DNA of 64,000 nt from Janthinobacterium sp. SUN073 (lineage in GTDB: Bacteria > Pseudomonadota > Gammaproteobacteria > Burkholderiales > Burkholderiaceae_D): NCBI RefSeq assembly GCF_030397665.1, contig NZ_JAPUBT010000001.1, positions 555,926 through 619,925 on the forward strand. The letters are read 5' to 3'. Of the stretch, positions 1-64,000 are shown piece after piece. Under the pieces are notes generated by a model, which did no database searches, had not been told where the DNA came from, and saw nothing but the letters and a program-made list of their open reading frames with translations. The position numbers were made by a program, and so were the translations under genes. Positions within the stretch are counted from its first letter, which is position 1. The number at the start of each line of letters is the position of its first letter.

Positions 1-1726
1 CACGGTGTTCCAGCGTTTCGTTCAATTCATGCAGCGCCTTTTCCACGCGGCGCCGGTCCGTGATATCGGTCTTGACGGCGATCAGGGAACGTGTCTGGCC
101 ATGCTCGTCCAGCAGACGGCTGACATTGCTCGATACCCACACTTGCGAGCCGTCGGGTTTCAAATAGCGTTTTTCCAGCGAGAACGACTCGCCCGTTTCC
201 ACCAGGCGCTGGAACAGTACGCTGTTGCCGGGCACATCCGCCGGATGCATGATGTCGTTCATGTTCAGGCTCAGCAGCTCTTCGGCCGAGCGGCCCAGCA
301 TGCGGCACAGGGCCCCGTTGACCCTCTGGAAACGGCCATCGAGGCCCAGCTCTGACAAGCCCACGGAAGCCTGGCCGAAAATGGCCGCCATGCGCTCCTG
401 GCTGGCATTCAGTTCATCCTCGATCTGGCGCCGCTCCGTCACGTCGAACGATACGCCCACGTAGCGGCGCTGGCCCGGCACCCGGCCGGCCACCACCTCG
501 CCCTGGCGCGCGATCCAGCGCAGCGCGCCGTCGGCAGGACGGCGGATGCGGTATTCCACATACTCGAGGGGATTTTGCGCCAGATCAAGCTTGCTGGGTC
601 CGATCTTCTGCAAGTCCCGTTCGTCAACCAGGCTCACCAGCAACTGCTGCGTGACCTCTTCCCCGTCGGCAATGCCCCACAGGCGACGGAACATGGGCGA
701 CACCAGCATCGCCCCCGTCTCGGGGAACCATTCGAAGGTACCGATGCCGCCCGCCTGCTGGGCCAGGCGCAGCCGCTCCTCGCCTTCCATGCGCTCGGTG
801 ACATCGATGCCCTCGACGAGGATGCCCGTCACCACGCCCTCGTCATCCTTGATGGGCTGGTACACGAAATCGATCTGGCGCAGGCCAGTCTGCCCATCCG
901 CCGTCCGCAAATCCACCTTCATCTGGCGCCCTTCGAAGGGCTCGCCCGTGCGGTAGACCTGGTCGAGCAGTTCGATGAAGCCTTGTTCCTTGACTTCAGG
1001 CAGGGCCGATTCGACAGTCTTGCCCAGTAAATCGCGGTGGCCCACCAGGCGCAGATAATGCTCATTCGCCAGTTCGAACACATGCCGCGGCCCGCGCAGC
1101 AGGGCCATGAAGCTGGGCGCCTGCTGGAACAGGGCGCGCAGCAGCGCGCGCTCCTCGCCCAGGCGGCGGTTGGCCGCGCGCACGGCCTCGCTCTCGGCCT
1201 GCAAGGTGGTGTTGAGTTGGCCCAGCTCGGCCGTGGCCAACTTCAGCTGGCGCCCCTCTTCCATGCGCGCCGTCAATTCCAGCGCCGTGCACAGCACGCC
1301 GTCCACCTGGCCGTCGGCGCCATGCACGGGCGTGTAAAACAGGTCGAAACAGACATCCGCGCGCTGTCCGCCGCGCAACAGCGGCAGGCTGCATTCGCGG
1401 TGCACCTGCATCTCGCCGCGCAGTCCCGCTGCGAGGATGCGCGCGTTCCAGTCCCAGATTTCGGGCCAGACCACGGGCACCGTGCCGCCCAGCGCCGCCG
1501 GATGGCGCGCGCCGGCGATCTGAATGTAATCATCGTTGTAAATCATGACGTGCTGCGGGCCCCACATCAGCACCATCGCCATCGGCGAATTGAGCATGAT
1601 GTCGACGCTGGTGCGCAAATTGGCGGGCCAGCCTTCAAGCGCGCCCAGGCTGGTGGCGGACCAGTCATGCTGGCGCACCAGTTCGCCCATGCCGCCGCCG
1701 CCGAGCGGCCAGGCTGGAGCGCTCAT
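1..1726 (-). CDS. Multi-PAS sensor kinase, N-terminal part (cut by window edge)
   Basis: The reverse strand reads open from an ATG at 1726 to the window edge, about 575 codons. The first ~150 residues resemble the N-terminal sensory region of many PAS kinases (WPANLRTSVDIML, then a YND motif). Three PAS/PAC units follow, each closing with a PAC-like signature: DVTERMEGEE, DVTERRQIEDEL and DITDRRRVEKAL. A coiled-coil-like linker precedes the second PAS. Its ATG overlaps the upstream kinase stop (ATGA), so the two are translationally coupled in the cheR-cheB operon. The histidine kinase core is expected beyond the edge but is not seen; a diguanylate cyclase output is possible but less likely here. 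Confidence 0.8.
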   Translation of the reverse strand, partial: MSAPAWPLGGGGMGELVRQHDWSATSLGALEGWPANLRTSVDIMLNSPMAMVLMWGPQHVMIYNDDYIQIAGARHPAALGGTVPVVWPEIWDWNARILAAGLRGEMQVHRECSLPLLRGGQRADVCFDLFYTPVHGADGQVDGVLCTALELTARMEEGRQLKLATAELGQLNTTLQAESEAVRAANRRLGEERALLRALFQQAPSFMALLRGPRHVFELANEHYLRLVGHRDLLGKTVESALPEVKEQGFIELLDQVYRTGEPFEGRQMKVDLRTADGQTGLRQIDFVYQPIKDDEGVVTGILVEGIDVTERMEGEERLRLAQQAGGIGTFEWFPETGAMLVSPMFRRLWGIADGEEVTQQLLVSLVDERDLQKIGPSKLDLAQNPLEYVEYRIRRPADGALRWIARQGEVVAGRVPGQRRYVGVSFDVTERRQIEDELNASQERMAAIFGQASVGLSELGLDGRFQRVNGALCRMLGRSAEELLSLNMNDIMHPADVPGNSVLFQRLVETGESFSLEKRYLKPDGSQVWVSSNVSRLLDEHGQTRSLIAVKTDITDRRRVEKALHELNETLEHR

Positions 1727-2865
1727 GTGGCCAGTCCCGCTTGCACGCGCACCTGGCACTGGCGCGGGATGCGCACCGTCGCCAGCGTGCCCTGCGTGGC
1801 CGTCGAACTGATCTCGACCGTGCCGCCGTGGGCCTTGACGAACATGTTCACCGTGTACAGGCCCAGTCCCAGGCCCTGCCCAGTCCGGCGCTTCTCGCCC
1901 GCCTGCTGGAACGGCTCGAACAGGGTCGGCAGCAAAGCGGCGGGAATCACACCACGATTGGCGATGCGCAACTCAATGCAGTCGGCGGCGCGCCCGTCGA
2001 GGGCCAGTTGCACCGGCGCGCCCGCCTCGCCATGCGTGAGGGCATTGCACAAGAGATTCGAGATGACTTGCGACAGCAAGCCCGCATCGCATTGGCCGTG
2101 CAGCTCGCCAACACTGCTGACTTCGACCAGCGGGGCCTGGCCGGCCGTCTCGCATTCCTCGACGATGGCGCGCGCCAGCGCCAGGTAGTCGTGCGTGCTG
2201 CTGCGCAACTCCATCGTGCCGGAACGGATGCGCGCCAGGTCCAGCAACTGGTCGACCATGCGCGCCATGCGCTTGGCGCTGCTTTCGATGCGCTGCGCCG
2301 TGACGATCACCTTCGGATGATCGCTCATCATCGGCAACAGCATGGCGCCGTTCATCACCACCGACAAGGGCGTGCGCAAGTCGTGGCCCAGCACGGCCGT
2401 GAACAGTTCGTTGAGGTGCAGCGCATGCTTGAGTTCATCGAGCTGCGCCGACAGTTCACGCTTTTGCTGGAACAGCTGCACCAGCACCGCCACCTTGCTT
2501 TGCAAGGCTTTCACGTCGATGGGCTTGTACAGGAAATCGACGGCGCCCGCCTCGTAGCCACGGAAGCTGTAGCTCGGCTCGCGCGACGCGGCCGTGAGAA
2601 AAATCAAGGGGATGCCGCGCGTGCGTTCGCTGCCGCGCATCAGTTCGGCCAATTCGAAACCGTCCATCTGCGGCATTTGCACGTCAATCAGGGCGAGTGC
2701 CACTTCATGCGTCAACAGCAATTCCAGCGCTTGCGCGCCCGAACTTGCTTTCAGGATGACAATACCGGGCCGTGCCAGCACGGCTTCGGCGGCGACCAGG
2801 TTTTGCGCGATGTCGTCAACGACGAGGATATGGATAGGAGCGGTCACGGAATCATCTTCAGGCAT
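1723..2865 (-). CDS. Receiver-histidine kinase hybrid
   Basis: The 380-residue protein starts with a receiver domain (~10-130): acidic pair D17/D18, phosphoacceptor D61 in LIDVQMPQMDG, and K114 in YKPID. A short coiled coil leads to a HisKA dimerisation helix with H161 in LGHDLRTPL. An HATPase domain follows, with N-box N274 and G-box GLGLGL near 331-336. There is no transmembrane segment, so it is cytoplasmic. A receiver placed before the kinase core suggests it relays or integrates phosphate from another kinase, perhaps the PAS kinase encoded immediately downstream. It lies third in the cheR-cheB operon, 88 bases after cheB. Confidence 0.88.
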   Translation of the reverse strand: MPEDDSVTAPIHILVVDDIAQNLVAAEAVLARPGIVILKASSGAQALELLLTHEVALALIDVQMPQMDGFELAELMRGSERTRGIPLIFLTAASREPSYSFRGYEAGAVDFLYKPIDVKALQSKVAVLVQLFQQKRELSAQLDELKHALHLNELFTAVLGHDLRTPLSVVMNGAMLLPMMSDHPKVIVTAQRIESSAKRMARMVDQLLDLARIRSGTMELRSSTHDYLALARAIVEECETAGQAPLVEVSSVGELHGQCDAGLLSQVISNLLCNALTHGEAGAPVQLALDGRAADCIELRIANRGVIPAALLPTLFEPFQQAGEKRRTGQGLGLGLYTVNMFVKAHGGTVEISSTATQGTLATVRIPRQCQVRVQAGLAT

Positions 2866-2953
2866 CGCAACGGCAAGATGCCATCGTGTTTCGATATGAA
2901 CATCAACATTGTTTCAATTTTCACATATATTACACGCACTGTCCCACTCCCAC

Positions 2954-3571
2954 TCACTTGTGTCCGACAGCGCCCAGCAAGGCCAGGCTGGCAGCCATCT
3001 GCGGCAAATCGAGCACCCGGTCGGCGCCGGCCCGCTTGAGCGCGGCGGCCGGCATGATGCCACAACTGGCCCGTTGCGGGTCTTGCACCCAGGCACTGCC
3101 GCCCAGTTGCCGCACGCGCGCCAGTCCCGCCGCGCCGTCGGCCGAAGCGCCCGTCAGAATGATGGCCAGCATGGCGCGCCGGTAGGCGTAGGCTGCCGTT
3201 TCCAGCAGGACATCGATGGACGGGCGCGAAAAATACACGGGCTCTTCCTGCGACAGGGAAAAACAGCCATCGGGTTCAACTTGCAGGTGGTAATCGGGCG
3301 GGGCGAAGTAGACGGTGCCGCCTTGCAGCGGTTCCTTGTCCTGCGCTTCGCGCAAGGGCAGCGCGCAGCGCGCCGCATACAGCTGCGGCAACTGGCTGGA
3401 ACGGCCCGGCGCCAAATGCAGCACCACCACCACGGTGGCGCGGCAGCTGGCGGGCAAGGCGCGCAGCACGGTACCCAGCGCTTCCACGCCGCCGGCCGAG
3501 GCGCCGATGGCGATCAGGCGCAGGCCGGCGGGCGGTGGTGCCACGTCGCTGGTCGGCAGCATGTCAGGCAC
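2954..3571 (-). CDS. CheB-type protein-glutamate methylesterase domain protein
   Basis: A 205-residue protein consisting only of the CheB catalytic domain. The expected triad is visible: S25 in GASAGG, H52 in LHLAPG and D145 in TGASADG. Classical CheB carries an N-terminal receiver domain; here it is missing, so activity is not directly gated by phosphorylation of the same chain. The GTG start at 3571 overlaps the last 8 bases of cheR; an in-frame ATG at 3562 is an alternative. Pairing with cheR and kinases rather than with cheA/cheW/receptor genes points to an alternative signalling role rather than flagellar chemotaxis. Its substrate is unknown. Confidence 0.88.
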   Translation of the reverse strand: MPDMLPTSDVAPPPAGLRLIAIGASAGGVEALGTVLRALPASCRATVVVVLHLAPGRSSQLPQLYAARCALPLREAQDKEPLQGGTVYFAPPDYHLQVEPDGCFSLSQEEPVYFSRPSIDVLLETAAYAYRRAMLAIILTGASADGAAGLARVRQLGGSAWVQDPQRASCGIMPAAALKRAGADRVLDLPQMAASLALLGAVGHK

Positions 3572-4409
3572 GCTGGAAGATGCGTACAGCCGGGCTCAGC
3601 TCGTTGAAGCTGGCAGCGTGGCGGCTGAAATGCAGGCTTTCCTTCATGCCCAGGCCCAGGAAGCCCCGGTTCACCAGCGCTTCGTGGAACAGGCCCAGGC
3701 TGCGGTCTTGCAAGTCTTTATTGAAGTAAATCATGACGTTACGGCAGGAAACCATGTGCACCTCCGAAAACACGCTATCCGTCGCCAGGCTATGGTCGGC
3801 GAAGACGAACTGACGCCGCAGGCGCCGGTCAAAGATGGCGCCCTTGTAGGCGGCCGTGTAATAGTCGGACAGCGAACGCTTGCCGCCCGCCAGCTGGTAG
3901 TTTTCGCTGAACTGGGCGATGCGCTCGACCGAATAGATGCCCGCTTCGGCGGCGGCCAGCGCCTCGACATTGATGTCGGTCGCATAAATCATGCTGCGTT
4001 CCAGCAAGCCTTCCTCTTCCAGCAAGATGGCCAGCGACCACACCTCTTCGCCGCTGCTGCAACCGGCCACCCAGATCTTGATGGAAGGATAGGTGTGCAG
4101 CATGGGCACGACTTTTTCGCGCAAGGCGCGGAAATATGCGGGATCGCGGAACATCTCGCTCACCTGCACCGTAAAAAATTGCAGCATCTGCGCGAACATG
4201 GCCGGTTCGTGCAAGATGCGGTCCTGCAATTGCGACAGGCTGGCGCAGCCAAAGCGCTCCATGGCCTGGCGCATGCGCCGGCGCAGGGACGCCACGGAAT
4301 AATCGCGGAAATCGTGCTGATAGCGCAGCAGTATTCCCTCAAGTAATAACTTCAGTTCGATATCGAAAATATCATCATCTAGCAATTTGACATCCACCCT
4401 TCTATCCAT
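3564..4409 (-). CDS. CheR-type protein-glutamate O-methyltransferase
   Basis: A 281-residue SAM-dependent methyltransferase of the CheR family. The N-terminal all-helical region (~15-80) includes the basic stretch SLRRRMRQAMERFG. The catalytic domain contains the SAM motif WVAGCSSGEE near 115-125, the ATDIN motif, and the conserved CRNVMIYF segment. CheR methylates glutamates on signalling proteins, and the neighbouring CheB reverses this. It is the first gene of the minus-strand operon. The 129 bases upstream, shared with the end of the aldo/keto reductase gene, should hold the promoter; none is obvious by eye. Confidence 0.92.
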   Translation of the reverse strand: MDRRVDVKLLDDDIFDIELKLLLEGILLRYQHDFRDYSVASLRRRMRQAMERFGCASLSQLQDRILHEPAMFAQMLQFFTVQVSEMFRDPAYFRALREKVVPMLHTYPSIKIWVAGCSSGEEVWSLAILLEEEGLLERSMIYATDINVEALAAAEAGIYSVERIAQFSENYQLAGGKRSLSDYYTAAYKGAIFDRRLRRQFVFADHSLATDSVFSEVHMVSCRNVMIYFNKDLQDRSLGLFHEALVNRGFLGLGMKESLHFSRHAASFNELSPAVRIFQRA

Positions 4410-4493
4410 GCGGCATTCCCCGGCCCCGCACCACTTCGCGGGTGCATGGGGCCAGCCGAAATGCTAGCAGATCGCCGGGGATTATCGCGCAGG

Positions 4494-4528
4494 AAAAACG
4501 TCAGTTAGGTACGCTGGCGTACACTAAG
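4494..4528 (-). terminator. Probable terminator after the aldo/keto reductase gene
   Basis: On the minus strand, downstream of the stop at 4539, an inverted repeat (TTAG-GTACGC ... GCGTAC-CTAA, 4505-4527) is followed after five bases by a five-T run. It could stop read-through into cheR. The gap between stem and T run makes it a moderate candidate. Confidence 0.45.
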
Positions 4529-4538
4529 CCCAGTTTTT

Positions 4539-5531
4539 TCAGGCATCCACGCCCTTCATGCCCTCCTCCGTATAACGCGCGCCCGCCGCCATGCCCAGGG
4601 GAAAGGCCGCGTTCATCGCCGCCAGTTCCACCCCGTCCAGCTGCACGCCCAGCGCGCCGAGGTTGTCGTGCAAATACGCGATGCGCTTGGTGCCGGGAAT
4701 GGGGATGATGTCGTCGCCTTGCGCCAGCAGCCAGGCCAGCGCCAGCTGGGCCGGCGTGCAGCCCTTCGCGCGCGCGATGTCCCTGACCTGCGCCACGATG
4801 GCCTGGTTGCGCGCCAGGTTGTCGGCGGCGAAACGGGGATTGAACTGGCGAAAATCCCCCGCGTCGAGACTGGCCGCATCGGCAATGGCGCCCGTCAGGA
4901 AACCGCGCCCCAGCGGGCTGTAGGCAAAGAAACTGGCACCCACGTCGCGGCAGGCGGCCAGCACGCCCTGCTCCGGCTCGCGCGTCCACAGCGAATATTC
5001 GCTCTGCACGGCCGCCACGGGGCAGAGCGCCGCCGCGCGCCGCAAGGTGGCGGCGCTCACTTCGCACAGTCCCACGGCGCGGATCTTGCCCTCCTGCATC
5101 AGCTGCGCCAGCGACCCCATCGAGTCTTCCAGCGGGGTATCGAGGTTCAGGCGGTGAAGGTAGAACAGGTCGATGGCGTCCACGCCCAGGCGCGTTAGCG
5201 ACGCTACACACGCCTGGCGGATATAGGCGGGGGAGTTGTCGACGCGGCGCGCATAACTGCCCGCCTCGCGCGCCAGGCCGCACTTGGTGGCGACCAGGGC
5301 CTGGCCGCGATGGCTGGCCAGGAAACGGCCCAGCAATTGCTCGTTGTGGCCGAAGCCGTAGGCGTCGGCCGTGTCGAACAGGGTCACGCCCGCCGCCAGG
5401 GCCGCTTCCAGCGTGGCCATCGATTGCGCCTCGTCCGTGGCACCATAAAATTCCGACATGCCCATGCAGCCCAGGCCCAGTGCCGAGCTGCTCAAGCCGC
5501 TATGGCCGATGCGTCGTTGTTGCAGTTGCAT
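4539..5531 (-). CDS. Aldo/keto reductase
   Basis: NAD(P)H-dependent oxidoreductase of the aldo/keto reductase superfamily, 330 residues, single TIM barrel. Tetrad elements are visible: DTADAYG (Asp and Tyr), ATKCG (Lys) and YLHRLN (His). The C-terminal IPIPGTKR motif binds the cofactor phosphate and suggests NADPH. The ATG at 5531 is preferred over an in-frame one 15 bases upstream because GGGAG lies seven bases before it. Transcribed divergently from a LysR gene across 83 bases, so it is a plausible regulatory target. Substrate unknown. Confidence 0.9.
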   Translation of the reverse strand: MQLQQRRIGHSGLSSSALGLGCMGMSEFYGATDEAQSMATLEAALAAGVTLFDTADAYGFGHNEQLLGRFLASHRGQALVATKCGLAREAGSYARRVDNSPAYIRQACVASLTRLGVDAIDLFYLHRLNLDTPLEDSMGSLAQLMQEGKIRAVGLCEVSAATLRRAAALCPVAAVQSEYSLWTREPEQGVLAACRDVGASFFAYSPLGRGFLTGAIADAASLDAGDFRQFNPRFAADNLARNQAIVAQVRDIARAKGCTPAQLALAWLLAQGDDIIPIPGTKRIAYLHDNLGALGVQLDGVELAAMNAAFPLGMAAGARYTEEGMKGVDA

Positions 5532-5601
5532 GTTGATCTCCCTCACGTCAATACGGCCAGTCTAGGCCGCGTCGGCTGGCGGGGGAATGTGCAATTTCGT
5601 G

Positions 5602-5616
5602 ATACCTTTCTGGTAT
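5602..5616 (+). promoter_or_regulatory. Candidate LysR operator (T-N11-A)
   Basis: ATACC-TTTCT-GGTAT is a perfect inverted repeat with 5-base arms and spacer. It contains the T-N11-A spacing typical of LysR-type sites (T5603, A5615). It lies between the divergent aldo/keto reductase and LysR genes and overlaps the LysR ATG at 5615-5617. Confidence 0.45.
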
Positions 5617-6505
5617 GAGAGCCCTCGATACCCATGCCCTAAGCCTGTTTTGCGCCGTCGCCCGCTGCCTGAACTTTCGCCAGGCGGCGGAGCAATTGCA
5701 CATGACCCAGCCGCCCCTGTCGCGCGCCATCCGGCTGCTGGAAGAACGGCTGGGCACGCGATTGTTCGAGCGCGACACGCGGGGCGTGGCCTTGACGCAG
5801 GCGGGCCGCACCCTGCTGCCGCAGGCGCTGCACGTCCTCGATTTGCTGGATCGGGCGCAAACGTCGCTGCGGCAAGACAGCGCGCCCGCGCGCCTGCGCC
5901 TGGGCCTGACCAGTTCAGTGGAAGCGGGCCTGTTCCACCCCCTGCTTGCGGCATTGGACAAGCAATTGGGCACCATGCGCCTGGAACTGACGGCGGCCCC
6001 CTCGCCGCGCCTGGTGGCTAGCGTGCGCAAGGGCCAGCTCGATGCGGCCCTGCTCGCTTTACCCAGCGCCACGTTCGAACTGGCCGTGCAGCCGCTGGCG
6101 CGCCAGCCCATGATGCTGGCCCTGCCCGCAGTGCACCGGCTGGCGAAAAAGCGCAAGCTCAGTCTGAGCGACATCGCGGCAGAACCGATTTACTGGTTCG
6201 AACGGGCGCGCCAGCCCGCCTTCTTCGACCATTGCCAGCAAGTGTTTCGCCGGCATGGCTTCGCGCCAACTTTCCTGCGCGAAGCCGTGGATCACCATGT
6301 GCTGCTCGGCGACGTGGCGGCCGGCAAGGGCATGGCCCTGCTGGCCGACTCGTTCCGCGCCCTGCGCCTCGCTGGCGTGACCTACCGGCCATTGCTGGAG
6401 GGCGAGGAACTGGCGGCTGGCATCGGCCTGGCCTGGCAGGCTGAGCACGGCCATGCGGCCCTGCCCCTGCTGCGCCAGCTGGCGCAAGAACATCTGACAA
6501 AGTGA
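5615..6505 (+). CDS. LysR-family transcriptional regulator
   Basis: A 296-residue regulator with an N-terminal winged helix-turn-helix (~5-62: LNFRQAAEQLHMTQPPLSRAI) and a LysR effector-binding domain (~90-290). It is divergent from the aldo/keto reductase gene and probably controls it together with itself. No Shine-Dalgarno is visible before the ATG, and the start codon sits inside the candidate T-N11-A operator, so the transcript may be leaderless or bound at its own start. The inducer cannot be told from sequence. Confidence 0.92.
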   Translation: MRALDTHALSLFCAVARCLNFRQAAEQLHMTQPPLSRAIRLLEERLGTRLFERDTRGVALTQAGRTLLPQALHVLDLLDRAQTSLRQDSAPARLRLGLTSSVEAGLFHPLLAALDKQLGTMRLELTAAPSPRLVASVRKGQLDAALLALPSATFELAVQPLARQPMMLALPAVHRLAKKRKLSLSDIAAEPIYWFERARQPAFFDHCQQVFRRHGFAPTFLREAVDHHVLLGDVAAGKGMALLADSFRALRLAGVTYRPLLEGEELAAGIGLAWQAEHGHAALPLLRQLAQEHLTK

Positions 6506-6572
6506 ACGCCGCGCGCGGAGGCGCCAGACGCGCTACCATGACGCCTTCCCCATTTCAACCACCACCTCGACC

Positions 6573-7082
6573 ATGACGTTTACCCTCAGCGACGCCGCCT
6601 ACGGCACCGACACCCCCGCCGCCAAGCAAGCCATGTATGCGGACCTGCGTTCGCAGCTGCAAGGCTTGCTGTCGGGCGAAACTGATTTCATCGCCAATAC
6701 AGCCAACTTCAGCTCGCTGGTGTTCAATACCATGCCGGGCCTGAACTGGGCCGGTTTTTATTTCCTGAAAGGCGAGGAACTGGTGCTGGGACCGTTCCAG
6801 GGCAAGCCGGCCTGCATCCGCATCAAGAAAGGCCGCGGCGTGTGCGGCACCACGGTGGTCGAAGGCAAGTCCATCGTCGTGCAGGATGTGCATGCGTTTC
6901 CTGGCCACATCGCCTGCGACGTCAATTCCCGCTCGGAACTGGTGGTGCCCGTGTTTGCGAACGGCCAGATCATCGGCGTGTTCGACCTCGACAGTCCCCT
7001 GGTCGGCCGCTTCGACGAGGTCGACGCGCACGGCGTCGAATCGCTGGTGCGCGTGCTGGAAGCGGCCATCGTCGCAGAGTAA
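6573..7082 (+). CDS. msrC: Free methionine-(R)-sulfoxide reductase (GAF domain)
   Basis: A 169-residue single-GAF-domain protein of the fRMsr/YebR family, which reduces free L-methionine-(R)-sulfoxide using thioredoxin. The three family cysteines are present: C81 in KPACIRI, C91 in GVCGTT and C115 in HIACD. The length is typical. It is cytosolic and serves oxidative-damage repair. It is convergent with the O-methyltransferase gene, four bases away. No clear Shine-Dalgarno precedes the ATG. Confidence 0.93.
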   Translation: MTFTLSDAAYGTDTPAAKQAMYADLRSQLQGLLSGETDFIANTANFSSLVFNTMPGLNWAGFYFLKGEELVLGPFQGKPACIRIKKGRGVCGTTVVEGKSIVVQDVHAFPGHIACDVNSRSELVVPVFANGQIIGVFDLDSPLVGRFDEVDAHGVESLVRVLEAAIVAE

Positions 7083-7086
7083 TGAA

Positions 7087-7683
7087 TCAGTTGCCGGACT
7101 TGACGGCGATGAATTCGCCCTTGCCGACAGTCGCCAGGCACGTCGTGTAGCGGCTGTCGGCGCGGATGGCGTCGATAAAGCCTGCCATGTCCGCGTAGTG
7201 CGAGCTGGCGTTGTCGACCACCAGCACGCCGCCGGCCGCCAGCGCGCGGTCCAGCTGCGGCCACCATAGGGCATATTGCTGGCGCGCGGAATCGAGGAAG
7301 ATGAAATCGTAGGCGCCGTCCGCCGCATCGCGCAGCACGTCACCCGCGTCGGCCAGCAGCTGGCCGATCACGCCTTGCAATTGCGCGCGCGCAAAGTTGG
7401 CGTGCGCCATGTCGAACTTGTCCTGCGCCTTTTCCACCGTCACCACGCTGCCGCCCAGCGAGCGCGCCGCGCGCGCCAGCCACAGGGTGGAATAGCCGTT
7501 CGAGGTGCCGATTTCCAGCACCCGGCGCGCGCCGCGCGCATGCACCAGTACGGCCAGCAATTCGCCCGTATCGCGCGTAATGTTGAGCATGCGGCTGGCG
7601 CGCTCGGCGTGTTCAGCATCATTGGCCAGACCGAACGCTTCCAGTTCGTCCAGCAGGGTATCGATGGTATCGGCGCTTGCCAT
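7087..7683 (-). CDS. Class I SAM-dependent O-methyltransferase
   Basis: 198 residues of the small cation-dependent O-methyltransferase family (PF01596-like). The SAM motif VLEIGTSNGYSTLWLA lies near residue 55, followed by the acidic VEK motif and FIFLDSARQQY, with VVDNA further on. The ATG at 7683 is chosen over an upstream one because AAAGGAG ends seven bases before it. The likely substrate is a catechol-like or other small hydroxylated compound, which cannot be specified. Ten bases or so past its end, the frames of this and the msrC gene converge, so there is no room for a separate terminator. Confidence 0.88.
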   Translation of the reverse strand: MASADTIDTLLDELEAFGLANDAEHAERASRMLNITRDTGELLAVLVHARGARRVLEIGTSNGYSTLWLARAARSLGGSVVTVEKAQDKFDMAHANFARAQLQGVIGQLLADAGDVLRDAADGAYDFIFLDSARQQYALWWPQLDRALAAGGVLVVDNASSHYADMAGFIDAIRADSRYTTCLATVGKGEFIAVKSGN

Positions 7684-7720
7684 GATGGCTCCTTTGCAAA
7701 ATGCCAGCATAGCAAAAATA

Positions 7721-8611
7721 CTACGCTTGTGCGCGCCTCAACGGACGTTTCAGGGTTTGCACCATCAGCACGCCCAGCAGGGTCACGCCGCCACCGATCA
7801 CATCGTAGCTGTGCAAGGTTTCACCGAGGAACAGCATGGCGATAATCACCGTGAACACGGGCAGCAAATTCATCAAGGTCGTCGCGCGGCTGGGGCCCAG
7901 CTTGGCCAGGCCGTGCATCCACAAAAATGGCGCGATGATGGAAGCGGGGATGCCGGCAAACAGCACCAGCGGCAAGCCGGCACTGGTGACGGGTGGCGCC
8001 GACTGGCTCAGGTAATACACGAACAGCACGGGCACGGCGCACCAGACCTGGATCAGCAAGGAATGCCAGTTATTCATGGGAATCTTCCAACGCTTGAGCA
8101 GCACGCCGTAAGCCGCATACGACAGACAAGCGAGCAGCATCAGGGCGTCGCCCACGGCCGCGCCATGGGCGAGCAGCGCGGCCGGGTCGCCATGGCTGAG
8201 CAGATAGCCGAGTCCCAGCAACGACACCAGGCCGCCGAACACGCCGCCCACGGTGGGCGCCTCTTTCAACACCAGTACGGACAGGCCCACGGCCAGCAGC
8301 GGCATCATCGACGCCAGGATACCCATGTTGGTGGCCGTCGTGGTCTGCGCGGCGATGTAGGCGAGGCACTGGTACATGACCATGCCCAGCATGCCCAACA
8401 CAAACAGTTTCCCCAGATACGGTTTCACGACGGACCGCTGCTTCCACACGGGGCGGGCAAACACGAGCGCCAGCAGCACGCCGGCCAGCAGCCAGCGGTA
8501 GAACGAGATGGCGGCCGGGTCGATCACGCCGACCGCCATCTTGCTGACGATGGTATTGATGGCCCAGATCAGCACGGCAATCACGGGAAACAGATAATGC
8601 TTGGCTTTCAT
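7721..8611 (-). CDS. EamA/DMT-family membrane transporter
   Basis: A 296-residue inner-membrane protein with about ten predicted membrane segments arranged as two EamA repeats (the first from AVLIWAINTIVSK, the second from AYGVLLKRW). The family exports metabolites, amino acids or toxic compounds. The ATG at 8611 has GGAG nine bases upstream; the much longer open frame upstream is a shadow of the intergenic region and AraC gene. It is divergent from the AraC gene, a common pairing in which the regulator controls the exporter. Confidence 0.9.
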   Translation of the reverse strand: MKAKHYLFPVIAVLIWAINTIVSKMAVGVIDPAAISFYRWLLAGVLLALVFARPVWKQRSVVKPYLGKLFVLGMLGMVMYQCLAYIAAQTTTATNMGILASMMPLLAVGLSVLVLKEAPTVGGVFGGLVSLLGLGYLLSHGDPAALLAHGAAVGDALMLLACLSYAAYGVLLKRWKIPMNNWHSLLIQVWCAVPVLFVYYLSQSAPPVTSAGLPLVLFAGIPASIIAPFLWMHGLAKLGPSRATTLMNLLPVFTVIIAMLFLGETLHSYDVIGGGVTLLGVLMVQTLKRPLRRAQA

Positions 8612-8666
8612 GCAAGTAACTCCACTATTCAATGACTGCCATTTTCGCATGGTCTGATTCCATGGA

Positions 8667-8672
8667 TATAAT
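8667..8672 (+). promoter_or_regulatory. -10 element, AraC gene promoter
   Basis: A perfect TATAAT hexamer lies 41 bases before the AraC start in the divergent 102-base gap. No good -35 hexamer sits 16-18 bases upstream, which fits a promoter needing an activator. Confidence 0.45.
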
Positions 8673-8713
8673 GCATACCGGACAAACGATGCGAAGAACA
8701 GGACAAAGACTCC

Positions 8714-9493
8714 ATGGCCAGCAACCAGCATTTCCCCGCCGTTTCCGACGCCCTGCCCTACCCCGTGTACTTTCGCCTCGACGATTACCACGCGCACCAG
8801 CAGTTCGATTACCAGAGCCATCCCTGGGGCCAGCTCACGTATTGTTCCACGGGGGTGATGGAAATCATGGTGGCGGGCCAGCGCTATCTGTCACCGCCCC
8901 AGTACGCCGTGTGGATACCGCCAGAAACCTTGCATGACGGCTATATCCGCCAGGATGTGGTGTTTCACTCGGCCTATATCGATGCCAGCCTGTGTGCTCA
9001 ACTGCCGGCGCAGCCGTGCGCGCTGGTGCTGAGTCCCTTACTCAAAGCCATACTCGGCGACTTCGCCGGTCGGGGCGTCACCACGCCCGCCACCGAGGCC
9101 GACCAGCGCCTGGCGCAAGTGCTGGTCGACCAGTTGCAGCTGGCGCCGTGCAGCCGCAACTACCTGCCGGGCAGCGACGAGCCCGTCATCGCGGCGCTGC
9201 TGTCCGCGCTGCAGGCGGAGCCGGGGAGTAACCGCTCACTGGCCGACTGGGCCGCGCAATTGCATGTCACCGAACGCACGCTGGCGCGCCGCTGCCAGCG
9301 CGAACTGGGCATGCCGTTCGGCGAATGGCGCCAGCGCCAGCGCTTCCTGGCCGCCCTGCCGCTGCTGGAACAAGGCGACACCGTGCAGGCCATCGCGCTG
9401 GAACTGGGCTATAGCACAGCCTCGGCCTTCATCGCCATGTTTCGCCGCCAGAGCGGCGGCACGCCGGACCAGTTCCGCCGCGGCCTGCGCTGA
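8714..9493 (+). CDS. AraC-family transcriptional regulator
   Basis: 259 residues. The N-terminal cupin-like sensing region (~20-95) contains HPWGQLTYCSTG and VWIPPETLH. The C-terminal AraC DNA-binding domain (~155-255) has two helix-turn-helix units, the second marked by AIALELGYSTASAFIAMFRR. This is the type found beside EamA or MFS exporters. It probably controls the divergent transporter at 7721-8611. Ligand unknown. Confidence 0.93.
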   Translation: MASNQHFPAVSDALPYPVYFRLDDYHAHQQFDYQSHPWGQLTYCSTGVMEIMVAGQRYLSPPQYAVWIPPETLHDGYIRQDVVFHSAYIDASLCAQLPAQPCALVLSPLLKAILGDFAGRGVTTPATEADQRLAQVLVDQLQLAPCSRNYLPGSDEPVIAALLSALQAEPGSNRSLADWAAQLHVTERTLARRCQRELGMPFGEWRQRQRFLAALPLLEQGDTVQAIALELGYSTASAFIAMFRRQSGGTPDQFRRGLR

Positions 9494-9576
9494 AAAAGGG
9501 GGTCCGCCTTGTCATGGTTTGTCATATTGGGATGCTAAAATCCAAACATCTTTCCAGAGAGCAAAAGGACGCGCGC

Positions 9577-12039
9577 ATGAATTCCAGCACTGAAACGGCC
9601 CATGACACCCCAGGCAGCGAGGATGCGCCTCAGGTGACAGAGACGACCGTGACGGCGCCTGTGCCCATCCGCCTGGACAAGGAAGACATACCCACCGTGC
9701 TGGGCAAGCTGCGCACGCTGGTGCAGGACAAGACGCGTTTCGAGCCGCAGGACATCACGCCGCTGGGCGAGGAAGATGTGCTGCAGGATTTTTCCCTGCA
9801 AGCCAATTACGCGCTCGAAGCGCGCTTCGAACAGCGCGTCATCAATGGCTACTTCACGCCATCGGGCAATGACTGCCGCTGTGGCTCCCATGAGGTGGGA
9901 GCGCTCGCTCACGCGCAGGAGAAGGAACGCCTGCGCCGCGCGGCGGCCAAGCTCGACCATGCCTTGCGCCAGGCGGGCCAGGCCTACAATGGCGTCGAGG
10001 CGGGCCTCTACCTGCCGCATGCCGTCAAGCACTGGCACCTCGATACCTGCAGCGCCTGTTCCGGCAAAGGCCGCATCGGCTGCCACACCTGCCACGGCTT
10101 GACCACGGAAACGTGCTGGAGCTGCCACGGCGGGCGCACCGTCAGCTGTGACGCGTATGGCTGCTACGGCAGCGGCAAGGTGTCGTGCTCGTATTGCAGC
10201 GGCAGCGGCTCGGTCGCCGAGCAAGTCACCGATTACGTCACGGTGCAAGTGCCCACGACCACCTACAGCAACGGCAGCTCGCACACCAGCTACCACAGCG
10301 AAACGCGCACGCAATACCGCACCGAGCATCGCAATTGCTACCATTGCAGCTACGGCAAGGTCACGTGCAACAGCTGCCACGGCTCCGGCAACATCAATTG
10401 CGGCACTTGCCGCGCCAGCGGCAGTGTCACCTGCCGTACCTGCAGCGGCGTGGGTGACTTGCGCTGCAACCCCTGCGACGGTTCCGGCAAGGTGGGCAAG
10501 GCGGCCTGGGTCGACGTGCACGTGGCACCCGGCTACAGCGTCAGCCTGCCCAAGCAGGCGCCCGACGACGCGCGCCGCATCCGCGACAAGGAGAGCGTGC
10601 ACTCACTGGCGGCCATTGCCAGCAGCCTGGCCCTGGCGAAAGTGAGCATTTACAATGAAGACCAGCCACAGGAAGTCGACGCCCTGTACGGGGGCAGGCT
10701 GCGCATCGTGCGCCTGGATGCATCGTGCAACGCCGAAAAACACCACCTGGTGGCGTACGGCACCGACTTGCGCTGGCTGACCCTGGACGACATCGTGGAA
10801 AAGCTGCTGCGCGGCGACCTCAAGGCGCTCAGCGATGCGCTGGCCGGCAGTGCCGACGACGGCCTGTTCTCTGCCCACGTGCAAGGCTTGTTGACGCCGC
10901 TGCGCGACGTGGCCGCCTCGGAACTGAATGCGGACGTGATCGAATCTGTCCTCAGCGGCGACGCCGACCACGCGCACGTCGATGTCGTCTCCGCCGAGTA
11001 TGCGCAGAATGTGCGCACCTGCGTGCTCGGTGCCTTGCGCCAGATCTACACGCGGCTGGCCAAGCAATTCTGGTGGAAAAGCGCGCTGGCCGCGCTGGCC
11101 GCCGCCATCGCCACCTGGTTCTTCGCCGGACGCGGGGCTGCCGCCGTCGCCGGCCTGCTCGTCACGGGCGTCGGCTACTGGCTGTTCAACCGCAAGGTCA
11201 AAGCCGTGCTGAGCGAAGCGCTGGGCGGCGCGCAGCAGGCCGAACGCGCCATGCACATCGCCGGCAAGGGCCGCCGCAACCAGCTGGCGCAAGTGCTGGT
11301 CCTCGCCCCCGCCAGCCTGGCCGTGCTGGCCGCCAGCTATGGCTTGCCCGTGCGCGTGCGCCCGGTTTCTGCGCCGCCGCAAACGGCCATGGCCTCGGCG
11401 CCCGTCGCGCCTCATGCGCCGGCCGTCGTGCCGCAGGATGCGAGCAGCGCCAGGGCCGTCAAGCTGTACGAAAATGGCGACAAGGTGCAGGCGCTGGCCA
11501 TGCTGGAAAGCCTGGTCGGCAAGGGCGACGCGGGCGCGTATGGCTTATATGGCTGGATGCTGCTGATGGGCGAAGGCAAGCCCGGCCCCGTCACGGCGCC
11601 AACGGCGCAGCAGCGCGAAGCGCGCCAGGTGGCCGCCAAGCCCCTGGTCGGCAAGGGCTTGCTGAAAAACGACAGCTATGCACTGACGGCGAAGGGCGTG
11701 ATGCTGGCCGAAGGCTGGCAAGAGCCGCGCAACATGGCGCGCGGGCTCGACCTGCTGAAACAGGCCGCCAACAAGGGCAATGCCCAAGCCATGCACTTGC
11801 TGGGCCTGTACCACGTGCGCGGCTACCAGATCCCCGTCAACCACAAGGAAGCGCGCAAATGGTTCACCCTGGCCGCCGACAAGGGCAGCGCGGGCGATAT
11901 CTACAACCTGGGCCTGATGGACTGGGAAGGCGCGGGCTTGAAACGCCCGGACCGCGCCAGCGCCATGCAGCGCTGGAAGATCGCCGCCGCCATGGGCGAA
12001 GAGCGTGCGATCAAGGCCGTCGCACAGGGACAGCCTTAA
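9577..12039 (+). CDS. Large membrane protein with DnaJ-like Cys-rich repeats and Sel1/TPR repeats
   Basis: An 820-residue protein of unusual architecture. After a soluble N-terminal part (~1-150), residues ~158-305 carry about ten CxxC motifs, many as CxxCxGxG (CSACSGKG, CNSCHGSG, CNPCDGSG), as in the zinc-binding region of DnaJ. An insert rich in Ser/Thr/Tyr lies between two halves. Two or three membrane segments follow (~500-537 and ~570-590), then an Ala/Pro linker and at least three Sel1-like repeats (~625-815; LLGLYHVRGYQIPVNHKEARKWF). No J domain is present, so it is not DnaJ itself. The ATG at 9577 has AAAGGAC upstream. It stands alone with no obvious operon partner. Function unknown; an envelope-associated chaperone-like or scaffold role is only inference. 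Confidence 0.85.
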   Translation: MNSSTETAHDTPGSEDAPQVTETTVTAPVPIRLDKEDIPTVLGKLRTLVQDKTRFEPQDITPLGEEDVLQDFSLQANYALEARFEQRVINGYFTPSGNDCRCGSHEVGALAHAQEKERLRRAAAKLDHALRQAGQAYNGVEAGLYLPHAVKHWHLDTCSACSGKGRIGCHTCHGLTTETCWSCHGGRTVSCDAYGCYGSGKVSCSYCSGSGSVAEQVTDYVTVQVPTTTYSNGSSHTSYHSETRTQYRTEHRNCYHCSYGKVTCNSCHGSGNINCGTCRASGSVTCRTCSGVGDLRCNPCDGSGKVGKAAWVDVHVAPGYSVSLPKQAPDDARRIRDKESVHSLAAIASSLALAKVSIYNEDQPQEVDALYGGRLRIVRLDASCNAEKHHLVAYGTDLRWLTLDDIVEKLLRGDLKALSDALAGSADDGLFSAHVQGLLTPLRDVAASELNADVIESVLSGDADHAHVDVVSAEYAQNVRTCVLGALRQIYTRLAKQFWWKSALAALAAAIATWFFAGRGAAAVAGLLVTGVGYWLFNRKVKAVLSEALGGAQQAERAMHIAGKGRRNQLAQVLVLAPASLAVLAASYGLPVRVRPVSAPPQTAMASAPVAPHAPAVVPQDASSARAVKLYENGDKVQALAMLESLVGKGDAGAYGLYGWMLLMGEGKPGPVTAPTAQQREARQVAAKPLVGKGLLKNDSYALTAKGVMLAEGWQEPRNMARGLDLLKQAANKGNAQAMHLLGLYHVRGYQIPVNHKEARKWFTLAADKGSAGDIYNLGLMDWEGAGLKRPDRASAMQRWKIAAAMGEERAIKAVAQGQP

Positions 12040-12063
12040 GGAGCACCTGAGAAAAAGCCCATG

Positions 12064-12111
12064 GCGTTGTTGCATTGCCTGGCCGTACGTTCGTACTGCC
12101 TGCGGCAACGC
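12064..12111. repeat. Imperfect inverted repeat in the 137-base convergent gap
   Basis: Outer arms GCGTTG (12064-12069) and CAACGC (12106-12111) enclose an inner stem GGCcGTACG / CGTACtGCC. It lies between the converging Cys-rich and nitrobindin-like genes and probably folds as a long hairpin. There is no T run, so classical terminator function is doubtful. Confidence 0.4.
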
Positions 12112-12176
12112 GCCTAGCCCTGAGCATTTTTCAGGCGCTCCAACAGAATGGCGGCAAGAACCGCCGCTTCCGATTT

Positions 12177-12821
12177 TTATGCTGCCGCCAGCGCCTGCAA
12201 GGCCATCGGGTTCGGCGTCGGCTCGGCGACTTTTGTCAGCAGGTTGCGGTCCGTGTGGTGGAACGGTTCGTCCTTGCCGCGAATCAGCATGACCGTGTCT
12301 TCATCGTAGCCCCAGGTGCCGTCGGCGTGGATATCGACCTTGATGCGGTATTCGACGGTGGTGAACGCGTGTTCGAGGAAAGGGTTCGAGCAGATGCCGT
12401 ACGCCGTCGAATCACGCCTGGCCACCAGTTCGAAACTGGTGGCGTCCGCCGTCGTCGTGCCCGACGCCATGGCGATCTGGCCGCGCGGGATGGCCAGGGT
12501 CTGGATCACGGCGCCCGTGGCCGGCTCCCACAGCCAGTAACCGACCTGCTCATGATACGTTTTGACTTGATCCGGCTTGGTGATGTGGATGTAGTAGCGC
12601 AAGCCGTAGAACAGTTGCGGGCCGTTGGTGACGGGGTCGATCGGCTGCAGTTCGATGCGCTCGACAAACGCCTGCTTGCGCGGACCATCGGCCTTGGGCT
12701 TGACGTCCAGGCCGCGCGTGCCGGTCCAGATGCCGGCCATGCCCGTCAAAGGGCCCAGGTTGTTCAGTGTGTGCACGTCGGCGGACGGCTCGGTGTAAAT
12801 ATCTTCGGGAAAATCGCTCAT
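12177..12821 (-). CDS. Heme-binding beta-barrel (nitrobindin/FABP-like) protein
   Basis: 214 residues resembling the nitrobindin/THAP4-type heme-binding beta-barrel family. It has an early GxWxG element (MAGIWTGTRG) and alternating strand-like segments through YGLRYYIHI, YWLWEPATG and TVEYRIKVDI. In the known family, a C-terminal histidine coordinates ferric heme and the proteins handle nitric oxide or peroxynitrite; the assignment here is by overall pattern only. The ATG at 12821 is preferred over an in-frame TTG eight codons earlier. It may be co-transcribed with the small gene 56 bases upstream. Confidence 0.6.
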   Translation of the reverse strand: MSDFPEDIYTEPSADVHTLNNLGPLTGMAGIWTGTRGLDVKPKADGPRKQAFVERIELQPIDPVTNGPQLFYGLRYYIHITKPDQVKTYHEQVGYWLWEPATGAVIQTLAIPRGQIAMASGTTTADATSFELVARRDSTAYGICSNPFLEHAFTTVEYRIKVDIHADGTWGYDEDTVMLIRGKDEPFHHTDRNLLTKVAEPTPNPMALQALAAA

Positions 12822-12877
12822 GCGGAAGTCTTCAAAATGGGGCAACAGTGCTTGCCGCCATTGTAAGACCCACGCCG

Positions 12878-13276
12878 CTATCTGGGAAAGAGCGCGATGT
12901 GGCGTTCGATGAACAGCAAGGCTGCTGCCGCCAGCGCGGAGCGCTGCGCCTCGAACACGGTCGCGTCGCGCGCCTGCAGCAAGTTGGCCGCCGCCTCGGG
13001 CAGCAGCAAGTCATCGGCGATGAACGCCGCCACCGCGTCGATACTGACGTACAAGGCGCTGTCGAAGCCTTCCCAGTCCACATAGGCCAGCCACTCGGCC
13101 AGCGTCACCACGCCAGCGACGGGCGGCGCCAGGGCCCCGATGCGCTCCAGGCGCAGCACGCTGTCGCTGCGGATGCCTTCCTGCTGCAAGACCGCCAGCG
13201 CCACCTGCTGCAGCGCGTCCTCGGCGTCGTGCCGGTGCTGGTTCAGCAAGCGCTGCGTCAGGCTGGCGCTGTGCAT
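12878..13276 (-). CDS. Hypothetical protein (operon with map)
   Basis: 132 residues, largely helical and Ala/Leu-rich, with no signal peptide and no recognised motif. The ATG lies two bases past the stop of the methionine aminopeptidase gene, so the two are almost certainly co-translated. Tight coupling with map and TetR suggests a shared regulation, but no function can be assigned. Distinctive segments are AEWLAYVDWEGFDSALYVSID and a C-terminal LLFIERHIALFPR. Confidence 0.7.
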   Translation of the reverse strand: MHSASLTQRLLNQHRHDAEDALQQVALAVLQQEGIRSDSVLRLERIGALAPPVAGVVTLAEWLAYVDWEGFDSALYVSIDAVAAFIADDLLLPEAAANLLQARDATVFEAQRSALAAAALLFIERHIALFPR

Positions 13277-13278
13277 CG

Positions 13279-14082
13279 TCAGACCAGGGGATCGGTCGAA
13301 CCGGTCAGGGTGAAGATTTCAAAGCCCGTTTCCGTCACGGCCAGCGAGTGCTCGAACTGTGCCGACAGCGAACGGTCTTTCGTCACCGTCGTCCATTTGT
13401 CCGGCAAGACCTTGACCTGGTAGCTGCCCACGTTGAGCATCGGTTCGATCGTGAAAATCATGCCCGGTTCGAGCACGATGCCCGTGCCGGCGCGGCCATA
13501 GTGCAGCACTTGCGGCGTGTCGTGGAAGACCTGGCCCACGCCATGGCCGCAGAAATCGCGCACGGAAGAAAAGCCCTGCGCCTTGGCCACCGCCTCGATG
13601 GCGGCGCCCACGTCGCCCAGGGTCGCGCCCGGGCGCACCGTATGGATGCCTGCCATCATGGCGTCATACGCCGTGTTGACGAGGCGGTTGGCCAGGATGG
13701 AGACGGCGCCCACCTTGAAGGTGCGGCTGGTGTCGCCGAACCAGCCCTGGAACTTCGGCGTCACGTCGATGTTGAGGATGTCGCCCACTTTCAGGATTTT
13801 CGTTTCCGACGGGATGCCGTGCGTGACCACGTGATTGACGGAGATACAGCTGGCGTGCTTGTAGCCGTGGTAGTCGATGGTGCCGGGGATGGCGCCGGCG
13901 GCGCGCATGAATTCTTCGCACAGGGCGTCGAGCTTGGCCGTCGAAACGCCAGGCTTGACGAAGGGCGTGATGTAATCGAGCGTGTCGGCGGCGATGCGGC
14001 CCGCCGCGCGCATGCCGATGAAACCCTCTTCGTCGTGCAGGGGGATTTTCTTGCCGTGTTCAAGCTGGGTGGAATAGCGCAT
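13279..14082 (-). CDS. map: Type I methionine aminopeptidase
   Basis: 267 residues, the usual length of bacterial MetAP-I, which removes the initiator methionine from new proteins. Metal ligands and surrounding motifs are visible: YHGYKHASCIS, DVTPKFQGWFGDTSRTF (two Asp), FCGHGVGQVFH (His), FTIEPML (Glu) and SAQFEHSL (Glu). The ATG at 14082 follows AAGAAG. It lies 14 bases after the TetR stop, so it is the second gene of a TetR operon. The position away from rpsB/tsf suggests a second, regulated paralogue, though no other copy can be checked from this window. Confidence 0.95.
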   Translation of the reverse strand: MRYSTQLEHGKKIPLHDEEGFIGMRAAGRIAADTLDYITPFVKPGVSTAKLDALCEEFMRAAGAIPGTIDYHGYKHASCISVNHVVTHGIPSETKILKVGDILNIDVTPKFQGWFGDTSRTFKVGAVSILANRLVNTAYDAMMAGIHTVRPGATLGDVGAAIEAVAKAQGFSSVRDFCGHGVGQVFHDTPQVLHYGRAGTGIVLEPGMIFTIEPMLNVGSYQVKVLPDKWTTVTKDRSLSAQFEHSLAVTETGFEIFTLTGSTDPLV

Positions 14083-14096
14083 GGATGTCTTCTTGG

Positions 14097-14696
14097 TTAG
14101 TGTGATGTGGTGTGTAAGGCCCAGCCGCGCACGGCGTCGTGCGAGGCGCGCAGCATGGCGTCGACACTGGCCGGTATCGGCCGCTCCTGGGTCAGGTAGG
14201 GCTTGACGACGGCCACGGGCGCGTCGATCAGCACGAATTTGAGCAGCATGTGATCGAGGTCCAGCTCCGTGGTGGCGGGCATGGCTTCGGCGCAGCGGAC
14301 AAAACAGGCATCGAGCGCCGCCTGCTCCTCTTCCACGGCGGCCAGCAATTGCTCGCTGAGGCCACTGCTGAAATCGGGGCTGTCCGCGCATTGCAGGAGA
14401 AAGCGCGCATACACGGGCTTGCGCCGGCACCAGTCCAGCAAGCCGTGCACGCCGGCCCAGGTATCGCCGCCGAGCCAGCGGCTGGCCACTTCCTCGCGGA
14501 AGTCGCTCTTCACGCGCAGCCAGGCGCGCGCCAGGATGGCGTTGCGCGAATCGAAGCGGTGATACACGGAGCCGATGGGCGCACCGGCCTTGACGGCGAT
14601 GGCGGCCATCGACACGGCGCCCACGCCGCACTGGGCGGCGACGGCGATCGCGCTGTCGATGAAGTTGTTTTCGTTGAATTTGGCGAGTCTGACCAT
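14097..14696 (-). CDS. TetR-family transcriptional regulator
   Basis: 199 residues with an N-terminal TetR helix-turn-helix (~10-55: GVGAVSMAAIAVKAGAPIGSVYHRF) and a helical ligand-binding C-terminal domain. The gene starts directly inside a 30-base perfect inverted repeat, strongly suggesting autoregulation. It heads an operon with map and a hypothetical gene. The repeat also faces the divergent amn gene, which may be co-controlled. Ligand unknown. Confidence 0.92.
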   Translation of the reverse strand: MVRLAKFNENNFIDSAIAVAAQCGVGAVSMAAIAVKAGAPIGSVYHRFDSRNAILARAWLRVKSDFREEVASRWLGGDTWAGVHGLLDWCRRKPVYARFLLQCADSPDFSSGLSEQLLAAVEEEQAALDACFVRCAEAMPATTELDLDHMLLKFVLIDAPVAVVKPYLTQERPIPASVDAMLRASHDAVRGWALHTTSH

Positions 14697-14724
14697 TCAA
14701 ATAGAATACAGATTCTATTTGAAT
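14695..14724. promoter_or_regulatory. Perfect palindromic operator, probably for the TetR regulator
   Basis: Two 13-base arms (ATTCAAATAGAAT and ATTCTATTTGAAT) are separated by ACAG, a perfect inverted repeat. It overlaps the TetR ATG (14694-14696) in the divergent TetR/amn gap of 123 bases. It is AT-rich against GC-rich surroundings. Size and position fit a TetR-dimer operator. Confidence 0.75.
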
Positions 14725-14819
14725 CCGTCAAGCGGCCCGGCCAGGCAAGAAACGCGTCCAACGCGAGTTGCCCCGCTGCCTTACAATGGTATGCACGAAC
14801 CGCTACAAGGAGAATCCGC

Positions 14820-16334
14820 TTGCTTACGCCCCCCTTCATCGCCTCCTCCCGCTTCGACGATCCACGCCTGGCGTTGGAACAAGTGCAAGCCATTTACCGC
14901 AGCAGCATCGAACACTTGCGCGATGCGCTGCAGCGCTTTGTCGCCGGCGAAGACATGCACGAGCGCGTGCGCGCCTGCTACCCCTTCGTGCGCATCCAGA
15001 CCGACACCGTGGCGCGCGCCGACTCGCCGCTGGCCTACGGCTTTGTCGCCGGCCCCGGCGTATTTGAAACCACGCTGACCCGCCCCGACCTGTTCGGCGA
15101 CTACTATCTCGACCAGTTCACCCTGCTGCTGAAAAACCATAACGGCGGCCAGAATGTCCACCTGGAAGTGGGCGTGAGCGCCCAGCCCATCCCCGTGCAT
15201 TTTTCGTTCGCCGAGCATGACCATATCGAAGGCAATATGGATGCGGGCCGCCGCCTGGCCATGCGCGACCTGTTCGACCTGCCCGACCTGTCGGCCATGG
15301 ACGATGGCATCGCCAACGGCACGCACGAACCGGCGCATGGCGAAGCGCAGCCGCTGGCCCTGTTCACGGGCCCGCGCGTCGATTACTCGCTGCAGCGCCT
15401 GCGCCACTACAGCGGCACCTCGCCGCAGCATTTCCAGAACTTCGTCCTGTTTACCAATTACCAGTTCTACATCGACGAATTCATCCGCCTGGGCCACGCC
15501 ATGATGGACCGCGCGCCCGACGCGCAAGCGCCGTCGGACGACGACGGCTACATCGCCTTTGTCGAACCGGGCAACGTGGTCACGCGCCGCGTGGGACAGA
15601 CGGTAGAAAGCGACGATGCGCTGGGCGCCGCGCCGCCGCGCCTGCCGCAGATGCCCGCCTACCACCTGCTGCGCGCAGATGGCAGCGGCATCACCATGGT
15701 CAATATCGGCGTGGGACCGGCGAACGCCAAGACCATCACCGACCATATCGCCGTGCTGCGCCCGCACGCCTGGCTGATGCTCGGTCATTGCGCGGGCCTG
15801 CGCACCACGCAAAGCCTGGGCGACTACGTGCTGGCGCATGCGTATGTGCGCGAAGACCATGTGCTCGACGAAGACTTGCCGCTGTGGGTGCCGATCCCGC
15901 CGCTGGCGGAAATCCAGCAGGCGCTGCAAACGGCGGTGGCGGAAATCACCCAACTGACGGGGCATGATTTAAAACACATCATGCGCACGGGAACCGTGGC
16001 CAGCACGGACAACCGCAACTGGGAACTGCTGCCGCAGCGCACGCCGGAACGCCGTTTCAGCCAGAGCCGCGCCATCGCGCTGGACATGGAAAGTGCGACG
16101 ATTGCCGCCAACGGCTTCCGCTTCCGCGTCCCGTACGGCACCCTGCTGTGCGTCAGCGACAAGCCGCTGCACGGCGAAATCAAGCTGCCCGGCATGGCCA
16201 ACCACTTCTACCGCGAGCGGGTCGACCAGCACCTGCGCATCGGCATCCGCGCCGTGGAACTGCTGCGCCGCCAGGGCGTGGACCGGCTGCACAGCCGCAA
16301 ATTGCGCAGCTTTGCGGAAGTGGCGTTTCAGTAA
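14820..16334 (+). CDS. amn: AMP nucleosidase
   Basis: A 504-residue AMP nucleosidase, close to the ~484 of E. coli Amn, which hydrolyses AMP to adenine and ribose-5-phosphate. The N-terminal regulatory domain (~1-190) precedes a phosphorylase-like catalytic domain with VNIGVGPANAKTITDH, MLGHCAGLRTTQSLGDY and the SRAIALDMESATIAANG motif (catalytic Glu/Asp region). No in-frame ATG fits; the start is TTG at 14820 with a strong AAGGAG eight bases upstream. It ends seven bases before the convergent RES toxin stop. It is divergent from the TetR gene across the palindromic operator. Confidence 0.93.
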   Translation: MLTPPFIASSRFDDPRLALEQVQAIYRSSIEHLRDALQRFVAGEDMHERVRACYPFVRIQTDTVARADSPLAYGFVAGPGVFETTLTRPDLFGDYYLDQFTLLLKNHNGGQNVHLEVGVSAQPIPVHFSFAEHDHIEGNMDAGRRLAMRDLFDLPDLSAMDDGIANGTHEPAHGEAQPLALFTGPRVDYSLQRLRHYSGTSPQHFQNFVLFTNYQFYIDEFIRLGHAMMDRAPDAQAPSDDDGYIAFVEPGNVVTRRVGQTVESDDALGAAPPRLPQMPAYHLLRADGSGITMVNIGVGPANAKTITDHIAVLRPHAWLMLGHCAGLRTTQSLGDYVLAHAYVREDHVLDEDLPLWVPIPPLAEIQQALQTAVAEITQLTGHDLKHIMRTGTVASTDNRNWELLPQRTPERRFSQSRAIALDMESATIAANGFRFRVPYGTLLCVSDKPLHGEIKLPGMANHFYRERVDQHLRIGIRAVELLRRQGVDRLHSRKLRSFAEVAFQ

Positions 16335-16341
16335 GCCTGCA

Positions 16342-16812
16342 TCAAGGGAAAAAGCGGGAATCGTAGCTCCACCGCCGGACGGTGCTGGCGGTGATTGCCG
16401 CGGCATCGGCATGCCGGGGGTTGAGCAAGACATTGCATTCGTCGGGCACGATCACGGAAGGCACCAGCAGCAAGGCGGATTTCCCCGCTGCAATCCAGCC
16501 ATCGCCAGCCCGCTTGCCCGACAAGCCGGCCGGTATGGCGTCCCAGCCACCGGGAAATGGATCGAGGACCTGGCGCGCATTCCACACGCCATCGGGAATG
16601 GCGATACGCACCAGGTAACGGTTGAACGGCAAGCCGCCGCCGCGCAGGTAATGCACGGTTTCCAGGGTGGCCAGGGCGATACTCGTCGAGCAATACACGA
16701 CGGGCGCGCCCTTGCTGTTCCAGCGGCCACCCGTGATCCTCGCGCCGGTGCCGCTCAGGTCACTGGCGGCATACGCTGGCGTCTCGACGGCAATACGCCA
16801 GAGCACGTTCAT
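16342..16812 (-). CDS. RES-domain toxin
   Basis: 156 residues of the RES family, toxins that deplete NAD+ in RES/Xre systems. Expected polar residues are present: Arg in LWRIA, the segment GGRWNSKGAPVVYCSTS (Arg, Tyr, Ser), Glu in LATLETVHYL and Ser in GKSALLLVPS. The ATG overlaps the antitoxin stop (ATGA). Both length and order, antitoxin first, match known type II RES-Xre pairs. Confidence 0.93.
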   Translation of the reverse strand: MNVLWRIAVETPAYAASDLSGTGARITGGRWNSKGAPVVYCSTSIALATLETVHYLRGGGLPFNRYLVRIAIPDGVWNARQVLDPFPGGWDAIPAGLSGKRAGDGWIAAGKSALLLVPSVIVPDECNVLLNPRHADAAAITASTVRRWSYDSRFFP

Positions 16813-17285
16813 GCATAGGCTCCGCTCTGCGTCATGGACAGCAATTCCGCCACCAGTTTTTGCCCCTCGAAGGTGTCCATGTAGCTGGCTGGCGTGGCCC
16901 CCGCCAGCGCAGGCAGTGGCTTGCTCAGCCAATCGGAGACCCAGCGCGCAGCGTCAAAGCCGGCGGGATCGCCCGATTGTTCGACCATCGCCTGCGCCAT
17001 GCCGATCAGGGTTTCAACACCCAGTACGCGCTCCGATTCATCCTTCGACAGCAAGCTGGCGTCTTTCTCCTTGCGGCTGATGGTGGCGCGCGACAACCCC
17101 AGGCTGGACAACAGGAATTCCTTGCTCATGCCCATGCGCGCGGACAAGCGGCTGATCGCCGAAGCTGGAATGCCCCGCCGTATCAGCGCAATGCGCGCAT
17201 CAGTATCAAAGCCGTACAGCGCCATGCCTTCGTACAGGGCCCTCGCTTGCTGAGCCGGAACGGGAGCATCAATGTGTCGTTGCAT
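16809..17285 (-). CDS. Xre/ParS-type antitoxin (DUF2384)
   Basis: 158 residues. The N-terminal half holds an Xre-like helix-turn-helix (SRLSARMGMSKEFLLSSLGL, then SRATISRKE). The C-terminal half is a DUF2384/MbcA-ParS toxin-binding domain (RVLGVETLIGMAQAMVEQSG ... ARWVSDWLSKPLPALAGATP). It neutralises the overlapping RES toxin and normally autorepresses the operon. The ATG at 17285 has AAAGGAG six bases upstream; an ATG at 17291 is too close to that site. Confidence 0.93.
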   Translation of the reverse strand: MQRHIDAPVPAQQARALYEGMALYGFDTDARIALIRRGIPASAISRLSARMGMSKEFLLSSLGLSRATISRKEKDASLLSKDESERVLGVETLIGMAQAMVEQSGDPAGFDAARWVSDWLSKPLPALAGATPASYMDTFEGQKLVAELLSMTQSGAYA

Positions 17286-17306
17286 AACCATCTCCTTTAA
17301 GACGAT

Positions 17307-17312
17307 AGTATA
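17307..17312 (-). promoter_or_regulatory. -10 element of the toxin-antitoxin operon
   Basis: TATACT on the minus strand lies 21 bases before the antitoxin ATG, just upstream of the AAAGGAG site. It fits a short untranslated leader. No confident -35 hexamer was found. Confidence 0.45.
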
Positions 17313-17349
17313 GATCAAATGAGGCAGCCCACAAGGAAAGCACAAGGTC

Positions 17350-17384
17350 AAAAAAAATGCCGCCCAGCGCAAGCTGAACGGCAT
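17350..17384 (-). terminator. Rho-independent terminator after the DUF1854 gene
   Basis: On the minus strand a hairpin (GCCG-CAGC ... GCTG-CGGC, 17359-17382) is followed by eight T. It ends the cyanophycin-associated ABC/DUF1854 operon before the toxin-antitoxin promoter. Confidence 0.75.
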
Positions 17385-17419
17385 GAGCGGCGGCACTGCG
17401 CCGTATTCCAGGGCGCTCC

Positions 17420-17890
17420 TTACAGGAAGCGGTCGAGTATCTTCCGCGTCGTCTTGTCGATATTAAACATGTCGCGGATCAAAAAGTGGATGCCGTGGTT
17501 GTCGGCGATCAGCAGCGACGCGGCGCCGATGCGGCGGATGTCTTCCTCGCCCTTCAGCACGAACTGCGTCTCACCCCGGTCCGTATCGACGTGCCAGGTG
17601 CACGGCGTGGCGAAGCTGGAAACGCTTTTCACGCGCGCGATTTCCGGCATGAATTCGCGCCCTTCCAGTTCTTCCTGCAGCAGGCTGCGCGCCGGCTCCG
17701 GCAAGGTGTCGAGGCGCTCGATCCACGCCACTTCCTTGCCATTGCCCAGCACCAGCGAAATGCCTTCGTCGGGCGACTGGATGGGGAAGGCGCGCACGGG
17801 CGCCACGCCTTCAAAGACCTGGCCGTCTTCGGCCGTCATCACCAGCTTGCCGAAGGTGTCGCGGCTTAATGTAAAAGTTGTACTGGCCAT
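17420..17890 (-). CDS. Cyanophycin metabolism-associated DUF1854 protein
   Basis: 156 residues of the DUF1854 family, found beside cyanophycin synthetase genes in Burkholderiales. No signal peptide, membrane segment or catalytic motif is visible. Features are an early VFEGVAPVRAFPI strand-like segment, the acidic LQEELEGREFMPEI, and the C-terminal IADNHGIHFLIRDMFNIDKTTRKILDRFL. The start lies two bases after the ABC transporter stop, so the pair is one translational unit. The role is unknown; an accessory to the exporter is inferred from this linkage only. Confidence 0.85.
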   Translation of the reverse strand: MASTTFTLSRDTFGKLVMTAEDGQVFEGVAPVRAFPIQSPDEGISLVLGNGKEVAWIERLDTLPEPARSLLQEELEGREFMPEIARVKSVSSFATPCTWHVDTDRGETQFVLKGEEDIRRIGAASLLIADNHGIHFLIRDMFNIDKTTRKILDRFL

Positions 17891-17892
17891 GC

Positions 17893-20175
17893 TTATTCCT
17901 TGTCATCCAGGGCGAGTTCGTTGTTGCGCGCCTGTGCTTCGTAGAGGCGGAAATAGGCGCCCTCTTTCGCCATCAGTTCATCGTGACTGCCCACTTCGAC
18001 GACCTGGCCGCGGTCCAGCACCACCAGGCGGTCGGCCCGGTGCAGGGTCGACAGCCTGTGCGCGATGGCGATCGTCGTGCGGCCCTGCACCAGGTTGTCC
18101 AGCGCCTTCTGGATTTCTTTTTCCGTTTCCGAGTCGACCGACGATGTCGCTTCATCCATGATCAGGATGCGCGGGTCGATCAGCAGGGCGCGGGCGATCG
18201 AGATACGCTGGCGTTCGCCGCCGGACAAGCCCTGGCCACGCTCACCCACCATCGAATCGTAGCCTTGTGGCAGGCGCAGGATGAATTCGTGGGCATGCGC
18301 GGCGCGCGCGGCGGCGATGATCTCCTGGCGCGTCGCGTGCGGCTTGCCGTAGGCGATATTTTCCGCGATGGTGCCGAAGAACAGGAACGGCTCCTGCAGC
18401 ACCAGACCGATGTTGCGGCGGTAGTCGGACACGGCGAACGAGCGGATGTCGACGCCGTCGAGCAAAATCGCCCCTTCCGACACGTCATAGAAGCGGCAGA
18501 TCAGGTTGACCAGCGTGCTCTTGCCCGAACCGCTGTGACCCACCAGGCCGATCATCTCGCCGGCCTTGATGTTCAGGGTGATGCCGCGGTTGACGGCCCG
18601 GTTGCCGTAGCGGAAACCGACTTCGCGCAAATCGATGCGGCCTTCGATCTTCTCCAGTTTCACGGGGTGCGCCGGTTCCGGCACGCTCGACACGTGGTCG
18701 AGGATGTCGAAGATGCGCTTGGCGGCGGACGCCGATTTCTGCGTCACGGAAACGATGCGGCTCATGGAATCGAGGCGGCCGTAGAAGCGCGTGCTGTAGG
18801 CGATGAACGCGGTCAGCACGCCGACGGTGATTTCGCCGCGCGACAATTGCCAGATACCGAAGCACCAGATGACCAGCAAACCCATCTCCGTCAGGAACGA
18901 TACGGTGGGCGAGAACAGCGACCAGACCTTGTTCAACTTGTCGTTGACGGCCAGGTTGTGCGCGTTGGCGTCGCGGAAGCGGGCCGCTTCGCGTTTTTCC
19001 TGCGCAAACGCCTTCACCACGCGGATGCCGGGTATCGTATCGGCCAGCACGTTGGTCACTTCGCTCCACACGCGGTCGATCTTTTCAAAGCCCGTGCGCA
19101 AGCGGTCGCGCACCAGGTGGATCATCCAGGCGATGAAGGGCAAAGGCGCCAGGGTCATGATGGCCAGCCAGGGGTTCATCGACCACAGAATGACGCCCGT
19201 CATGATGATCATCAGCACGTCGGAAGCGAAATCGAGCAAATGCAGCGAGAGGAAGACGCAGATGCGGTCGCTGCCGCTGCCGATGCGCGACATCAGGTCG
19301 CCCGTACGCTTGCCGCCAAAGAATTCCAGCGACAGTTTCATCAGGTGTTCATACGTGGCCGAGCGCAAGTCGGCGCCCATGCGTTCGGACACCAGGGCCA
19401 GCACATACGTCTTGCCCCAGCCCAGCAGCCAGGCCAGCAGGGCCGAACCGAGCAAGCCGCTCATGTAGTACACCACCAGCCATGGATCGATGTGCTTGCC
19501 GTTCTGATACGGGATCAGCACATTGTCCATCAGCGGCGCCGTCAGGTAAGGCGGAATCATGTGCGCGGCAGTGCTCAGCAGCATCAGCATGAAGCCCAGG
19601 GCCAGCTGGCCACGGTAGGGATGGGCAAAGCGCCACAGGCGGAACAGGGTCCAGGTGGATGGCGGCGTGTACAGCACCTTGGCGCAGATCGGGCATTCTT
19701 CCTGCTCGGGTTCCAGCGGTGCCTTGCAGCTGGGGCACACTTCCTGCTCCGCTGCCAGCACGGGCTGGCCCGTCAGGTGGCTGTCGAGGCGCTCGACGAA
19801 CTGTTCCAGCACGCGGATGGCGTGCAGGTTCTGTCCCAGGGTGAAGCGCCACGAGGCCAGGCGGCCGTGGTCGTCGAACAGTTCCAGGTGGCCGACACCG
19901 GCGTGGTCATGGTGCGTCAGGCGCAGTCCGGGGCGGAAAGACCAGCTTTTCCAGTCGGTATCGCCCGGTGAACGGGCCAGCAAACGCTTCTCGGTGACAA
20001 CAATTATGCCTTTTGTGAAACGTAATCGCGCATCGAGGTCAACCTCAACGCTACTTAAAACGTTCTCCCCTGGAGAAAGGTTGCTCTCCACCTCCGCCAG
20101 CCAGGCTTCTGCGACAGGCGCAGGCAGCGAGTTGAGGGGAATAGTTGTTGCAGGAACACTCAGTTCAGTTGTCAT
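17893..20175 (-). CDS. Cyanophycin metabolism-associated ABC transporter (fused half-exporter)
   Basis: A 760-residue ABC exporter half-molecule with an extra N-terminal ~180 residues. That extension has a PH-like beta-rich part and a zinc ribbon (C147/C150 and C161/C164 in CPSC and CPIC). Six membrane segments follow (~185-480), then the nucleotide-binding domain: Walker A GHSGSGKST with K552, signature LSGGERQR with S651, and Walker B ILIMDEATSS. It would act as a homodimer in the inner membrane. It is divergent from the two cyanophycin synthetase genes and coupled with DUF1854. The substrate is unknown; beta-Asp-Arg or related peptides are a guess. Confidence 0.92.
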   Translation of the reverse strand: MTTELSVPATTIPLNSLPAPVAEAWLAEVESNLSPGENVLSSVEVDLDARLRFTKGIIVVTEKRLLARSPGDTDWKSWSFRPGLRLTHHDHAGVGHLELFDDHGRLASWRFTLGQNLHAIRVLEQFVERLDSHLTGQPVLAAEQEVCPSCKAPLEPEQEECPICAKVLYTPPSTWTLFRLWRFAHPYRGQLALGFMLMLLSTAAHMIPPYLTAPLMDNVLIPYQNGKHIDPWLVVYYMSGLLGSALLAWLLGWGKTYVLALVSERMGADLRSATYEHLMKLSLEFFGGKRTGDLMSRIGSGSDRICVFLSLHLLDFASDVLMIIMTGVILWSMNPWLAIMTLAPLPFIAWMIHLVRDRLRTGFEKIDRVWSEVTNVLADTIPGIRVVKAFAQEKREAARFRDANAHNLAVNDKLNKVWSLFSPTVSFLTEMGLLVIWCFGIWQLSRGEITVGVLTAFIAYSTRFYGRLDSMSRIVSVTQKSASAAKRIFDILDHVSSVPEPAHPVKLEKIEGRIDLREVGFRYGNRAVNRGITLNIKAGEMIGLVGHSGSGKSTLVNLICRFYDVSEGAILLDGVDIRSFAVSDYRRNIGLVLQEPFLFFGTIAENIAYGKPHATRQEIIAAARAAHAHEFILRLPQGYDSMVGERGQGLSGGERQRISIARALLIDPRILIMDEATSSVDSETEKEIQKALDNLVQGRTTIAIAHRLSTLHRADRLVVLDRGQVVEVGSHDELMAKEGAYFRLYEAQARNNELALDDKE

Positions 20176-20642
20176 CGTAAAGCATACTCCGGCTCGAGGC
20201 CAAGCCCTTCAGGGCGGGATTTGGGGGATGGGGCAGACGCCCGATCAATGTTTGTGTACTGCGCGATGGCGAGGTGGATGCACCAGTGGCAATTTCCTGT
20301 ATTGTATCGAATGGATGCCTGCCGGTAAGGAATGATGGCAAAACGGCGCAAAAAAATGAGCGGCCATCGACCCGCGACAAGTATACAACAGCCCGCTGTT
20401 GCGCAAATGCTCCAGCTTAGTCCGGAGTCGGTATCTTTATAACAAGTAAGGCAACATTTAGTAACAATTAGAATGACAACAGCAGCAGAATACGAGAAGC
20501 AAACGCGACAAGAGACCGCTAAAAGTGGCACACTGCGCATACCCGGGATAAAGAACCAAGCACGAGCCTGAAAAGACTCTGTAGAGCCACCATAAAGTAT
20601 CTGGCGCCCAGACGCCTGGCTTGTTATCAAGAAACCACTTAC
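20176..20642. other. 467-base divergent regulatory gap of the cyanophycin locus
   Basis: No gene was found. The gap is AT-richer than its surroundings and must hold promoters for both arms. Candidates are TATAAC at 20438-20443 and TAGAAT at 20469-20474 for the plus arm, and TACAAT (minus strand, 20301-20306) for the ABC arm. None has a convincing -35 hexamer. A short perfect palindrome GCCCTTCAGGGC lies near 20210. Confidence 0.5.
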
Positions 20643-22820
20643 ATGATCAAGAAGAAGAACATCGAATTCGTCCGCGTCACCCACTTGCGCGGCCCCAACA
20701 TCTGGACGTATCGCCCGGTGATTGAAGCCTGGGTCGACATCGGCGAACTGGAAGACTATCCATCCAATACCCTGCCCGGCCTGTACGAGCGTCTGGTGGC
20801 ATGGCTGCCCGGCATGATCGAACACCGCTGCGGCGTGGGCGAACGGGGCGGCTTTTTCGAGCGCCTGCGCGAAGGCACGTGGTCGGCCCACATCCTCGAA
20901 CACGTGGTGCTGGAACTGCAAAACCTGGCGGGCATGCGCACGGGCTTCGGCCAGACGCGCTCGACCAGCCAGCGCGGCGTCTACAAGATGGCTTTCCGCA
21001 CGCGTGAAGAGCACGTGGGCCGCGCCGCCCTGGCCGCCGCGCGCGAACTGCTGATGGCCGCCATCAACGATGAAGCCTACGACCTGGAAGCGGCCCTGGC
21101 GCCCCTGCGCGACATGGTCGATGCGCGCTGCCTGGGCCCGAGCACGGCCAGCATCGTCGATGCGGCCACCGAGCGCGGCATCCCTTCGCTGCGCCTGAAC
21201 GACGGCAACCTGGTGCAGCTGGGCCACGGCGCCGCGCAGCGCCGCATCTGGACGGCCGAAACGGACCGCACCAGCGCGATTGCCGAAGGCATCGCCAGCG
21301 ACAAGGACCTGACCAAATTCCTGCTCAAATCGTGCGGCGTGCGCGTCCCTGAAGGCAGCCTGGTGCGCAGCGCCGAAGCGGCCTGGGAAGAAGCGCAAGA
21401 CATCGGCGTGCCCGTCGTGGTGAAACCGTATGACGGCAACCATGGCCGCGGCGTGTCGCTGAACCTGATGACCGAAAGCGACGTCAAGGCCGCCTATGAG
21501 CTGGCCGCACGCAAGGGCGACAGCTCGGCCGTGCTGGTGGAAAGCTTCATCACGGGCGACGAACACCGTCTGCTCGTCGTCGGCAACAAGCTGATCGCGG
21601 CCGCCAAGGGCGAATCCTTGTGGGTCGACGGCGACGGCGTCTCGAGCGTGCTGGAACTGGTGAACACGCAGATCAATATCGATCCGCGCCGCGGCGAAGG
21701 CGAAGATTTTCCATTGGGCACCGTCAAGCCGCACGAATCGGGCGAAATCGTGCTGGAACTGCAGCGCCAGGGCATGACCGCCCTGTCCGTGCCGCAGGCC
21801 GGCCAGAAAGTGCTGATCCAGCCGAACGGCAACGTGGCCATCGACGTCACGGACGACGTGCATCCGTCCGTCGTGCATGCGGCCCTGCTCGCCGCGCGCG
21901 TGGTGGGCCTGGATATCGCCGGCATCGACCTGGTCACCACCGACATCACGCGTCCGCTGGAAGAGCAGCGCGGCGCCATCATCGAAGTCAATGCCAGCCC
22001 CGGCCTGCTGGCGCACATCAAGCCGGGCGTGGGCCAGAGCCGCCCTGTCGGCGCGGCCATCGTCGACCACCTGTTCGCCGCCGAGGAAACGGGCCGCATT
22101 CCGCTGATCGGCGTGACGGGCACGCGCGGCGCCAGCCTGATCGTGCGCATGCTGTGCAAACTGCTCAATCTGTCGGGCCTGCACACGGGCGCCGTCTGCA
22201 GCGAAGGCATGTACCTGGACCAGCGCAGAGTCGTCAGCAGCGATTGCGTGAACTGGGACGCGGGCCAGCGCCTGCTGCTCAACCGCACCGTGCAGACGGC
22301 CCTGTTCGAGAGCAATCCGCGCATGATCCTGGCCGAAGGCCTGGCCTATGACAAGTGCCAGGTTGGCATCGTCACCGACATGGGCAGTTTGGAGAGCGTC
22401 AAGGATTTCGACGTGCTCGACGATGCTGGCCTGTACAAGGCCGTGCGCAGCCAGGTCGACGTGGTGGTGCCGACGGGCGTGGCCGTGCTGAACGCCGCCA
22501 ACGCGCACGTGCTGGAACTGGCCGAACTGTGCGACGGCACGGTGACCCTGTACGCGCAGGATGGCAGCTTGCCGGCCATCGCGGCGCAACTGGCCGCCGG
22601 CCAGCGCGCCGTGTTCGTACGCGGCAACCACATCGTGCTGGCCGAAGGCGGCATCGAAACGGTCTTGCTGTGCCTGGACCTGCTGAAACCGGCCACGGCC
22701 GGCAATGTCGACAGCGTGCTGGCCGTCGCGGCCGCCGCCTGGGCCATGAACCTGCCCGTCGATCTGATCTGCGCGGGACTGCGCACCTTCGACGCGGCCC
22801 CTGGCTGCATCGGCAACTAA
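20643..22820 (+). CDS. Cyanophycin synthetase-like protein CphA' (degenerate Mur-ligase P-loop)
   Basis: 725 residues, homologous throughout to the downstream CphA but about 130 shorter. It has the N domain, an ATP-grasp domain (~220-480: VVVKPYDGNHGRGVSLN, IIEVNASPGLLAHI) and a shortened Mur-ligase-like domain. At 490-498 the P-loop reads GVTGTRGAS in place of GTNGKTT: A497 replaces the ATP-binding Lys and the Thr pair is lost. The Mur domain therefore probably cannot bind ATP. In cyanobacteria, CphA2 with an inactivated Mur domain polymerises beta-Asp-Arg dipeptides; by analogy this one may recycle dipeptide, but that is inference. The gene precedes cphA by 79 bases. Confidence 0.9.
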   Translation: MIKKKNIEFVRVTHLRGPNIWTYRPVIEAWVDIGELEDYPSNTLPGLYERLVAWLPGMIEHRCGVGERGGFFERLREGTWSAHILEHVVLELQNLAGMRTGFGQTRSTSQRGVYKMAFRTREEHVGRAALAAARELLMAAINDEAYDLEAALAPLRDMVDARCLGPSTASIVDAATERGIPSLRLNDGNLVQLGHGAAQRRIWTAETDRTSAIAEGIASDKDLTKFLLKSCGVRVPEGSLVRSAEAAWEEAQDIGVPVVVKPYDGNHGRGVSLNLMTESDVKAAYELAARKGDSSAVLVESFITGDEHRLLVVGNKLIAAAKGESLWVDGDGVSSVLELVNTQINIDPRRGEGEDFPLGTVKPHESGEIVLELQRQGMTALSVPQAGQKVLIQPNGNVAIDVTDDVHPSVVHAALLAARVVGLDIAGIDLVTTDITRPLEEQRGAIIEVNASPGLLAHIKPGVGQSRPVGAAIVDHLFAAEETGRIPLIGVTGTRGASLIVRMLCKLLNLSGLHTGAVCSEGMYLDQRRVVSSDCVNWDAGQRLLLNRTVQTALFESNPRMILAEGLAYDKCQVGIVTDMGSLESVKDFDVLDDAGLYKAVRSQVDVVVPTGVAVLNAANAHVLELAELCDGTVTLYAQDGSLPAIAAQLAAGQRAVFVRGNHIVLAEGGIETVLLCLDLLKPATAGNVDSVLAVAAAAWAMNLPVDLICAGLRTFDAAPGCIGN

Positions 22821-22847
22821 TCGGCAACAGGCAAAGCAGCACTCAAG

Positions 22848-22866
22848 CCCGGCCAGGATGGCCGGG
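22848..22866 (+). other. GC-rich hairpin between the two synthetase genes
   Basis: CCCGGCC-AGGAT-GGCCGGG forms a perfect 7-bp stem with a 5-base loop, 33 bases before the cphA ATG. No T run follows, so termination is unlikely. It could tune expression or stability of the cphA message. It also buries a competing upstream ATG at 22858. Confidence 0.45.
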
Positions 22867-22899
22867 CCCACAAGAACACAACAGGATTACGGTTTAATT

Positions 22900-25470
22900 A
22901 TGGAAGTATCTCGCGTACGAGCCTTGCGGGGCCCTAACCTCTGGAGCCACGACACCGCCGTGGAAGCCATTGTTTCCTGCACCACGCAGGAACTCGACAT
23001 CGCCCAGTTGCCCGGCTTCGAAGCCCGCCTGCGCGCGCGCTTTCCGCAACTGAGCCCGCTGCAACCGCTGGGCAATTACAACGCCGCGCCGATGGCGCAG
23101 GTGCTGGAACTGGCGGCGCTGGGCCTGCAGGCGCAAGCCGGCTGCCCCGTCACCTTCAGCCGCACCACGCCGACCCTGGAAACGGGCATCTTCCAGGTCG
23201 TCGTCGAATACTCGGAAGAAGCCGTCGGCCGACTGGCCCTGGAACTGGCGCAGCAGCTGTGCCGCGCCGCGCTCGACGATGCGCCATTCGACCTGGCCGG
23301 CGCCCTGCACCAGTTGCAGGAACTCGATGAAGACGTGCGCCTGGGGCCTTCGACGGGCGCCATCGTCAACGCCGCCGTGGCGCGCAACATCCCGTTCCGC
23401 CGCCTGACCGAAGGCAGCCTGGTGACGTTCGGCTGGGGCAGCAAGCAACGCAAGATCCAGGCCGCCGAAATGGACGGCACCAGCGCGATTGCCGAAGCCA
23501 TCGCGCAAGACAAGGAACTGACCAAGAAGCTGCTCGATTCGGCCGGCGTGCCGGTGCCGCACGGCCGTGTCGCCATCGACGCGGACGACGCCTGGGCCGC
23601 CGCCTGCGAGATCGGCCTGCCCGTCGTCGTGAAACCGAAGGATGGCAACCAGGGCAAGGGCGTCACCGTCAACGTCACCACGCGCGAACAGCTGACGGCC
23701 GCCTTCCTCGCGGCGCAGGAATTCCGCGACGACATCCTCGTCGAGCGCTACCTGCCGGGCCACGATTTCCGCTTGCTCGTCATCGGCAACAAGATGGTGG
23801 CAGCGGCCCGCCGCGACCCGCCGCAAGTGGTGGGCGACGGCCAGCACACGGTGCGCGAACTGGTCGACCAGGTCAACCTGGACCCGCGCCGCGGCAGCGG
23901 CCACGCCACCTCGCTGACGAAAATCCGCTTCGACGACATCGCCCTGGCCAGCCTGGCCAAGCAGGGTTATGTGGCCGAATCCGTACCGCCCGTGGGCCAG
24001 CGCGTGATCTTGCGCAATAACGCCAACCTGTCGACGGGCGGCTCGGCCACCGACGTCACCGTCGACGTGCATCCGGAAGTGGCGGCGCGCGCCGTCGCCG
24101 CCGCGCACATGGTGGGCCTGGACATCTGCGGCGTGGACGTGGTCTCCGAAAGCATCTTAAAACCGCTGGAAGAGCAGAACGCCGGCATCGTCGAAGTGAA
24201 CGCCGCGCCGGGTCTGCGCATGCACCTGGCGCCGTCGTTCGGCAAGCCGCGTCCCGTCGGCGAAGCCATCATCGCCGCCATGTTCGCCGAGGGCGACGAT
24301 GGCCGCATCCCCGTCGTTGCCGTCACCGGCACCAACGGCAAGACCACCACCGTGCGCCTGATCGCCCACCTGCTCACCACCTCCGGCCTGCGCACCGGCA
24401 TGACCAACACCGATGGCGTGTACATCGAAGGACGCCAGATCGACAGCGGCGACTGCAGCGGTCCGCGCAGCGCGCGCAACGTGCTGCTGCACCCTGACGT
24501 GGATGCCGCCGTGTTCGAGACGGCGCGCGGCGGCATGCTGCGCGAAGGCCTGGCTTTTGATCGCTGCCAGGTCGCCGTGGTGACGAATATCGGCGCCGGG
24601 GATCACCTGGGCCTGAACTACATCACCACCGTGGAAGACCTGGCGGTGTTGAAGCGCGTGATCGTGCAGAACGTGGCCGACAGCGGCGTGGCCGTGTTGA
24701 ACGCCACCGACCCTGCCGTGGCGCGCATGGCCAAGAATTGCAGCGGCACCGTGACCTTCTTCGCCGCCGACAAGACGCATCCCGTGATGGCCACGCACCG
24801 CGCTCAGGGCAACCGCGTGGTGTACGTGGAAGACGGCAAACTGGTCGCCGCGCAGGGCAAGGAGCGCCACGAAATCGCCCTGTCGCAAGTGCCGATCACG
24901 CGCAATGGCGCCATCGGCTTCCAGGTCGACAACGTCATGGCGTCGCTGGCCGCCGCCTGGGCCGTGGGCCTGGACTGGAAAACCATCGCGCTGGGCCTGA
25001 AAACCTTTGCCAATGAAGCCGACAATGCGCCGGGCCGCTTCAACGTATTCGACTACAAGGGTGCCACCTTGATCGCCGACTACGGCCACAATCCGGACGC
25101 CATCCTGGCGCTGGTGCAGGCCGTGGAAAGCATGCCGGCCAAGCGCCGGTCGGTGGTCATCAGCGGTGCCGGTGACCGCCGCGACGAAGACATCCGCCAG
25201 CAGACGGAAATCCTCGGCGCCGCCTTCGACGACGTGCTGCTGTACCAGGACCAGTGCCAGCGCGGCCGCGCCGACGGCGAAGTGGTGGCGCTGCTGCGCC
25301 AGGGCTTGAACGGTGCCAAGCGCACCAGCCATATCGATGAAATCAACGGCGAATTCGTCGCCATCGACAAGGCCCTGGCACGCTTGAACGAAGGCGACCT
25401 GTGCCTGATCCTGATCGACCAGGTGGAAGAAGCGCTGGCGCACATCGCCAAGCGCGTCGCCGAAGCGTAA
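22900..25470 (+). CDS. cphA: Cyanophycin synthetase
   Basis: 856 residues, standard for CphA1, which builds the storage polymer multi-L-arginyl-poly-L-aspartate from Asp and Arg with ATP. The N-terminal domain is followed by the ATP-grasp domain that ligates Asp (~200-470: VVVKPKDGNQGKGVTVN, VEVNAAPGLRMHLAPS). The Mur-ligase-like domain ligates Arg, with an intact P-loop VTGTNGKTTT (K481) and the DYGHNPDA motif. The ATG at 22900 matches the family start (MEVSRVRALRGPNLW) and has a weak AGGA 13 bases upstream. It is the second gene of the cphA'-cphA operon and ends at a strong terminator. Confidence 0.95.
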   Translation: MEVSRVRALRGPNLWSHDTAVEAIVSCTTQELDIAQLPGFEARLRARFPQLSPLQPLGNYNAAPMAQVLELAALGLQAQAGCPVTFSRTTPTLETGIFQVVVEYSEEAVGRLALELAQQLCRAALDDAPFDLAGALHQLQELDEDVRLGPSTGAIVNAAVARNIPFRRLTEGSLVTFGWGSKQRKIQAAEMDGTSAIAEAIAQDKELTKKLLDSAGVPVPHGRVAIDADDAWAAACEIGLPVVVKPKDGNQGKGVTVNVTTREQLTAAFLAAQEFRDDILVERYLPGHDFRLLVIGNKMVAAARRDPPQVVGDGQHTVRELVDQVNLDPRRGSGHATSLTKIRFDDIALASLAKQGYVAESVPPVGQRVILRNNANLSTGGSATDVTVDVHPEVAARAVAAAHMVGLDICGVDVVSESILKPLEEQNAGIVEVNAAPGLRMHLAPSFGKPRPVGEAIIAAMFAEGDDGRIPVVAVTGTNGKTTTVRLIAHLLTTSGLRTGMTNTDGVYIEGRQIDSGDCSGPRSARNVLLHPDVDAAVFETARGGMLREGLAFDRCQVAVVTNIGAGDHLGLNYITTVEDLAVLKRVIVQNVADSGVAVLNATDPAVARMAKNCSGTVTFFAADKTHPVMATHRAQGNRVVYVEDGKLVAAQGKERHEIALSQVPITRNGAIGFQVDNVMASLAAAWAVGLDWKTIALGLKTFANEADNAPGRFNVFDYKGATLIADYGHNPDAILALVQAVESMPAKRRSVVISGAGDRRDEDIRQQTEILGAAFDDVLLYQDQCQRGRADGEVVALLRQGLNGAKRTSHIDEINGEFVAIDKALARLNEGDLCLILIDQVEEALAHIAKRVAEA

Positions 25471-25491
25471 GCACCGCATCACTGCGCACGA

Positions 25492-25516
25492 GGGCGGCCT
25501 GCGGGCCGCCCTTTTT
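25492..25516 (+). terminator. Rho-independent terminator after cphA
   Basis: A perfect 8-bp stem (GGGCGGCC / GGCCGCCC) with a TGCG loop is followed by five T. It closes the cphA'-cphA operon. Confidence 0.9.
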
Positions 25517-25655
25517 CATTGCCACCGCTTTTCCGCACCAGCATGGGGCGCGCACAGCCCAAAACGCCCCGCATCGACCTTATCAGCCTGTAAATTCAGG
25601 CATGAAAATTGCTCATAAGAAAACATAAATGAGCTGACGAGAAGGTGGGGCACGC

Positions 25656-28600
25656 ATGGTGGGCAGAATCTCGCGCATGATCGGTAAATTGACGGTGGGG
25701 CGCAAACTGGCGCTGATCTATTTGCTCGACCTGTCCGCCGTGATCTTCATTTCCGGCATCCTCATCAACGAAAAATACATCGCCATCGATTTCTCGCGCA
25801 AGGAGATGGCGGGCAACGACTACATCGCCGCCATCCGCGATGCCCTGCTGCCACTGACGCGCGGCACGGCGCAAGCGGATGCGCAAGCCGCCGCCATTGA
25901 GCAGGCCGAGCGCCAGTTCGGCGCGGGCATGCGCAGCACGCAATTGAGCGGGGAATTCGCCACCCTGCTGCGCCGGGCCGGCGGCATGCCAGCGGCACAT
26001 GACGGCATGGCACCCGCGCCCGCCTTTGTGGCCGGACGCGAACTGCTCACGCGCGTGGGCAATCAGTCGAACCTGATCCTCGACCCGGACCTGGACAGCT
26101 ACTACACCATGTCGCTGGTGATCCTGCGCTTTCCCGAACTGCTGGAAGTGATCAACAGCACGCGTGACCTGGCCCTGCAACTGGCGACAGCCGAGGGCGC
26201 GCAGCGCCAGCGCCTGCAGACCCAGTTCCTGATCCTCGAAGGCCGCATGGATGCCACCATGGGCGGCATCGGCAGCGACTACACGGAGGCGTTCGCGGCC
26301 AGCACGCCGCTGCTGCGCCGGCACCTGGACGGCTCGCGCGCGGCCCTGCAGCAAGCCGTGGCGCAGTTTCGCGCCAGCACCCAGGCGCTGGCCGGCGCCC
26401 AAGCCAACCCCGCAGGCAGGCAGAAACTGCTGCGCCGCGATGCGGCGGCGGCCGCAGCCCTGCAGCGGGCCTGGCGCGCGACGGAACACGAATTGCACCG
26501 CCTGATCCAACTGCGTGTGGACGGCTTTTTCACGCGCATGTGGCTGCACCTGGGCACGGCCGTGCTGCTGCTGGCGGCGATACTGGGCCTGGTGTTTTTC
26601 GTCGCGCGGCAGATCGCCCTGCCCATCCGCCGCCTGGCGCGCGTGGCGCAGGAAGTGCGCGAAACGGGCGACCATAGCCTGCGTGCCATCTGGGACAGCG
26701 AGGACGAAACGGGGCGCCTGGTCAGCGCCTTCAATACCATGCTGCAGCAGCTCGACTTCCAGCGCATGGCGCAGCAGGACCTGGTGGCGCGCGCCAGCGC
26801 CGCCGATGCGCAGCGCCAGCTGGTCGACGCCATTCCCATCCCGCTGATGGTCACCTCGATCCCGCATCACCAGGTGCTGCACGCGAACCAGGCCGCGCAC
26901 GCGTGGCAGGGCGGCCTGGAACTGGACCCGTGGGTGAGCGGCATGCATCCGCAAGCCCGTTCGCGCTTCTTCCAGCGCTTGAGCGACCTGGGCGCCGTCG
27001 ATGAGTTCGAGGTGTGCTGGAGCGGCGGCGGCACGCCCACCTGGGCCTTGATTTCCGCGCGCCTGATCGACTACCAGGGCCAGCGCGCCGTGCTGTCGAC
27101 CTTCACGCCGATCAACAAGATGAAGCTGATGGAGTCGCGCCTGGAATTGTGGGCCAAGGTCTTCGAGGCATCGGCTGAAAGCCTGATCGTGATGGATGCC
27201 GACATGCGCATCATTACCGTCAACCAGGCCTTCCGCCGCCATTCGCTGTACGACATGGTGGAGCTGATCGGCAAGCGCCCGGCCTTCCTGCTCGCGCCCA
27301 ACAACAATCCCGAGCAGCTCGACAGCCTGCGCCGGACCCTGGCGCGGCGCGGCTACTGGCAGGGAGAAATCTCGGTACAGCGCAAGTCGCTGGAAAGCTA
27401 TCCCGCCTGGCTGGTGATGAACGCCGTGCGCGACCTCGATGGCGTCACCACGCATTTCATCGCCAGCTCGCTCGATATCAGCGAACGCAAGGCCAGCGAG
27501 CGGCAGATCGAGCACATGGCCCACCACGATGCGCTGACGGGCCTGGCGAACCGCCACGTGTCGAAACTGCGCCTGGCGGCCGCCATCGCGCAGGCGCGCC
27601 GCAGCGGTGAAAAAGTGGGCGTGCTGTTCGTCGACCTGGACCGCTTCAAGCACGTCAACGACGCGCTGGGCCACCATGTGGGCGACGCGCTGCTGCAATC
27701 GGTATCGGCCCGCCTGCTGCAACTGGTACGCGAAGGCGACACCGTCAGCCGCCTGGGCGGCGATGAATTCGTCGTCATCCTCAACGGCATCGGCGACGCG
27801 GAGGCCATCGGCGTGCTGCTCGACACGCGATTGATACCGGCCATGCGCCAGCCACACCAGGTGGAAGGCAGCACGCTGTATGTCTCGTGCAGCGTGGGCG
27901 TGGCCATCTATCCGGACCACGGCGACGACATGGATACCCTGATGCGCCACGCCGATGCGGCCATGTACCAGGCCAAGAGCGGGGGGCGCGACCATGCGCG
28001 CATGTTCACGCCGCAGATGCAGGAGCAGCAATTGCAGCAGCTGCACCTGGAAAGCGACCTGCGCCACGCCATCGAGCGGCAGGAACTGGTGCTGTACTAC
28101 CAGCCGCGCGTCGATGCGCAGAGCAGCCGCCTGAATGGCGTGGAAAGCCTGATCCGCTGGCAGCACCCGCAGCGCGGCCTGATCGCGCCCGACAGCTTCA
28201 TTCCCGCCGCCGAGGAATCGGGCCTGATCGTCTCCATCGGCGCATGGGTCATCCGCGAAGCCTGCCGCCAGCAGCTGGCCTGGCGCGAGGCGGGCGCGGG
28301 CGACATCGCCGTGTCGATCAACCTGTCGGCCATCCAGCTAAAAAGCGGCACCCTGGTGGCCACCTTGCGCGAGGTGCTGCGCGAGTTTCCCGTCACGCCA
28401 GGGCAGATCGAATTCGAACTGACCGAATCGATCCTGATGGACAATGTGGACGACACCATCGCCACCCTGCACGCCATCAAGGCGCTGGGGTTTGCGCTGT
28501 CGATCGACGATTTCGGCACCGGCTATTCGAGCCTGAACTACCTGTGCCGCTTCCCGCTCGACAAGCTGAAAATCGACATGAGCTTCGTGCAGGACATCCA

Positions 28601-28820
28601 CGGTTCGCCGCAAAACCTGGCCGTGACGAAAACCATCATCGGCCTGGGCCATACCCTGGGCCTGACGGTCACCGCCGAAGGCGTGGAAAGCGCGGCCGAT
28701 GCCGACGTGCTGCGCCACGCCGGCTGCGATGAATTGCAGGGCTTTTATTTTGCCCGTCCCATGCCGCAGGCGCACTTCATGGCATGGCTGGCGCACAGCG
28801 ACGCGCGCTGCGCCGCCTGA
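25656..28820 (+). CDS. Membrane GGDEF-EAL protein with HAMP and PAS domains
   Basis: A 1054-residue c-di-GMP enzyme. TM1 lies at ~18-36, a periplasmic helical sensing region at ~40-295, and TM2 at ~298-316. HAMP (~317-370) and two PAS-like domains (~380-490, ~500-615) follow. GGDEF is intact at 701-705, with an RxxD inhibitory site at 692-695. The EAL domain starts at ESL (830-832) and keeps DDFGTGYSSL and KIDMSFV. Both synthesis and hydrolysis look possible, so the net output depends on the sensed signals. It stands alone after the cphA terminator. An ATG at 25677 is an alternative start. Confidence 0.93.
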   Translation: MVGRISRMIGKLTVGRKLALIYLLDLSAVIFISGILINEKYIAIDFSRKEMAGNDYIAAIRDALLPLTRGTAQADAQAAAIEQAERQFGAGMRSTQLSGEFATLLRRAGGMPAAHDGMAPAPAFVAGRELLTRVGNQSNLILDPDLDSYYTMSLVILRFPELLEVINSTRDLALQLATAEGAQRQRLQTQFLILEGRMDATMGGIGSDYTEAFAASTPLLRRHLDGSRAALQQAVAQFRASTQALAGAQANPAGRQKLLRRDAAAAAALQRAWRATEHELHRLIQLRVDGFFTRMWLHLGTAVLLLAAILGLVFFVARQIALPIRRLARVAQEVRETGDHSLRAIWDSEDETGRLVSAFNTMLQQLDFQRMAQQDLVARASAADAQRQLVDAIPIPLMVTSIPHHQVLHANQAAHAWQGGLELDPWVSGMHPQARSRFFQRLSDLGAVDEFEVCWSGGGTPTWALISARLIDYQGQRAVLSTFTPINKMKLMESRLELWAKVFEASAESLIVMDADMRIITVNQAFRRHSLYDMVELIGKRPAFLLAPNNNPEQLDSLRRTLARRGYWQGEISVQRKSLESYPAWLVMNAVRDLDGVTTHFIASSLDISERKASERQIEHMAHHDALTGLANRHVSKLRLAAAIAQARRSGEKVGVLFVDLDRFKHVNDALGHHVGDALLQSVSARLLQLVREGDTVSRLGGDEFVVILNGIGDAEAIGVLLDTRLIPAMRQPHQVEGSTLYVSCSVGVAIYPDHGDDMDTLMRHADAAMYQAKSGGRDHARMFTPQMQEQQLQQLHLESDLRHAIERQELVLYYQPRVDAQSSRLNGVESLIRWQHPQRGLIAPDSFIPAAEESGLIVSIGAWVIREACRQQLAWREAGAGDIAVSINLSAIQLKSGTLVATLREVLREFPVTPGQIEFELTESILMDNVDDTIATLHAIKALGFALSIDDFGTGYSSLNYLCRFPLDKLKIDMSFVQDIHGSPQNLAVTKTIIGLGHTLGLTVTAEGVESAADADVLRHAGCDELQGFYFARPMPQAHFMAWLAHSDARCAA

Positions 28821-29044
28821 CACCTCCTGTAGAGCGTCCGCAACGCGCACGCGGATTCGACAACGCGCAGTGCGCCGCCAGGGCGCATGAATGCTGCAGG
28901 GATACCGGAATTGGTATTGACATCGCAAAAGAAGTCATTTGTGGGGCAAAGTCATTCCCCCTACCATGTTTCCTGAGCAAGTTTCAGCTCTGGCGGCGAC
29001 TGCCGCAGCGTTCTCAACATAACTAAAATACAGGTGGAGACAAG

Positions 29045-31714
29045 ATGAAGCAATGGATGGCAACGGGCACCCGCACGCCCAAGCAAAACACACGGTTGAT
29101 CTTGAAGGCCACGGTGGCCGCGCTGGCCGGCGCAGGCCTGCTGAGCAGCGCTTCCGTCTGGGCCCAACAGGCGCCCGCCGTGGAAACACCGGCGGCAGAA
29201 GTGGCAGAAACAGCGCCGGCGGTGGCGCCAGCCGACAATGCCGGCATCGCCGTGGTGGCCGTCACCGGCGTACGCCGCGCCGCACAAAGCGCGCAGACGA
29301 TCAAGAAGAACAACGACCAGGTGGTCGACTCCATCGTTGCCGATGAAATCGGCAAGTTCCCCGACAAGAACGTGGCCGAAATCCTCGGCCGCGTGACGGG
29401 CGTGCAGGTGCGCCGCGAAGGCGGCGAGGCCAGTTCCGTCATCATCCGTGGCTTGCCCGGCGTGGTGACCCTGCTCAACGGCCGCGAAATGTTCACGTCC
29501 GTGGGCCGCAGCCTGTACCTGGCCGACATTCCGACGGCCATGCTGCAGCGCGTGGACGTGTATAAATCCCAGGGCGCCGACATGGTCGAAGGCGGCACGG
29601 CCGGCGTGGTCGACGTGCGCACCAATCGTCCGTTCGATTTCAAGGGTTTTACCGCATCGGGCAATGTACGCGCCGAGCACCGCGACAAGTCCGGCTCGAC
29701 GGACCCGAACGTCAGCGGCATGGTCTCGAACCGCTGGAAGACCCAATACGGCGAATTCGGCGCCCTGCTCGGCCTGTCCTACCAGCGCAGCAAATACTAT
29801 GACGAGACGATCTGGAACGCCGAACCGGTGAAGCGCCCCGAAGCGGGCAATATCACCGGGCCCGATTCCGTCGGCATGATCCCGACCGTGGGCGACCGCA
29901 AGCGCTACGCGGCCAATGCCGCCTTCCAGTGGCGCCCGAACTCCCAGGTGGAAGTGTATGCGGAAGGCATGTCGACCCTGATCAAGCACGCCTTCGACAG
30001 CCAGTTCTTCGTCGGTTCGCTACCCTGGGGCCAGAATCCGGACATCACCCTGATCCCCGGCACCACCCAGGCGGCCACGGTGGGCAAGATCGATGGCCCA
30101 TGGTCGCCGTTCACGCTGGGTTCGACCCAGGCGCGGCGCGACCGCTCGATCGGTTCGCAAGGCGCCATCGGCGCGCGCTGGGACATCACGCCGCAGCTGC
30201 GCGCCACCACGGAACTGGCGCGCACGGTGAGCAACTTCGAGCGTGAATTTCCCATCCTCGACTTCCTCGCGCATCCGACCAGCATCATCGGCAGCACGAA
30301 CGTCAACGGCGGCGCGCAGATCAGCTACCCCGGCTACAACATGCTGGACCCGAAGAACTATACGCTGCTCGGCTTCTACGATAACCACAGCCACGACGAA
30401 GGCAGCTCGACCGACTGGCGCGCCGACCTCACCTACGACATGGACAGCACGGGCTTCTTCCGCGAATTTTCCGGCGGCGTGCGCATGGCCAAGCGCAAGG
30501 CCGAATCGATCCGCGAAAAAAATGGCCAGGGTGGCCTGACGTCGACCATGTACGCGGACGCGATTCCAGGCCTGGCCTGCGCCTCGCACCAGAACACGGG
30601 CAATTTCGGCCTGCAAAGCTGGCTCACTCCGTGCCGCGACTTCATGCTCAACAACACGGCCGCGCTGCGCCAGTTATTTACGGGCAGCAGCGAGCGCAGC
30701 CCGGACGATCCGATGAGCCACTACAGGGATGTGGAAAAAACCAATGCCGTCTACGGCAAGGCGCGCATCGGCTTTAACCTGGCGCAAGTACCGGTCGATG
30801 GCACCCTGGGCGTGCGCGTGGTGCAGACCAAGCAGGACCTGCAAGGCAATTCCTCGCAAAACGCCATCATCACGCCGGTGCGCGTGAAAACGTCGGACAC
30901 GGACGTGCTGCCCAGCCTGACCCTGAAAGCCATGCTGCGCCAGGACCTGATCGCCCGCCTGACGGCCGGCAAAGCCGTACAGCGCCCGAACTTCGCCGAC
31001 TTCAATCCCGGCGTGACCCTGGGCCAGAGCCTGGAGATGGTGCGCCCCACGGGCAGCGGCGGCAATCCCGACCTGAAACCCGTGGAAGGCAAGAACCTCG
31101 ATGCGGCGCTGGAATGGTATTTCGCGCAGACGGGCTCCGTCACGGCCACCGTATTCCGCCACAACTTCAAGAATTACATCCTGTCCGGCTCGGCCAAGGA
31201 AACGTATGGCGGCATCGTGTACGACATCACGCGTCCGCGCAACACGTCGAAGGGCCATCTGCAAGGCCTGGAAATGGCTTACCAGCAGTTCTACGACAAG
31301 CTGCCCGGCTGGATGAGCGGCCTGGGCCTGCAAGCCAACACCACCTACATGACGGGCGAACTGGCAGAACTCGATGGCAGCGTACATCCATTCACGGGCA
31401 TGTCGAAGTGGTCGGCCAATCTCGTCGGTCTGTACGAACAGGGAGCGTGGTCGGCGCGCCTGGCGTATAGCTGGCGCGACAAGTACGTCGACGACTACAA
31501 CTATCGCGGCAAGGGCATCCACCTGACCGTGGCGCCGACGAAAACCCTGGACGCGTCGGTGTCGTACAAGCTCAACCCGCACACCACGGTGACGCTGGAC
31601 GCCAACAACCTGCTCGACTCGACCTACCGCGACTACCACGACACGCCGGACTACGTGCGCGATGTGCGGCGCTATGACAAGGTCGTCGGTTTATCTGTAC
31701 GCTGGAGCTACTAG
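29045..31714 (+). CDS. TonB-dependent receptor (TIGR01782-like, Xanthomonas-Caulobacter type)
   Basis: An 889-residue outer-membrane receptor. A signal peptide ends near residue 40 (SASVWAQQ). The plug domain (~85-205) carries NVAEILGRVTGVQVRREGG and SSVIIRGLPGVVTLLNGRE. The beta-barrel ends in an aromatic-rich C terminus (VVGLSVRWSY). The long polar linker after the signal peptide and the plug motifs match receptors of Xanthomonas and Caulobacter often linked to carbohydrate uptake. No carbohydrate enzyme or cognate TonB gene is adjacent, so the substrate is open. GGAG lies seven bases before the ATG. Confidence 0.92.
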   Translation: MKQWMATGTRTPKQNTRLILKATVAALAGAGLLSSASVWAQQAPAVETPAAEVAETAPAVAPADNAGIAVVAVTGVRRAAQSAQTIKKNNDQVVDSIVADEIGKFPDKNVAEILGRVTGVQVRREGGEASSVIIRGLPGVVTLLNGREMFTSVGRSLYLADIPTAMLQRVDVYKSQGADMVEGGTAGVVDVRTNRPFDFKGFTASGNVRAEHRDKSGSTDPNVSGMVSNRWKTQYGEFGALLGLSYQRSKYYDETIWNAEPVKRPEAGNITGPDSVGMIPTVGDRKRYAANAAFQWRPNSQVEVYAEGMSTLIKHAFDSQFFVGSLPWGQNPDITLIPGTTQAATVGKIDGPWSPFTLGSTQARRDRSIGSQGAIGARWDITPQLRATTELARTVSNFEREFPILDFLAHPTSIIGSTNVNGGAQISYPGYNMLDPKNYTLLGFYDNHSHDEGSSTDWRADLTYDMDSTGFFREFSGGVRMAKRKAESIREKNGQGGLTSTMYADAIPGLACASHQNTGNFGLQSWLTPCRDFMLNNTAALRQLFTGSSERSPDDPMSHYRDVEKTNAVYGKARIGFNLAQVPVDGTLGVRVVQTKQDLQGNSSQNAIITPVRVKTSDTDVLPSLTLKAMLRQDLIARLTAGKAVQRPNFADFNPGVTLGQSLEMVRPTGSGGNPDLKPVEGKNLDAALEWYFAQTGSVTATVFRHNFKNYILSGSAKETYGGIVYDITRPRNTSKGHLQGLEMAYQQFYDKLPGWMSGLGLQANTTYMTGELAELDGSVHPFTGMSKWSANLVGLYEQGAWSARLAYSWRDKYVDDYNYRGKGIHLTVAPTKTLDASVSYKLNPHTTVTLDANNLLDSTYRDYHDTPDYVRDVRRYDKVVGLSVRWSY

Positions 31715-31751
31715 CCAGTCCCCCCACCCTTTCTTCCTTGCGAGGGTTTTC

Positions 31752-31783
31752 AGCGCCAGCCGGCAACGGTTGGCGCTTTTTTT
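31752..31783 (+). terminator. Rho-independent terminator after the TonB-dependent receptor
   Basis: A 10-bp stem (AGCGCCAGCC / GGTTGGCGCT, one G-T pair) with a 6-base loop is followed by six or more T. Confidence 0.9.
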
Positions 31784-31886
31784 GCATTGCGGAATCTATC
31801 CGACATTGGAGTGATCTGGCGCAAGGTACCGCCGCCGGGGCGCTTTTATGCTGGCAGCTTGACTAGCGAACCCGGCGGGGAACAGC

Positions 31887-32171
31887 ATGCGCAATGCACG
31901 GCCCATCGACACACAGTTATTCCAACCCGACATCCCGGTGCGGCTCGACATGCGCACGGCGGCGCTGGTCGAACATGCGCTGGCCTTGCAGGAAATGGCC
32001 GGCACGGGCGCCGCCGCACTGTTCCTGCATTGCCACGACGTGCCGCTGCCCACCGCCTTGCGCGTGCTGACGACGGGGCCGCGCCGCAAACCGGCCGGGC
32101 CGCACCTGTTTGCCCGCCTGCGTCCGCGCACGGCCGCCCTGGCGCAAGGCTTGCCGCTACCGGCGCGCTGA
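31887..32171 (+). CDS. Small hypothetical protein
   Basis: 94 residues with no recognised domain. A GGGGAA element nine bases before the ATG and codon use like its neighbours support it as a real gene. The protein has a hydrophobic middle (HALALQEMAGTGAAALFLHCHD) and a basic C-terminal half (TTGPRRKPAGPHLFARLRPR). It sits between a terminator and the RpiR gene, 44 bases from the latter, so it may share a transcript with it. Confidence 0.5.
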   Translation: MRNARPIDTQLFQPDIPVRLDMRTAALVEHALALQEMAGTGAAALFLHCHDVPLPTALRVLTTGPRRKPAGPHLFARLRPRTAALAQGLPLPAR

Positions 32172-32215
32172 CGAATCCTGTACCATCGCCGCAACCTATC
32201 CAATGAGGCACGGCG

Positions 32216-33109
32216 ATGCAGGCAACGACACCCCACGACTCCTATGCGGCACTGATGGACCTGATCAAGGCGCGCCATGCGGAACTGAGCCCGCAATTCC
32301 AGGCCGGCGCCCGCTACCTGGCCGATCATCCGGACGAAGTGGCCGTGTCGTCGATGCGCAGCATCGCCGCGCGCGCGCAAGTGCAGTCGGCTGCCCTGGT
32401 GCGCCTGGCGCAGCAACTGGGCTTTGCCGGCTGGCCGGAACTCAAAGCCATCTTCGTCGAACGCCTGCGCGCGGGGCCGGCCGGGTATGCTGAAAAAGCC
32501 AACGCGCTGGCTGGCAAGGAAGGGAATCTGGTCACCGAAATGTTCGCGGTGCAGCAGCGCAACCTGGCTGCCACGGAGAGCGCCAACCACGCCGCCCTGG
32601 ATGCGGCCGCCAGCCTGCTGCAGGCGGCACCCCGCGTGCACGTGGCGGGCTTTCGCGCCGCCCACCCCATCGCCTATACCCTGCACTACCTGTACCGGCT
32701 GCTGCGCCCCAGCGTGCAGCTGCTGAGCGGCCAGGGCGGCACGCTGGAAATGGATTTGCGCGCCCTGCAGGCCGGGGAGGCCGTCGTCGTCGTCAGCTTC
32801 GCGCCGTATTCCAGCGAAGCGCTGCTGGTGGCGCAGGCGGCGCGCCAGGCCGGCTGCCTGGTGGTCGCCATCAGCGACAGCGCCATGTCGCCGCTGGCCC
32901 TGCAGGCCGACGCCAGCATCGTCATCGCCGTCGACAGTCCCTCCTTCTTCCCCTCCATCGTGGCCGGCGTGGCGGCAGTGGAAAGCCTGGTGGAATTGCT
33001 GGTGGCGCGTGCGGGGCCGGATGCCGTACACGCCATCGGCGCGGCGGAAAAACAATTACGGAGGCTGGGCGCGTACGCAAAAACATCGAATGATGCAAAA
33101 CAACAATAA
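32216..33109 (+). CDS. RpiR/MurR-family transcriptional regulator
   Basis: 297 residues with an N-terminal RpiR helix-turn-helix (~15-90: SSMRSIAARAQVQSAALVRLAQQLGFAGWPELK) and a C-terminal SIS domain (~125-265) that usually binds phosphosugars. The SIS core VVVVSFAPYSSEALLVAQAAR is clear. It lies directly upstream of the class III aminotransferase, whose promoter overlaps an inverted repeat, so it probably controls that gene. Ligand unknown; an amino or keto compound is as plausible as a sugar. Confidence 0.9.
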   Translation: MQATTPHDSYAALMDLIKARHAELSPQFQAGARYLADHPDEVAVSSMRSIAARAQVQSAALVRLAQQLGFAGWPELKAIFVERLRAGPAGYAEKANALAGKEGNLVTEMFAVQQRNLAATESANHAALDAAASLLQAAPRVHVAGFRAAHPIAYTLHYLYRLLRPSVQLLSGQGGTLEMDLRALQAGEAVVVVSFAPYSSEALLVAQAARQAGCLVVAISDSAMSPLALQADASIVIAVDSPSFFPSIVAGVAAVESLVELLVARAGPDAVHAIGAAEKQLRRLGAYAKTSNDAKQQ

Positions 33110-33119
33110 ATACATCAAT

Positions 33120-33150
33120 CGTTGCATTGCGGCGCAACGCATCCTATACT
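33120..33150 (+). promoter_or_regulatory. Promoter of the aminotransferase gene with overlapping inverted repeat
   Basis: TTGCAT (33122-33127) and TATACT (33145-33150) are spaced by exactly 17 bases, a good sigma-70 promoter 35 bases before the start. The inverted repeat CGTTGC-N8-GCAACG (33120-33139) covers the -35 region and is a candidate site for the adjacent RpiR protein. Confidence 0.65.
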
Positions 33151-33185
33151 CGGCCATCTCCTTTGCCGACAAGAAAGCGATGCCC

Positions 33186-34508
33186 ATGAGCCATGTCTTC
33201 CACCGCAGCCTGACCGCCAATTACCCTGTCGCCACGGGTGGCGATGGCCCTTACCTGATCGATGCAAACGGGAAACGCTACCTGGACGCCTGCGGCGGCG
33301 CGGCCGTCTCGTGCCTGGGCCATGCGGATACGGCCGTCATCGCCGCCGTGCAGCAGCAGATTGCCACGATGGCGTATGCGCACAGCTCCTTCTTTACCAG
33401 TGAGCCGATGGAGCAACTGGCCGATTTTCTCGTCGCCCGGGCGCCTGCCGGCATCGACAGCGTGTATTTCGTCTCGGGTGGCTCGGAAGCGGTGGAAAGC
33501 GCGTTGAAAATGGCGCGCCAATATTTCGTCGAGCGGGGCCAGCCGCAGCGCCGCCACGTCATCGCGCGCCGCCAGAGCTACCACGGCAATACCCTGGGCG
33601 CTCTGGCCACGGGCGGCAATGCCTGGCGCCGCCAGCAGTTCGAGCCCTTGCTGATTGGCGTCACCCATGTGTCTCCCTGCTACGCCTGGCGCGACCAGCC
33701 GGCCTATGAAACGGATGGCGACTACGTGGCGCGCCTGGGCCAGGAGCTGGAAGACCATATCGCCGAGCTGGGCGCGGACAACGTCATGGCCTTCATCGCC
33801 GAACCCGTCGTCGGCGCCACGGCCGGCGCCCTGCCCGCCGTGGCCGGCTATTTTGCGCGCATGCGCGCCATCTGCCAGCGCCACGGCATCCTGTTGATCC
33901 TCGACGAAGTCATGTGCGGCATGGGCCGCACGGGCAGCCTGTTCGCCTGCGAGCAGGAAGCCATCACCGCCGACCTGATCTGCATCGCCAAGGGCTTGGG
34001 CGCCGGCTACCAGCCCATCGGCGCCGTGATGGTGTCCAAAAACATCCGCGACACCATCCGCGCCGGCACCGGCTTCTTCCAGCATGGCCACACGTATATC
34101 GGCCACGCCACGGCCTGCGCCGCCGCCCTGGCAGTGCAGCGGCAGATCGAGGAACGCGATTTATTGGCCAACGTGCGCGCCATGGGCGGCTTGCTGAAAG
34201 AGCGGCTGCAGGCGCGTTTCGGCGAGCACCCGCACGTGGGCGACATCCGTGGCCGCGGCCTGTTCCTGGGGCTGGAACTGGTGCAGGAGCGCTCCAGCAA
34301 GCGGCCGTTCGACCCGGCCCGCCGCCTGCACGCGCGCATCAAGGCGCACGCCATGCAGGGCGGGCTGATGTGCTACCCCATGGGCGGCACCATCGACGGC
34401 CTGCACGGCGACCACGTCCTGCTGGCGCCGCCCTACATCATCGACACCAGCCACGTCGATGAGCTCGTCGACAAGCTGGGCACGGCCATCGACGCCTGCG
34501 TGGGCTAA
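33186..34508 (+). CDS. Class III (PLP-dependent) aminotransferase
   Basis: 440 residues of the omega-aminotransferase family. Visible landmarks are FVSGGSEAVESALKMARQ, RRQSYHGNTLGALA, the PLP-binding LILDEVMCGMGRTGS, and IAKGLGAGYQPIGAVM with the Schiff-base Lys in AKGLG. The ATG at 33186 is preferred to one at 33180 because AAGAAAG is eight bases upstream. It may use amino acids, polyamines or beta-amino acids as donors; the sequence does not decide. The stop codon overlaps the first base of the inverted-repeat element that follows. Confidence 0.92.
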   Translation: MSHVFHRSLTANYPVATGGDGPYLIDANGKRYLDACGGAAVSCLGHADTAVIAAVQQQIATMAYAHSSFFTSEPMEQLADFLVARAPAGIDSVYFVSGGSEAVESALKMARQYFVERGQPQRRHVIARRQSYHGNTLGALATGGNAWRRQQFEPLLIGVTHVSPCYAWRDQPAYETDGDYVARLGQELEDHIAELGADNVMAFIAEPVVGATAGALPAVAGYFARMRAICQRHGILLILDEVMCGMGRTGSLFACEQEAITADLICIAKGLGAGYQPIGAVMVSKNIRDTIRAGTGFFQHGHTYIGHATACAAALAVQRQIEERDLLANVRAMGGLLKERLQARFGEHPHVGDIRGRGLFLGLELVQERSSKRPFDPARRLHARIKAHAMQGGLMCYPMGGTIDGLHGDHVLLAPPYIIDTSHVDELVDKLGTAIDACVG

Positions 34509-34667
34509 GAGCCTATCCCAGCAGATGAATGCATCCCCTGCTGGCGCCCCTCAGAAGCGGGGACTGCGTTGATCGTCGTCGCGTGGCTCGCCACGCGTCC
34601 TCCTCACGCCTTGTCCGCGCTCCTGATGCGCTGCCAGCAGAAGACGCTCCCTACTGGCATAGGCTCT
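34508..34667. repeat. 160-bp MITE-like element with terminal inverted repeats
   Basis: The ends AGAGCCTATCCCAGCAG (34508-34524) and CTACTGGCATAGGCTCT (34651-34667) are inverted repeats matching at 15 of 17 positions. A further internal palindrome, CGCGTGG-CTCG-CCACGCG, lies near 34580. There is no coding frame and no target duplication is obvious. Each end touches a stop codon of the flanking convergent genes (aminotransferase and PAAR). It looks like a small palindromic mobile or REP-like unit, or a bidirectional terminator without T runs. Confidence 0.6.
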
Positions 34668-34929
34668 AACCGCGCCCGCTGTTGCCCACGGTAGACATCA
34701 GGCTGGCGCCGCAGCTGGTCTTGTGCCCGTCAAAGGCCACGGGCACGCCGTCGATCAGCACCTGCGGATCGCCCTCGGCGATCACGCAGCGCACGTGCCC
34801 CTTGATCGGACACACGCAAGGGTCGCCCTTGCGCGCCACGGCCACGCCCAGCACCGTACTGTTCGGCGCCGCCCCCACCACCTTGCCACCATGGCTGGTG
34901 GGGTCGTTCAAGCGGATCACGCCACGCAT
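34666..34929 (-). CDS. PAAR-domain tip protein of a type VI secretion system
   Basis: 87 residues, PAAR family, which caps the VgrG spike. Motifs seen are DPTSHGGKVVG, KGDPCVCP, GHVRCVIAEGDP, VAFDGHKTSCGA and a Gly-rich end. No toxin extension is present, so it probably sharpens a separate cargo-loaded spike. The ATG at 34929 has GGAG eight bases upstream. It is the last gene of the tssF-tssG-vgrG-tle3-tla3 operon, 28 bases after the Tla3-like gene. Confidence 0.92.
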   Translation of the reverse strand: MRGVIRLNDPTSHGGKVVGAAPNSTVLGVAVARKGDPCVCPIKGHVRCVIAEGDPQVLIDGVPVAFDGHKTSCGASLMSTVGNSGRG

Positions 34930-34957
34930 GTTCTTCTCCCTGGATATATCGAGCGCT

Positions 34958-36304
34958 TCATTGCGAAAACCCCTGGTAATACTCGCGCGCATCGTGGCGC
35001 AAGCCCCACCAGGGCAGATAAGCATGGTTGCCGCTGCGCGCGCGGAACCATGGCTTGCCGGGCTGGATCGGCCGCACGACGGCCGGCGGCGCCACCACCA
35101 GCGCCACGGGCGCGGACAGGTCGCTGGTGCCAGCCACCAGCACGGGTTTCCCGAAATGGTGCGCGTAAGCGATGCCCAGCGCCACGTTCGTCAGGGCCGT
35201 ACCCGCGCCCGTCTCGCCCAGCACGGCGGTCAAATTAAAACTTTGCTTGAGGAAATCGAATTCCGGCAATTGCAGAGTGAGCGTCTGCGCCAGCGCACCG
35301 AGCCGTGCGGACGAATCCTGGTGCGTATTGCCGGCGTCGTGGATCAGATAGCCGATCTCAGTATCGCGCCGGTTGGCCTTCGCGGCGGCCTCTTCGATCG
35401 CCGCCGTCCACGCCTGCACCAGGCGCGGCGGTTCGCCCTTTTTGGCTTCAAAATCCGCAGCCTGTTTCGTGCTTGGATAGCCGAGCCACGCCAGCGGCGC
35501 CCGCTCCGTCTTGTAGTCGGGGCCGGCCAGCACCAGCAGCACCAGGTTCTCGTTGATCTGCCGATCCAGAGGCCGGCTGGGCGCATCCCAGTTCATGGCC
35601 CAGACAGTTTCCTTGGGATGGCTTTGCAGGTAGTCGAGCGCGGCGGCCAAGGAGGTAAAGCCGGCGTTGGGGCCGCCCGTGGTGACGCGAACGTCGGGCG
35701 GGGTGGAGCGGGTCCAGAGGGTGGGAGAGTGGACGTTGCCGATGCTAAAAGTTCTTGCTACGCGCTGACGAACAAATTCCGTCGTCTCGACTAAATCCAG
35801 TTTCCCTTCTGGCAATGCATATTCGATATGGATGCCAGCCAACTCTCGCCAGCGTGACTTGTCCTCGACTAAATGAACATTGTAGAAATATTCTGGATCA
35901 GAGTAATACATATCATGGTACAAGTTCATTAATTCATTAATGTATTTTTCATGGTATCCATCGAAAGTTTCGGTGCCTTCATTGCCTATGGCAATGGAGG
36001 CAATACTTTGCAACTTAGAGTATTTTTCAGGTTTTTCTTTTACCATGTCATCGTTCGGATTCGGTCGTGCCAGGCCGAGGGTCCAAAGTAGCTGCCACTC
36101 AGTTGGATAGTCTCTACGCTGCAAAGGATTTAGCCATTGCAAACCAACGACTTGGGCCATGAATGGCCGCGCTACTGGCATAGGAGTATTTGGGGTTACA
36201 GATACCACCTTTGTGCTTGTAGGCGTACGCAAGCGTACACAGGCTGACAGAATCAAGACAATCAGAAACGTACCGAGCGCATAAAAAAGTATAGATCTAA
36301 CCAC
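34958..36304 (-). CDS. Tla3-like (DUF2875) type VI lipase adaptor, possible lipoprotein
   Basis: 448 residues matching the DUF2875 family by its pattern (VVGLQWLNPLQRRDYPTEWQ, LWTLGLARPNPNDDMV, then DRQINENLVLLVLAGPDYKT). Tla3 in Pseudomonas aeruginosa brings the Tle3 lipase to its VgrG; the same order, next to a Tle3-type gene, supports that here. The N terminus is hydrophobic and ends in LSAC (Cys22), a lipoprotein-type cleavage site. The GTG at 36304 is chosen for GGAGG seven bases upstream; a TTG nine codons earlier lacks any site. The first third is strikingly AT-rich relative to the rest. Confidence 0.72.
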   Translation of the reverse strand: MVRSILFYALGTFLIVLILSACVRLRTPTSTKVVSVTPNTPMPVARPFMAQVVGLQWLNPLQRRDYPTEWQLLWTLGLARPNPNDDMVKEKPEKYSKLQSIASIAIGNEGTETFDGYHEKYINELMNLYHDMYYSDPEYFYNVHLVEDKSRWRELAGIHIEYALPEGKLDLVETTEFVRQRVARTFSIGNVHSPTLWTRSTPPDVRVTTGGPNAGFTSLAAALDYLQSHPKETVWAMNWDAPSRPLDRQINENLVLLVLAGPDYKTERAPLAWLGYPSTKQAADFEAKKGEPPRLVQAWTAAIEEAAAKANRRDTEIGYLIHDAGNTHQDSSARLGALAQTLTLQLPEFDFLKQSFNLTAVLGETGAGTALTNVALGIAYAHHFGKPVLVAGTSDLSAPVALVVAPPAVVRPIQPGKPWFRARSGNHAYLPWWGLRHDAREYYQGFSQ

Positions 36305-36376
36305 GGTATAGCCTCCAAAAAATTGGAACAACTCTGCAATACACTATAAAGTCAATATCCAGCTACGAAATGGGCT

Positions 36377-38626
36377 TTAGTTAAATGCTCGCTCACCGGA
36401 ATTGGGATGCGAATCAGGCGCAGGGTTTTCTCTCACGTCAACTATGGATACAGGAAGACTCCATTCCCCACCAGTCTGCTGAGACCATTGAGTGATGGTC
36501 AAACCATGCAATTTCCCATCATTAAAATATTCTTCGAACAATTTAGCGGATTCAGTATTATTTAGCGCTCTCAACAACCTCCAATCCGCCGCCACCCTCA
36601 ACTTGCGCAGCTGGTCAGACTTGATGCGGCACACACCCACCGCCACGTCGTACGCGAGCGCCCGCTCTGAGTGCATGGGGTTGGTCAGGATGGTGGAATG
36701 GTCGGTGGCATAGGCGCCCGCCTGGCTGGACATCATTTCCTCTATCCGCGTGCTGCGCCATGCTTGGTATTCGGCGTCGGGCGTGGCGTTGGGCATTTCC
36801 TGCTGGACTTTTTGACCTGCGGGACTCTTCCCTTCCCGTACGGCCTGCGCGCGTATCACCGCGCGCTGCTCGAATCGCAGGCGCGCCTCGTCATCGGCCG
36901 TGCCCCTGGCGCTGTCCATGCGTTTGGCTTCGTTTTTCCTCGCCTGCGCCTGCAGGCCGCCGGGAGGAATTTCATGATTGGCAAGGAGATCGTCGCCGGG
37001 CGCGCGCTGCTTGCCGGTCTGGCGCGATTCGCCGGGGGGCTCGTAGCCTTCGTCGAATTCCTCGCTGGTCTGGCCAAAGCGCAAGGACTGCGGCTTGAAG
37101 GGCGGCAGCAAGTCGGGTGCGTTCAGTTCGATTTTCCAGTCTTTGTGGGGCGAGGCATTGCAAGGGCTTTGAGCCAGGCCCGTTGCAACGATAAACACAG
37201 GCGCAAACCCGACCGTCAGGATGGTGGAAAAGGCGTCCTCGCTGGCCTCGACGCCCTGCTTGACGGAATACGATGCATATTTCTGCGCCGGAAACCAGAA
37301 GTCCTTGCCGCCCGGCGCAGGCTTGCGCCAGTGATCGCTCCAGTAGTGATAGCTGCCCTGCTTGCCCACCTCAAAACCCTGGGCAAACACGCGCTGCACG
37401 CACACGCCTGCGGCCCCGGTGGCCGCCAGTTCGCCGCCGTCCTTGCTATCCTTGTCCAGCGAACCCGACAGGCCGCGCCAGCCGATGCCCTCGATGGCCA
37501 CGGACGACACCACCACGTCGTGCGGATTGCAATAGATAGTCACCCTGCCATACGATGATTTCTTGCCGCCCCGGGCGGCGCCGGCAATCCCGTATTGTTC
37601 ACGATCTTTGGCGGCGGAAAAACCGTGCTGCACGTTGGCCATGCAGCGGTCAATTTCCTCGTCCGTCTGCGCCTCGCCCAGGCTGGCGCGCTGGCCGATG
37701 ATGGCAAAGAAGTTTTTCAAGGTGGCGATGCGCGCCTGCACCGTCACCCTGCCCGTGCTGCCGTCCGCCGCACGCAGATTGCTGGCCACCCAGTTCTCGG
37801 CGCTATTGCTTTTCGCCAGGCTGTACGGTGAATTGCAAATCACATAGTTGTCGGCCACGCAGGGGAAATTGTCCTTCACCTTGGGCAGCTTTGCGCCCAG
37901 AAAGGCGGCCGCCATCGCCACCATCGTGCCCTGGCTGTGGCACACGATGGTGACAGGCACGTCGGCCTGCTGCTGGCGGATGGCTTCGACCAGCCTGGCC
38001 AGACGATAGGCGGCCAGCACGAAATACGGGCGCGGCGGGCAGCTGTACACTTGCCGTTCCGGGAAGGGATTCATGTGCTGGATGGTGTTCCACAAGAATA
38101 AACCCTCGCTCAGCCCGTCCTTCCACAAGTCGGCCAGCGCACTGCAGCCATTGGCAAACGGCCCGCCGCCCCAGTAATCCTGTTCGTTCAGGTAGATGCC
38201 CTTGCCGTATTGCTGCAGTTCCTCGCCCGAAGCCTTGTAGCCCCAGCGAAAGCGGATCACGGGAGAAAAAGTGCCGGCATCACGGATCAAGGTATCGGCC
38301 GACATCTCCGGATGGAGAAAGCCTTCGGCCGTGATCTCGGCGCCATAATTGACCGCCTTCAGTTCGCCGCCGTCCACGCCACGGTGCTGCATATGATGGC
38401 AGGAACGCTTGAGGCGCTCGTTGAGGCCATTGCACAGTCCCTCTTCCGCTGCCGCGTACCACTCGCCATCGGAATTGACGCCGTGCACGAAGATCACGAT
38501 GCCGGGCAGCGGCAGTTGCTGCAGCGTGTCCCGGTCGCTGCTCTGGAAATTGGCGCTGCAGGAGAACTGACCGAGGATATCGATTGTGGGGTCGTCGCAC
38601 AGCGGCGGATGGGGGTCGAACAGCAT
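36377..38626 (-). CDS. tle3: Tle3-type antibacterial phospholipase effector of the type VI secretion system
   Basis: 749 residues. The alpha/beta-hydrolase core starts with GIVIFVHGVNSDGEWY and has the nucleophile elbow VCHSQGTMV with S231. The long Lys/Glu-rich C-terminal part (~500-745) includes the DUF3274-like region typical of Tle3. Tle3 effectors hydrolyse membrane phospholipids in rival bacteria. The gene lies between vgrG (24 bases upstream) and the Tla3-like gene. There is no signal peptide, as expected for VgrG-delivered cargo. GGAG precedes the ATG by eight bases. Confidence 0.85.
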   Translation of the reverse strand: MLFDPHPPLCDDPTIDILGQFSCSANFQSSDRDTLQQLPLPGIVIFVHGVNSDGEWYAAAEEGLCNGLNERLKRSCHHMQHRGVDGGELKAVNYGAEITAEGFLHPEMSADTLIRDAGTFSPVIRFRWGYKASGEELQQYGKGIYLNEQDYWGGGPFANGCSALADLWKDGLSEGLFLWNTIQHMNPFPERQVYSCPPRPYFVLAAYRLARLVEAIRQQQADVPVTIVCHSQGTMVAMAAAFLGAKLPKVKDNFPCVADNYVICNSPYSLAKSNSAENWVASNLRAADGSTGRVTVQARIATLKNFFAIIGQRASLGEAQTDEEIDRCMANVQHGFSAAKDREQYGIAGAARGGKKSSYGRVTIYCNPHDVVVSSVAIEGIGWRGLSGSLDKDSKDGGELAATGAAGVCVQRVFAQGFEVGKQGSYHYWSDHWRKPAPGGKDFWFPAQKYASYSVKQGVEASEDAFSTILTVGFAPVFIVATGLAQSPCNASPHKDWKIELNAPDLLPPFKPQSLRFGQTSEEFDEGYEPPGESRQTGKQRAPGDDLLANHEIPPGGLQAQARKNEAKRMDSARGTADDEARLRFEQRAVIRAQAVREGKSPAGQKVQQEMPNATPDAEYQAWRSTRIEEMMSSQAGAYATDHSTILTNPMHSERALAYDVAVGVCRIKSDQLRKLRVAADWRLLRALNNTESAKLFEEYFNDGKLHGLTITQWSQQTGGEWSLPVSIVDVRENPAPDSHPNSGERAFN

Positions 38627-38649
38627 GGTGTGGTCTCCGATGTCGGGTT

Positions 38650-41394
38650 TCAGGAACGGCGGCGGAAGAAAAATCCCTTCAGCCGCTGCAGGTGATCGGT
38701 TTCCACCTTCGGCCCGCGCCCGTCGGCGCCGCTGACGCCCGTCAAGGGACTGTCGCCTTCGCGCTCGATGTGCACTTCCACGCCTTCGACGGGCAAGCCA
38801 TCGGTGGGACGCAGCAAGCGCGGCACGCGGCCCAGCTCGCCCTCGCCGAAGGTGGGCAGCTCGCCTTTCATGCTGGCCGGGCCGTTCCAGTGGTGGCCAT
38901 CGGTCTTCACCGTCAGCGCGCCGGGTCCGCCCAGTTCCACCGCACCGCCGGACAGTTTCAGGTAGGCGCCGCCCGCCGTCACGAAGGTGATCTCGTCCTG
39001 CGCCACGCCGACCAGCCGCGTGCCAGCTGTCAGGCGGATCTCCTTGGCGGCGTCCGCCTGCAGAAGATCGTGCTGGCTTTGCAGCAAGAACTTGCCGAAA
39101 TGGGCCACTTGCACGATGCCATCCTGGTGCGCGAACAGGGAAATACCCTTGCCCGCGTTGACGTTGCAGCGCTGGGCCGCGCTCAGTTGCAAATGCTGCT
39201 GGGCCACCAGGTCGATATTCGCGCCCGCGTTGCCGCTGATGGTTTTGGGGGTACTCAGCGCCACGCCCTCGGGCGCCGTGATGCTGACGGCGGGCTGGTC
39301 GGCGGCAATCGCCGCTCCCAGCGCCTTGCTGCCGGCCGCGTCCAGCGCCAGCGCCTGGTGCTGGGCGGCAAACTCGCCCAGGGAAGTAAACAATTCAAGA
39401 CACTCCTGCATCACGGCGGCATGCTCGCTGCCATCGAGCTGCTTGCCGCTGGCGCCCAGCTGTTTCCAGGCCGAAATCAGCAGCGAACGGGCCGTGCGCA
39501 CGCTGCCGCTGGCGTCGCTGCGCAACTCGAAGCCGTCGCCGCGCTGCCGCCCTGCGCCGTCGCTGCGCGGCTCGGTCAGATAGCCGAGGTTCAATTGCGT
39601 GGCCGCCTGGTCGCTGGCCAGTTGCGCGCTGATCTGCGACGGCGTGTCGTCAAAGCACAGCTGGTTGCCGCGCCCGCCCCGTACTTCGCGGCTGCGCATG
39701 CCGGACAGGTAACGGTTGCCGGGCAAGGCGCCGCGCGCGCTCAAGCCCGGCGGCACGCCCACGGCGTTGTACAGCTGGCCGACGATGATGGGCCGGTCCG
39801 GGTCGCCGCCAAGAAAATCGATCAGCACTTCCGCGCCGATGCGTGGCAAGCTCAAGGTGCCGCATTGCTTGCCGCTGCCCGGGCCATTGCCGGTCCAGCT
39901 CGATGCCACGCGCACCCAGGCCGAATCGCGCTCCGTATCGGAAGCGCCAGAACCGTTGGCATGCGCGTGATCTTGCGCGCGCGTCGCAACAAAACGCACA
40001 TTGACGCGCCCCAGCGCATCGCAATGCACCTCTTCGCCGGCAGGGCCGACGACCAGCGCGCTTTGCAGGCGCACCACCGGCAAGTCGCTGCGCGGGTCGA
40101 AGCCGGGCACGATGTCAACGCCGCGCCGCACGCAGGTAAAACGATTGCGATAGCGCAAGATCGACGCGGGCTCGGCAGCGGCAACCTGCGCCAGGCCCGC
40201 GTCCGCCTGCCAGCCGCTGTGCGCGAACAAACGCTCTATGCGCGCATCCAGACCTTTCGGCAAGTTGTTGCTGGCCAACACGCTCACGGCCGTGAGCACG
40301 AACTGGCGCTCGGCCGCCGGGTGCGTGTCGATCTCCGCATGTCCTTGCAGACTGAACCATTGACCCACACAGAAATCGCGCACGCAGCTTTCGCCCTGAA
40401 AACACTTGGTCTCCAGGTCGTGGCGCGCCATCGCCAACTGCCCCAGCTGGCGATGGTCGTCGTTGCTGGCGCCGGCAAGCGGCATTTCCACGATGTAGTC
40501 GTCCAGGCTGGCCGCCAGGCGATTGCCATTACCGCCCTGGTCCACGCCGCCGTGCGACTGCGTGGCCATGAATTGCGGGCTGTGCGGGTGGCCATCATCC
40601 CAGCTGTAGCGCTCCGATTTTCCGGGCTGCAAGCGACGCACGGCATTCCAGGCCGTGACCGTGTCGCGCTCTTCGGTGGCGTCATCGCGGTGATAGCGCA
40701 CCGTGCCGGCCGCGTTTTCCGGCAGGCGGCTGGGGTCGTCGAACAGCAGCAGAGTATGCACGGGCACGTGCGGGACGTGCGCGCTGGCGGGCGCTCCCGC
40801 CTGGAAACACCAGGCGATGCCGCGGCGCCTGAGCAAGCGGCGGATAAAGGCGGCATCGGATTCATTGTGCTGCATCGTGAATTCGCGCACGGGCAGGCTG
40901 CGCGCCGCCAGCGCCGCATCGATGGCGAGATCCAGGCTGGCGGCGAGCACGCTATTGCCCTGCCGCCACTCCTCAAACAGGAGCTGCACGATCTGCAATG
41001 CGTGCTTGTTGCGAAACACGCGCGTATTGATGCGTTTTTCCATCAAGGCCAGACCATCGCGCAGCACCAGTTGATAGGTCGCCAGGCCACCATCGCTTTG
41101 CCCCGCGCTCGCTTCGGCGACGATGCCGCAGACCCTGCGCAGCTGCCCCTGGTCGGTCACGATCTGCAATTCGGCTGGCACGGCGATGAACTGTTTCAGC
41201 GGCAGCTGCGCCTCGGTGGCCACGCACAGGATGCGGTACTCAATCCCGCCGCAGATGGCCTCGCTGCCGCTGATGCGCTGCGGCAGCAAGACATCCTCAT
41301 TGATGCCCTCCGGGTAAGCGAGGCGCAGCCTCAGAGCGCGGTTGTCGGCGGTCAAGGCCTTGTCCACGGCCAGCCATTGCGCGAAGTCTTCCAT
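38650..41394 (-). CDS. vgrG: VgrG spike protein of a type VI secretion system
   Basis: 914 residues. The gp27/gp5-like core (~1-600) contains NESDAAFIRRLLRRRGIAW and the OB-fold region with GKQCGTLSLPRIGAEVLIDFLGGDPDRPIIVGQLYN. A DUF2345-type repeat region follows (~630-850) and a short tail with VEVHIEREGDSPLTGVSGADG, probably the cargo or adaptor docking end. It forms the trimeric puncturing spike. It lies between tssG and the lipase gene, so it is the dedicated carrier of the lipase. AAGGAAG lies ahead of the ATG. Confidence 0.95.
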   Translation of the reverse strand: MEDFAQWLAVDKALTADNRALRLRLAYPEGINEDVLLPQRISGSEAICGGIEYRILCVATEAQLPLKQFIAVPAELQIVTDQGQLRRVCGIVAEASAGQSDGGLATYQLVLRDGLALMEKRINTRVFRNKHALQIVQLLFEEWRQGNSVLAASLDLAIDAALAARSLPVREFTMQHNESDAAFIRRLLRRRGIAWCFQAGAPASAHVPHVPVHTLLLFDDPSRLPENAAGTVRYHRDDATEERDTVTAWNAVRRLQPGKSERYSWDDGHPHSPQFMATQSHGGVDQGGNGNRLAASLDDYIVEMPLAGASNDDHRQLGQLAMARHDLETKCFQGESCVRDFCVGQWFSLQGHAEIDTHPAAERQFVLTAVSVLASNNLPKGLDARIERLFAHSGWQADAGLAQVAAAEPASILRYRNRFTCVRRGVDIVPGFDPRSDLPVVRLQSALVVGPAGEEVHCDALGRVNVRFVATRAQDHAHANGSGASDTERDSAWVRVASSWTGNGPGSGKQCGTLSLPRIGAEVLIDFLGGDPDRPIIVGQLYNAVGVPPGLSARGALPGNRYLSGMRSREVRGGRGNQLCFDDTPSQISAQLASDQAATQLNLGYLTEPRSDGAGRQRGDGFELRSDASGSVRTARSLLISAWKQLGASGKQLDGSEHAAVMQECLELFTSLGEFAAQHQALALDAAGSKALGAAIAADQPAVSITAPEGVALSTPKTISGNAGANIDLVAQQHLQLSAAQRCNVNAGKGISLFAHQDGIVQVAHFGKFLLQSQHDLLQADAAKEIRLTAGTRLVGVAQDEITFVTAGGAYLKLSGGAVELGGPGALTVKTDGHHWNGPASMKGELPTFGEGELGRVPRLLRPTDGLPVEGVEVHIEREGDSPLTGVSGADGRGPKVETDHLQRLKGFFFRRRS

Positions 41395-41441
41395 GGTTTT
41401 CTTCCTTCCAACAGTCAGCGGGGTCCATCAATAAGGCGGTC

Positions 41442-42470
41442 TCAGGCGGAACCATCGAATCGAATGTCGTAATGCATGTCGTCACGCTCACGGGCCGGCA
41501 ACTTGTCGGCCAAAAAGGCATCCTCCGCCAGGCAGGCGCCCATGCCCAGCACGCAGGTGCGCACGTCTTCCCGGCGCAGCACCAGGCGTATTTCAAAACT
41601 CATGCCAGGCAAGCCAAACAGGCCCAGCATCTGACGCAGGGCCAGCGCACCGGGGCGTCCGGGCAAGAAATCCTCATAGACATGGCGCGCCAGCGGTCCC
41701 AGCACGAGGCGCACGCGCAAGTCGGCGCGTCGGCAGCGCTCGCCCAGCATGGCGCCTTGTCCCAGCCGCGCGTTGGCGCTGGCCAGCAAGGTGCGCTCTT
41801 GCGGCGCGCGCTGGAACCAGGCGCCCACAAAACGCTGTATGCGCACGGGTACGCCGAAATACTCGGCCAGCAGCGCCTGCATCACGTCGGCCGCCACGGG
41901 CCGGTGCCGCAACAAGGCCGCATAATGGGCCAGCACATGCGCTGGCAAGCCATCTTCCTGCCTTGCCACCTCGGCAGGCAAGGCGCCCGCCAGCGCCAGT
42001 TGCATGGGCAGGAAATCGCCACCGTCGGCGTCCTGCTGGCATTCGATGCGGTAGCGGGCCCAGGCTTGGTAAAACAAGGCCAGCCCGCGTTGCGAGAGCG
42101 TATCGAGCCAGGCACGGGGACCGCCATCGCCCGTTTGCCGCTCGTGGCGGGCGAGCGTTTCCGTGTAATGCAGCGGCAAGCTGCCATGCACGCCTAAAAA
42201 ACCCAGCATGGCCGCCTGCACATGCACCTGCGTCTCGCCATCTGCTCCCTGCTCCAGCCACAGCTGTTCGATTTCGCCCGGCGCAAACGACAGCGATGCG
42301 CTGCCATGCAGGCGCAGGTAATCCTCAAACACCTGCTCCTGCGAAATGCCCTGCTGCATCAGCCAGGCAGACAGCAGGCGCACCGCCTGAAAGAAGTCCG
42401 TGCCGGACGGATCGGCCAGCAGGCGCGCGACTACACCAGCGTCTGGTTTCCATTGCGTGGCAGGCAGCAC
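41442..42470 (-). CDS. tssG: Type VI secretion baseplate protein TssG
   Basis: 342 residues of the TssG family, a wedge component of the T6SS baseplate with TssE, TssF and TssK. Motifs include DFFQAVRLLSAW near the start, LGFLGVHGSLPLHYTE, and YFGVPVRIQRFVGAWF. The GTG at 42470 has AAGGAG five bases upstream and lies inside the 3' end of tssF, a 40-base overlap that supports coupling. It is followed directly by vgrG, 47 bases on. Confidence 0.93.
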   Translation of the reverse strand: MLPATQWKPDAGVVARLLADPSGTDFFQAVRLLSAWLMQQGISQEQVFEDYLRLHGSASLSFAPGEIEQLWLEQGADGETQVHVQAAMLGFLGVHGSLPLHYTETLARHERQTGDGGPRAWLDTLSQRGLALFYQAWARYRIECQQDADGGDFLPMQLALAGALPAEVARQEDGLPAHVLAHYAALLRHRPVAADVMQALLAEYFGVPVRIQRFVGAWFQRAPQERTLLASANARLGQGAMLGERCRRADLRVRLVLGPLARHVYEDFLPGRPGALALRQMLGLFGLPGMSFEIRLVLRREDVRTCVLGMGACLAEDAFLADKLPARERDDMHYDIRFDGSA

Positions 42471-44272
42471 AGCAACTCCTTTCCAGTCTTCTGCGACAAG
42501 ACGATCAGGCGGGTAAACGAGGCCAGGTGCACATACAGCCCGAGAAAGCGTTCGATCACCTGGGCAAAGGCATGCAAGCCGCTGCCGACAAAGGCTTCTT
42601 CATCGACGGACAGCAGGACGTCGATGCCGAAGACCAGGCTGCCGCCCGCCTCGTCCTGCAGCCAGGTACTCGCGGCGCGCTGGCGCAGTCCCGTCACGCC
42701 CGCGATCTGGCGCGCGGCGCTGGCCGAACCGGGCAGGTTGTACAGCTCGAGTATTTGCTTAAAGAGCGGCAAGCCCTGTTCAGTCAGCGACTGATGGTTC
42801 AGGGACAATTGCGCGATCAGCCGCCAATGCGACGCCGCGCCCGCAGGGAAGCGGCACGGCGCGCCGGGTTTGCGCAGCAGGCGCACCGGCAAGGCGCTGG
42901 CCACGCCGTCATGGTGCAAATCACCTGCGGCATTGCCGAACACCAGGCGGCTTGGCAAATCGCGGTTGCTGCAGGTCAGCATGATGGACACCGTTTGCGT
43001 CGCGTCGTGCAGCGGCTGCATGGTGCCATCGACAAAGGCGATGCGCATGTCGTAGCCGGGATTGCTCAACGCCATGTCTTCGTCGCGCCGCGTCACCCAG
43101 TAGCACCCCTGGCGCCCGCCCGCTTCGCCATGGCGCATCGAATAGAACGGGTGAAACACATCGAGTGCGCCACCGCTCTGCGTTTCACTGAGCACCTGCA
43201 CGCTATCGACGCTGTAAATATCGTAGCAATGCGCCTGCCGCACCGATGGCAGCAGCACATGCTCGGCGCTCGCGTGCGTCAGGCGAATGGGATTGGCCGC
43301 CTGGCGGAACAGGTTGACGACGGGCGTGCATCCCGTCAGCAGATGCCTGGCGGACAGGGGTCGCAAGATGCGCGCGATATCCGCATCGGCCTGCACGTCG
43401 GCCAGCAGCAGGTGCACGGTGCAGCGCCGGCAGCCCGGAGGCAACTGCGGGCATAGCGCGGCCAGGTCCAGATCGACGAAATTGAATTTATCCGGAAAGG
43501 CAAACCATTCGCCCAGCAAGCGGTAAGCGGGATGCGAGGCGGCCATGGCCGGCATCAAGGCATCCTCGGCGGCAAAGCCGACCGGATGCAAGGGCACTGC
43601 GTCCAGCCCATGCCATACGCCATCGACTTCCACATAGGCACAACGCGCACGCAGGAACAGGCTGTCGCGCAAGGTGGCGCAAAAGGAAGGCTCGCCGTCG
43701 AGGAACAGGCGTAGCGCCGGCAGCGGCAGCCCGTCCAGCGTGGACATGGCGCCCGTCGCTTCGAGCGTGATGCTGATCGCCGCCCCCAGATCCGGTGGCA
43801 GGCGCACTGCGGGCGGCGCCGCCACGATGGACTGGAAACGCACCTCGGACAGGCGCAGCGGCGCCACGGCGACATCGTAGGCGGTGGTGAACTTGCAGGC
43901 AACGCCCTGATGCTCCGCTGCATGCATGAGCGTGCCGCGCGGGATCACGGCCAGCTCGCTCACCGCCGCAAGGTCGCTATCGATGCGGGCAATGGCGCAG
44001 GCAGGAAACGGGCGCAAATAATGGGGGAAATTGACTTCCAGCAAGGTTTCACTGAAGGTGCCGAAGCCATCGGCCAGCCGCTTGGCCGTGCGCGCATTGA
44101 ACATGGCAAACGCCTGCAGCATGCGCGCCAGGTGCGGATCGTCGGTGGTGCCCAGGTCACCGCCCACGATGCCCAGCGCGCCAGCGATGGCCGGATAGCG
44201 CCGGGCAAACGCCTGATTGTGCGCATGCAAGGTGCCCAGTTCGCGCTCGTAATATTGCAGCAGCTCATCCAT
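42431..44272 (-). CDS. tssF: Type VI secretion baseplate protein TssF
   Basis: 613 residues of the TssF family. It opens with the hallmark MDELLQYYERELGTLHAHNQAFARRYP-like sequence, followed by DPHLARMLQAFAMFNARTAKRLADG and LLEVNFPHYLRPFPAC. It is a baseplate wedge protein anchoring the sheath-tube. The ATG at 44272 has GGGAG six bases upstream; the longer in-frame extension lacks any site. It is the first gene of the minus-strand T6SS operon. The sheath, tube and membrane-complex genes are absent from the window. Confidence 0.95.
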   Translation of the reverse strand: MDELLQYYERELGTLHAHNQAFARRYPAIAGALGIVGGDLGTTDDPHLARMLQAFAMFNARTAKRLADGFGTFSETLLEVNFPHYLRPFPACAIARIDSDLAAVSELAVIPRGTLMHAAEHQGVACKFTTAYDVAVAPLRLSEVRFQSIVAAPPAVRLPPDLGAAISITLEATGAMSTLDGLPLPALRLFLDGEPSFCATLRDSLFLRARCAYVEVDGVWHGLDAVPLHPVGFAAEDALMPAMAASHPAYRLLGEWFAFPDKFNFVDLDLAALCPQLPPGCRRCTVHLLLADVQADADIARILRPLSARHLLTGCTPVVNLFRQAANPIRLTHASAEHVLLPSVRQAHCYDIYSVDSVQVLSETQSGGALDVFHPFYSMRHGEAGGRQGCYWVTRRDEDMALSNPGYDMRIAFVDGTMQPLHDATQTVSIMLTCSNRDLPSRLVFGNAAGDLHHDGVASALPVRLLRKPGAPCRFPAGAASHWRLIAQLSLNHQSLTEQGLPLFKQILELYNLPGSASAARQIAGVTGLRQRAASTWLQDEAGGSLVFGIDVLLSVDEEAFVGSGLHAFAQVIERFLGLYVHLASFTRLIVLSQKTGKELLCCLPRNGNQTLV

Positions 44273-44435
44273 GCCCGCTCCCGTCGCCTGATCGGCACAT
44301 GCCGGTATCACCCCAACTGCATTATTGAGGAAGCGGGAACGAGGAAAGTTGAGTTTGGACAAGATTGCATGCATCAGCAAGGAATGCCACTCCGGCGCTG
44401 GCACAGCACTTTTGTTCACTCTTTGCCAATATTAA

Positions 44436-44464
44436 TTGACTTATTCGAAACAATCGTTTTAAAT
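44436..44464 (+). promoter_or_regulatory. Promoter of the Ser/Thr kinase gene
   Basis: TTGACT (44436-44441) and TTAAAT (44459-44464) are spaced by 17 bases in an AT-rich stretch, about 100 bases before the kinase ATG. The region is the 292-base divergent gap shared with the tssF operon. Confidence 0.55.
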
Positions 44465-44564
44465 CAGGAAGTTACTCAAAATCAATCATCTTGGGCACTC
44501 AAGCATCGCATTGACCCTTTTCGATGTTTGCCGTCCACGCTGATGCACTCTGAAGCCAAGGTAT

Positions 44565-46805
44565 ATGGAACTGCTCGACTCCCTGCGTCAGACCCCGTCG
44601 CACGACGACACGATCAGCGGGCACTATGAAGTGCGCCGCTTGCTGGGCGAAGGCGGTTTCGGCCATGTATTCGAAGCCTGGGATGCCAAGCTGTGCCGCA
44701 GCGTGGCGCTGAAGCGGCTGAAACCGCAAGCCGACGTGCTGCATCCCGAAAAACTCATCAATGAAGCGCGCCTGGCCGCCTCGCTCAAGCATGCGGCCTT
44801 CGTGCGCATCTTCGCCATCGAGGGCCAGGGCACGAGCCAGTCCATCGTCATGGAACTGGTCGAAGGCCAGACGCTGGGCCAGTTCATGCACAGCGGCAAG
44901 GCTGACCTGCAGGCCGCACTCGACATCGCCTACCAGATCGCCGACGCCATGGACGAGGCGCACGCCATGGACCTCGTGCACGGCGACCTGAAACCGTCGA
45001 ACCTGATGCTGGAGGCGGATGGCAAGGTGCGCATCCTCGATTTCGGCCTGGCGCGCCACATCGACCCGCAAGCGACGCAAACGACCACCCTGTGCGACTT
45101 GCAGGGCACGATCGCCTACATGGCGCCCGAACGCCTGATGGGCCGCCTGCCCGACACACGCGGCGACGTGTATGCCTTGGGCGCCATGCTGTACGAAATG
45201 CTGGCCGGCCAGCGCCACTTCGCCCACCTGAACGGCCTGGCCCTGGCCGCCGCCCACATGCAGGCGACGGAACCGTGGCCCGACCTGCCCGACTCGGTGC
45301 CGCCCACCATCAACGCCCTCGTGCGCGCGATGACGGCGCACGACCCTGCCGAACGGCCACGCACCATGCGCGACGTGCGCGAGGCGATTGGGGCGCAGCG
45401 AGGCGAACCGCTCACCTTGGCCACGCCCCTTGCTGACGAGACGCCTGCAAAGGAAGAACCGCCCGCCAGCGTCTCCATCCGCCTGCCCCTGCCCCGCAAG
45501 CGCACGCTGAAATGGGGCGTGGGCGTGGCGCTGCTGGCGGTACTGGCGGGATGGCAGCTGCCCAATATCGTTCCTGCCGTCAAATCGTTCGTCACGGGAG
45601 AAAAAGCGCCCGCGCCGTATTCGGAAATGGCCAGCATGGCGGCGGGGATGGAAGCGTTGCGAGTGTTTGATCGCGATACCAGTCAGGCACAAGCCATCGA
45701 GCAATTCACCACCGTGTTGACGCATAATCCCGCCAGTGCGGCGGCAGCTGCCGGCCTGTCCCTTGCCTACAGCCTGCGCTATATCGGCGACGGCCGCGAC
45801 GATACTTGGTTACAACGCGCCGATGCCAGCGCACAGCAGGCGTTGGCATCGGATAATCAATTGGCTCTGGCGCATGTGGCGCAAAGTTGGGTACAGGATC
45901 TAAAAGGCAAGCCAGATGCTGCCCTGTTTGCCAGTGCTTCGGCGCTCAACCTAGATCCACAAAATCTACTGGCGCTCGTAGGTAAGATACGGGTACTGAT
46001 AAACGCGAAGAAATATGAACTGGCGCAGGCAGTCATCGATAGTGCGCAGCGCATGCATCCAGGCGAACGGCTGTTCCCCTTGATGCAGGGCGTTTTGTAT
46101 TACCGTCAATCCGCCTATCCGCAGGCGGAGCAAGCATTCCGCAAGACAATTGAACTCGACCCCCAGTCGTCCAATGCTTACGCTTACCTGAATGCGGCAC
46201 TCCTTCGCCTGGACCGTGGTGATGAGGCCTTACGCGTCTTGCAGCAAGGCTTGCAAATCCAGCCTCACTGGGAACTGTATAACAATCTGGGCACGTCGCT
46301 GTTTGCCAAAGCCGATTATCTTGGCGCCGTGGAGGCATTCAAGAATGCCGTGTCATCGAGCAAGGGGAGTCCTGGCACCTACCTGTTATGGGCCAACCTG
46401 GCCGATGCGCAACGCTGGCTTCCTGCACAAGCGGCCGCATCAAGGGACTCCTACCATCATGCTATTACGCTGCTGACACCGATTTTGCAAAACAGACCAG
46501 ACAATGCGACCTTCCATTCTCGTATGGCGCTCTACCGCGCATATACGGGCAACAAGCCTGAAGCACTGGCCCGGCTCAAACAGGCACTGGATATCTCAAG
46601 CGAAGTAGCGGACGTTCAGTTCCGCGCAGCCCTCACCCACGAACTACTGGGCAACCACGCCGAAGCACTGACGGCACTGCAGCAAGCCGCCAGGCTCGGC
46701 TACCCCCTCAACCTGATCGAATCGGCGCCCGATCTGTTGAACCTCAGGCGAGATGCTCGCTATCAGCAATTTATTATCAACCTGAAAAGAGATCGTAAAA
46801 CATGA
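44565..46805 (+). CDS. Ser/Thr protein kinase with TPR-like C-terminal repeats
   Basis: 746 residues. The kinase domain (~20-285) has the glycine loop GEGGFGHVFEAW, VALK with K50, E67, the catalytic D141 in VHGDLKPSN and DFG at 159-161. The catalytic-loop Arg is replaced by Gly (HGD for HRD). One membrane segment (~323-342, WGVGVALLAVLAGW) separates it from an outward region (~370-740) of tetratricopeptide-like repeats. Such kinases (PpkA-like) regulate T6SS firing by phosphorylation; that role is inferred from the divergent tssF neighbour. AAGG is only three bases before the ATG. G+C drops in the repeat half. Confidence 0.9.
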   Translation: MELLDSLRQTPSHDDTISGHYEVRRLLGEGGFGHVFEAWDAKLCRSVALKRLKPQADVLHPEKLINEARLAASLKHAAFVRIFAIEGQGTSQSIVMELVEGQTLGQFMHSGKADLQAALDIAYQIADAMDEAHAMDLVHGDLKPSNLMLEADGKVRILDFGLARHIDPQATQTTTLCDLQGTIAYMAPERLMGRLPDTRGDVYALGAMLYEMLAGQRHFAHLNGLALAAAHMQATEPWPDLPDSVPPTINALVRAMTAHDPAERPRTMRDVREAIGAQRGEPLTLATPLADETPAKEEPPASVSIRLPLPRKRTLKWGVGVALLAVLAGWQLPNIVPAVKSFVTGEKAPAPYSEMASMAAGMEALRVFDRDTSQAQAIEQFTTVLTHNPASAAAAAGLSLAYSLRYIGDGRDDTWLQRADASAQQALASDNQLALAHVAQSWVQDLKGKPDAALFASASALNLDPQNLLALVGKIRVLINAKKYELAQAVIDSAQRMHPGERLFPLMQGVLYYRQSAYPQAEQAFRKTIELDPQSSNAYAYLNAALLRLDRGDEALRVLQQGLQIQPHWELYNNLGTSLFAKADYLGAVEAFKNAVSSSKGSPGTYLLWANLADAQRWLPAQAAASRDSYHHAITLLTPILQNRPDNATFHSRMALYRAYTGNKPEALARLKQALDISSEVADVQFRAALTHELLGNHAEALTALQQAARLGYPLNLIESAPDLLNLRRDARYQQFIINLKRDRKT

Positions 46806-47362
46806 CGCATGTAAGCCCCTGGATGAAGTTATCCGTACATTTTGATGCAGACCAGACCAGCACCCAGTTGGACTACAAATTTACTTCCTGCGATGGCACG
46901 GCGGATCCCCGCCATGGCGAATACATGGGTGGTGTACATTTTCAACAAGGACAGCATGTCTACCTGGATGTCAATTGCTGTGGCTCCAAGAAAAGCGGCT
47001 TCACTTCCTTCCAGATCGTCGATTGCTGCATTATCAGCGTCCCCCAGCTGACGCAGATCGGCCCGAATGTGCCTACCGTCTATTCGGCACCCTCGCCATT
47101 CCTGCAAGCCATCGGTGCGACCTATCCCCTGCAGCTGGATTTCGAATCACAATTGCTGCCGCCAGACCCTGAACTGCCGGACCTGCGCCGCATTCGGCAA
47201 GAATGGAAACATACACTGGACGTGGGCCACACGAAGGGCCGCTGGGAACTGTCCTTCGTCCTCACCGTGCGCATTCTACGTGGCGAAGGCGTGCAGCCGG
47301 AACTGCGCGTATTCGCCTTCGATCCGGAAAGCTCGGTCGGCGGTACCGTAGACGTAGGCTAA
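46802..47362 (+). CDS. Unknown protein coupled to the Ser/Thr kinase
   Basis: 186 residues with no recognised family. It is predicted beta-rich and soluble, with several cysteines (FTSCDG, NCCGSKKSGF, DCCIIS) and no signal peptide. The C-terminal half (IRQEWKHTLDVGHTKGRWELSFVLTVRI) looks like alternating strands. The ATG overlaps the kinase stop (ATGA), so it is expressed with the kinase and may be its substrate, partner or a T6SS-related protein. A terminator follows 29 bases downstream. Confidence 0.7.
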   Translation: MTHVSPWMKLSVHFDADQTSTQLDYKFTSCDGTADPRHGEYMGGVHFQQGQHVYLDVNCCGSKKSGFTSFQIVDCCIISVPQLTQIGPNVPTVYSAPSPFLQAIGATYPLQLDFESQLLPPDPELPDLRRIRQEWKHTLDVGHTKGRWELSFVLTVRILRGEGVQPELRVFAFDPESSVGGTVDVG

Positions 47363-47390
47363 TATCGTCCGATCACCGAGATGCATCCAG

Positions 47391-47421
47391 GCCGCGCCGA
47401 CCTCCACCGGCGCGGCTTTTT
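47391..47421 (+). terminator. Rho-independent terminator after the kinase operon
   Basis: A 9-bp stem (GCCGCGCCG / CGGCGCGGC) with an 8-base loop is followed by five T. Confidence 0.9.
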
Positions 47422-47579
47422 CACATCCGCACGCAATACGCCGCCCCGCCTGCCGAAAGCGGTAAAATGACGGCCTTGGACTCAAGCAGCGCCTGACAGC
47501 GCGGCCTTGAACGCACACAGCACCACCCACAGCCCGGCAGGCACGCCTTTCCTGCCGCCGGACCAACGACAAAGAACAC

Positions 47580-50273
47580 ATGACCACCGTCCCAAAAGAA
47601 ATCAACGCCGCCGCGGCAAAGAAAAATTCGGCTGAAAAGCTCACGCCCATGATGCAGCAATATTTAGGCATCAAGGAAAATCACCCGACGATGCTGGTGT
47701 TTTACCGCATGGGCGATTTCTACGAGCTGTTTTTCGAGGATGCGGAGAAAGCCTCGCGCCTGCTGGGCATTACCTTGACGGCGCGCGGCGTGGCCAGTGG
47801 CAACCCGATTAAAATGTGCGGCGTGCCGTTTCATTCGCTGGACGGCTATCTGGCCAAGCTGGTCAAGCTGGGCGAGTCGGTGGCCATTTGCGAGCAGATC
47901 GGCGACCCGGCCACCAGCAAGGGTCCCGTCGAGCGCAAGGTCATGCGCGTGGTCACGCCCGGCACCCTGACGGATGCGGACTTGCTGCCCGAAAAGGCCG
48001 AGCGCCCGCTGCTGGCCATGTGCAGCATCACGCAGCGCAAGACGGTCACCACGGGCCTGGCCTGGCTGTCGCTGGCCAGCGGTGCACTGAAACTGATGGA
48101 GTTTTCCGGCGACAGCGGCACCGTGGCGGCGCGATTGCAACAGGAACTGGAGCGCATCGTGCCGGCCGAAATATTGAGCGGCGACAATGGCAACCTGTTC
48201 GACGACTACGCGGGCACGCACATCAACCGCGTGCCGGACTGGCATTTCGACGTGGTCGGCGGCCACAAGGCGCTGCTCGACCAGCTGGGCGTGGCGACCC
48301 TGACGGGCTTTGGCGCCGATGGCCTCGGCGCCGCGTTCGGCGCGGCCGGCGCGCTGCTGCGCTATGCACAGTCGACGCAGGGTCGCGGCTTGCAGCACGT
48401 GCGCTCCCTGACGACGGAAACGGAAAGCGAATTCATCGGCCTGGACGCGGCCACGCGGCGCAACCTGGAGCTGACGGAAACCATCCGCGGCCAGGAGTCG
48501 CCTACGCTGTTCTCCCTGCTGGATCATTGCCGCACCGCCATGGGTTCGCGCATGCTGCGCCACTGGCTGCACCATGCGCGGCGCGACCAGCACGTGGCGC
48601 GCGCGCGCCATGAAGCCATCGCCGCGCTGGCGCAAAGCGAAGCGGCGGAGCCATTGGCCGCCACCCTGGCGCAAGTGCCCGATATCGAACGCATCACCAC
48701 GCGCATCGCCCTGCTGTCGGCGCGTCCGCGCGACCTGGCCGCCCTGCGCGACGGTTTATTGCAACTGCCGGCCCTGCGCAGCGACGTCGTGCGCTGCTAT
48801 GGCCCTGGCCAGGGCGGAGAAACAGGCTTGCTGGCCGCCATCCACGCGGCACTGGCGACGCCAACGGCCTGCCTGGACTTGCTGGTGCGCGCCGTGGCGC
48901 AGGAACCGGCTGCCATGGTGCGTGACGGCGGCGTCTTCGCCACGGGTTTTGACGCCGAACTCGATGAACTGCGCGCGCTGTCGGAAAACGCGGGCCAATT
49001 CCTGCTCGACCTGGAAACGCGCGAACGCGCACGCACGGGCATCGCCAATCTGCGCGTCGAATACAACAAAGTGCACGGCTTCTATATTGAAGTCACGCAC
49101 GGCCAGACGGACAAGGTGCCGGACGACTACCGCCGCCGCCAGACCCTGAAAAACGCCGAACGCTACATCACGCCGGAACTGAAAGTGTTCGAAGACAAGG
49201 CCCTGTCGGCGCAAGACAAGGCCCTGGTGCGCGAAAAGCTGCTGTACGACCTGCTGCTGGCCGAGCTGGCGCCACACATCGGCACCTTGCAGACGATTTC
49301 GCAGGGCCTGGCCCAGCTCGACACCCTGAATGCGCTGACGGAACACGCGCAGCAGCACAACTGGGCCGCGCCGCAACTGGTCGACGAACCGTGCATCAAC
49401 ATCGTCGAAGGGCGCCACCCAGTGGTGGAAAAGCAGATCGAACGCTTCATCGCCAACGATTGCCGCCTCGTCAACGAGCGCCGGCTGCTGCTGATTACCG
49501 GCCCGAACATGGGCGGTAAATCGACCTTCATGCGCCAGGTGGCCCTGATTACACTGCTGGCCTACGTCGGCAGCTACGTGCCGGCCGCGTCCGCCACCAT
49601 CGGCCCCATCGACCGCATCTTTACGCGCATCGGCGCCACCGATGACCTGGCGGGCGGACGCTCGACCTTCATGGTGGAAATGACGGAATCGGCGGCGATT
49701 CTGAACGGCGCCACCGAACACTCGCTGGTGCTGATGGATGAAGTGGGTCGCGGCACCTCGACGTTCGACGGCCTGGCTTTGGCATGGGCCATCGCGCGCC
49801 ATCTGATCGACAGCAGCCGCAGCTTTACCCTGTTTGCCACGCATTATTTTGAGCTGACGCAACTGCCGGACAGCCACCCGAGCGCCGCCAACGTGCATCT
49901 GTCCGCCGTCGAGCACAAGGACAGCATCGTCTTCCTGCACGCCGTGCAAGCCGGTCCCGCCTCGCAAAGCTATGGCTTGCAGGTGGCGCAGCTGGCCGGC
50001 GTGCCGCAACCCGTGATCAAGGCCGCGCGCAAGCACCTGGCGCGCCTGGAAGCGCAGGCGCTCGATGCCACGCCGCAGCGCGACCTGTTCGCCGCGCCGG
50101 CAGCCGATCCGTATGCGCAAGAGGAGGAAGAGGAAGCGGCGGCGCCGCTGGCCGCGCTGAACGCGGCGCAGCAAGCCTTGCTCGACGCCATCGCCGACCT
50201 CGATCCCGATGCACTCACGCCGCGCGATGCGCTGGAGCAGTTGTATCAGTTGAAACGGCTGGCCGCCGCATGA
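47580..50273 (+). CDS. mutS: DNA mismatch repair protein MutS
   Basis: An 897-residue MutS. The mismatch-recognition FYE motif is at 47-49 ([16 protein letters not shown]). The ATPase domain has the P-loop GPNMGGKST (K647), Walker [13 protein letters not shown] and the ATHYFEL signature. The C-terminal region is acidic and variable. It recognises base mismatches and small loops with MutL. It overlaps the next gene by ATGA, so the two form an operon. Preceding spacing to the kinase terminator suggests its own promoter. Confidence 0.98.
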
Positions 50274-51313
50274 CCATACGGCGCAGCATCGCCAGCCTGC
50301 GCCTGCTGGCTGCCGGCCTGCTGGTCGCCAGCCTGCCATGGCATGCGGCGCTGGCCGCCCCGGGCGACCAGGCCGGCTTCGAGTTTGCCGTGCTGGGCCA
50401 TTCCTTCAACGCCGGACCGGACGATGGCCCGTTAAAAAAGGCCATCGCCGAAACGAGCGCCTTCAATGCGTCGTTCGTGGTGGCCACCGGCATCAAGGCC
50501 GCCAGCGAGTCCTGCAGCGACAAGCTGTACAGCCAGCGCAAGGACGTGCTCGACGCCAGCGGGCCGCCGCTGATCGTCTCGCTGTCGGCCAGCGACTGGG
50601 CCAACTGCCGCAATTCGCGCGGCAGGGTCAACGCCATCGAACGCCTGAACCGCTTGCGCGACGTGTATTTTGCCGACGACCAGAGCCTGGGCCAGCGCAA
50701 GCTGACCCTGTCGCGGCTGTCATCGACGGCGAAGTTCCGCAGCTATGCGGAAAACGCCCACTGGGAATACGGTGGCGTGCTGTTTGCGACCGTCAACCTG
50801 CCTGCGAATAACAACCATTTCCTGCCAGAAGCGGGACGCAACAGCGAATTCGAAGACCGCCTGGTCGCCAACCGCTCCTGGCTGCAGCGCCTGTTCGCCA
50901 TGGCACAGCGCAAGAAACTCGACGGCATCGTGCTGTTTTCCGATGGCGACGTGGGCATACTGGACGAAGACGACAATTCGCTGCTGCCCAGCTTCAGTTC
51001 GAAACAGGATGGCTTTGCCGGACCGCGCAAGCAGATCCGTACCCTGGCGAAGAAATTCAGCGGCAAGGTCTTGTTGGTCGATACGCAGCGCATTGGCGAT
51101 GCGGACGGCAAGGAGGGGAAAAGTAAAAAGGCCGCGGCCAGGGCTGGCGGGCCGAAAATCAGCTGGAAAGGCAACCTGGGCCACGTCAGCATCGACAACG
51201 ACTGGTCCGCCATCGCCGTACGGCCAGGCAAGACGCCATTCTTTGAGGTACGTCAACGGGCCACGCGGCCATCGGCGCAAGCGAGGGCCAAGGCGTCGAC
51301 TGTGCGCCGTTAA
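50270..51313 (+). CDS. Exported protein resembling a metallophosphoesterase without metal ligands
   Basis: 347 residues with a signal peptide (~1-29, ending HAALAAP). The order of segments ([54 protein letters not shown]) follows a family of secreted calcineurin-like phosphoesterases. In those, GD and GDNEW supply metal ligands; here they read TG and SASDW. It is therefore probably inactive as a phosphoesterase. The ATG overlaps the mutS stop (ATGA), so it is co-translated with mutS. The family link is by eye only. Confidence 0.7.
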
Positions 51314-51332
51314 TAACCGAGGCACAAACAAA

Positions 51333-51355
51333 CAGGCCGGCATAGCGCCGGCCTG
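51333..51355. terminator. Convergent terminator hairpin
   Basis: A 9-bp stem (CAGGCCGGC / GCCGGCCTG) with a 5-base loop lies between the converging mutS operon and slyD. No T run is present on either side, so it may act as a weak bidirectional barrier. Confidence 0.5.
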
Positions 51356-51367
51356 GAACAAGCAGTA

Positions 51368-51919
51368 TTAATGAATCGGATGCGTACGGAAGTGGTCGCC
51401 CTCTTCGCCGTCGCCTTCATCATCTTCATCGCCATGGTCATGGCCGTGTGCGCCATGCACGTGGCCATGGGCGATTTCTTCGTCGGTGGCTTCGCGCACG
51501 TCAGCGACGGTCAGCGAGAAGCGCAGCGCGATGCCGGCCAGTGGATGGTTGCCGTCCAGCACGACTTTGTCGTCGGCGATATCGGTCACCGTGAAGATCA
51601 TCGCTTCTTCGTCCGGCGAATCGCTTTCCGGCATGCCTTCGAACTGCATGCCCACTTCCAGCGGTTCAGGCAGGCGATTGCGCGGCTCGACCTTCACCAG
51701 GGCTGGATCGTATTCACCGAAAGCATCATCCGGTTCGATCTGGATCGTGTTGGAATAGCCAACTTCCTTGCCGTCGAGCTCTTCTTCGATCTTCGGCAGG
51801 GTGTTTTCATAATCACCGTGCAGGTAGACCATCGGCTGACGGCCGTCTTCGATCAGATTGTCTTGCGCGTCTGACAGTTTGTAGTTGACAGTCACGACCG
51901 TATTTTTGGCAATCTTCAT
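51368..51919 (-). CDS. slyD: FKBP-type peptidyl-prolyl isomerase SlyD
   Basis: 183 residues: an FKBP domain with the IF insert (DAFGEYDPALVKVEPRNRLPEPLEVG) and a C-terminal His/Asp-rich metal-binding tail (HGHVHGAHGHDHGDEDDEG). It acts as a folding helper and nickel/zinc binder. The ATG at 51919 has AAGGAAG upstream, unlike the longer frame. Transcribed away from roxA across 93 bases. Confidence 0.95.
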   Translation of the reverse strand: MKIAKNTVVTVNYKLSDAQDNLIEDGRQPMVYLHGDYENTLPKIEEELDGKEVGYSNTIQIEPDDAFGEYDPALVKVEPRNRLPEPLEVGMQFEGMPESDSPDEEAMIFTVTDIADDKVVLDGNHPLAGIALRFSLTVADVREATDEEIAHGHVHGAHGHDHGDEDDEGDGEEGDHFRTHPIH

Positions 51920-51949
51920 TATGCTTCCTTTCATTGTATAAGCTGGCAA

Positions 51950-51955
51950 ATTATA
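51950..51955 (-). promoter_or_regulatory. -10 element of slyD
   Basis: TATAAT on the minus strand lies about 30 bases before the slyD ATG, giving a short leader that contains AAGGAAG. The -35 region is weak. Confidence 0.55.
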
Positions 51956-51997
51956 CCTTCACGCCGCCAACGGCAGGCGCATTCCTGCATTTCCGGT

Positions 51998-52006
51998 TGT
52001 TATAAT
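51998..52006 (+). promoter_or_regulatory. Extended -10 promoter of roxA
   Basis: TGTTATAAT is a perfect extended -10 (TGn-TATAAT). It ends six bases before the roxA ATG, placing transcription start at about the A of that codon. Confidence 0.65.
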
Positions 52007-52012
52007 GGGCGC

Positions 52013-53134
52013 ATGAAAAAATTAACTCTCCTCGGCGATATCACGCCGGCGCAATTCCTGCGCGACTACTGGCATAAAAAGCCCTTGTTGATCCGTCAAG
52101 CCGTGCCTGGCTTCAAGGCCCTGTTCGATATCAAGGCCCTGGCCGAGCTGGCCACCCTCGACCACGTCGAATCGCGCCTGGTCAGCCATGCGGATGGTCA
52201 CTGGAACATGCAGCAAGGCCCGCTGACCAGCCTGCCCTCGCTGAAACAGAAGGAATGGACCTTGCTGGTGCAGGGCGCCAACCTGCACAGCGCCAAGGCC
52301 GACGCCCTGCTGCGCCAGTTCCGTTTCCTGCCGGACGCGCGCCTGGACGACCTGATGGTCAGCTTCGCCACCGATGGCGGCGGCGTGGGCCCGCATTTCG
52401 ATTCCTACGACGTGTTCCTGCTGCAAGGCCAGGGCAAGCGCCACTGGCGCATCGGCGCGCAGAAGGATCTGAGCCTGATCGACGGCTTGCCGCTGAAAAT
52501 CCTCAGCAACTTCACGCCCAACGAAGAATTCACGCTGGAACCGGGCGACATGCTGTACCTGCCGCCCCACTACGCGCACGACGGCGTGGCCATCGGCGAC
52601 TGCCAGACGTATTCGATCGGCTTCCGCTCGCCCACGTTCCAGGAACTGGGCGAAGCTTTCCTGCAATTCATGGCCGACTCGATCGACTTGCCGGGCATCT
52701 ACAGCGATCCCGACTTGAAAGCGTCGGGCAAGCCGGCGGAAATCCCCCGTGAAATGCTCAGCACCATCACGGAAGAAATCAACAAGGTACGCTTCACGGA
52801 AGAAGACGTGACCATTTTCCTGGGCGAACACCTGTCGGAACCGAAGCACAATGTGTTTTTCACGCCGCTGTCCAAGCCGCTGACGGTGGGCCGTTTCGCG
52901 GATGCCGCACAGAAAAAGGGTGTCGTGTTGTCGCGCAAGACGCTGATGCTGTATCGTGGCAAGAATGTCTTCATCAATGGCGAATCGTTTGCCATTGGCA
53001 AGGCCGATAAAACGGCCCTGGAAACCCTGGCCAACGAACGCGCGCTCGATGGCGCCGCCGTGGCCCAGGCTTCCGATGACGTGATGGATGCGTTATATAC
53101 CTGGTATCAGGATGGCTGGATCGAACTGGCCTGA
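52013..53134 (+). CDS. roxA: Ribosomal protein uL16 arginine 3-hydroxylase (JmjC/cupin)
   Basis: 373 residues of the RoxA/YcfD family, 2-oxoglutarate/Fe(II) oxygenases that hydroxylate an arginine of ribosomal protein uL16. The iron-binding triad is visible: H128 and D130 in GPHFDSYDVF, and H189 in LPPHYAHDGVA. A dimerisation and winged-helix C-terminal part follows. No Shine-Dalgarno precedes the ATG, and the -10 lies so close that the mRNA is probably leaderless. Divergent from slyD. Confidence 0.93.
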   Translation: MKKLTLLGDITPAQFLRDYWHKKPLLIRQAVPGFKALFDIKALAELATLDHVESRLVSHADGHWNMQQGPLTSLPSLKQKEWTLLVQGANLHSAKADALLRQFRFLPDARLDDLMVSFATDGGGVGPHFDSYDVFLLQGQGKRHWRIGAQKDLSLIDGLPLKILSNFTPNEEFTLEPGDMLYLPPHYAHDGVAIGDCQTYSIGFRSPTFQELGEAFLQFMADSIDLPGIYSDPDLKASGKPAEIPREMLSTITEEINKVRFTEEDVTIFLGEHLSEPKHNVFFTPLSKPLTVGRFADAAQKKGVVLSRKTLMLYRGKNVFINGESFAIGKADKTALETLANERALDGAAVAQASDDVMDALYTWYQDGWIELA

Positions 53135-53487
53135 ATGATCGTGGCGTAGCAAAGTGGTATTACAACAGGTAAAAAGACAACATCTGCGCTAGCACAATGA
53201 AACATATTATTTTTATATCGTTTTGTCGTGCTTTCGCAAAACACTTACACTTGCTTGCAATTTGCTTCGGCAAATATTGCGATATCACAAAATAGTTGCG
53301 AATTTGCCTCTTGCTCCTATTGCGACGCACCAAAAATCGCTATAATATTCGGTTAGGAAGTTTCCGTTGTCTGGCAGGCACCACCTGGTACGAAAAGCCT
53401 TCGAAGACGACCTAACGAGCGATAATTACCGGTAATTATTCATCGCAACAATATTGATTTATTTTTTGAAATAATTAAGGAAAACAA
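53135..53487 (+). promoter_or_regulatory. AT-rich leader and promoter region of the Ala-rich lipoprotein
   Basis: A 353-base gap with no gene. It includes a UUCG-type hairpin (ATTTGC-TTCG-GCAAAT, 53260-53275), a perfect -10 TATAAT at 53341-53346, and a predicted ~135-base untranslated leader. The leader holds a perfect 18-bp palindrome ATAATTACC/GGTAATTAT (53422-53439). The -35 match is uncertain (TTGCGA at 53320 would give a 15-base spacer). AAGGA precedes the ATG by six bases. Confidence 0.6.
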
Positions 53488-53742
53488 ATGAAAAAATCCC
53501 TGCTGATCGCCTCCCTGATGGTTGTTGCTCTGGCTGCTTGCAGCAAAAAAGAAGAAGCTCCTGCACCAGCACCAGTAGTTGAAACCCCAGCAGCTGCACC
53601 AGCAGTTGAAGCTGCTCCAGCTGCTGCTGCTGACGCTGCTGCTTCGGCCGCTACCGACGCTGCTGCTGCTGCTTCGGCTGCCGCTTCGGCCGCTACCGAC
53701 GCTGCTTCGGCTGCTTCGGCTGCTGCATCGGCTGCTAAGTAA
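53488..53742 (+). CDS. Small Ala-rich lipoprotein
   Basis: 84 residues with a lipoprotein signal (LAAC, lipidated C18), then SKKEEA and an Ala/Pro linker, then Ala-rich repeats built on SAATDAA and SAAASAA that end in Lys84. The repeat region could form an alanine-zipper-like coiled coil. A C-terminal Lys is the residue by which Lpp-type lipoproteins attach to peptidoglycan; that function is inference. Alanine is encoded mostly by GCT, unlike the GCC/GCG of neighbouring genes, which fits high expression or repeat expansion. It has a strong promoter, a clear AAGGA and its own terminator. Confidence 0.85.
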   Translation: MKKSLLIASLMVVALAACSKKEEAPAPAPVVETPAAAPAVEAAPAAAADAAASAATDAAAAASAAASAATDAASAASAAASAAK

Positions 53743-53761
53743 TTTAGCACCCTGCACTAGG

Positions 53762-53789
53762 AAAAGCCGGCCCTCGGGTCGGCTTTTTT
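53762..53789 (+). terminator. Rho-independent terminator of the lipoprotein gene
   Basis: A 12-bp stem with one G-T pair (AAAAGCCGGCCC / GGGTCGGCTTTT) ends in a six-T run. Confidence 0.9.
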
Positions 53790-53836
53790 GCGTCCGCAGT
53801 TTTATCCGCAGGATAAAACGCTGACTATCGGCAATA

Positions 53837-53872
53837 AAAAAGGCTGGCCCGGTTTCCCGGGCCAGCCTTTTT
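53837..53872. terminator. Bidirectional terminator between the lipoprotein and bamC
   Basis: AAAAAGGCTGGCCC and GGGCCAGCCTTTTT form a perfect 14-bp inverted repeat, with A and T runs at its ends, suitable for both strands. It ends the bamC operon on the minus strand. Confidence 0.9.
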
Positions 53873-53912
53873 AATGCACGGCAGGTGCTGACACCCGCCG
53901 CAAATGTGGCGT

Positions 53913-55106
53913 TTATTTCAACTGATCGTTCAGCAGACCCAGGATCTTCTCGGCCACTGGCGAGGTATCGGGCTTGCCTTCGTTGCTGAGGACGCTGACC
54001 AGGCTGGTCGAGCCATTGCCGGCCTTGACCAGGACGCGGTAACGCTGCGCTTCCTTGTCCTTGTCGGACGACGAGCCCCAGCTGAACAGTTTCGAGAAGA
54101 AGCCATCTTTCTTGACCATATCCGGATCGACGTAACGCACGAAATACGTGCCTTGCGTGCGGTCGCGGTCTTCCACGGTAAAGCCGACACGGTCCAAGGC
54201 CAGGCCGACACGGCGCCAGGCGCGGTCGAAGCCTTCATCGACTTCGATGGCGCGCGCCGGCGTGGCGGCATCACCCACCAGCTTGGCGTGCAGCGGCTGC
54301 ACGATGGCGGCGTCGACGGCCGTCTTCGCTTGCGCATCGTCGCTGGCCGCGCCCAGACGCGTCATCAGCTTGGCCAGGAATTGCGCTTCCAGGCCCGGAT
54401 CGTTCGGACGCGCGGTCCAGGTAGTGGTTTCCTTGTCGCGGCCCGTGACGACCTCTTCCACGCCACGGTGGCTGATGTAGATCTCGGTCGAACCGTCGGC
54501 CAGGCGTTCCACGCGGGTGCGGAACTTGTCTTTCTCGCCCGTCGAATACATCGAATCGAAGGCCTTGCCGATGGTGTTGCGAATAAAGTCCTGCGGCAGC
54601 TTGGCGCGGTTTTCGTTCCACTCGGTTTCCATGATGCCAGCCGTCGGCTGGTCGATGGCGACGGTAAAGCCCGAATCTTCCCAGAATTGCTTGAGCTGCG
54701 GCCACAGCACTTCAGGCGACTGCTTGACGACCAGCCAGCGCTGGTTGCCCGCGCGCTCGACCTTCACGCCACCGGCCGTGACAGGCACGACGCCCACCAC
54801 GCCGTCGGCGCCCACGATGACAGGCGCACCTGCCGTGGCGTTGCGCTGCGCGTTGTAGCCGGAAGCCGTGGCCACGCCGTTTTTCGCATCCGGCAGGGAG
54901 TAGCGGTTGTCCTGCTGCAATTGCGTCAGGTCAGGCGGCACGTCCAGGGTGCCGGCTTTCTTGACCGACTTGTAGTCGACCTTGTCGCCGCCGACTACCG
55001 AACTGATCATGCCACAGCCCGCGAGGCTGGCTGCGACGGCGCCGATGACGATGCCGCGGACGGCGATGGTGGCAGGCGCCGGTTTGGTTTTCTTGCAATT
55101 AGTCAT
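53913..55106 (-). CDS. bamC: Outer-membrane assembly lipoprotein BamC
   Basis: 397 residues. A lipoprotein signal peptide ends at SLAGC (C31). The unstructured N-terminal stretch (SVVGGDKVDYKSVKKAGTLDVPPDLTQ) matches the BamD-binding part of BamC. Two helix-grip domains follow, with WPQLKQFWEDSGFTV in the first and RAWRRVGLALDRVGFTVEDRDR in the second. It is part of the BAM complex that inserts beta-barrel proteins. It follows dapA by 80 bases on the same strand, the arrangement seen in many proteobacteria. Confidence 0.93.
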   Translation of the reverse strand: MTNCKKTKPAPATIAVRGIVIGAVAASLAGCGMISSVVGGDKVDYKSVKKAGTLDVPPDLTQLQQDNRYSLPDAKNGVATASGYNAQRNATAGAPVIVGADGVVGVVPVTAGGVKVERAGNQRWLVVKQSPEVLWPQLKQFWEDSGFTVAIDQPTAGIMETEWNENRAKLPQDFIRNTIGKAFDSMYSTGEKDKFRTRVERLADGSTEIYISHRGVEEVVTGRDKETTTWTARPNDPGLEAQFLAKLMTRLGAASDDAQAKTAVDAAIVQPLHAKLVGDAATPARAIEVDEGFDRAWRRVGLALDRVGFTVEDRDRTQGTYFVRYVDPDMVKKDGFFSKLFSWGSSSDKDKEAQRYRVLVKAGNGSTSLVSVLSNEGKPDTSPVAEKILGLLNDQLK

Positions 55107-55186
55107 GTCGTAACTGGATAAGAAGCTAAGTAGCAGCTGGAATCAGGGAAGGTCCGGACTGGTCAAGCCCGGGCTTGAAGTTCGGC

Positions 55187-56065
55187 TTAAGACAGGATGC
55201 CAGCATCGCGCAAGGCCTCGCGCACGGTGGCATGGCAATTTTCAGCCAGCGGCACCAGTGGCAAGCGTATGCCGGCTGGCATCATGCCCATTTCGGCCAG
55301 TGCCCATTTGACGGGCACCGGGTTGGGCTCGACAAACAATTTCTGGTGCAGGGGGAAAACTTTGTTATTGATGGCGATCGCCGTGGCGCGCTCGCCCGCC
55401 ATGGCTGCGTCGCACAGTTCGTGCATGGCGCGCGGCGCCACGTTGGCCGTCACGGAGATGTTGCCGTGGCCGCCGCAGAACATCAGCGCCATGGCGCTCG
55501 GATCATCGCCCGAGTACACGGCGAAGTCGTCTGGCACGAGGCGCAGCAGGTCGATACCGCGGCCGATGTTACCGGTCGCATCTTTCACACCGACAATATT
55601 CGGGATGGCGGACAGGCGCACGATGGTTTCGTTGCTCATGTCGGCAACGGTGCGGCCAGGCACGTTGTACAGGATGACGGGGATGTCGACGGCTTCGGCG
55701 ATGGCCTTGAAGTGCTGGTACATGCCTTCCTGGGTAGGACGGTTGTAGTACGGCACCACTTGCAAGACAGCATCGGCGCCCGCTTCTTTCGCATAGCGCG
55801 TCAGTTTGATGGCCTCGGCCGTGGAGTTGCCTCCGGCACCGGCGATGATAGGAATGCGTCCCTTGGCATGTTCGACGGTCAACTTGATCAGTTCGCAGTG
55901 TTCTTCCACGCTGACTGTTGCCGATTCGCCCGTCGTGCCAACGATGACGATGCTGTCCGTACCCTCGGCGATATGCCAGTCGATCAGCTTGCGCAGACCT
56001 GGAAAGTCCAGACTGCCGTCAGCGTGCATCGGGGTGACGATTGCTACAATGCTGCCCTTGATCAT
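55187..56065 (-). CDS. dapA: 4-hydroxy-tetrahydrodipicolinate synthase
   Basis: 292 residues, the normal length. It condenses pyruvate with L-aspartate-4-semialdehyde in lysine and diaminopimelate synthesis. Active-site residues are at the usual positions: T44/T45 in GTTGES, Y107, Y133 in [10 protein letters not shown]138 and the Schiff-base K161 in GVKDATG. It precedes bamC in the same direction. Confidence 0.97.
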
Positions 56066-56149
56066 AGTAAGTTTATAGCGCCGATAAATAAAACAACGAT
56101 TGTAGCGGATAGCCCGCGCCTGTGGTGCATTCTGACATAGTATGGCCGC

Positions 56150-56722
56150 TCAAAACGTCGGCAGCAAGGCCGCCAACCGTGGAAAATCCGGCCGGACGGC
56201 ACAAATTCGTTGCACCAGAGCAGCTTTTGGCTGCTCCACGCGCCCATCCTCGTACGCTACCACACGCAAGCCGTGCTGCACCGCCCAGGTCAGCATTTCG
56301 CCTTCCTTCAGCAGGAATTTCGGATTCGACGGCTTGCCGAACTGCTCGTTACCCTCGGCAAACGTTTCATACAGCAGCACGCCATCGGGCGCCAGGCTGG
56401 CCACCATTGCTTCGAGCAAAGGCCGGTGCAGGTAATTGGTGACGACGATGCCGGCAAAGCGGCCGGGGGCGAAGGGCCATACGGCGCCCGGCGCCTCCAG
56501 GTCCACCAGCGAGGTGGTGATGCCCGTGCCGGCCGCCTTTTCCAGCATTTCCGGATCATGGTCGAGCGCGATCACGGGGTGGCCAAGGCTGACCAGGTGG
56601 CGCGCATGGCGGCCGGTGCCACAGGCCAGGTCCAGCACTTCGCCGCCCGGGATCAGGGGCGCCCAGCGGCGCAGCCAGCCCGAAATCGCTTCAGTTTCTA
56701 TTGTTGGTTCAGTTACTTGCAT
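56150..56722 (-). CDS. Class I SAM-dependent methyltransferase
   Basis: 190 residues with the SAM-binding motif VLDLACGTGRHARHL and IALDHDPEML. Later motifs are FAGIVVTNYLHRPLLEAMV and GVLLYETFAEGNEQFGKP, the latter typical of a Burkholderiales family near dapA. The ATG at 56722 follows GGAAG by five bases and is preferred to the ATG 12 bases upstream. Substrate unknown. Confidence 0.88.
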   Translation of the reverse strand: MQVTEPTIETEAISGWLRRWAPLIPGGEVLDLACGTGRHARHLVSLGHPVIALDHDPEMLEKAAGTGITTSLVDLEAPGAVWPFAPGRFAGIVVTNYLHRPLLEAMVASLAPDGVLLYETFAEGNEQFGKPSNPKFLLKEGEMLTWAVQHGLRVVAYEDGRVEQPKAALVQRICAVRPDFPRLAALLPTF

Positions 56723-56773
56723 CGATACTTCCATCAGTTAATTTTGCATTGCCAATGCCGTACAGCGGCGGCA

Positions 56774-57454
56774 TCAACCCAGCAGCATTCGCAACGGCAG
56801 GGTCATCGCATACAGGATCGACGTCGCCTGCTGGAGTACCCCGCTCAATGCCAGACCCAGGTAGCCCTTATAGCTCAGAAAGATCAGCAAGGCGAATACG
56901 AAAGGCGTGTAACGGTCGATGCTGGCGTACTTCCGGGATAACGCATCGGGTAGCATGCCGGTGACGATACGTCCGCCATCGAGCGGCGGCACGGGAATCA
57001 GGTTAAAGACAAACATCACCACGTTGACGGAGACCCCGGCCAGGCTCACTGCGATCAGGTATTTGCTCATGGTAAACGCCGGCGCCATTGTGCTGAGCAG
57101 GATATAGGCCACCATCCAGCCGAAGGCCATGGCGAAGTTGGCGGCGGGGCCGGCAAACGCCACCCACGCCATCTGCTTCTTCGGATTGCGCAGGCGGCCA
57201 AAGTCGACGGGCACCGGTTTCGCATAGCCAAAAGGCACGCCGATGCTCCAATACAGGAACAGCGGCAACAGGACGGTCCCGAAAGGATCGATATGCCGGA
57301 TGGGATTGAGACTCAGCCTGCCCTCGTTCGAGGCCGTGGGATCGCCGAAATAGCGGGCGGCGTAGCCGTGCGCCGCCTCATGCAGGGAAATGGCAAACAG
57401 CACCGGCACCAGGTACACCGCAACGGTCTGGACTATCGTATTGAAATCGCTCAT
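56774..57454 (-). CDS. Site-2 protease family membrane metallopeptidase (M50)
   Basis: 226 residues with five to six membrane segments. The zinc-binding HEAAH (H25, E26, H29) lies in the first, and the second catalytic motif NLIPVPPLDGGRI near residue 150. There is no PDZ domain, so it is the compact M50 subgroup. It probably cleaves membrane proteins within the bilayer. It lies between yciO and the methyltransferase, all on one strand. Confidence 0.92.
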   Translation of the reverse strand: MSDFNTIVQTVAVYLVPVLFAISLHEAAHGYAARYFGDPTASNEGRLSLNPIRHIDPFGTVLLPLFLYWSIGVPFGYAKPVPVDFGRLRNPKKQMAWVAFAGPAANFAMAFGWMVAYILLSTMAPAFTMSKYLIAVSLAGVSVNVVMFVFNLIPVPPLDGGRIVTGMLPDALSRKYASIDRYTPFVFALLIFLSYKGYLGLALSGVLQQATSILYAMTLPLRMLLG

Positions 57455-57548
57455 GACCGCGATTCTACCAGAGCCGATCCAGGCCCTTTCTTACGTTGTC
57501 ATTAAGAACAGATGAAGAGCGGCGCCGCAACAGCTGCGCGATACCTCT

Positions 57549-58172
57549 CTACAAGCCCAGCACGGCCGGGTCGCCGCGTCCCACGCGCACCACTTCCGGC
57601 TCCGCTCCCGTCAGGTCGATCACGGTGCTGGGGCCATGCGCGCACACGCCACCATCAATGATCAGGTCGACCAGCTTTTCCAGCCGTTCGCGGATGGTGT
57701 CGGCATCCGTCAGGCTGTCTTCGTCGCCAGGCAGGGTCAGGGTCGCACCCAGCAAAGGCTGGCCCAGTTCTTCCAGCAGGCTTTGCACGATGCGATGCTG
57801 CGGCACGCGCAGGCCGATAGTCTTGCGCGAAGGATGGCTGAGGCGGCGCGGCACTTCCTTGGTCGCCTCCAGGATGAAGGTATAGGCGCCCGGCGTGCCC
57901 GCCTTGAGCAGCCGGAACTGGCGGTTGTCCACGCGGGCATACAAGCCCAGTTCGCTCAAGTCGCGGCACAGCAGGGTCAGATGATGCTTTTCATCCACGC
58001 CACGGATGCGGCGCAGGCGCTCGACGGCGCCCTTGTCGTCGAGCTGGCACACCAGCGCGTAGCAGGAATCCGTGGGCAAGGCCACCACGCCGCCGGACTG
58101 GATGATCTGCGCCGCCTGTTTGATCAGGCGCAATTGCGGATTCTCGGGGTGAATCTGGAAAAATTGACTCAT
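57549..58172 (-). CDS. yciO: YciO-type L-threonylcarbamoyladenylate synthase family protein
   Basis: 207 residues with the YrdC/Sua5 fold. The N terminus (MSQFFQIHPENPQLRLIKQA) and the segments GGVVALPTDSCYAL and TFILEATKEVPRRLSHPSRKTIGLRVP match E. coli YciO closely. The family makes threonylcarbamoyl-AMP for tRNA t6A or related reactions; YciO itself is a paralogue of TsaC with a less clear role. It follows htpX by 36 bases. Confidence 0.93.
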   Translation of the reverse strand: MSQFFQIHPENPQLRLIKQAAQIIQSGGVVALPTDSCYALVCQLDDKGAVERLRRIRGVDEKHHLTLLCRDLSELGLYARVDNRQFRLLKAGTPGAYTFILEATKEVPRRLSHPSRKTIGLRVPQHRIVQSLLEELGQPLLGATLTLPGDEDSLTDADTIRERLEKLVDLIIDGGVCAHGPSTVIDLTGAEPEVVRVGRGDPAVLGL

Positions 58173-58208
58173 GGTCTACGTATTCTTAGTTATTGGCATT
58201 AGTTATCA

Positions 58209-59093
58209 TTATTGCACGCCGCGCAGGGCGGCGATGCGTTGCTCGATCGGTGGATGGGTGGCGAACAGCGCGCCCCAGCCGCCATTGCCGCCGCTGATGC
58301 CCAGCGCCTGCATCGATTGGGGCAGTTCGCCCGGCGGCACGCCGCCCAGGCGGGCCAGCGCATGCATCATCGGTGTGGGGCTGCCCAGCAGCTTGGCCGA
58401 ACCGGCATCGGCGCGAAATTCGCGCTGGCGCGAGAACCAGGCCACGATGATGGAAGCGAGCAAGCCGAAGATGACTTCGCACACCATCACGGTAACAAAG
58501 TAACCGATGCCCCGTCCGCCGCCTTCGCGGTTGTTATTTTTCAACAATACATTATCGACAAAGAAACCCACCACTCTGGCCATGAAGACGACAAAGGTAT
58601 TCACCACGCCCTGGATCAGGGTGAGCGTCACCATGTCGCCATTGGCGACGTGGGCGATTTCATGGCCCAGCACGGCTTCGACTTCATCGCGGTTCATGCT
58701 TTGCAGCAAGCCCGTGGAGACGGCCACCAGCGCCGAATTCTTGAAGGCGCCCGTGGCAAACGCATTCGCGTCGCCTTCGTACACGGCCACCTCCGGCATG
58801 CCGATGCCGGCCCGCTCGGACAGTGCGCGCACGGTATTGACCAGCCACAATTCGGTCGACGAGGTGGGGTTATCGATGACGCGCGCGCCCGTGCTCCACT
58901 TGGCCATCGGTTTGCTGATCAGCAGCGAAAAGATCGACCCTGTAAAACCCACCACCAGCGAAAACACCAGCAGGCTGCCCAGGTTGAGGGTGCTGCCGCG
59001 CGCCGGATTGCCCACGCCCAACAAGCTGAGGACGAGCGACAGCACCAGCATCACGGCCAGGTTGGTTGCAATAAAAAGGACGATACGTTTCAT
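58209..59093 (-). CDS. htpX: Membrane-bound zinc metalloprotease HtpX
   Basis: 294 residues, four membrane segments. The zinc motif HEIAH (H144, E145, H148) is in [13 protein letters not shown]. It degrades misfolded membrane proteins under stress together with FtsH. GGAG lies about nine bases before the ATG. Confidence 0.96.
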
Positions 59094-59185
59094 GGGCGAT
59101 GGCTCCGGAAAACAATAATAACTAAAAGATAAGTATGCGGTCGCGACTTTTCAAGCCCGCGCGGCAGGCGCAGGCCGGCCGTGCC

Positions 59186-60019
59186 CTAGAACCAGTCGTG
59201 CCAGATGGGCGTGACGTTGGTGGGCAGCGGCGGCAGCATGGCAAAATCCACGCGCGACTCGCCCGGCGCATGGAAATCCGTGCCGCGCGAGGCGAGGAAG
59301 CCGTAGGCATTGGCCAGCTGCGCGTATTCCGGATACTGGTCCGGACTGTGGCTGCCCGTGACGACTTCGATGGCCACGCCACCGAGTTGCTTGAACTCAT
59401 CGAACAACACGCCTTGCGCCATGTCGCTGAAGCGGTAGCGGCCCGGATGGGCGATGACGGCCACGCCGCCCGCGCCGCGTATCCAGCCCACGGCCTCGGC
59501 CAGGGTGGCCCAGCGGTGCTCGACGTAGCCCGGCTTGCCTTCCGACAGGTATTTCTTGAACACGTCGGGGATGTTCGCGCATTTCCCCGTTTCCACGATG
59601 TAGCGGGCAAAGTGCGTGCGCGACATCAGATCCGGGTTGCCGACGAATTTCAAGGCCCCTTCATAAGCGTCGGGGATGCCGGCCAGGTCCAGCTGGCGGG
59701 CGATTTCGCGGCCGCGCGCATCGCGTCCCGAGCGCGTCTGGTGCAGGCCCTGTACCAGACCCGGATTGTTTTCATCGACTTGCAAGCCCACGATGTGCAC
59801 GGTCTGGCCGGCCCAGGTGATGGAAATTTCCACGCCGGCCACGAAGCGCATGCCCAGGTCCAGCGCGGCCGCGCGCGCGGCGGCGACGCCGGACACTTCA
59901 TCGTGGTCCGTCAGCGCCCATACATCGACGCCCGCCTTGCGTGCGTGCGCGGCCACGGCGGCGGGAGACAGCACGCCGTCGGAGATATTCGAATGACAAT
60001 GCAGGTCGACTTTAAGCAT
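59186..60019 (-). CDS. rnm: PHP-domain phosphoesterase, RNase AM/YciV family
   Basis: 277 residues of the PHP family. Metal ligands are visible: DLHCHSNISDG, TDHDEVSG, AHPGRYRF and GTDFHAPGE. Relatives act as 5'-3' exoribonuclease or 3',5'-nucleotide phosphatase. It lies upstream of htpX and yciO, as yciV and yciO are also neighbours in E. coli. Confidence 0.92.
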   Translation of the reverse strand: MLKVDLHCHSNISDGVLSPAAVAAHARKAGVDVWALTDHDEVSGVAAARAAALDLGMRFVAGVEISITWAGQTVHIVGLQVDENNPGLVQGLHQTRSGRDARGREIARQLDLAGIPDAYEGALKFVGNPDLMSRTHFARYIVETGKCANIPDVFKKYLSEGKPGYVEHRWATLAEAVGWIRGAGGVAVIAHPGRYRFSDMAQGVLFDEFKQLGGVAIEVVTGSHSPDQYPEYAQLANAYGFLASRGTDFHAPGESRVDFAMLPPLPTNVTPIWHDWF

Positions 60020-60121
60020 GTGAAAACAATACCCTGCACGGGCTCAGCATGGAAGAAGTTTTCATTGTACGCTGCTTGCCCGATAAGGAAGTCGCGTTAG
60101 CGACACAGTGGTGCCAGCGCA

Positions 60122-61009
60122 TTATTGCGCCAGGAAAGTTTCCACCAGGCGCGCCAGCTCCGCCGGCTGGTCATGGTGCAGCATGTGGCCCGCGTCCGCC
60201 AACATCTCGCAGCGCACATCCTTGATGCAGGCCAAACGCCGGTCGATTTCAATGCGCGCCTCTTCCTTTGGCCCCATCCATTGCCACATATTCGTCTCAA
60301 TAGCTTCCACCCACAGCACGGGCGCCGTGATGCGACGCCAGCACGCCATCACTTCTTCCACCTGGTACAGGATGGGATTGACCCGCTTGTGCTGCGGGTC
60401 GCCCAGGATGTCCCACTCGCCCGCCTCGTTCTGCGCCGACCAGTGCTCGGCCAGGAAGGCGGCGCGCGCGTCCGGCAGGCGCGGATTGGTCTTTTGCAGG
60501 CGCTCGGCCACGGCCTGTTGGCTCGGATAGCTGCGCATGGCGGGCGGTTCGCGCAACTCGTCCAGCCACTTGACGTAGCGGCCCGGCGCCTGCTCCGGCT
60601 TGGTTGCCATCATGCCGAAGCCTTCCAGGTTGATGAAGCGGCTGATGCGCTCGGGCCGTACGCCCGCGTACAGGCCGGCCACGTTGGCGCCCATGCTGTG
60701 ACCGAGCAGGTTGACGGGCGCATCCGGCGAATAGTGCAGCAGCATGGCGTCCAGGTCGGCCAGGTAGTCGGGGAACCAGTAAGTGTCCGATTGCGTGTAA
60801 TCGCTCAGGCCAAAGCCGCGCCAGTCGGGCGCGATCACATGCCAGTCGCCCTGCAACTCGTCGACGACGAACTGGAACGAGGCGGCCACGTCCATCCAGC
60901 CGTGCACCATGAACAGGATGGGCGCGCCTTCGCGGCCCCAGTGGCGCACATGCGTGCGGGCGCCGCGGATGTTGATGAATTCGGAACGGGAAAGTTTCAT
61001 GGGTTTCAT
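60122..61009 (-). CDS. Alpha/beta-fold hydrolase
   Basis: 295 residues. The oxyanion segment MVHGWMDVAAS, the nucleophile elbow LLGHSMGAN (S105) and a C-terminal AGHMLHHD (His) complete a catalytic set. It may be an esterase, lipase or haloalkane-type enzyme. The ATG at 61009 follows AAGGCAGG and is preferred over the longer frame; an ATG at 61000 is also possible. Confidence 0.9.
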   Translation of the reverse strand: MKPMKLSRSEFINIRGARTHVRHWGREGAPILFMVHGWMDVAASFQFVVDELQGDWHVIAPDWRGFGLSDYTQSDTYWFPDYLADLDAMLLHYSPDAPVNLLGHSMGANVAGLYAGVRPERISRFINLEGFGMMATKPEQAPGRYVKWLDELREPPAMRSYPSQQAVAERLQKTNPRLPDARAAFLAEHWSAQNEAGEWDILGDPQHKRVNPILYQVEEVMACWRRITAPVLWVEAIETNMWQWMGPKEEARIEIDRRLACIKDVRCEMLADAGHMLHHDQPAELARLVETFLAQ

Positions 61010-61095
61010 CTGATTGCCTGCCTTGAAAGTGGCGCGGATGGCGCCACATGCTGTGTCTGTAGATAGGGCGCACATAAAAGTACGACCGTTCGATT

Positions 61096-61134
61096 ATTAT
61101 ACCGGATTAGCGCCGGGCGCCAGGACTTGTCCTG
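61096..61134. promoter_or_regulatory. Divergent regulatory elements of hydrolase and gamma-CA genes
   Basis: TATAAT on the minus strand (61096-61101) is the likely -10 of the hydrolase gene. A palindrome CAGGAC-TT-GTCCTG (61121-61134) lies next to it in the 210-base divergent gap and may be an operator. Confidence 0.4.
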
Positions 61135-61219
61135 CAACAGCGTAAAATAGCGTACACAACACAGTAAAACTTCAGCGTCCGGCCCAGCCCGGCGCTTCCA
61201 CCACCGCCACAGGCTAACG

Positions 61220-61744
61220 ATGACACTCTACCAATTGGGCGCCGATGCGCCGCAGATTGACGCTTCCGCTTTTGTTGCCGACACGGCCAATGTGATCGGC
61301 AAGGTGACGCTGGAAGCGAACACGTCCGTATGGTTCGGCGCCACGCTTCGCGGCGACAATGAACGCATCACCGTGGGCGCCAACAGCAATGTGCAGGAAG
61401 GCGCCGTACTGCACACGGACCCGGGCTACCCGCTGGACATCGGCCAGAACGTGACCATTGGCCACCAGGCGATGTTGCATGGATGCACGATTGGCGATGG
61501 CGCCCTGATCGGCATCCAGGCCGTGATCCTGAACGGCGCGAAGATCGGCAAAGGGTGCCTGGTCGGCGCGGGCGCCCTGGTCACGGAAGGCAAGGAATTT
61601 CCCGACAATATGCTGATCATCGGCTCGCCGGCAAAAGCCGTGCGGCCCCTGACGGCAGACGATATCACCAGGCTACAAGGCAACGCCGTGAACTATGTGC
61701 AACGCGGCCAGCTATTTAATACGCAACTCAAGAAGATTGGATAA
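61220..61744 (+). CDS. Gamma-type carbonic anhydrase family protein
   Basis: 174 residues forming a left-handed beta-helix with hexapeptide repeats. The zinc-ligand histidines H65, H82 and H87 and the structural R44 are present. Relatives (YrdA, PaaY) act as carbonic anhydrases, thioesterases or uncharacterised enzymes. It is upstream of hslO by four bases in the same direction, so they are one operon. Confidence 0.92.
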   Translation: MTLYQLGADAPQIDASAFVADTANVIGKVTLEANTSVWFGATLRGDNERITVGANSNVQEGAVLHTDPGYPLDIGQNVTIGHQAMLHGCTIGDGALIGIQAVILNGAKIGKGCLVGAGALVTEGKEFPDNMLIIGSPAKAVRPLTADDITRLQGNAVNYVQRGQLFNTQLKKIG

Positions 61745-61748
61745 GAGA

Positions 61749-62729
61749 ATGACGACTGAAACCACAGGCGCGGTCAGCGCAGCCGTTAGCGGCCAGGATA
61801 CCCTGCAAAAATTTATTTTCGACAACGCCGCCGTGCGCGGCCAGTTCATCGACGTTTCCCACACCTGGCAAGAAGTGGTATCGCGCCACGCCTATCCGAC
61901 GGCCGTGAAAAAAGTACTGGGCGAAATGGTGGCCGCCGCCGCCCTGCTGTCGGCCAACCTGAAATTCAACGGCTCCATCATCATGCAAATCCACGGTGAC
62001 GGTCCCGTGCGCCTGATGGTCGTCGAGTGCGATTCCGACCTGCGCCTGCGCGCCACGGCCAAGCTGGACCCGGACGCCACCATTCCCGACGTGGCCACCG
62101 TACCGCAATTGCTCAACGCCACGGGCAAGGGCCGCTTCATCATCACCCTGGACCCGGCCGACAAGGTGCCGGGCCAGCAACCGTACCAGGGCATCGTGCC
62201 GCTGGACGGCGACGACATGGCGACCGTGATCGAAAACTACATGTTGCGCTCGGAACAGCTCGATACGCGTCTGTGGCTGGCCACGGACGACAGCGTCTCG
62301 CGCGGCCTGCTGCTGCAAAAGCTGCCCCACCATGGCGGCAAGGCCGAAGCGACGCCTGTCTCGGAAGAAGTTGCGCTGGACACATGGCACCGCGCCGTGA
62401 TGCTGGCGTCGACCCTGAAAGAGGAAGAAATCCTCGCCACCGACATCGAGACCCTGATGCAGCGCTTGTTCTGGGAAGAAACCATCCGCGTCTTCGAGCC
62501 GCTGCACCCAAGCTTCCATTGCAGCTGCACGCGTGAAAAAGTCGGCAATATGCTCAAGATGCTGGGCGAGGAAGAAGTCAACGGCACCCTCGACGAAGTG
62601 GGGCAAGTGGGCGTGAATTGCGATTTCTGCGGCCAGCACTATACCTTCGACAAGGTCGATTGCGCGCAGCTGTTCATCACGGATGCGCCCGCCGAAGTAC
62701 TGATTCCGCCAGCCGCCAGCATTAACTAA
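61749..62729 (+). CDS. hslO: Redox-regulated chaperone Hsp33
   Basis: 326 residues. The substrate-binding N-terminal domain is followed by the redox switch: C258 and C260 (FHCSCTREK) and C291 and C294 (CDFCGQHY), which bind zinc when reduced. Oxidation unfolds the region and activates holdase function. The ATG at 61749 is chosen over an upstream frame that lies inside the preceding gene. Confidence 0.97.
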   Translation: MTTETTGAVSAAVSGQDTLQKFIFDNAAVRGQFIDVSHTWQEVVSRHAYPTAVKKVLGEMVAAAALLSANLKFNGSIIMQIHGDGPVRLMVVECDSDLRLRATAKLDPDATIPDVATVPQLLNATGKGRFIITLDPADKVPGQQPYQGIVPLDGDDMATVIENYMLRSEQLDTRLWLATDDSVSRGLLLQKLPHHGGKAEATPVSEEVALDTWHRAVMLASTLKEEEILATDIETLMQRLFWEETIRVFEPLHPSFHCSCTREKVGNMLKMLGEEEVNGTLDEVGQVGVNCDFCGQHYTFDKVDCAQLFITDAPAEVLIPPAASIN

Positions 62730-62743
62730 TTGTAATATTCCCC

Positions 62744-62772
62744 GCGCCGCCCCTCAGGCGGCGCAATTGTTT
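62744..62772 (+). terminator. Probable terminator after hslO
   Basis: An 8-bp stem (GCGCCGCC / GGCGGCGC) with a CCTCA loop is followed by AATTGTTT. The T run is interrupted, so it is moderate. Confidence 0.6.
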
Positions 62773-62775
62773 CCA

Positions 62776-62815
62776 CTGTCATCGTTCCGTCATCAGTCCG
62801 TCATCAGCCCGTCAC
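62776..62815 (+). promoter_or_regulatory. Tandem PhoB-box-like repeats (four half-sites)
   Basis: CTGTCAT (62776), CCGTCAT (62787), CCGTCAT (62798) and CCGTCAC (62809) occur with exactly 4-base spacers and 11-base period. The first is identical to the E. coli PhoB half-site; the others differ at one or two positions. Two adjacent pho boxes are implied, 55 bases before the TonB-dependent receptor start. Confidence 0.75.
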
Positions 62816-62825
62816 GCGCCGCCGT

Positions 62826-62831
62826 TACGCT
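62826..62831 (+). promoter_or_regulatory. -10 element of the pho-type promoter
   Basis: TACGCT begins ten bases after the last half-site, the spacing seen in pho promoters where the box replaces the -35. It is a weak -10 that would need an activator. Confidence 0.45.
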
Positions 62832-62869
62832 GCGCAGCTTGTATTACCCACACTACTTTCCACAGGCTG

Positions 62870-64000
62870 ATGATGACCACCCACTTGACGCTGGCCCTGC
62901 GCCGCCATTCCTTCCATGTTTTGCTGGGCGCTTGCGCCGCAGGCCTCTCCCTGCCGGCCCTGGCGCAAACAGCCGTCGCCATCGCCGTGGCGTCCGCCAC
63001 CACCGAGATGGCAGCGCCCGTTGATGACAACGCACCGATGGCCACCGTGGAGATTTCCTCGCGCAAGACGCGTTCTTCGGTCGCCCTGAGCAAGAATGAA
63101 ATCCAGAAAATCCTGCCCGGCACGAATCCCCTGAAAGCCTTGCAAACCTTGCCTGGCGTCAGCTTCCAGACGGCCGATCCATGGGGCAACAACGAACAAA
63201 ACCTGTCGCTGTTCGTGCATGGCTTTTCCGGCCAGCAACTCGGCTACACCATGGATGGCGTGCCGCTCGGTGACCAGCAGTACGGCAACTACAACGGCCT
63301 GTCGCCGCAGCGCGCCGTGATCAGCGAAAACGTGCGCAGCGTCGTGCTGTCCTCGGGCGCGGGCGACCTGGCGACGGCCTCGACCAGCAACCTGGGCGGC
63401 ACCATCGAAACCTATTCCAGCGACCCGCTGGCCACGCAAGGCGCCAGCGTGCAGCAGACCGTGGGCAGCCACCGCACCTCGCGCACGTTCGCCCGCTACG
63501 ACACGGGCGCCTTCGGCGACGGCAGCAGCGCCTACTTTTCCATCCTGCATCACGAAGCGCGCGCCTGGGACTTCGATGCGCGCCAGGGCGGCGACCAGTT
63601 CAACGCCAAATACGTCAACCGCAGCGAGGCGGGCAAGCTGACCCTGTTCTTCAATTACTCGGACAAGATCGAACCGAACGAAGACAGCACCGTGCACGTG
63701 GCCGGGGAGACGAGCGCGCCGTACACGCGCCCCTTCCTGTACCCGGACTTCAAGGCGGCCCTCAATTACCTGTCGCCGACGGGCGCCACGCCAGCCGCCG
63801 ACGGCAACAATTACCGCAATTACTACAGCGATGCGCAGCGCACCGATTACCTGGCCTACGCCAAGTTCGACGCCAACTTGTCCGAAGGCATGACGTGGGC
63901 TAACCAGGTGTATTACCACAAGGATGACGGCGCGGGCGTGGTAGCCGGCCCCATCGGCGTGGCCGGCTTGCCTGGCCTGTTCAGCGTGTACTACCCGAAA
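62870..64000 (+). CDS. TonB-dependent receptor, N-terminal part (cut by window edge)
   Basis: 377 codons open to the window edge. A signal peptide ends near residue 33 (SLPALAQ). The plug domain includes PLKALQTLPGVSFQTADPWG, NLSLFVHGF, YTMDGVPLGDQQYGNYNG and NLGGTIETYSS. The start of the beta-barrel follows. The ATG at 62870 or the adjacent 62873 is used. The tandem PhoB-like boxes upstream suggest a phosphorus-related substrate, but nothing in the protein itself shows this. Confidence 0.9.
   Translation, partial: MMTTHLTLALRRHSFHVLLGACAAGLSLPALAQTAVAIAVASATTEMAAPVDDNAPMATVEISSRKTRSSVALSKNEIQKILPGTNPLKALQTLPGVSFQTADPWGNNEQNLSLFVHGFSGQQLGYTMDGVPLGDQQYGNYNGLSPQRAVISENVRSVVLSSGAGDLATASTSNLGGTIETYSSDPLATQGASVQQTVGSHRTSRTFARYDTGAFGDGSSAYFSILHHEARAWDFDARQGGDQFNAKYVNRSEAGKLTLFFNYSDKIEPNEDSTVHVAGETSAPYTRPFLYPDFKAALNYLSPTGATPAADGNNYRNYYSDAQRTDYLAYAKFDANLSEGMTWANQVYYHKDDGAGVVAGPIGVAGLPGLFSVYYPK

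Follow-up and report, generated by a model that had tools for sequence, protein, structure and literature searches.

In Janthinobacterium sp. SUN073, four PhoB-type half-sites in tandem stand before the gene of a TonB-dependent receptor, and PhoB very probably controls this receptor together with the glycerophosphodiester phosphodiesterase (GDPD) whose gene overlaps it, judging from the array, its conservation among receptor orthologs, its recurrence before the pst and phosphatase genes of the same genome and the gene overlap, all of which are features of the sequence itself. The array would form a double PhoB operator in the promoter of an operon of two genes, for the receptor and for a putatively exported enzyme, and with this operon the bacterium probably scavenges phosphorus from phosphodiesters or lipid fragments when phosphate runs out. 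That the receptor itself imports an organic phosphorus compound is a less firm reading, to which we give somewhat better than even chances. The features in and just beyond the window, by which we mean the whole analysed stretch of 64,000 nucleotides (C1:555926-619925), are as follows.

61695..62729, plus strand: upstream gene (open reading frame), not part of the receptor operon, which we take to be Hsp33/HslO-like.
62744..62764, plus strand: terminator-like hairpin with 8 GC pairs, a loop of 5 and the tail AATTGTTT (1 found, 0.4 expected in shuffles).
62776..62782, plus strand: putative PhoB half-site 1, CTGTCAT, upstream box; direct read, the 7-bp motif following an excerpt on E. coli (PMC4415409).
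62787..62793, plus strand: putative PhoB half-site 2, CCGTCAT, upstream box; direct read.
62798..62804, plus strand: putative PhoB half-site 3, CCGTCAT, promoter-proximal core box; direct read, strict core in 72 of 80 orthologs.
62809..62815, plus strand: putative PhoB half-site 4, CCGTCAC, promoter-proximal core box, in the place of a -35 element; direct read and ortholog comparison.
62816..62825, plus strand: 10-nt spacer GCGCCGCCGT between the last half-site and the -10 element, its length conserved in orthologs.
62826..62831, plus strand: -10 element TACGCT; direct read, orthologs often having TATGAT, TATCAT or TACGCT.
62870..64000, plus strand, running past the window end to a would-be 65272: TonB-dependent receptor gene, 800 aa (PF07715 Plug, PF00593 beta-barrel).
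Would-be 65272-66402, beyond the window: GDPD gene, overlapping the receptor gene by one base.

The four 7-bp units, the 11-bp periodicity and the ten bases to the -10 element described in the first-pass annotation proved exact when the coordinates were re-read from the sequence: the units start at 62776, 62787, 62798 and 62809, separated by CGTT, CAGT and CAGC, and the terminator-like hairpin sits between the upstream gene and the array. TACGCT is, as had been proposed, weak in itself, and many orthologs carry TATGAT or TATCAT at the same place. The 17-nt -35 slot of the receptor promoter holds ATCAGC, and a promoter scan of 62600-63000 found no sigma-70 promoter-like site, as expected for an activator-dependent promoter. 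In the excerpted text on E. coli, the pho box consists of 7-bp direct repeats with CTGTCAT as the most conserved motif, arranged in 11-nt units with two units per box, and the ugp promoter contains multiple pho boxes (PMC4415409); the claim that the first unit equals the E. coli half-site is borne out by this motif. The textbook pho box, as outlined in part of another paper, has A/T-rich spacers and lies near the -10 element, where it replaces the -35 element (PMC4971064). The focal site resembles E. coli PhoB promoters in its 7-bp repeats and 11-nt units, with at least two direct repeats near CTGTCAT in the 11-bp register, and in a box that replaces the -35 element about 10 nt 5' of the -10 element, whereas it differs from them in 4-bp spacers that are not A/T-rich and in the four perfect units before a TonB-dependent receptor operon. 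A/T-rich spacers are not treated here as defining a pho box in a GC-rich genome (the window has a GC content of 63.5%), because the nine sites of the same genome on which our matrix was trained likewise have mixed spacers, and because the four spacer bases are rated less conserved in the E. coli excerpt (PMC4415409).

The four-unit array is not a product of chance. A single loose box is uninformative, because two-unit matches with up to 2 mismatches occur 12 times in the window and 8.57 times in shuffles; the loose two-unit pattern was thus rejected as a test and replaced by a pattern that includes the -10 element. Within the window, the focal array is the sole mismatch-free two-unit match and also the sole run of three overlapping two-unit matches. 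Exact GTCAY in four 11-bp steps occurs once in the 6.45-Mb genome, where composition leads one to expect about 0.0001 matches on both strands, and with up to 3 mismatches the four-unit pattern finds 8 matches on both strands, two of which are registers of the focal array itself, against 2 for the reversed pattern.

Conservation was assessed before the best 80 of 425 relatives of the receptor, down to 64% protein identity; the nearest named orthologs are from Janthinobacterium. The strict core, GTMAY-N6-GTMAY-N10-TANNNT, is present with exact spacing in 72 of these 80 orthologs, a count inflated, like the other ortholog counts, by near-identical Janthinobacterium sequences, and is absent from eight (L063, L070, L074, L077, L079, L082, L083, and L084). 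No match was left in any of the 80 when N6 was replaced by a gap of 3-5 or 7-10, and when the distance to the -10 element was varied from 5 to 16, 72 orthologs matched at 10 nt, one at 15 nt and none elsewhere. Nine further sites of this genome, all taken from pattern matches and not including the focal one, served to train a matrix, so that the test is independent in genes and not in motif. The matrix gives the focal site a score of 24.1 within a training range of 20.8-28.9. At a score of at least 10 it finds a site in 79 of the 80 ortholog upstream regions, the corresponding numbers being 7 for the opposite strand, 1 for first-order random sequences (one copy per upstream region) and 0 inside the gene; at 20.8 or more the numbers are 36, 1, 0, and 0, respectively. 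In 33 of the 80 orthologs, a plain three-unit scan that ignores the -10 element did no better than the best-scoring of six alternative periods, because most of those orthologs keep two units. The mutual similarity of the three CCGTCA units and of the CAGT and CAGC spacers is what a local duplication would leave behind, and the array might in principle be a chance or mutational tandem duplication that has no regulatory role. We consider this scarcely credible, since it is strongly contradicted by the conservation tests: position, spacing and the -10 element are conserved in orthologs down to 64% protein identity, and the same site stands before the pst genes.

The first-pass annotation had staked its reading of the layout as PhoB-controlled on similar sites standing before the pho genes of this genome, and the search found the same two-unit box with its -10 element before pstS, ppk and other genes; together with the geometry kept in 72 of 80 orthologs, this supports control of the PhoB type. 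The genome pattern, GTCAY-N6-GTMAY-N9-11-TANNNT, matched 22 times, against 1 match for the reversed pattern used as control, and it is on such pattern searches and on family searches that the genome-wide statements rest. Eight of the 22 matches (seven of the 21 distinct sites, one gene having two overlapping registers) precede phosphorus genes, namely pstS, ppk, a gene of the Ppx/GppA family (twice), and genes for an alkaline phosphatase, a phytase-like protein, a PF01663 phosphodiesterase and a metallophosphoesterase. The Ppx/GppA protein falls below the NCBIfam cut-offs of both the exopolyphosphatase and the GppA models, and the Alk_phosphatase protein lies over the Pfam cut-off and below that of NCBIfam. 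Two matches precede TonB-dependent receptors (the focal one and L096), and four precede short STN-type proteins, one of which is over the Pfam STN cut-off (L098) and one below it (L099), while the two without an STN match (L100 and L104) were placed in this group from inspection by eye and from gene order. Single matches precede the genes of a GGDEF protein (L095), of a di-haem peroxidase (L087) and of a lamin-tail domain protein (L105), and five have no assigned gene (L085, L089, L097, L103, and L106); a Pfam scan of the protein downstream of L106 found no match. The pstSCAB-phoU-phoB-phoR cluster lies on contig C6 with ppk divergent from it, and boxes face both directions in the ppk-pstS interval. 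PstS and PhoR (TIGR02966) score over their NCBIfam cut-offs, and the protein encoded between phoU and phoR is named PhoB because of its score (295.1 against a curated cut-off of 296.2) and its place. Across 25 genomes of the same genus, the own genome included, the pattern matched 7-26 times per genome against 0-3 for the reversed control, while in 16 genomes of other families of the same order it matched 0-10 times against 0-6, so that it is a good detector within the genus but performs poorly beyond the family.

OmpR-family paralogs share a direct-repeat geometry, and 7-bp repeats with 4-bp spacers are reportedly described in a paper on PhoP. Another regulator of this family that uses 11-bp direct-repeat operators might thus bind the array in place of PhoB, and 139 places in the genome match the PhoB model in a family search. 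Against such a regulator stand the GTCAY sequence and the same geometry and -10 distance at sites that precede pstS, ppk, the Ppx/GppA-family gene and phosphatase genes, and we regard its involvement as very unlikely. Three perfect GTCAY units in the 11-bp register also occur before a gene that appears, by eye, to be PuuD-like (L109, C1:1533261); this three-unit array has no -10 element at 10 nt and was left out of the regulon.

If PhoB is taken as the regulator, we fairly infer that the four units would seat two PhoB dimers. The length of the array varies among orthologs: one to three further upstream units (three to five strict GTCAY units in all) are found in 32 of the 80, and two strict units only in the other 48, a count that includes loci, L083 among them, that lack a convincing site. 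Relative to the 72 strict cores, GTCAY recurs at -11 in 31 and at -22 in 28 cases, and at none of the other distances from 5 to 30 upstream. In a quick tree built from 81 receptor sequences, with SH-aLRT support only, the two array-length classes require 8 changes, compared with about 26 when the labels are shuffled, and seven of the eight are forced by starred branches, so that the number of units has changed at least 7 times. These 11-bp-step counts and tree changes indicate that the array has grown or shrunk at its upstream end, with the proximal box and the -10 element kept in place. As two strict units are all that 48 of the 80 orthologs show, the second, upstream box may be accessory, and the same number could be taken to mean that half-sites 3 and 4, the proximal box, do all the work and that the other two arose by lineage-specific duplication and have little effect. 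This is unlikely in our view, considering that at least 7 changes in unit number have kept an exact 11-bp register (-11 in 31 and -22 in 28 of 72 cores) and that 18 of the 20 loci with Janthinobacterium in their title keep four units. Across a bacterial family, the repeated gain or loss of units at this orthologous promoter also provides a natural series in which the number of half-sites can be related to PhoB output. A second, near-perfect four-unit array (L113/L129, C29:311376-311413, 2 mismatches) lies elsewhere in the genome before a gene for an OlsB-like acyltransferase, whose best NCBIfam match is an ornithine acyltransferase, below cut-off; such a target would fit the replacement of phospholipids by ornithine lipids during phosphate starvation.

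The receptor has a PF07715 Plug and a PF00593 beta-barrel domain, both over cut-off, and a family search assigned it no NCBIfam name. The GDPD gene starts on the last base of the receptor stop codon (2870..5272 and 5272..6402 of L003), an arrangement that suggests a single transcript. Its product matches PF03009 with 144.7 bits (cut-off 23.6) and aligns with the solved glycerophosphodiesterase 1ydy, presumably E. coli GlpQ, at an E value of 3.6e-32, including the HRGA, PEHT, E-x-DL and H motifs. It falls below the equivalog cut-off of NCBIfam PRK11143, which we take to be the GlpQ model (145.8 against 254), and is therefore called GlpQ-like, not GlpQ. The N-terminus carries SRRNFVQ before a hydrophobic stretch and appears Tat-like by eye, and the enzyme may be exported. 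A GDPD homolog adjoins the receptor in 75 of the 80 orthologs, with estimated gaps of -30 to 247 bases and many genes overlapping or nearly abutting; it is not adjacent in five (L044, L057, L062, L063, and L084), though in L057 and L063 the contig ends within 106 bases of the match. In family searches of the genome neither GlpT (best 32.5 bits, cut-off 632.55) nor UgpB (best 27.2 bits, cut-off 411) was found over the family cut-off, which fits a release of phosphate in the periplasm.

The first-pass annotation had supposed organic phosphorus as the cargo, and such uptake is made more likely by the overlapping GDPD gene past the window end; by its predicted function, the operon partner points to glycerophosphodiesters as the substrate. 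PhoB might instead control a receptor for something other than organic phosphorus, such as a metal chelate or a cofactor required under phosphate starvation, with the phosphodiesterase acting alone; metal ions are required by GlpQ enzymes and by some phosphatases. In a structure prediction of the receptor (mean pLDDT 63), in which the barrel is fair, with its strands present, and the plug poor, the nearest folds by Foldseek are FhuA, PqqU, PiuA, and FecA, i.e., iron-siderophore receptors and the PQQ receptor PqqU, at query-normalised TM scores of about 0.53-0.55; PDB sequences searched with the receptor as query gave nothing relevant (1 match, E 0.027). This likeness would suit a different cargo, but fold searches cannot tell substrates apart, because TonB-dependent receptors share one common fold, and the retention of a GDPD beside the receptor in most orthologs, often overlapping or nearly abutting, speaks against a phosphodiesterase that acts alone. 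We therefore see the import of another cargo under PhoB control as a possibility to be taken seriously, though a doubtful one.

Under the preferred reading, in which the receptor takes up organic phosphorus, scarce phosphate would lead PhoR to phosphorylate PhoB, a dimer of which would occupy half-sites 3 and 4 in the -35 place, ten bases 5' of the weak -10 element, and bring in RNA polymerase with sigma-70. Half-sites 1 and 2 would hold a second dimer, adding cooperative binding and a higher output, and the operon would thus be expressed in dependence on phosphate. Across the outer membrane, the receptor would then carry a phosphodiester, for instance one of the phospholipid headgroups (glycerophosphocholine and glycerophosphoethanolamine are examples), which its partner enzyme would cut in the periplasm into glycerol-3-phosphate and an alcohol, and PhoB-controlled phosphatases would free phosphate for import by PstSCAB, the route from cleavage to import being a conjectured one.

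PhoB-controlled TonB-dependent receptors have been reported before, and we regard the receptor-GDPD operon as a new and well-supported example of a known mode of control. In Caulobacter crescentus, as far as the excerpt goes, PhoB controls various TonB-dependent receptors, which are thought to import alternative phosphate donors, as well as GDPDs (PMC11208175); control of both kinds of protein is the common trait, whereas a receptor and a GDPD in one operon are not stated in that excerpt, and the comparison drawn here is one of regulation and function. In Flavobacterium, the PusCD TonB-dependent outer-membrane transporters have their genes next to those of periplasmic phosphodiesterases and are induced when phosphate is depleted, according to the sections consulted (PMC8115612). 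The transporter encoded beside a phosphodiesterase is shared with the operon described here, but PusCD are SusCD-type pairs with a lipoprotein lid from Bacteroidetes, while the sole operon partner of the present receptor, from the Oxalobacteraceae, is the GDPD. In Xanthomonas translucens, a TonB-dependent receptor (0436) and a GDPD (0441) appear close together in a table, and phosphate control is not mentioned in the accompanying excerpt (PMC5217246). A receptor-GDPD operon is not described in the excerpts of four papers (PMC11208175, PMC8115612, PMC5217246, and PMC9414882), and no description of one under phosphate control was found in the openly accessible literature searched, mostly titles and the beginnings of abstracts, nor any of the operon in the literature on Janthinobacterium and PhoB within the same scope. 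Many TonB-dependent receptors have no known substrate, and in the Oxalobacteraceae the conserved PhoB-type switch and the phosphodiesterase partner narrow the candidates to a short list and point to a clean condition for testing these. As a more tentative proposal, the receptor may be a dedicated importer of glycerophosphodiesters, or of larger fragments, that feeds its partner enzyme as a proteobacterial counterpart of the Pus system, with the length of the array serving as an evolutionary dial for promoter strength; we think this combination possible, although the odds are rather against it.

Several further pho-type sites were noticed in the genome. Divergent boxes lie between the gene of the GGDEF protein and that of the second TonB-dependent receptor (L095/L096, C12:331492-331733), which suggests phosphate control of a c-di-GMP enzyme. 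An unexpected member of the regulon is the di-haem cytochrome c peroxidase gene (CCP_MauG), which has a box before it (L087, C1:951826). The box at C1:41977 (L085) is followed at 11 nt by a perfect TATAAT, and similar sites occur in at least 8 genomes of the same genus among the matches listed; a small RNA or a short protein is possibly encoded downstream. Four clusters (L121:2300-10996, L122:6-8596, L123:6-9017, and L124:6-8731) each have a pho-type box and begin with a short STN-type protein, which in the last three is followed by an ECF sigma factor and a FecR-type anti-sigma factor. All four contain a reading frame of 2010-2204 aa, which in at least 3 runs to the edge of the fetched stretch, and a TPS secretion domain is present in the large frame of L122, the only one scanned. 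In Pseudomonas aeruginosa, pho boxes precede the surface-signalling and secretion genes vreAIR and pdtA, with PhoB binding seen by EMSA, according to the available part of the paper (PMC4971064). By analogy, these four clusters, and not the receptor-GDPD operon, seem to resemble vreAIR-pdtA in several copies.
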